The position numbers and the translations under genes were made by a program. A stretch of 21,749 bases of DNA from a virus. The stretch lies in IMG/VR virus record IMGVR_UViG_3300046009_007752, positions 1-21,749 of that record. One strand, given 5' to 3'. Each line of letters opens with the position of its first letter. The first letter of the stretch is position 1. Below the pieces are notes generated by a model. It saw nothing but the letters and a program-made list of their open reading frames with translations. It made no database searches and was not told the origin of the DNA. Below are positions 1 to 21,749 of this stretch, one piece after another.

Positions 1-1406
1 GCTGGAGTTGGTGAACTTAGATTGCCATTAGCGTCTAACCCCAATATGTATATAGTTATTTCAAAATTGTCTATTTGCGTTTTATTACTATTGAGATAAT
101 TTCCAAAAGTAACATCATTTTTAGTTACGAAAGCTTTAGATATCTTTCCGTATATTCCGGGCATGCTTAAAGATCTAGCCATATAATCTTGCGGAGTAAC
201 TGCTCTATATTGAGTTTGAAACTCTGCCATTGAGTTCTGTCTTAGTTCATCTATAGTGTCTCCATCTCCTCCGCCAGAAGCCGGTTCAGGATTATTTATT
301 GCCACAGTATTACTTCTACTCGTATTGATACCAGTAAAAGTAAATGATTTTGGTATAGTTAATTGATTGGCTAATACATTAGACTGAGCTCCTCCGCCGA
401 CTAAGTAATTAAATGTAATATTTACATTAGTTGGAGCTAATCCATAAGTTTGTGTAGTTACAAAATTCGTAGGATCAAACGCTGTATTTAATTGACTCAA
501 TCCACCGTTTGTCAATCCAACACTAACTGTATTTGGATTTGGTAACAACGCGGTGTCAGCAACTGTATTCATTCCAGGACCAAATTCTATCTCTAAAGTA
601 TCATCAGATTTGAATCTTGTTACGTAACGTCTTTGTGTATAAGTTTTTTGTATAAAATATGGAACTTGATATGCTGTAGAACTGGTATTTGCTACGGGTT
701 GAAGTATATAATCTTGTGCAAGGTAAGGAACTTCGTACCAATTGTTTCCATTAGAGTCCACAGCGCTAATTATGCTTACGATGTTAGCATCGTTAATTAC
801 AACGCTTGGAAATCTTTGAGCCGAACCAAAAGAAAATGTGTGTTGTTTGAGTTGTCCCGATATCGCGTTTGCAGATTTCTTTAATAAAAAGTTAGTTGGA
901 TTATTGTTTGCGTCTACAGTATACACAGAAATTTCTGTCGGATCAGTTGAAGAAGATACAGAAAAATTAACTTTATCTGTAGTGTAAAAATATATCGAAC
1001 TATTAGCACTAGATTGTACTTGCATGCCTTCTGCTATAGTCAACGCGTAGTCAAAATCTGGAATTCTTTGAGATCCGCTAACTTTAAAAGGCACTTGTTG
1101 ATATATATCTAAATTCACAGTGGCCGCAGATATAACTTTGGGACGATAACCCATCATATAGGCTAAAGTGTATAAGTTATTAGGTTGTTTTGCGTATTGT
1201 AAAAAAGTTTCTTGAATTTGATTATCCAAATAAAAAGACAATACATCTCCGATGTACGCAGCCATTTCTATGAACATGCTTCCTGGAGAAGCTTGACTAA
1301 AATCATTATATACAGTAGGATAATAAGATTTAGCGTAAGTTATAAGGTCGTTTTTTAACGAATTAAAGTCCTTATTAATGTACTTTATTTCTTGTTTATT
1401 TGCCAT
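1..1406 (-). CDS. Baseplate wedge protein, gp6/J-like (3' end cut by window edge)
   Basis: The reading frame starts at ATG 1406 and stays open to base 1, so about 468 residues are seen and the C-terminus is missing. The N-terminal part (positions about 1200-1406) encodes a segment with FIEMAAYIGDVLSFYLDNQI and then AYMMGYRPK. I recognise this as typical of gp6/baseplate-J proteins of T4-like phages. The rest is rich in Ser, Thr, Asn and beta-type residues, with a DTIDELRQNSMAEFQTQYRA stretch near base 200-260, also typical of J-like wedge proteins. In the family this protein forms the wedge ring that holds the sheath-baseplate junction. It starts 2 bases after the gp25-like gene, and gp25 and gp6 are physical partners in the wedge. 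No Shine-Dalgarno motif precedes the start. The assignment is by family memory, not by search. Confidence 0.75.
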   Translation of the reverse strand, partial: MANKQEIKYINKDFNSLKNDLITYAKSYYPTVYNDFSQASPGSMFIEMAAYIGDVLSFYLDNQIQETFLQYAKQPNNLYTLAYMMGYRPKVISAATVNLDIYQQVPFKVSGSQRIPDFDYALTIAEGMQVQSSANSSIYFYTTDKVNFSVSSSTDPTEISVYTVDANNNPTNFLLKKSANAISGQLKQHTFSFGSAQRFPSVVINDANIVSIISAVDSNGNNWYEVPYLAQDYILQPVANTSSTAYQVPYFIQKTYTQRRYVTRFKSDDTLEIEFGPGMNTVADTALLPNPNTVSVGLTNGGLSQLNTAFDPTNFVTTQTYGLAPTNVNITFNYLVGGGAQSNVLANQLTIPKSFTFTGINTSRSNTVAINNPEPASGGGDGDTIDELRQNSMAEFQTQYRAVTPQDYMARSLSMPGIYGKISKAFVTKNDVTFGNYLNSNKTQIDNFEITIYILGLDANGNLSSPTP

Positions 1407-1408
1407 CG

Positions 1409-1825
1409 CTATTGTGTGCTTTGCAGTATTACGGATATTGAATCGTCTTGACCTGTATTTTTTATACTATAAGTAAAATATATACTTATCTGATTAAATT
1501 CTGTATTACCATTTAATTTGAATTCAATTATATCTATGGAAGGAAAATAAGATTCTAACTTACTAGTGATACTTTCTTTTATTTCTTCCAAATTCCCTTG
1601 CGTTATTTGACTGAATACTAACGACCTTAATCCAGCTCCAAAATTAGGCGCAAATATGCGTTCCCTTTTATTGGTTAACATGAAATTTATTATGTTGTAT
1701 TTTAATTGCTCCTTTGTTGTGTATACTGGTTTAAACACAGAAGAGTAATTAAATGGAAGAGCTACTCCTATGGAAGTAGAAGGTTTTAAATCAAGTTGAG
1801 ATATTTTTCTAACGTTATACGCCAT
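1409..1825 (-). CDS. gp25-like baseplate wedge protein
   Basis: A 138-residue protein, the usual length for the GPW/gp25 family. The diagnostic core is visible: a conserved run NKRERIFAPNFGAGLRSLVF (about residues 52-71), matching the family pattern R-x-x-x-P-x-F-G-x-G-L-R. It is followed by a helix, then an alternating beta stretch at the C-terminus. In T4 the protein belongs to the wedge core and primes sheath assembly. The start is ATG 1825 with only A/T-rich sequence upstream. The gp6-like gene follows after 2 bases and a small gene precedes it by 1 base, so it is translated as part of a tightly packed late operon. Family members were once called lysozymes, but no catalytic residues are claimed here. 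Confidence 0.9.
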   Translation of the reverse strand: MAYNVRKISQLDLKPSTSIGVALPFNYSSVFKPVYTTKEQLKYNIINFMLTNKRERIFAPNFGAGLRSLVFSQITQGNLEEIKESITSKLESYFPSIDIIEFKLNGNTEFNQISIYFTYSIKNTGQDDSISVILQSTQ

Positions 1826-1826
1826 T

Positions 1827-2336
1827 TTACATAGTTCTGTTTTGTAACATCTTATTCATAAGATCGTTGTAATCTGGTACGGTATTTATTTGCACCATAG
1901 ATATATCAGAACTTGGAATTGCTGTCGAGAGAGTGTCTCTAATGTCTCCAACTTTTACGTTTGTTGGTTGCATAAGATTTATTGGATTAGCGCCCACGTC
2001 ATCTGTAGAGAACGCAAAATCGTCTTGATCTGTCATTGACATGGCAGTTTCTTGAAGTAAATTTTGCAATGGATTGTTTTTATTTAATCCAATATTAGGT
2101 ACGACTGGCTTGGGAACAGAGTTATTTAAAGTCAATGGGGGAGAAAACGAGGAAGCTAATTGTTTACTCAGAGACTCTTTAATATTCTTTTTAGGTTTTA
2201 ATTCAGTAGACTCATTAATGACTCTCTGTCTTTCAAATTGCTCAGCAAGAAGAATTGGGAGCTCTTTTCTTAGCGCATTTATTACTTCTTCTCTAATAAT
2301 TCTTCTTAGTGGATCTATTTTTGACTTTTTTTCCAT
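1827..2336 (-). CDS. Small hypothetical protein of the baseplate operon
   Basis: A 169-residue protein from ATG 2336. A TTG two codons upstream (2342) is also in frame but less likely. I do not recognise the family. The N-terminal third is a charged helix (KIDPLRRIIREEVINALRKE), followed by a long polar, proline-containing and probably disordered region. The last 40 residues are hydrophobic and polar mixed, ending NDLMNKMLQNRTM. It sits between the 569-residue tail protein and gp25 and probably has a structural or assembly role in the baseplate; that is only a context inference. A CATAAATA box lies just upstream at 2347-2354 on the minus strand. It differs by one base from the T4 late promoter box TATAAATA, which is weak evidence in DNA this AT-rich. 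Confidence 0.7.
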   Translation of the reverse strand: MEKKSKIDPLRRIIREEVINALRKELPILLAEQFERQRVINESTELKPKKNIKESLSKQLASSFSPPLTLNNSVPKPVVPNIGLNKNNPLQNLLQETAMSMTDQDDFAFSTDDVGANPINLMQPTNVKVGDIRDTLSTAIPSSDISMVQINTVPDYNDLMNKMLQNRTM

Positions 2337-2363
2337 ATCCAATAAATATTTATGTGTTATTTT

Positions 2364-4073
2364 TTATCTACTATTTAGTGATAAATCTGAGTTTAATTGT
2401 CTTCTAGAGGCGACCATTGCGTCTTGTACTCGCTTTCTTAATCTTTTTCCTCCGCTTAATTTGTTAATAAAGGCATTTAATCCAATCCCGTCAGACTCAT
2501 CTTCGTTACCAGGTGGATCTATAGCAGAATCAAAGTTATCAGAAGGTATTTGTTGAAGCAACGAAGAATCTTCTAAAAATACTGATGCACGGTCAATGGA
2601 TACTTGTGTTTGTCCGTCTATAGATTGGGGTTTAATGGCTCCTATAGATATTAATTTTAATTTTACTTCGTCGTAAATTACACTATCTAACGTAGCAAAT
2701 GTGGGATTTGTATTAACTACCACTGATCCATTACGATCAAGAGCTATGCCGTATCGTCTTACGAATCTTACGGTATCGTCAACAGGTTTTTCTTCTATTA
2801 TAGATAACGTATATTCTCCAAAAGAATTATTTATCGCATTAGTTTTATCTTTAAAATTAGATAAAAACTTGTTTAAATTAGCATTAGCCGATTTTAAGTT
2901 AGCTATAGTAGAATCTAGGTTATTTAAAGTTTCGTCATTTATGTTATCACATGAACTAAAATTTACTCTAATTGTATCTAATCGTTCTAATACTAATTGT
3001 AAATTTATCAATAAGTACTCTACTAAGCTTGCCATATTATTTAATACTATTGATATCTGGTCTATATTGCCTTTAAATTTATCTATATATTTTTTTAATT
3101 TTTCATTGAATGAACTTAATTTTGTTTGTAGTCCAGAAGTAGAAAACATAGCTGGAATAGAAAGCGCCTCTAAAAATTTTGATATTACAGAAAATATTTT
3201 TATAAAAGTTACAGATATAGTTACTATAAATTGAGAAAATCTTATAGAATTTTCTATTATTCCCAATATTTGATATAAAGTTTTACAAGTGTTAGTTATT
3301 GCTGTAAGTAAAGGTATTAATTTTTTTGGATCTGCTATTTTATTAAGCGATTTTATTTGTTCCATTAATAGTGGAGAAGCAGCTGAGAATGCATATACGG
3401 CTAAATCTTGCGGACTGTCTGGTATTGTTTGTATAGACACGCAAATAGATCTTAAATTATCTATTTGATTTTTTAACTTAAGTATTTCTGAATTTGAAGT
3501 TATATTTACGCCTAATGAATTATTTTGTATCGGCAATGATTGTATTAATTCTACCATTTCTGATACAAAATTATTATATAGATTAATTATTACATATATT
3601 TTACCTAATTCTCCATCATTAGTATTAGATGTATTTTTAAGATCTAATAAGTCAGAATATAATTGTTCTACAAGTTGAACGAATGCGGCGTTTGATCCAA
3701 CAGTTACAGCTTCACCATTTTGAGCATAGTAATTATCTATGCTTTTTTGTATTTTATACGCAGTTTTTTGTATTATATATTTATTCTTTTGTAAAGATGA
3801 GCTTCCAGAGGGCGGAGGTTGTTTATCTGGATCGAATCCTCTATAATTAGTTGTCTGTTGACTTACGAAATTTAATATTGAACATACATCTGTAGAAGCT
3901 ACTACTTCTAATATTTTTATTACGCCTTTATCTGATATAGTTTGTTTTATATTATTTATGTTAACCGATGATCCTGTCAAAGAGTTTTTACCTTCAAATA
4001 TTTCTACTGACTTTGATCTATAATCGATCACTTTTTTTTGTATATTTTTTATAGCAATCTCTAAATTAGCCAT
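2364..4073 (-). CDS. Large helical tail/baseplate protein, function unknown
   Basis: A 569-residue protein with no family I can name. It is almost entirely helical in appearance. A basic N-terminal helix is followed by long stretches of Leu/Ile/Asn heptad-like sequence, and by a strongly hydrophobic region at about residues 250-310 (for example QFIVTISVTFIKIFSVISKF) with two possible membrane or core helices. Further coiled-coil-like segments lie at about 320-430. The C-terminal third contains VDDTVRFVRRYGIALDRNGS and a basic tail. The start ATG 4073 overlaps the stop of the spike-like gene by one base (TAATG), so translation is probably coupled. The place between spike and gp25 suggests a baseplate hub, tail-tube initiator or tape-measure-related part. 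It could also be a membrane-interacting tail protein; I cannot decide. Confidence 0.75.
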   Translation of the reverse strand: MANLEIAIKNIQKKVIDYRSKSVEIFEGKNSLTGSSVNINNIKQTISDKGVIKILEVVASTDVCSILNFVSQQTTNYRGFDPDKQPPPSGSSSLQKNKYIIQKTAYKIQKSIDNYYAQNGEAVTVGSNAAFVQLVEQLYSDLLDLKNTSNTNDGELGKIYVIINLYNNFVSEMVELIQSLPIQNNSLGVNITSNSEILKLKNQIDNLRSICVSIQTIPDSPQDLAVYAFSAASPLLMEQIKSLNKIADPKKLIPLLTAITNTCKTLYQILGIIENSIRFSQFIVTISVTFIKIFSVISKFLEALSIPAMFSTSGLQTKLSSFNEKLKKYIDKFKGNIDQISIVLNNMASLVEYLLINLQLVLERLDTIRVNFSSCDNINDETLNNLDSTIANLKSANANLNKFLSNFKDKTNAINNSFGEYTLSIIEEKPVDDTVRFVRRYGIALDRNGSVVVNTNPTFATLDSVIYDEVKLKLISIGAIKPQSIDGQTQVSIDRASVFLEDSSLLQQIPSDNFDSAIDPPGNEDESDGIGLNAFINKLSGGKRLRKRVQDAMVASRRQLNSDLSLNSR

Positions 4074-4492
4074 TATTTTGTGTATGTCGTATTAGATAGC
4101 GTATTATTTAACGACTCTTTAAACTTTTTTATAGCTTTTTCTAAATTCATACCTGCTATTGATATGTTTAACATAGTCGTGTGTATATTACTTGCGTTTG
4201 CTGTTTTTAGTGGTGTTGCTACTCCTAAATCGAGTTCAGATAAAAACTCTCGTAAATATCTTACATAATTTGTCCCAAGCATAACTTGCTGATCTGAATT
4301 AAAACCCAATTGTATTTTTTGAGAGTTTATTATAGTACTAACTTTTGCATCTACATTAAATGTATTTTGAGTTGAAATTCCAACAGATTGTTTACCTAAA
4401 ATAAAAACAGAATCATTTTTAGCAAACAACATCACCCTATCAGAATGTAGTATGATTTGATCGCTTTTATATGGAAATTGTGGTTTATACAT
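4073..4492 (-). CDS. Spike-like baseplate protein (gp5 C-terminal domain analogue)
   Basis: A 139-residue protein. Residues about 8-65 are a run of short beta strands with alternating polar and hydrophobic residues (SDQIILHSDRVMLFAKND, then VFILGKQSVGIST, then NTFNVDAKVST). This is the pattern seen in the beta-prism spike regions of gp5/VgrG-type proteins. Residues from about 75 on are helical (YVRYLREFLSELDLG; LEKAIKKFKESLNN). The start lies inside the end of the OB-fold hub gene with an 8-base overlap. In T4, gp5 carries the OB fold, lysozyme and spike in one chain. Here spike and OB fold appear to be separate chains. The helical tail might anchor the trimer. The assignment rests on strand pattern and position. 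Confidence 0.55.
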   Translation of the reverse strand: MYKPQFPYKSDQIILHSDRVMLFAKNDSVFILGKQSVGISTQNTFNVDAKVSTIINSQKIQLGFNSDQQVMLGTNYVRYLREFLSELDLGVATPLKTANASNIHTTMLNISIAGMNLEKAIKKFKESLNNTLSNTTYTK

Positions 4493-5384
4493 TTAAAGAA
4501 ATTTTGTCTTGTGTGCTAGCGTCAGAATTTGCAGTAATTACAGGAACTTTATCAATGTATATAACTTCTTCTGATTGAGTAGCAATACCTCCGTATGATT
4601 CGAATGGATAATTATTTAACTCAGACATGATAATAACTTGTCCGTTTGTTAGGTATATAGAACTATGATCAGAATTAATGTCTTCTACAGTAGTAGAAAA
4701 TTTATCAGGATTCTTTGATTTACCTTTTTTATTTGCTATTATAGTTATTGGATTACCATTTTCTCCGTAAGAAGACCAAGGATTCTCTGACTTCATTCTA
4801 CTTACAGTAGAACCGAATCTTATTGATTGGCCAAATCTCCCTTCTATTATAGAATCACCTTCAAAAGGCCTTAGACTTTTTATATTATCTAACTCTGTAA
4901 ATGTGTATCCCATTGGAAAATCCTGTGCGCTTCCAGTTTGTTTGTTTGGATAAGAATTATTACCGTTATTTTTTCTTTCAAAATCCGAATAAACTGACAA
5001 ATTTGGAAATACGTTATGATGTACATCTCTCCAAACGTTAAACGGAGGATAATAATATAAATCTTGCTGGGAATAGCTTTCGTTTAGATTTCTACTAGGT
5101 CCAGAAACTATTAAAACTATTTCTCCTATTAGTGGATATTGCTTTACTAGTCCGTATATGGGATAAGCCGGCTTAGATACCGCAGCCGATGATGGCATAT
5201 CGCTAGTAGAATATAATATTTCAAAATTTATTTTACCTATGTCTGAATAATTGCTAAATTCGGGATTTTTGGTTTTACTATCATCAAAATACTCTCCAAG
5301 AACAATATTTTTTACTCTACCAATAACGAAATGATTACCAGCAGAATTTCCTATTGTAGAATCTATCGATTTTGAGAATAGCAT
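4485..5384 (-). CDS. Baseplate hub protein with gp5-like OB fold
   Basis: A 299-residue protein. Residues about 17-100 look like an OB-fold of the gp5/VgrG type: FVIGRVKNIVLGEY, a variable loop, then GLVKQYPLIGEIVLIVSGP. A middle tyrosine-rich segment (QQDLYYYPPFNVWRDVHHNV) follows, then LRPFEGDSIIEGRFGQSIRF at about 172-191, which I remember from structural proteins of marine T4-like phages. The end has QVIIMSEL, another strand pattern of hub proteins. No lysozyme domain is apparent. It sits directly upstream of the spike-like gene and overlaps it by 8 bases, so the two are likely made together and assemble as the central hub. The start ATG 5384 lies three bases after the previous stop, without a Shine-Dalgarno motif. 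Confidence 0.65.
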   Translation of the reverse strand: MLFSKSIDSTIGNSAGNHFVIGRVKNIVLGEYFDDSKTKNPEFSNYSDIGKINFEILYSTSDMPSSAAVSKPAYPIYGLVKQYPLIGEIVLIVSGPSRNLNESYSQQDLYYYPPFNVWRDVHHNVFPNLSVYSDFERKNNGNNSYPNKQTGSAQDFPMGYTFTELDNIKSLRPFEGDSIIEGRFGQSIRFGSTVSRMKSENPWSSYGENGNPITIIANKKGKSKNPDKFSTTVEDINSDHSSIYLTNGQVIIMSELNNYPFESYGGIATQSEEVIYIDKVPVITANSDASTQDKISLNV

Positions 5385-5387
5385 ATA

Positions 5388-5747
5388 TTATTTAGTGTCT
5401 TGACTTGTTGGTAGAGCGGGACTTGTATTTACTTCTCTAAGTAGTTGTTGTATTTCGCTTTCTGATATTAAACTATCTTCCCCTTGATCTTTCTCTTTTG
5501 GCTCTTGAGCTTTACTAATTATTTGAGTTAATTTAACGAGTACTTCATCGTTCTTTAGACTAGAATTTAACAAGTCTTTAACTATGGGAATTATAACTAT
5601 AGCGTCTCCTGTCCCCTCTATGTAACCCAATAACCTTTGTATTTCTGAAGATATTACTTCACTTTGTTTTTTGTGTTGATTGTAGGCTTCCTTCATCATG
5701 TCAGACACCTTCTTCCCAGGAAAAAGCTCTTTATCTTGTATTTCCAT
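5388..5747 (-). CDS. Small helical hypothetical protein
   Basis: A 119-residue protein from ATG 5747. An in-frame TTG at 5774 would add nine residues and give a 4-base overlap with the sigma factor gene. I prefer the ATG because the extension (SVFIYKIN) looks like untranslated A/T-rich leader. The protein is acidic and helical: an N-terminal segment with LFPGKKVSDMMKEAYNQHKK, a central hydrophobic stretch IVIIPIVKDLLNSSL, and a polar tail ending SPALPTSQDTK. I do not recognise a family. It lies between the sigma factor and the hub gene, so it may be an assembly factor or chaperone for the baseplate or a small regulator; nothing in the sequence decides this. Confidence 0.65.
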   Translation of the reverse strand: MEIQDKELFPGKKVSDMMKEAYNQHKKQSEVISSEIQRLLGYIEGTGDAIVIIPIVKDLLNSSLKNDEVLVKLTQIISKAQEPKEKDQGEDSLISESEIQQLLREVNTSPALPTSQDTK

Positions 5748-5770
5748 ATTAATTTTATATATAAATACGC

Positions 5771-6502
5771 TCAATCTACATTTTCTATATAGTAATTAAG
5801 CGTAGACTTATATAGTTTTTTTAGCTTATTTATCACTTTTGTTATCGTATTAGATTGCACATCGTTCATTTCTTTTATGTATATGAATATGGCTTTTTTA
5901 TTAAATACGTTTATTGACTCTCTTCGCTTGAATATTTCCAATAAAGAATACGCAACTTTTAGTTCGTCTTCTATATCGAACATAGTTGGTATCTTTTTTT
6001 CCATTATTTGTATAAAATCATCGAGTAATTTAGATCTATCTAAGTGGGAATCAAACTGATTGTCTACTATCTTTTCGTGAGTTTTTTCAGAGTTATCTAC
6101 TTCGTTAAGTTCTACTTTAGCTACTAGTTTTTTATAGTTTTTTTGGTTATATATTATAAGATATCGCTTAATTATTGTACCAAAATAAGAATACGCTTTT
6201 CCTTTAGATTGATCGTAAAAATGAGCTTTTTGTAACATGAATGATATTAGCTCATATTTTAAATCTTCTATATTGTCTACTTCTGTATAATAGAACTTAA
6301 ATGTGTGTATTATATTTTCCGCTAATTTATATAAAGCGTGATGAATATGAGCATTGTATATCTTATTTCTTTCGTATTCGCTAGTAGCGTCTCTATAGCG
6401 TAAAATAGCTTCCTCAGTCTCTTGAGTAAAATAGTTATTTTTTGTCTTAGGCTTACGCTTTCTAGGTTTACCTTTCTTAGTTAATAATACTTCTTCTTCC
6501 AT
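5771..6502 (-). CDS. gp55-like late-transcription sigma factor
   Basis: A 243-residue protein recognised as the phage late sigma factor family. A basic N-terminus (KKGKPRKRKPKTKNN) is followed by a sigma region 2-like block. That block contains NAHIHHALYKLAENIIHTFK and FYYTEVDNIEDLKYELISFM, then QSKGKAYSYFGTIIKRYLI (about residues 118-136). This resembles region 2 of small sigma-70 proteins: YDQSKGKAYSYF corresponds to the F-x-P-x-x-G-x-A-x-x-Y-F pattern. A C-terminal helical part has NTITKVINKLKKLYKSTLNY, which could be an HTH or the region that contacts a clamp co-activator. In T4, gp55 with gp33 and the gp45 clamp drives transcription of structural genes from TATAAATA boxes. Placement at the head of the baseplate genes fits a late operon that promotes its own class. 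Confidence 0.8.
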   Translation of the reverse strand: MEEEVLLTKKGKPRKRKPKTKNNYFTQETEEAILRYRDATSEYERNKIYNAHIHHALYKLAENIIHTFKFYYTEVDNIEDLKYELISFMLQKAHFYDQSKGKAYSYFGTIIKRYLIIYNQKNYKKLVAKVELNEVDNSEKTHEKIVDNQFDSHLDRSKLLDDFIQIMEKKIPTMFDIEDELKVAYSLLEIFKRRESINVFNKKAIFIYIKEMNDVQSNTITKVINKLKKLYKSTLNYYIENVD

Positions 6503-6511
6503 GGTGGTATT

Positions 6512-6790
6512 TTATCTTCGTCCAGTGAACGATTGCACTGTTTTTTGTAATTCTTTAATGTTATCAAACAGTGATCTAAGCTCCGGATCGGATTGCACCC
6601 AAATAGTCATATCGATTTTATTGACTAACGCGTTAAAATCATCGAGTAAAAATATTACATCGTTAGTGAATTTAGATTGCTCGTTTAGCATGTTTTCTAG
6701 CTTTACGTTTTTCTTGTAAAGATTGATAATTGCATACGCTATACCTGCTAATATCCACATGCATATAGTAATGATTATTCCTTCGTACAT
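6512..6790 (-). CDS. Small single-pass membrane protein
   Basis: A 92-residue protein. Residues about 4-24 (GIIITICMWILAGIAYAIIN) form one clear membrane helix without a signal-peptidase site. It is followed by the basic stop-transfer residues KK, then a charged, coiled-coil-like region to the end (LENMLNEQSKFTNDVIFLLD; LFDNIKELQKTVQSF). Topology is likely N-terminus out and C-terminus inside, by the positive-inside rule. It lies 1 base after the HD hydrolase gene and 9 bases before the sigma factor gene. A spanin or holin role is possible, but one membrane helix with a long cytoplasmic coil is not the classic form of either. I leave the function open. Confidence 0.65.
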   Translation of the reverse strand: MYEGIIITICMWILAGIAYAIINLYKKNVKLENMLNEQSKFTNDVIFLLDDFNALVNKIDMTIWVQSDPELRSLFDNIKELQKTVQSFTGRR

Positions 6791-6791
6791 A

Positions 6792-7433
6792 TTATTTTGT
6801 ATTTATTTGTGATTCTATTCTTGATGCCATGAGATCCGCTTGGTGTAATATGTACACCATATTTGTTTTTATTTGAAATTCGTTACCATAAGGCATGTAA
6901 TATTGTTTATTTGATTCTTCATATAATCCATCATGCAATTTTATGGCAAGAAATTCCCTTTCATTAATAGCTATACCAAATTCTTGAAGACAGAATAAAG
7001 ATCTATCGGCTATTCTCATGTGAATCATATTAGTATTATACTTATAATACGCGCCTTGTTTTTCTACATGCCACTGAGAATCGTTTTGCAAGTAGAACGG
7101 TTCTTCGTCTGTGCCTAATTTTCCAAGATCATGATTGATGGCACAAAAAACTAATTCTTCTAGCTTATAATCTTTCACTTGATCAAATTTATCCCAAACT
7201 TTGTCTAATACCAAAGAGGCCTTTACAACTCTATTGACATGTTCTAAGTAACCTCCAGGAAAACAATTGTGATGACTTAGTTTTGAAGAAGCGGGAGCAG
7301 TTGTTAATACAAGCTCTCTACCCTTATATAAATTTAATAATTGTTCTTTTCTGGGAGATTGGATGTACGAATTAATGTATCCATAAAACTCTTCTAAATT
7401 TTTTAAAATTTGATCTTCTGATAATTTTTTCAT
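6792..7433 (-). CDS. HD-domain metal-dependent phosphohydrolase
   Basis: A 213-residue protein with the HD superfamily metal ligands in order: H54-H55 followed by G60-G61, H65 (GGYLEHVNRV), the H101-D102 doublet (AINHDLGKLG), H167-D168 (IKLHDG) and the closing D200 (LHQADLMASR). This arrangement is typical of nucleotide-directed HD phosphohydrolases. In phages such proteins are thought to act on nucleotides or on cyclic or modified nucleotides, possibly 5'-deoxynucleotides for the nucleotide pool. The substrate cannot be read from the sequence. It is co-transcribed with a glutaredoxin-like gene 18 bases upstream, so both may support nucleotide metabolism, since glutaredoxin reduces ribonucleotide reductase. 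An anti-defence role, such as cleaving signalling nucleotides, is an alternative without evidence here. Confidence 0.8.
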   Translation of the reverse strand: MKKLSEDQILKNLEEFYGYINSYIQSPRKEQLLNLYKGRELVLTTAPASSKLSHHNCFPGGYLEHVNRVVKASLVLDKVWDKFDQVKDYKLEELVFCAINHDLGKLGTDEEPFYLQNDSQWHVEKQGAYYKYNTNMIHMRIADRSLFCLQEFGIAINEREFLAIKLHDGLYEESNKQYYMPYGNEFQIKTNMVYILHQADLMASRIESQINTK

Positions 7434-7451
7434 TGTTTATAACTTTTGTTA

Positions 7452-7826
7452 TTATGAATTTAATAATTTTAATGTAGTTTGGACAATTAACTCTTTGGTG
7501 TACACAGAATGAATAGTTACATTTGTTGTTTCGCACGGCATGCCATTATTTAATTCGTAAGGTCCTGACCACACCATATACCTAGATCCAAGCTGGTCGT
7601 ACCTATCAACTGCATACACAATGTCTAAGTTAGCTATAATTCCGTGTTCGTATATTTCAACTACAGGATATAACTCGCATCCAAATTTATCTTCTATGTA
7701 ATCACAAGTATTTGTGTAGCTTTCACACTGTATTTCTTGAAAGTTAACTATAGTTATTAATTTTTCTTTAACGTATTTACACACTTTACATCCAGATAAA
7801 GTGTACAACGTAACAGATTTACTCAT
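7452..7826 (-). CDS. Glutaredoxin/thioredoxin-fold protein with C-terminal extension
   Basis: A 124-residue protein. The N-terminal SVTLYTLSGCKVCKYVKEKL shows beta1, the CxxC active site (C13-K-V-C16) and helix 1. The redox-fold cis-proline is at residue 54 (ELYPVVEIY), as expected for glutaredoxins. The G-x-x-D motif that helps bind glutathione is not obvious. Residues about 72-110 (RYDQLGSRYMVWSGPYELNN) are an extra segment not found in ordinary glutaredoxins, and extra cysteines occur at 34, 41 and 50. T4 NrdC provides electrons to ribonucleotide reductase, and this could be an analogue; no reductase lies in the window. The gene starts inside the stop codon of the 59-residue gene (ATGA), which indicates coupled translation. 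Confidence 0.75.
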   Translation of the reverse strand: MSKSVTLYTLSGCKVCKYVKEKLITIVNFQEIQCESYTNTCDYIEDKFGCELYPVVEIYEHGIIANLDIVYAVDRYDQLGSRYMVWSGPYELNNGMPCETTNVTIHSVYTKELIVQTTLKLLNS

Positions 7827-8002
7827 ATTAATTTTTCTTTTATCAATTCAGCCCTAAAGTCTTTATCTATAGAAGTTATGAATTCTATCCAAATATGTTT
7901 TTCTAATTCGTTAAAATCTAAAAAATTATCGTCCAAAAAAGCATATATTAAATTAATATCATCTTCTGTTATATTGTCTATATCTATATTATCTATATTC
8001 AT
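7823..8002 (-). CDS. 59-residue acidic protein, first gene of the late operon
   Basis: A small frame from ATG 8002 to TGA 7823, 59 residues, very acidic. It begins MNIDNIDIDNITEDDINLIY, with an Asn-Ile-Asp repeat, and continues as a helical segment (DFNELEKHIWIEFITSIDKD) with a basic end (ELIKEKLI). I see no family. It is supported as a gene by its exact ATGA overlap with the glutaredoxin-like gene and by filling the stretch up to the divergent control region. Alternative: a leader region whose reading frame only helps couple translation. Its acidic charge resembles DNA-mimic or regulator proteins, but that is speculation. Confidence 0.6.
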   Translation of the reverse strand: MNIDNIDIDNITEDDINLIYAFLDDNFLDFNELEKHIWIEFITSIDKDFRAELIKEKLI

Positions 8003-8049
8003 TTAATACTTATTATAATATATATAGCTATGCTGTCAGCTGTTTCCCC

Positions 8050-8064
8050 CCTGAGTAACTCAGG
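8050..8064. repeat. Perfect palindrome CCTGAGTAACTCAGG
   Basis: Seven-base arms (CCTGAGT and ACTCAGG) around one central base, preceded by a C tract and followed by an A6 tract. It is GC-rich in an otherwise A/T-rich spacer. As RNA it could form a 6-bp hairpin with a TAA loop. As DNA it has the dyad symmetry of an operator. It is not followed by U residues on the plus strand, so it is not an ordinary terminator in that direction. Read on the minus strand it is preceded by T6 and followed by G and A residues, again not a terminator. Confidence 0.6.
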
Positions 8065-8068
8065 AAAA

Positions 8069-8117
8069 AATAATCACAATTCCAATCAAAAAGAAATAAA
8101 TCTTTTAAGTGATTATT
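8069..8117. repeat. Inverted repeat AATAATCAC / GTGATTATT
   Basis: A perfect 9-base inverted repeat: arms at 8069-8077 and 8109-8117, 31 bases between them. The arm centres are 40 bases apart, close to four helical turns, as in paired operator half-sites. The loop is A/T-rich and shows no gene. Chance occurrence is possible in A/T-rich DNA, but the GTGA/TCAC core makes it less trivial. Confidence 0.45.
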
Positions 8118-8174
8118 AATTATACACAAAATTTAATTTTTAAAAATCGATAAATTAGTGTTTAATTTATATTG

Positions 8175-9116
8175 ATGGATAAAGATTTATTAGTTTTGGG
8201 GCTCTTAGAGTCAGTACTTGGAAGAGGTAAGCGTGATAGAAATACCAGTAATTACGTATTTCATTGTCCTGTGTGTGCACATAAGAAACCTAAACTCGTA
8301 GTAAACGTTAATTCTGGTCAATACAACTGTTGGACTTGTTCTCCGCCAACTAAAGGTAAAACTCCAGTATCTTTATTTAAGAAGTTAAATGTCGATCGTC
8401 AAAGATTGCACGAGATGGCTTCTTACTTCTCTTCTCACAATGTAAATTTGAATGTAGATACAACCAAAAATGAATTTGTAACTTTACCCAAAGAATATAT
8501 TTCAATGTTGCATAACGACAATTCGTTAGATTACAGACGGGCTATAGCTTACCTTAAGCAGCGTGGTATTTCTACAGAGGACATAAAAAAGTATAATATC
8601 GGATATTGTAAAACTGGTAGGTATAGATCAAGAATTATAATACCGTCTTACGGAGAAATGGGTAATTTGGATTATTTCATTGCTAGATCTTACGAAAGTG
8701 ACGCATACTTAAAATACGATTCGCCTTCTGTGAAAAAGGATGAAATAATAGGTATGGAATACTTAATAAATTGGAAAGTTCCTGTAATACTGTGCGAAGG
8801 AGCGTTTGATGCTATAGCAATAAAGAGAAACGCTGTGCCGCTGTTCGGGAAAACTATTTCAACGGCGCTAATGAAAAAATTAGTACAATCAGAAGTAAAA
8901 ACTATATATTTGGCGTTAGATAACGATGCCATAAAACAATCTATACATTACGCAGAAAAATTATTAAGTTACGGTAAAGAGATATACTTAATAGAACTTC
9001 AAGGTAAAGACCCGTCTAATTTAGGATTTGCAAATATGACTAAATTATTTCAAACAGCAAAGCCTTTTACGTTTTCTGACCTTGTGGCAAAAAAGATGGA
9101 GTATAAATGGAATTAA
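8175..9116 (+). CDS. DNA primase, gp61/DnaG-like
   Basis: A 313-residue protein from ATG 8175 (a TTG directly before it is also in frame). The N-terminal zinc-binding domain has C31-P-V-C34 and C52-W-T-C55, the CHC2/DnaG-type zinc ribbon that recognises priming sites. The TOPRIM catalytic core has the glutamate motif LCEGAFDA (E208) and the D-x-D motif LALDNDA (D249 and D251), which bind the two metal ions. Length and layout match T4 gp61 (about 340 residues) rather than full DnaG. In T4 it forms the primosome with helicase gp41 and makes RNA primers for the lagging strand. It is the first gene of the plus-strand block and overlaps the next gene by 10 bases. Confidence 0.85.
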   Translation: MDKDLLVLGLLESVLGRGKRDRNTSNYVFHCPVCAHKKPKLVVNVNSGQYNCWTCSPPTKGKTPVSLFKKLNVDRQRLHEMASYFSSHNVNLNVDTTKNEFVTLPKEYISMLHNDNSLDYRRAIAYLKQRGISTEDIKKYNIGYCKTGRYRSRIIIPSYGEMGNLDYFIARSYESDAYLKYDSPSVKKDEIIGMEYLINWKVPVILCEGAFDAIAIKRNAVPLFGKTISTALMKKLVQSEVKTIYLALDNDAIKQSIHYAEKLLSYGKEIYLIELQGKDPSNLGFANMTKLFQTAKPFTFSDLVAKKMEYKWN

Positions 9117-12100
9117 AAGACATTAAATTAGACAAGATATATCACATATCTGACGTACACATAAGAAACTTTAAGCGTCACGAAGAATATTCTAAAGTTT
9201 TTAACAGACTTTATAAGCTTTTAAAAAAGGAAGTAAAGGCTAATAAAAATTCAATGATATGCTTGACTGGAGATATAGTGCATGCTAAGACAGATATCAC
9301 TCCAGAGTTAATTCAAGAAGTGCAACTGTTCTTTTCTTCGCTAGCCAATATTGCCCCAACCATAGTAATTCCAGGAAATCACGACGCAAACTTAAATAAC
9401 GATCATAGGTTAGATAGTTTGACTCCTATAGTTAACGCGCTAAATCACACAAACTTAATATACTTAAAAAAATCACAAGTTATAGAGTTAGGAGGTATAA
9501 AGTTTGCTCATTGGTCTGTGTTTGATAAGTTAGAACAATATACAAAAGCTCAAGACATCGATGGAGATTATAAAATTGCTTTATATCACGGTCCAATATA
9601 CGGAGCGTTGCTTGAAGGAAATTACATGCTTAAAGAGGGGGGAATACAAGTTTCCGATTTCGATGGATTTGATTTAGTCCTTTTGGGAGATATACACAAA
9701 AGACAGTTTTTAAATGAAAATAAAACAATAGCTTACCCCGGATCGTTAATTCAACAAAATCAAGGCGAGGACTTGCGTCACGGAATAATGATTTGGGACT
9801 TACAGGCTAAGACTGGAGAATTCGTCGATATACACAACGACACAGCGTTCTATACAGTGGAGGTCGTAGCCGGAGTTTATCAGGACATACCTGAAGAATA
9901 TCCGCATAATATATACTTAAGAATAAAGCACAAAGATACGTCTCAAGTTAGGTTAAAAGAGATTATTAGTGAAATAAAACAGAATAGAAAAGTCATAGAG
10001 GTATCAATGCAAAAGGTTAACGACTTTTCTTCTGGATCTTCAAACATACAACGAAGGCAGTATCTAGATTTGAGACTAACTCATCACCAAAACGATTTAT
10101 TAAGGCAATTTTTAAAAGATCAAGGTGAGTTAACAAAAAAAGAGATAGATAAAGTTTGTTTGATAAACGAAGAATTTAACAAAAAGATAAGTAGACCCGA
10201 CATACCTAGAAATACCACCTGGAGTATAAAAAGATTCGAATTTAGTGACATGTTTTCTTACGGTAAAAACAATGTCATAGATTTTGAGTCAATGACAGGA
10301 ATATATGGATTATTTGCTCCCAACGCCAGCGGTAAATCTACTTTACTAGATTCAATAACTTACTGCTTGTTTGATAAATGTTCAAAAACCACAAAATCAG
10401 GTTTAGTTATGAACAATCAATCAAATAATTTTAAATGTAAGTTAAAATTTGAACTTAATGAAAAGTTATATACCATAGAACGTAGAGGTCTTAGACAAAA
10501 ATCTGGAAACATTAGAGTAGAAGTTGATTTCTTTTACGAAGACGGTGGCAATAAAGTATCTCTAAACGGTAAAGATAGAAGCGACACAAACGAAAACATA
10601 AGACAAGTAATAGGAAATTACGAGGACTTTCTATTGACAGCGTTGAGCGCTCAATCAGGAAATTCTGGATTCATAGATATGAAACAGGGCGATAGAAAAG
10701 ACCTATTAGCTCAATTTTTAGACATCAATATCTTTGAAAATTTGTACAACGTAGCTAACGAAGAGACTCGAGACACACTTGCAGTGTTAAAAGAATTTCA
10801 AAAAAACGATTACTACGCTGAGTTGGCCCACTCTGAGTTAGAAATAAGCGCCCACAAGCAAAAAATATCTGAAATAAAAGAAAAAAAGAAAGACAAAGAT
10901 AAGGAAAGATCAAATATTAGTAAAAAGTTAATGGATTTAAGTTCTTCTATCATTTCTATAACAGTAAAAAGAAATATTACGACGATAGAAAAACAAAAAA
11001 CAGAAACTCAAAAAGAAATTTTGTCTATAAACAAAAAATTAGAAGACAAATTAACTGAAATAGATAAAATAAATTTACAAATAAAAGATTTTACTGAAAT
11101 CATAAGTAAGTTAGATGTAAGTGAATTAAAAGATATAAAAAATAGGTACGAACAAAAGCAAAAGGAAGTTCACAACTGCGAATTGGAATTAAAAGAGATT
11201 ACCTTAAGGTTAGATTCTCACAACGAGAAATTAGATAAACTTAAGGAACTAGAGTATGACGAGAATTGTAAGTATTGTATGAACAATATTTTTGTAAAAG
11301 ATGCTATTAACACTAAAAAAATTCTTAGCGAAGATAAAAAAGCGCTAGAAATAATTAAAGACAAAAAAAATAAGTTAGATCAAGAGTTAAAATCGCTTTA
11401 CGCTTTAAGGATTAAGTATCAAGAATTAGAACAATCTCACAAGAATATTGAAAAGAGCAAGATCTTGCTAAAAGAGTATTCTTTAGACTGCGAAAAGTTA
11501 ACTCGCGACATAGAAGATAAAAAATCTCTAATTAAAACCTTAGATCAGGAAATAGAAACTTGTAAAATTGAGTCGTCTAATAGAGAAAAAAACGAAAAAA
11601 CAAAGTTAGAGATAGAACAAAATAACAAATTATTAAAGTCAATAGAAAAAGAAATACTAGCTTTAGAAAAAGAATTAACTGATCAAACAGTAAACTTAAA
11701 GCTAACAGAGAATACCGTACAAAAGTGTAAAGATAGCATACAAAGAATAGGATCTTTACAAGATACCATTAGATTATATCAATCGTATCTTAAAGCTACT
11801 CACAGAGACGGTATACCACACAGATTAATAACAAACACCATACCAGAAATAGAAGAGGAAGTTAATAACATATTATCACAATTAGTAGATTTTAACGTAG
11901 TTATGCATTGCGATGATAAAAACGTCAATGCTTACATAGCTTACGGAGAGGAAAATTATTGGCCCTTAGAACTCACTTCTGGTATGGAAAAATTCATAGC
12001 TTCGTTGGCAATAAGAGTCGCATTAATTAACGTATCTGCACTACCAAGACCTAATTTTATAGCCATAGATGAAGGATTTGGGGCGCTAGACAGACAAAAC

Positions 12101-12250
12101 TTAAATTCTATGGTTATGCTATTCGACTACTTAAAAACTCAGTTTAAGTTTTCTATGATAATATCTCACATAGAATCAATGAGAGACGTAGTTGATAGCA
12201 TAATAGATATAACTAAATCAGGTACTAAGTCAAAGATAGTTCACCCATAG
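9107..12250 (+). CDS. Single-chain Mre11/Rad50 (SbcD-SbcC, gp47-gp46) fusion
   Basis: A 1047-residue protein that joins nuclease and ATPase. Residues 1 to about 340 are a calcineurin-like phosphoesterase of the SbcD/gp47 type: D16-x-H18 (ISDVHIR), G55-D56, G90-N-H-D93 (PGNHDAN), H161 (HGPIYG) and G194-D-I-H197. From about 375 the SbcC/gp46 part begins: an FSYGKN segment, the Walker A P-loop (APNASGKST, K410), and ALSAQSGNSGF. A long coiled coil (about 580-900) carries the zinc-hook C721-K-Y-C724 at its apex. Then come the ABC signature around S958-G959, and Walker B with D988-E989 followed by GFGALD. In T4, gp46 and gp47 are separate genes whose products resect DNA ends for recombination-dependent replication. 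One uninterrupted frame covers both, with all key residues present. Confidence 0.9.
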   Translation: MELKDIKLDKIYHISDVHIRNFKRHEEYSKVFNRLYKLLKKEVKANKNSMICLTGDIVHAKTDITPELIQEVQLFFSSLANIAPTIVIPGNHDANLNNDHRLDSLTPIVNALNHTNLIYLKKSQVIELGGIKFAHWSVFDKLEQYTKAQDIDGDYKIALYHGPIYGALLEGNYMLKEGGIQVSDFDGFDLVLLGDIHKRQFLNENKTIAYPGSLIQQNQGEDLRHGIMIWDLQAKTGEFVDIHNDTAFYTVEVVAGVYQDIPEEYPHNIYLRIKHKDTSQVRLKEIISEIKQNRKVIEVSMQKVNDFSSGSSNIQRRQYLDLRLTHHQNDLLRQFLKDQGELTKKEIDKVCLINEEFNKKISRPDIPRNTTWSIKRFEFSDMFSYGKNNVIDFESMTGIYGLFAPNASGKSTLLDSITYCLFDKCSKTTKSGLVMNNQSNNFKCKLKFELNEKLYTIERRGLRQKSGNIRVEVDFFYEDGGNKVSLNGKDRSDTNENIRQVIGNYEDFLLTALSAQSGNSGFIDMKQGDRKDLLAQFLDINIFENLYNVANEETRDTLAVLKEFQKNDYYAELAHSELEISAHKQKISEIKEKKKDKDKERSNISKKLMDLSSSIISITVKRNITTIEKQKTETQKEILSINKKLEDKLTEIDKINLQIKDFTEIISKLDVSELKDIKNRYEQKQKEVHNCELELKEITLRLDSHNEKLDKLKELEYDENCKYCMNNIFVKDAINTKKILSEDKKALEIIKDKKNKLDQELKSLYALRIKYQELEQSHKNIEKSKILLKEYSLDCEKLTRDIEDKKSLIKTLDQEIETCKIESSNREKNEKTKLEIEQNNKLLKSIEKEILALEKELTDQTVNLKLTENTVQKCKDSIQRIGSLQDTIRLYQSYLKATHRDGIPHRLITNTIPEIEEEVNNILSQLVDFNVVMHCDDKNVNAYIAYGEENYWPLELTSGMEKFIASLAIRVALINVSALPRPNFIAIDEGFGALDRQNLNSMVMLFDYLKTQFKFSMIISHIESMRDVVDSIIDITKSGTKSKIVHP

Positions 12251-12266
12251 CATATATTTATACGAT

Positions 12267-14741
12267 ATGGAACTTAACGTAGTAAATACAATAGTAGCGA
12301 TCTATCCAGGACGTTTCCAACCATTTTCAAGGCACCACGCAGCTGCGTTTAAGTGGCTACAATCAAAGTTTGGAGATAAAAATACGTACATAGCTACGTC
12401 TAATAAAGTTGAATTACCAAAAAGTCCCCTGTCTTTTGAAGATAAAAAACAAATAATATCTAAGTACGGATACGGTGCAAACTTAGTTATGGTAAAAAAT
12501 CCGTATAAAGCGGAAGAAGTAACTTCCAAATACGATCCAAAGACTACCGCCGTAGTTTTCATGGTGGGAGAAAAGGACATGAAAGAAGATCCTAGGTTTT
12601 CAATGAAACAAAAAAAAGACGGTACAGAATCTTACTTTAAACCGTATAAAGGAAACGAAAACGATTTAAAGGGATACGTAGATCATGGATATTTAGTTGT
12701 TGCTCCAAACGTATCTTTGAACGTACCCGGTTACGGAGAGATGAGCGGCACTTCTATAAGAACCGCGCTGTCTTCTACAAAAAATCCTGAAAAATACAAA
12801 GAACTTTTTAAAGGAATATTTGGTTGGTACGATCCAAAAATAGCTGAAATGCTTAAAAATAAATTTACCCAAAAATCGCTAAAAGAGTTTTTAATATTTG
12901 AAAGAATCGTAAAGAAATTATTGACCGAGGGAGGGGCTGCCGATCATATAAATGATAAGATAGAGTGTAAGATTTGTGGAACTATGGTAAAAAGTATAGC
13001 ACCACTTCACTTAAAATTTAAACATCCAAATATAAGTTTAAAAGAATATAAAGAATTATATCCCCATGCTCAAACTATTAGTGAACAACTAAAAAAGAGT
13101 ATGTCAGAAAATAATGCATTTAAAAGAGACGATGTAAAAGGAAAAATAAAAAATAAAAAATTAGAGAAGTATGGAGATGAAAATTACAATAATTCTAAAG
13201 GTTGGAGTAATCACCATCTATTAAAAGAAATATGTAATCGACCAGAAAATAAAAAAAAATTATCTGAAGCAATAAAAAGAAGCTATAATAATAAGCCAGA
13301 ACTTAAGAAACTAAGAAGTGAAACTATAGGAATTATAGGAAAAAATAATTTTGATAAGATAAATCAAAAAAAATTCGAAACAGGAGAGTGGATAAGTCGA
13401 TTCAATAAAGAAGATTTTTTTGGATATAAAGAAAGAGTTAGACACATAACTGAAGAAAATTATAAAAAGTACTTCTATAAAATACCCGAAGCCAAAAAAA
13501 GATCTAGACAATGGCATTTAGATCACAAATATTCCATACTAGAAGGATATAAGAACGATATCAATGAAGAAGTGATTGGTCATTGGTGTAATCTTGAAAT
13601 GTTGCATCATTCAATAAATGAATCAAAAGGGTATAAATCATCTATATCTCTTAATGAATTATTTGAATTAATTCATAGTGTAGAAACAGATAGCAGAATT
13701 CTTCTTCTTTGCGGTGGGGCTGCCGGCCACATGGCCCATCCATTTGATATACCCAGTGTAAAAACTGGTAAAGATTTGATATCAGTGTTCCAAAAAACAG
13801 CTAACTTCTTACAGAACAATAAAGTTCCAGTAAAGATAGATGGGGTTAACGCATCGATTAGATTAGCTGACGTTGATGGTAAAAAGCAATTCGTAATGGA
13901 TAGGGGATCAAATAAACCCCTCGATGTAAAGGGTATAACTAAATCCGATCTATTGGGTAGATTTGGAGAAGGCCACGGAATGATAAAAGTAGGTGGAAAA
14001 GTGTTAGACATATTCAACGAAGCTCTGCCACAAATAAAGCCGGAGTTACAAAAATTGGGAATGTTGAACGATCCAAACGTAATGTTTAACATAGAATACG
14101 TAGAGGGAAAGAGCAACGTGCAAGAGTACGAAAGCAATTTTTTAGCTATACACAATTTACTAAAATTAGAGAGAGTTAGTCCGACTAAAAGAGTATCAAA
14201 AGAAACTAATTACGATAAAAAAGTGCTTCAAGATCTAATAAAAAAAGTAGATAAAGTAGCAAAAAAATACGAATTTGAAGTTGTGGGAGAAATTCCTGCA
14301 ACTTTAGATAAGAAGCCCAATTTCGCTTCCAGTCTATCTAAGAATTATACAGTTAATTATACAAAAGATAAAAAAGAAACAAAATCCCTTAAGTCTTGGT
14401 TGGATCAAGCGAATAACACTAAAGGTCAAACTATTAAATTAAAGGGAGGAAAAAAAGTTGATGCGTTAAGTAAGCAAGTTTTTACATGGATACTAAACGG
14501 AAAACCCGTAGACGAATTAATAGAAGACGAAAAAGACGCTAAATTAGCAGTAGATTCGTTCGTAATATACAACGCTACGATGGTATTAGGAGACGATGTA
14601 TTATCTTCAATGAACTCTCCTTTAGGTTCTGTAAAAGATCAAGAGGGAATAGTGATTAGAGACAAAGAAGTTTACGATAAACCTTACAAAATAACAGGAT
14701 CTTTTATAATTAAGGGATTGGAATCTTCTTTTGGTAAGTAA
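12267..14741 (+). CDS. NMNAT-like / ligase-like bifunctional protein with in-frame HNH insertion
   Basis: An 824-residue protein in one frame. Residues 1 to about 200 are an adenylyl/cytidylyltransferase fold: GRFQPFSRHH (15-24; first His of the usual H-x-x-H replaced by Ser, second kept) and SGTSIR (160-165), close to the S-(S/T)-T-x-I-R motif of NMN adenylyltransferases. Residues about 226-482 are a foreign HNH endonuclease (see the mobile element). From residue 483 (GGAAGHMAHPFD) runs a covalent-nucleotidyltransferase-like domain: K523-I-D-G526 (motif I), FNIEYVEG (about 608-614, motif III), EGIVIRD (793-799, motif IV) and a lysine motif V (SFIIKG). From memory, this C-terminal domain occurs in marine T4-like phages, perhaps as DUF6267; not verified. 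Possible roles are NAD turnover, end repair or RNA ligation. The reaction is not provable here. Confidence 0.8.
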   Translation: MELNVVNTIVAIYPGRFQPFSRHHAAAFKWLQSKFGDKNTYIATSNKVELPKSPLSFEDKKQIISKYGYGANLVMVKNPYKAEEVTSKYDPKTTAVVFMVGEKDMKEDPRFSMKQKKDGTESYFKPYKGNENDLKGYVDHGYLVVAPNVSLNVPGYGEMSGTSIRTALSSTKNPEKYKELFKGIFGWYDPKIAEMLKNKFTQKSLKEFLIFERIVKKLLTEGGAADHINDKIECKICGTMVKSIAPLHLKFKHPNISLKEYKELYPHAQTISEQLKKSMSENNAFKRDDVKGKIKNKKLEKYGDENYNNSKGWSNHHLLKEICNRPENKKKLSEAIKRSYNNKPELKKLRSETIGIIGKNNFDKINQKKFETGEWISRFNKEDFFGYKERVRHITEENYKKYFYKIPEAKKRSRQWHLDHKYSILEGYKNDINEEVIGHWCNLEMLHHSINESKGYKSSISLNELFELIHSVETDSRILLLCGGAAGHMAHPFDIPSVKTGKDLISVFQKTANFLQNNKVPVKIDGVNASIRLADVDGKKQFVMDRGSNKPLDVKGITKSDLLGRFGEGHGMIKVGGKVLDIFNEALPQIKPELQKLGMLNDPNVMFNIEYVEGKSNVQEYESNFLAIHNLLKLERVSPTKRVSKETNYDKKVLQDLIKKVDKVAKKYEFEVVGEIPATLDKKPNFASSLSKNYTVNYTKDKKETKSLKSWLDQANNTKGQTIKLKGGKKVDALSKQVFTWILNGKPVDELIEDEKDAKLAVDSFVIYNATMVLGDDVLSSMNSPLGSVKDQEGIVIRDKEVYDKPYKITGSFIIKGLESSFGK
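12930..12947 (+). repeat. Left flank copy of insertion repeat
   Basis: Reads GGAGGGGCTGCCGATCAT and encodes GGAADH. It matches the right copy at 14 of 18 bases, with the central GGGGCTGCCG (12933-12942) identical. It follows directly on the host-gene segment encoding KKLLTE. In the right copy the same motif leads into the conserved GHMAHPFD of the host protein, so this left copy looks like the interrupted original or a duplicate made on insertion. Confidence 0.75.
12930..13712 (+). mobile_element. In-frame HNH homing-endonuclease insertion (783 bp)
   Basis: This unit is bounded by two copies of a short repeat 783 bp apart and encodes about 261 residues in the frame of the host gene. It contains a C2H2-type zinc finger (C234-x2-C237, H248, H253 in the composite protein) of the kind common in phage HNH enzymes. 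A lysine-rich DNA-binding stretch follows. The HNH core is at about 417-454 (HLDHKYSILEGYKN, then NLEMLHHSIN, then K454). Tyrosine codons are 10 TAT and 2 TAC here, against 6 TAT and 16 TAC in the host gene outside it. No intein termini (Cys/Ser first, His-Asn before Cys/Ser/Thr) are seen, and almost all of the unit is HNH protein, leaving no room for a group I ribozyme. The exact ends are uncertain within the repeat. Confidence 0.8.
13713..13730 (+). repeat. Right flank copy of insertion repeat
   Basis: Reads GGTGGGGCTGCCGGCCAC and encodes GGAAGH, in the same frame as the left copy. The residues before it (RILLLC) are a weak echo of the residues before the left copy (KKLLTE), which suggests that a slightly longer stretch was duplicated and has since diverged. 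Confidence 0.75.
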
Positions 14742-15577
14742 TGGAAAATAAAAAAATACAAACAATATATGAATTTGCTTTGTACTGTAAAAAAGTACTA
14801 AAGATTCAAAAAATGCCCAAAATAACGCTAATAGGCGATAAAAGTTGGGTGTTAAATAGATTTAGTTTTGGAGAATACGATAACAAGGCAAAATCTATAG
14901 TTGTATATATAAAAAATAGAAATTTAGCAGACGTATTACGCACTGTATCTCATGAATTGATACACCACAAACAAAACGAAAAAGGATTGCTCACTCCCGA
15001 TTCAGGTAAAACTGGATCTAATGAAGAAAATACAGCAAATAGTTACGCTGGAGTAATAATGAGGAATTATGGAAAAAAGAATCCGCACATATACGAGTCT
15101 TTATCAAAGTCAAAATATAAAATATATTGCGACATGGACGGAGTGCTTGTGGATTTTGAAAAGGGATACAAAGATTTAACAGGAGTAGATTTAAAAGGGA
15201 AACACGTCAGCAATTCTCAAGAATTTTGGGATCCGATAACTAAAGCGGGAGAAAAATATTGGTCCGAATTAGAATGGACAGCCGACGGGAAAGCCTTATG
15301 GAAATACATAAGCAAGTACAATCCAGAAATATTGTCTGCTCCTTCCAAAGATATATCTTCAAAAACAGGAAAACATATATGGGTAGATCGAGAGTTGGGT
15401 AACGTAAATTTAATACTAAAATCTGCGTATCAAAAACAACAATACGCAAAAGAAAATTCTATATTGATAGACGATAGAGCGGATAATATACAACGTTGGA
15501 AAGATGCTGGTGGAATTGGAATACATCACACGTCTACAGAAAATACAATTAAGGAACTAAAAAAATTAGGACTGTAA
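14741..15577 (+). CDS. Zincin-like metallopeptidase fused to HAD phosphatase
   Basis: A 278-residue protein with two domains. Residues 1 to about 110 contain an H71-E-x-x-H75 zinc motif (VSHELIHHKQ) and a downstream EEN (95-97) that could give the third ligand. This looks like a small phage zincin. Residues about 125-278 are a HAD-family hydrolase: motif I D131-M-D133-G-V-L-V-D (nucleophile D131, acid D133) and motif IV ILIDDRADNI (D244, D245), with WKDAGGIGI after it. This is similar to 5'(3')-deoxyribonucleotidases of phages. The junction is PHIYESLSKSK (residues 115-125). The gene begins on the stop of the previous gene (TAATG). The HAD part probably works in nucleotide turnover. The peptidase substrate is unknown. 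Confidence 0.8.
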   Translation: MENKKIQTIYEFALYCKKVLKIQKMPKITLIGDKSWVLNRFSFGEYDNKAKSIVVYIKNRNLADVLRTVSHELIHHKQNEKGLLTPDSGKTGSNEENTANSYAGVIMRNYGKKNPHIYESLSKSKYKIYCDMDGVLVDFEKGYKDLTGVDLKGKHVSNSQEFWDPITKAGEKYWSELEWTADGKALWKYISKYNPEILSAPSKDISSKTGKHIWVDRELGNVNLILKSAYQKQQYAKENSILIDDRADNIQRWKDAGGIGIHHTSTENTIKELKKLGL

Positions 15578-15591
15578 TAAAATAAACTAAA

Positions 15592-15702
15592 ATGGGATCA
15601 GCTGCAAAAAAACCTAGACCTATGAGAAGTCGTAGGAGCGGAGTAAAAAAAGACAAATTAATAAAAAATAACACATTAATATTAAGCAAGTACACAAAAT
15701 AA
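15592..15702 (+). CDS. 36-residue basic protein
   Basis: A short frame from ATG 15592 to TAA 15702, beginning MGSAAKKPRPMRSRRSGVKK, strongly basic at the N-terminus, with a short hydrophobic C-terminal half. No family recognised. It fills the 132-bp gap between two real genes, has the same A-rich leader as its neighbours and leaves 7 bases to the next start. It could be a nucleic-acid-binding or packaged DNA-neutralising peptide. Confidence 0.5.
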   Translation: MGSAAKKPRPMRSRRSGVKKDKLIKNNTLILSKYTK

Positions 15703-15709
15703 TAACGTT

Positions 15710-16279
15710 ATGAAAGAATCTACGCTAAAAAAAGAATTTACTAAGCGAGACGTACAAAGAATGAGAAATCTCATAGGAGGTAAGTCAGGAGATAGAACTC
15801 ACGTGCAAGCGGGTTGGGAAAAAAATAAAAAAGAACATACAGAGGGAGACGTTTGGGAAGAAAACGGAAAGCAGTGGACTATAAAAAATGGAATAAAGCA
15901 AAATTTTACAAAGCTTGATAAAATTAAGCGTTTAGTTGTATTACCATTAACTTGTCCTAACTGCCAAAAACCGATGAAAGTGCACGAATTGAATAAGAAA
16001 ATGTATTCAATACATGGGGTATGTTTTGATTGTGTAATAGACATGGAGTCAGAAATAAAAAAACAAGGTAAGTGGTCACAATACGTTAGCGAACAACAAA
16101 ACAATAGTAAGAATGCTATGCTAGTCGATTTAGAACACGCTATGGAAGCTTGGTACAAGCATACAGAGAGCGTAGTTACAGAGCAGGGAGAAGTAGAAAG
16201 CTGGCACGGGGGGAACAAAAAAGAGATATACGAACAGGTAAAACAAGAAATACAAAAGGCAAAAGAGACCAAACTCTAA
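15710..16279 (+). CDS. Hypothetical zinc-finger protein
   Basis: A 189-residue protein. The N-terminal part (TKRDVQRMRNLIGGKSGDRT, then GWEKNKKEHTEGDVWEENGK and WTIKNGIKQNFTKLD) is a pattern I recall from hypothetical proteins of marine T4-like phages. A central treble-clef-like zinc site has C-P-N-C (about 82-85) and C-F-D-C (about 104-107). The C-terminal part is helical and charged. No enzyme motif is visible. It is followed after 26 bases by the DUF3008-like gene. It may be a virion-internal or DNA-associated protein, given the lysine-rich neighbours; this is a context inference only. Confidence 0.75.
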   Translation: MKESTLKKEFTKRDVQRMRNLIGGKSGDRTHVQAGWEKNKKEHTEGDVWEENGKQWTIKNGIKQNFTKLDKIKRLVVLPLTCPNCQKPMKVHELNKKMYSIHGVCFDCVIDMESEIKKQGKWSQYVSEQQNNSKNAMLVDLEHAMEAWYKHTESVVTEQGEVESWHGGNKKEIYEQVKQEIQKAKETKL

Positions 16280-16305
16280 ACTCAATATTTATAATTAAAA
16301 CTAAA

Positions 16306-16935
16306 ATGCCGGCAAAATCAGTATCGCAACAAAGGCTAATGGGAATAGTACGAGGCCTTCAAAAAGGCACGGTAAAACCTTCTAAGGTGTCTTCTAAGGC
16401 TGAAAAATTAGCAAGTACGATGGAACCATCTTCAGTAGCTCACTACGCTTCTACTAAGCATAGAGGCCTTCCAAAAAAAGTAAAAAAAGAGTGCATCAAT
16501 ACGATTGGAGGATGCTACGCAGTGCTTAGACCGATGCGGGAAATGACTTTGGAAAAAATGTTAAAAGAGTTCGATCCAGTATACGGATTAAGTCACTGTG
16601 GCCTAGACACCGGAAGTGTACACAGCGTTTATTCTAATTTAGAAGAAGCAGAAAAGTGCGCAGAATCTCTTCATAAAGAATATTCTGGTAAACTAGAAGA
16701 GTTAGAGACTAAAAAAGGTAACATTACTAAAAAAATAACTACTGCAATAGAAAAATTAGAAGCTAAGAGAAAAGAGCACGTAAAATTGGCGAAAGAAGAT
16801 CCAGCAAACGCCGGTAAACACAGAGATGCAGTTGCAAAATATGCAGATCAAATAGAAGATTTGATGACAAAGCTTGAAAAAGTAGAAAGAAGTAAAAAAC
16901 CAGCAAAAGAAGAAGATCAAGAAAATAAAAAATAA
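16306..16935 (+). CDS. DUF3008-like protein with C-terminal coiled coil
   Basis: A 209-residue protein from ATG 16306. A longer frame reaches back to 16150 but would overlap the preceding gene by 130 bases. The N-terminus MPAKSVSQQRLMGIVRGLQK and then ASTKHRGLPKKVKKE match the small DUF3008 protein pattern (M-P-A-K-S-x-x-Q-Q... A-S-T-K-x-x-G-x-P). Residues about 63-110 form a different segment with MLKEFDPVYGLSHCGLDTGS. Residues about 110-200 are a charged coiled coil, ending KKPAKEEDQENKK. Its function is not known. The TAA stop overlaps the next start (TAATG). Confidence 0.75.
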   Translation: MPAKSVSQQRLMGIVRGLQKGTVKPSKVSSKAEKLASTMEPSSVAHYASTKHRGLPKKVKKECINTIGGCYAVLRPMREMTLEKMLKEFDPVYGLSHCGLDTGSVHSVYSNLEEAEKCAESLHKEYSGKLEELETKKGNITKKITTAIEKLEAKRKEHVKLAKEDPANAGKHRDAVAKYADQIEDLMTKLEKVERSKKPAKEEDQENKK

Positions 16936-17297
16936 TGGATAAATTTGCAATTTTTATAGGAGCTTTAATGCAAAGTCGTAATCAAGCCCATGTTTATCAT
17001 TTGCAAACTGATTCTTTTGCTGCTCACAAAGCGTTAAACGAATACTACGATGAGATTATAGATTTAATAGATGGCTTAGTAGAATCTTATCAAGGTAGAT
17101 ACGGAATATTAAGAAATTACAAAATATCTGGAGCTGTAAAAGAAGACGACAATCCCATTATGTATTTTAAAGCACTTTCTAAATTCGTAGAAACGGTGAG
17201 GAGACAGTGTCCGCAAGATTCTTATATACAAAACGAAATAGATAACGTAGTTAAATTAATAGAATCTACTTCTTACAAGTTAAACTATTTACGATAG
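16935..17297 (+). CDS. Helical-bundle hypothetical protein (Dps/DUF5856-like)
   Basis: A 120-residue all-helical protein. The N-terminal half reads SRNQAHVYHLQTDSFAAHKA, then LNEYYDEIIDLIDGLVESYQ. The His, Asp and Glu spacing resembles a ferritin/Dps four-helix bundle, and I recall the pattern as DUF5856 of T4-like phages (unverified). The later part IMYFKALSKFVETVRRQCPQ and NVVKLIESTSYKLNYLR completes the bundle. If Dps-like, it could bind DNA or iron in the capsid or cell. No iron-site residues are claimed. Overlaps the previous gene by one base and abuts the next. Confidence 0.75.
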   Translation: MDKFAIFIGALMQSRNQAHVYHLQTDSFAAHKALNEYYDEIIDLIDGLVESYQGRYGILRNYKISGAVKEDDNPIMYFKALSKFVETVRRQCPQDSYIQNEIDNVVKLIESTSYKLNYLR

Positions 17298-17897
17298 ATG
17301 AAAAATAGTTGTTGCTCTAGAAAAATACAGCTTAGCGAAACAGTCAATAGGCTGATGATTTCAGAGGCTTTGATATATCATATAGATAATAAAATCAATA
17401 TAAACGAATCTATATACAGACCACAATCAACTAAGTTTCTAGACGTAATTGTAGAGGCTAGAAATTTATACGATAACGGTCAATTACTACTTTCCGAAGA
17501 AGATTCTTGGTATTTCGATAACACAGACATAGGTAAATGGGCAACATTTAAAGGCGTTAAAGTGCCTTTGGATTTACCACTAACTCAAGAATTTTTAATA
17601 GAGGTTAAGAACAAATCAAAAAAGAAACAACCAGAGTTAAATAAGCCTAAGAGGGGCGGACCAAAAAAGTTTTATGTATTCGTTAGAAAGCCTGGAGGCG
17701 GTATAAAAAAAGTTACTTTTGGTGATACTACTGGATTAAAGGCAAAAATAAACGATCCGAAAGCAAGAAAATCTTTCGCAGCAAGACACAAATGTGCTCA
17801 AGCAAAAGATAAAACTACTCCAAAATATTGGAGTTGCAGACTTCCGCGTTTTGCGAGTCTATTAGGTATAAAAAGCAATTTTACGGGATTTTGGTAA
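17298..17897 (+). CDS. Hypothetical phage protein, basic Cys-containing C-terminus
   Basis: A 199-residue protein. The C-terminal half is conserved-looking and basic: KKFYVFVRKPGGGIKKVTFG, then DTTGLKAKINDPKARKSFAA, RHKCAQAKDKT and YWSCRLPRFASLLG. Two cysteines and a histidine (RHKC; WSC) could form a partial metal site. I remember this C-terminal pattern from many uncultured T4-like phages, without a known function. The N-terminal 40 residues hold several L/I-x-E tripeptides (12-14, 21-23, 35-37) that could be prohead protease sites. Begins immediately after the preceding stop codon. Confidence 0.75.
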   Translation: MKNSCCSRKIQLSETVNRLMISEALIYHIDNKININESIYRPQSTKFLDVIVEARNLYDNGQLLLSEEDSWYFDNTDIGKWATFKGVKVPLDLPLTQEFLIEVKNKSKKKQPELNKPKRGGPKKFYVFVRKPGGGIKKVTFGDTTGLKAKINDPKARKSFAARHKCAQAKDKTTPKYWSCRLPRFASLLGIKSNFTGFW

Positions 17898-17911
17898 TAA
17901 AATAAAAAATC

Positions 17912-18172
17912 ATGAGTCGACCCTACAACGACTTAGTTACGTCAAGCGAATACACCATTAGACAATTTAGCGATAGTGTAGATCCAATAGAATTAATGTG
18001 GCACAGAGATGCCGAAGACAGAGTTATAGAATCTATAGGAGAAACTGATTGGAAGTTTCAATTAGACAACGAATTACCCGCTTACATAAATAAACCGATA
18101 TTTATAAAGAAGTACGTTTGGCACAGACTCATCAAGGGCTCTGGAAATCTTACGTTAATGATAAAAAAATGA
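17912..18172 (+). CDS. Small conserved phage protein, cupin-like ending
   Basis: An 86-residue protein with DSVDPIELMWHRDAEDRVIE, ETDWKFQLDNELPAYI and IFIKKYVWHRLIKGSGNLTL. The spacing of W-H-R ... W-H-R-L-I-K-G with beta strands is reminiscent of the second half of a small cupin-type barrel, and I recall near-identical proteins in cyanophages as hypothetical. No reaction is suggested. The TGA stop overlaps the next ATG (ATGA). Confidence 0.75.
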   Translation: MSRPYNDLVTSSEYTIRQFSDSVDPIELMWHRDAEDRVIESIGETDWKFQLDNELPAYINKPIFIKKYVWHRLIKGSGNLTLMIKK

Positions 18173-18429
18173 ATCTACTTAAAATATTAATAGAAGCAGA
18201 AAGAACTAAGTCAGGTATAAAAGTTAATAAAGCTTACCTAACTAAAAATAAAGCTGCGATGAAGAGGGAAATAGAAAGAACGTCAAAATTAAAAGGTAAC
18301 GATCCATCAGCTTACGGAAAATGGGAAGCTGATTACGCTGATAAAGATAAAAAAAAGAAATACAAAACAAAAAAATCCGCAGCTACAACAGCTTACGAAA
18401 AAATGTTTGGTAAAAAAAATAAAAAATGA
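18169..18429 (+). CDS. Small lysine-rich protein with L-x-E leader
   Basis: An 86-residue protein from ATG 18169, which lies in the stop of the previous gene. A frame extension back to 18118 overlaps that gene and is not needed. It begins MNLLKILIEAERTKSG, with L-I-E at residues 7-9, then a very basic, helical body (KAAMKREIERTSKLKGNDPS; KWEADYADKDKKKKY) and tail YEKMFGKKNKK. The leader plus basic body resembles T4 internal proteins with a cleavable capsid-targeting peptide. No enzyme motif. Overlaps the next gene by 4 bases (ATGA). Confidence 0.7.
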   Translation: MNLLKILIEAERTKSGIKVNKAYLTKNKAAMKREIERTSKLKGNDPSAYGKWEADYADKDKKKKYKTKKSAATTAYEKMFGKKNKK

Positions 18430-18965
18430 AGCTAATAAACATACTTGTTGAAAACTACGAAGACCAGCTTAAGCTTGGAAGCGTAAGTAAAGATCCCACT
18501 TCTGGAGCAATAACCAAATTAACGGGAATTGATCAAGATACTGGTAAAATATCTTGGGACGTAAACTACGAAACTGACTTAGATAAAATTCACGCTGGGT
18601 TAATTACTATAGCAAAACTTGTCAAAGACGCAAAACCAGGCAGTGAAGATATGAATTTGCTAAACAGAGTAAATGTGCTAATAAAAAAAGTAGAATTAAT
18701 GATGGCTAAAGAAGGCATTAACGAATCTTCAAACACAGATACCGCTTTAGCAAATAAGGCAAAAGCTACCGGTATATCTAAAACGATACTTAGACAAGTG
18801 TATGAAAAGGGATTAGCTGCTTGGAAAAGAGGACACAGACCCGGAGCGAGTCAACATCAGTGGGCAATGGCTAGAGTAAATTCTTTCGTAACAGGTAAAG
18901 GGCAAGCTAGAAAAGTAGACGCATCGTTATGGAAAAGAGCAAAAAAATCAAAAAAGAAAAAATAA
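18426..18965 (+). CDS. DUF5824-like protein with L-x-E leader
   Basis: A 179-residue protein. It begins MKLINILVENYEDQ, with L-V-E at residues 7-9. The C-terminal third has ATGISKTILRQVYEKGLAAW, then KRGHRPGASQHQWAMARVNS and FVTGKGQARKVDASLWKRAK, ending in a run of lysines. I recall this W-x-x-G-H-R-P-G ... Q-W-x-x-x-R-V-N-S-F motif from phage proteins called DUF5824; the name is from memory. The middle has an acidic linker-like stretch. A DNA-binding role for the basic C-terminus is possible. One base separates it from the next gene. Confidence 0.75.
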   Translation: MKLINILVENYEDQLKLGSVSKDPTSGAITKLTGIDQDTGKISWDVNYETDLDKIHAGLITIAKLVKDAKPGSEDMNLLNRVNVLIKKVELMMAKEGINESSNTDTALANKAKATGISKTILRQVYEKGLAAWKRGHRPGASQHQWAMARVNSFVTGKGQARKVDASLWKRAKKSKKKK

Positions 18966-18966
18966 A

Positions 18967-19536
18967 ATGAAACTAAAAACGCTATTAAAAGAATCCGTGA
19001 TGGATATGTCTAAAAGCTATAAATTTGGCGCAGAAGTTAGATCATTAGAAACCATGCCAAGTTTGGGTCCAAGCGATTATTCTGCCATGGCTTCCGATAG
19101 AATCGCATCGCAAAGTTATCCTGGAGAAGGGGCAGACGGTCATACGTATTGTCCAAATTGCATGTGCGAAACTAAATTTAACGAAGGAAAATGTATGGAA
19201 TGTTCATGGAATCCATTGACTGAAGAAAGACACGACGTAGCGATGACACTGTCTAATGTCAAATCAATAGCGCAATCAGTATCTGAACTATTACAAAAAT
19301 TAGAGTCCGCTGAGGAGTCCACAGAATTACCAGCGTGGATAGAAGATCACATATCAAGAGCAGACGATTTGATAAATCAAGCAGCTAAGGGATACTACGA
19401 AGAGCATAACGATGGAGAAGTTCGTCACTACATAAGAGAAAAGCAAAAATTAAGTAAGAAACAAAAACAACTAGACGTAGACAAAGACGGAGAAATAGAA
19501 GCATCAGATCTAAAATCATTAAGAAGTAAAAAATAA
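18967..19536 (+). CDS. Zinc-ribbon and EF-hand protein with L-x-E leader
   Basis: A 189-residue protein with three recognisable parts. The start MKLKTLLKESVMDMSK has L-K-E at residues 7-9. A zinc ribbon follows, with C-P-N-C and C-M-E-C (about residues 62-65 and 75-78; TYCPNCMCETKF, GKCMECSWNP). A helical middle (LPAWIEDHISRADDLINQAA) leads to a complete 12-residue EF-hand/dockerin-type calcium loop at the very end: D170-V-D-K-D-G-E-I-E-A-S-D181. The product is unknown. The combination suggests metal-bound structure in the virion or in an extracellular or calcium-containing setting. Four bases precede the next gene (19540). Confidence 0.75.
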   Translation: MKLKTLLKESVMDMSKSYKFGAEVRSLETMPSLGPSDYSAMASDRIASQSYPGEGADGHTYCPNCMCETKFNEGKCMECSWNPLTEERHDVAMTLSNVKSIAQSVSELLQKLESAEESTELPAWIEDHISRADDLINQAAKGYYEEHNDGEVRHYIREKQKLSKKQKQLDVDKDGEIEASDLKSLRSKK

Positions 19537-19539
19537 TCT

Positions 19540-20067
19540 ATGAAAATACCAAAAGCTTACCAATGGCTCCAGCAAGAAGATGCGCCCAGACACTTATTAA
19601 AAGCTGTAGAGTTGTACGGAGTAACTGAAACGGTTGGAACAAAGCACAATCCCGTAATAATGGGTTGGGCCAAAGAAGTTAATTTAGAAAAAACATATAC
19701 AGCTGATGAAATTCCTTGGTGCGGTTTATACATGGCAGTAGTAATGCAAAGAGCTGGTAGACCTGTCGTAGATAAACCTTTATGGGCATTGAATTGGAAC
19801 AATTTTGGAGTTAGAGTTACGAATCCTATGTTGGGAGATGTATTGACTTTTACACGCAACGGCGGAGGTCACGTTGGTTTGTACGTTGGAGAAGACGCTA
19901 CAGCTTATCATGTATTGGGAGGAAATCAAGGAAATCAGGTTAGCGTCACTAGAATAGCAAAATCAAGGTTATCTCAAGCAAGACGTCCAGAATACAATTC
20001 TCAACCCACAAACATACGAACTATACAATTAGCATCTAACGGTGCATTGTCTACTAATGAAGCGTAA
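19540..20067 (+). CDS. Peptidoglycan hydrolase, NlpC/CHAP-like (TIGR02594 type)
   Basis: A 175-residue protein with a cysteine peptidase layout: PWCGLYMAVVMQRAG (catalytic Cys at about residue 66, W-C as in TIGR02594/CHAP proteins), MLGDVLTFTRNGGGHVGLYV (catalytic His in G-G-H-V-G), and the continuation YHVLGGNQGNQVSVTRI (N/Q for the polar third residue). Family members cleave cell-wall peptides. No signal peptide and no membrane helix are present, so export would need a holin or delivery with the virion. No holin is obvious next to it. The C-terminal about 30 residues are polar. It may be the endolysin or a virion-associated lysin. Confidence 0.8.
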   Translation: MKIPKAYQWLQQEDAPRHLLKAVELYGVTETVGTKHNPVIMGWAKEVNLEKTYTADEIPWCGLYMAVVMQRAGRPVVDKPLWALNWNNFGVRVTNPMLGDVLTFTRNGGGHVGLYVGEDATAYHVLGGNQGNQVSVTRIAKSRLSQARRPEYNSQPTNIRTIQLASNGALSTNEA

Positions 20068-20093
20068 ATTGTAAATTTTGCATAATTATTAAT

Positions 20094-21749
20094 ATGATAT
20101 TCGATAACGGAGAAATACTTAAGCGATTAATCATGGAAGATACTCCAACTCCAAAAGGATTCGATGAGGATCCTATGGGATTTATTTTACGTAAATATAC
20201 TACGTTAAATAAAAATTTAATTGGTCTCATGGGTAAAAGCTATAAGCAGTACTTAACTGCTGTGTTCATAGTATCTCCAAAACCGACAACATTTAAAGTA
20301 GTATTGCACAACGGACAATATTTTTTCATGATATATATGGGCGACGCGGTATATCAAGCAATAATATTTGGAAAAAGATATTACTTATCTAACGTGGGAG
20401 TGAAAGAACAAGCAATGAAAGCAATATCTAGATTGTTGAGTTACGGAAGTCCTCTCAAGAGTAAGGGTGGAGAAGGCGCTGAAGAGGGCACTTCGTCAGA
20501 CGAAGGTGGAGAAGTTACGACTAGTGAACCAACTACAGTAGCTACGCAAGGAGGAGAAGAAACTGAAGGGGGCGAAGAGGAGAATTTGTCAGAACAAAAA
20601 ATATTAAACGAAATAATAAAAGAGATCATCTTAATAAAAGAAGCGACTTCTGGAGAAAACGAAATAAAATCCCTATTATCAAAAAGTAAAAACTTATCAG
20701 CTTACCCAGTAACTAAAGTTGAACCAGTTTCCAAAGACACTTATAAAGTTTATTTTAATGGAGTAAACATAAAAGATAAAAAGGGTAGATTCGATTTGAT
20801 GCAACAAATAGCTTCTATACCAGGCCTTAAAGGTAAAATAGAAAAAGGAAAATCATCGATAGGATACGTTAAATTGCAATCAAAAACAGGAACATACAAT
20901 GTACTTGTAAAGGGTAGCTCAGATAACGCAACTAGTACCAATGTCAAAGAGGGTTTGGTCGTATTGTTTTATTATTCAGACGTTTCTGCGATCAACGAAA
21001 AAAATTACAATTCTACAAGAAAAAAATTAATAGCTTCAATAAAAAAATTACCCGGAGTTAGCGAAAAAACAAAATCTGAATTAACAGAATTATTGACTAA
21101 ATCCGAATATAGTAAACAAATACAACAGTTATTAAATCAACCACTGTCTCAAGCGCTAGCACTAAAAAAAGCTTATCCAGGAAAGACACTGGTAAGATCT
21201 GGCATATTTGATGAATATCGTCAATACGCACAACGGATAACTAATTTACCTGCGGATAAGTGGTGTCCTGGAGACGTTTACGTAGTGCTAAACGAAAGTA
21301 AGGCGCAGTCTATATTAGCGACAGCTAAAAAACAAGATCCATCACAAGCTGTAGGAGTAATCAATCAAGCGTTTGTAAGTGAATGGGGAAAGAAAAATGC
21401 TCCTTTAGTAGCTGTATCTTTAAAATTTGAAAAAGCTCAAGGAGGAAAAGCCAAGTCTTATTTTGAAAAATTCAAAGCTGCAAAGACTAAATACAATCTA
21501 GATTCTGAAGAGTTAAATTACAAAGCAGAAGCATATAGAGAAGGCATAACTAGATTAAGAAAATCTATTATGTCTTATATAAAAAATAATCCAAATATAA
21601 AATACGAGGTAGATAACAAAGACGCAAAAGCAATATCAGACGATAAATTAAGGGGAAAATACGCAGCTTTAAAAGCATTAAATTTTTTCTTTACAGAAAT
21701 ATCAAATTTAGAAGGCCCTGAAGCTATAGACGACGGATTACTTGCTTTG
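20094..21749 (+). CDS. Large hypothetical protein with L/I-x-E leader and acidic linker (open at right edge)
   Basis: The frame starts at ATG 20094 and remains open for 552 codons to the end of the window. It begins MIFDNGEILKRLIMEDTPTP, with I-M-E at residues 13-15. Residues about 16-120 form a small globular domain (LIGLMGKSYKQYLTAVFIVS; TFKVVLHNGQYFFMIYMG). Residues about 121-165 are a Gly/Glu/Thr/Ser-rich acidic linker. Then a helix ends with I-K-E at 181-183 (IILIKEATSGE), followed by a second globular region with repeated beta strands. A further segment has LPADKWCPGDVYVVLNESKA and APLVAVSLKFEKAQGGKAKS, which I recall vaguely from phage virion proteins. No catalytic motif is recognised. 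Confidence 0.7.
   Translation, partial: MIFDNGEILKRLIMEDTPTPKGFDEDPMGFILRKYTTLNKNLIGLMGKSYKQYLTAVFIVSPKPTTFKVVLHNGQYFFMIYMGDAVYQAIIFGKRYYLSNVGVKEQAMKAISRLLSYGSPLKSKGGEGAEEGTSSDEGGEVTTSEPTTVATQGGEETEGGEEENLSEQKILNEIIKEIILIKEATSGENEIKSLLSKSKNLSAYPVTKVEPVSKDTYKVYFNGVNIKDKKGRFDLMQQIASIPGLKGKIEKGKSSIGYVKLQSKTGTYNVLVKGSSDNATSTNVKEGLVVLFYYSDVSAINEKNYNSTRKKLIASIKKLPGVSEKTKSELTELLTKSEYSKQIQQLLNQPLSQALALKKAYPGKTLVRSGIFDEYRQYAQRITNLPADKWCPGDVYVVLNESKAQSILATAKKQDPSQAVGVINQAFVSEWGKKNAPLVAVSLKFEKAQGGKAKSYFEKFKAAKTKYNLDSEELNYKAEAYREGITRLRKSIMSYIKNNPNIKYEVDNKDAKAISDDKLRGKYAALKALNFFFTEISNLEGPEAIDDGLLAL

Follow-up and report, generated by a model that had tools for sequence, protein, structure and literature searches.

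An HNH endonuclease unit carried in frame at the joint of two enzyme domains in phage genes: a candidate homing element that is neither intron nor intein

Introduction

Homing endonucleases inside coding regions are usually attributed to a self-splicing partner. A homing endonuclease gene is recognised by its presence or absence at one site in related genes and by copies that resemble one another more than their hosts do, and members of the HNH superfamily by catalytic His/Asp-His and Asn residues within a beta-beta-alpha-metal motif. For an intein a Hint domain, an N-terminal Cys, Ser, Thr or Ala, a C-terminal Asn or Gln and a nucleophile at position +1 are expected. Ribosomal bypass as in T4 gene 60 is characterized by matched take-off and landing codons together with a stop codon after the take-off site.

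The nearest published case that we found is the ShiLan domain of mycobacteriophage DNA methylases, in which the host frame yields no nuclease and the HNH protein is encoded in a different frame (PMC11855218). A lone LAGLIDADG insert in phage methylases has no detectable splicing element and is reported to be vertically inherited (PMC11855218). Aeh1 mobE in nrdA and T4 mobA in the topoisomerase gene are inserts that split their host into separate genes (PMC2988022).

Here we describe a gene from a 21.7-kb virus record (the complete stretch of 21,749 nucleotides that was analysed is referred to as the window) in which an HNH unit lies between two enzyme domains. With a probability slightly above three in four we regard this unit as a homing HNH endonuclease, neither intron nor intein, that inserts in frame into a flexible joint between domains and remains there as a translated domain.

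Results

The host ORF codes for 824 amino acids from ATG to TAA with zero internal stops in the ORF listing and translation (Table 1). The continuous frame of 824 codons with a zinc-finger/HNH unit of 261 codons between NMNAT-like and ligase-like domains, as described in the original prediction, was therefore exact in its counts. Likeness to NMNAT is found in the first 221 residues, with structural matches to NMNAT, NadM and NadD. The last 342 residues carry a KxDG motif and further invariant residues expected of a nucleotidyltransferase/ligase (alignment A2), and T4 RNA ligase 1 was the top structural match in Foldseek, although a weak one (E 4e-3). A scan of the whole ORF gave no Pfam or PHROGs match for this ligase-like family, PDB sequence searches with the ligase profile and with the HNH profile gave chance-level matches only, and the ligase domain of one relative (L222) retrieved three distant ligase homologues from the phages collection. 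Despite its absence from Pfam and PHROGs matches the family is frequent among environmental phage contigs. Among cultured phages, Microcystis phage Mel-JY01 encodes a homologous protein with both domains. The next gene (14741–15577) is another multi-enzyme fusion, with an N-terminal HELIHH metallopeptidase-like part fused to a 5'-3' deoxyribonucleotidase.

Table 1. Positions in the window of the host ORF, its domains and the features of the HNH element
Feature	Position	Strand	Evidence
Host ORF, NMNAT / HNH unit / ligase-like domain in one frame	12267–14741	+	ORF listing; 824 codons
NMNAT-like domain, ends LLTE (E codon GAG, 12927–12929)	12267–12929	+	Weak PF01467 match (E=5e-4); phrog_395; NadM/NadD structural matches; homologues
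Stop-free HNH element of 261 codons, in frame at both ends	12930–13712	+	Alignments; missing in uninterrupted homologues
Putative 5' target copy, codes GGAADH	12930–12949	+	Direct repeat D5; empty homologues have GGAAGHM there
Zinc finger CxxC(x10)HxxxxH	12966–13025	+	Alignment conservation; ROS_MUCR match in relatives L141, L161 and L132
HNH core, invariant Y..R..LDHK..N..N..K	13425–13628	+	Invariant columns of alignment A1; phrog_5104 match
LLLC tail of element; TGC (13710–13712) replaces E codon of empty alleles	13701–13712	+	19/20 elements LLxC; 97/100 empty sites E
Putative 3' target copy, codes GGAAGH(M), start of ligase domain	13713–13732	+	Direct repeat
Ligase-like nucleotidyltransferase domain, KIDG motif at 13833–13844	13713–14738	+	Invariant columns of alignment A2; weak Foldseek match to T4 Rnl1; model pLDDT 88

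In the AlphaFold model of the 824-aa protein, segments 203–228 and 449–487 adjoin the element junctions and have a pLDDT mostly below 50, the flanking NMNAT and ligase domains reach about 90, and the HNH half is poorly predicted. Both junctions of the unit are thereby predicted to fall in or beside low-confidence linkers between well-predicted domains, in agreement with the earlier proposal of an HNH element kept at a linker as an additional domain, which we consider the most likely state of the unit.

The HNH superfamily residues LDHK..N..N are invariant across nine elements, and homology to phrog_5104 was detected together with a weak Pfam HNH match; by its catalytic His/Asp-His and Asn residues the 261-codon unit can be assigned to the HNH endonuclease superfamily. 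Codon usage differs between the unit and the rest of the ORF: our recount of tyrosine codons reproduced the original figures exactly (TAT/TAC 10/2 inside versus 6/16 outside, Fisher P=0.003), the bias is stronger for asparagine (AAT/AAC 22/1 versus 15/18, P=1e-4), and GC3 is 0.165 inside and 0.298 outside. The unit is furthermore bounded by an imperfect 20-nt direct repeat, 80% identical, which the original prediction had missed. On the left side the window reads LLTE-GGAADHI, followed by the HNH unit and then by RILLLC-GGAAGHM. Alignment with uninterrupted homologues, the check proposed for finding the junction, placed the joint at LLTE/GGAAGHM (the slash marks the joint), where these homologues run gap-free as ...LLTE/GGAAGHMAHPFD... 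The 20-nt repeat is therefore best read as a duplicated, slightly decayed target.

The insert in the window had been treated as a unique event but proved to be one copy of a recurrent family at the same site. At least 20 distinct HNH copies lie in frame directly ahead of the ligase motif, E/GGAxGHMxHPF, which opens the ligase domain. The phage ORFs that carry them are diverse and range from NMNAT-ligase fusions up to ORFs of 1000–1700 residues; with the exception of cultured-phage records all loci are environmental contigs. Empty sites read (L/I)xE/GG, and 19 of 20 distinct elements end in LLxC/GG, the exception being L318, which ends in TIQE and thus has E at the 3' junction. A scan unselected for the residue at position -1 gave E in 97, M in 3 and C in 0 of 100 distinct GGA[AG]GHMxHP sites among the matches listed, so that C at this position can be taken as a mark of insertion. 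This frequency rests on the unselected scan, because a scan for TGY at -1 (28 stretches) selects for C by design. In the alignments the element follows the E codon of the joint in frame, either directly or at a distance of a few codons, and its 3' end LLxC replaces the (L/I)xE that otherwise precedes GGA.

Some loci deviate from this arrangement. Two HNH copies among the matches listed (L305, L319) precede the NMNAT domain rather than the ligase. L305 (2438–5884) contains a single 1149-aa ORF in which NMNAT and the ligase are each preceded by an HNH element; the additional element may indicate either a second target site or transposition to the NMNAT site. In a split form (L141, from the same record as L313) the HNH takes over the host start and then stops, and a new start with the leader MIKISKLLVSLFENKKLLTC lies ahead of the ligase; in L174 this leader is kept without HNH. 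In L311 the HNH ORF seemingly starts at its own ATG and is fused downstream only. The splits in L141 and L311, together with the E in place of C at the 3' junction of L318, are points against our reading of the element.

A profile scan with nine inserts found 169 relatives, and among the best 80 of them the more distant ones are free-standing HNH ORFs. Fused copies cluster in a tree (2 changes versus 18.5 for shuffled labels) that is built on few columns and whose deep forks are not settled. The genomes collection yielded one distant free-standing relative, and the phages collection no element at the ligase-motif joint. Another insert was noticed in the near-identical relatives L167 (805–1539) and L083: about 735 extra bases coding for a GIY-YIG-like protein lie just before the NMNAT start and are missing at 12262–12266 of the window. 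A second mobile nuclease therefore appears to be polymorphic beside the same gene.

Within one phage group, empty alleles (L130, L129, L125, L131) occur together with a full element of 696 nt (L132), a core-deleted element of 333 nt (L135) and a stub of 63 nt (L166). All insert lengths are multiples of 3, and the 3' edge always reads ...TTATTATTGTGC/GGAGG. The tails of the 8 stubs among the matches listed match full elements at 26–42 of 42 nt, compared with 16–24 of 42 for empty sites. All eight are in frame with the upstream ORF, seven still share an ORF with the NMNAT motif, and one (L155) has kept the finger start and the tail with the middle deleted. L165, which also has a C junction, was dropped as a stub, its tail matching full elements at 21/42, no better than empty sites. 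The series points clearly to decay of the element by in-frame deletion, down to stubs whose tails still resemble full elements. Since this decay stays in frame down to 21 codons, splicing that depends on the insert is hard to reconcile with it, and translation through the joint appears to matter.

The sequence at the joint suggests why an insert would be tolerated there. A tentative version of our reading, which refines and does not contradict it, holds that (L/I)xE/GG is a T4-type prohead-protease site in head-packaged enzymes and that the element exploits an already-cut joint. NMNAT would then be released at LLTE/GG, and the HNH, with C/GG as its new junction, would remain attached to the ligase. 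T4 gp21 and its relatives cleave after Glu within a short motif (PMC9026906), and in the present set E is invariant after unrelated leaders, with L or I at P3 in 119 of 132 sites. Leaders can be as short as 14–40 residues, e.g. MKTFKQYYSTILNE. Peptidase_S77 was found in 13 of the 14 records searched, the lone record without it being 4.9 kb long, and the ligase model shows disorder in the residues right before GGA, which are LLLC in the window. On the other hand, leaders are weakly enriched within one 197-kb contig (1.39-fold, P=0.003), where a control motif is nearly as enriched, and stubs and elements, both lacking E at the 3' joint, have kept the ligase nonetheless. Across many loci (L179–L295) the invariant E precedes GGAxGHMxHP, usually in the form (L/I)xE, and does so also in stand-alone ligases whose leaders are this short; invariant E and short leaders possibly represent a prohead-protease site and a capsid-targeting leader. 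We consider it rather doubtful that all of these elements hold together, i.e. that a read-through homing domain targets the motif DNA at a prohead-protease joint of head-packaged enzymes with no need for self-splicing, that its in-frame scars immunise the allele and that it may be packaged fused to the ligase.

Between L308 and L314 dS is 0.03 for the HNH versus 0.45 for the ligase (42 ligase codons compared), and between L310 and L314 it is 0.34 versus 2.33 (140 codons), DNA identity in the latter pair jumping from 52–67% to 97% at the left edge of the element. In L301 and L303 the HNH and ligase parts are equally diverged. As far as can be judged from these comparisons, the element has the distribution of a homing gene, being present or absent at one site, with copies closer than their hosts in some pairs. 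Of the recent foreign origin that had been deduced from codon usage, the foreign character stands; the family, however, is old, its copies being 36–45% identical to that of the window, and recent transfers (L308/L314) are found next to vertical-looking pairs (L301/L303). Among closer pairs dN/dS of the HNH is approximately 0.1–0.3, well below 1, and the protein has therefore been under selection in its present frame.

Purifying selection on the HNH would also be expected if it were a domesticated, functional component of the enzyme that, for instance, makes nicks for repair together with the ligase, instead of a selfish passenger, and the equal divergence of L301 and L303 is as expected of vertical inheritance. 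We regard this as improbable, given that the element is rare and patchy with no C junction among the 100 sampled sites listed, that it has recently moved horizontally and that its core has been lost repeatedly.

The lack of intein and intron signs noted originally was borne out. Rfam, the covariance-model check that had been proposed, returned nothing of note for a group I/II ribozyme core in the insert, which is almost wholly HNH protein, at either gathering or relaxed thresholds, and the domain scan of the window ORF and its relatives revealed no Hint domain. With regard to intein splice residues only the +1 Cys fits: the elements begin variously with G, Y, S, F or D, and ahead of C they have L, V, T, M or Q. 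Identity as an intein or a group I/II intron was rejected on these grounds. The RNA fold z-score of the unit (-3.4; other elements -0.3 to -3.0) is not specific, because some neighbouring coding stretches reach -3.3 and -4.7. Intein-like sequences were observed in the ligase active site (EK/TDGQ) of related ORFs, uninterrupted in L320 and divided into two halves by a nuclease-like ORF in L314 and L316. As they are easily recognised by eye they serve as an internal control for intein detection.

A cryptic intron or non-canonical intein would require removal of the unit by a splicing mechanism not yet recognised, with the junction C acting as +1 nucleophile or the repeats guiding RNA splicing. 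The conserved C and the flanking direct repeats would suit it, ShiLan inserts also change the +1 residue, to T/S (PMC11855218), and models can miss phage introns. We nevertheless think it highly improbable: a terminal Asn/Gln and an N-terminal Cys/Ser pattern are lacking, as are Rfam and Hint matches, the unit RNA folds no more stably than some ordinary coding DNA nearby, genuine inteins stand out readily in related ORFs, the joint of L318 carries E, and the stubs of about 21 codons, which contain nothing more that could be spliced, have kept the frame. A bypass of the T4 gene 60 type, with ribosomes hopping from the first repeat to the second and skipping the unit, can practically be dismissed, since the matched repeats GGAGGGGCTGCC and GGTGGGGCTGCC, 783 nt apart, are present but the take-off site has no in-frame stop codon, the unit codes in frame for a complete protein under selection, the 5' repeat is missing in most other elements and in-frame stubs persist.

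Discussion

We infer that the HNH unit is an active endonuclease that uses its zinc finger and HNH core to recognise the DNA of the conserved GGAxGHMxHPF motif at the start of the ligase-like domain. Judging from homology and distribution, the HNH would cut or nick the empty allele and the element would then be copied in by recombination. The element is in frame, ends in LLxC and contains no stop codon, and the gene therefore still reads through to the ligase domain. NMNAT, HNH and ligase would be made as one polypeptide with the HNH in a tolerant flexible linker, and we infer that the unit is retained in the mature protein. The changed junction codon may render occupied or stub alleles immune to recutting.

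In place of a self-splicing partner, an HNH family found across many phages would thus offer an alternative: entry in frame at a domain joint, end codons that rebuild the joint, and tolerance. With full, deleted, stub and empty alleles available, the life cycle of the element can be tested directly, and the scars provide a sequence marker of earlier invasions. The family also serves as a warning that what appears in a phage annotation as an in-frame fusion can be a passenger and not a functional domain. If read-through at a prohead-protease joint proved true, it would add a further lifestyle of homing endonucleases beside introns, inteins and free-standing genes. In a literature search that covered few subscription journals we found no paper on an in-frame read-through HNH family with stubs.

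Known systems share individual features with the window unit. In T4-like phages such as VR26 a free-standing HNH gene lies by gp19; its homology concerns the HNH half (in VR26, 55% of an element at 38.5% identity), but it is a separate, unfused ORF that ends 3 nt before gp19. The LAGLIDADG insert resembles the unit as an endonuclease insert for which no splicing element was detected; it differs in nuclease family and in its reported vertical inheritance, and no stubs are described there (PMC11855218). Like mobE and mobA, the unit is an HNH homing endonuclease in a coding region without a self-splicing partner and with host function presumably kept; in contrast to them the host ORF is whole in the window and in most relatives, L141 representing the split form of the family and L311 a partial one (PMC2988022). 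The ShiLan insert is likewise open in the host frame, lies between conserved residues, is patchy, has no intein or intron signal, is presumed to be retained in the host protein and also has a changed residue after the insert (PMC11855218). Unlike ShiLan, whose HNH is read in another frame, the HNH of the window is itself the product in the host frame, decay stubs occur, and the two sets of host genes are not related (PMC11855218).
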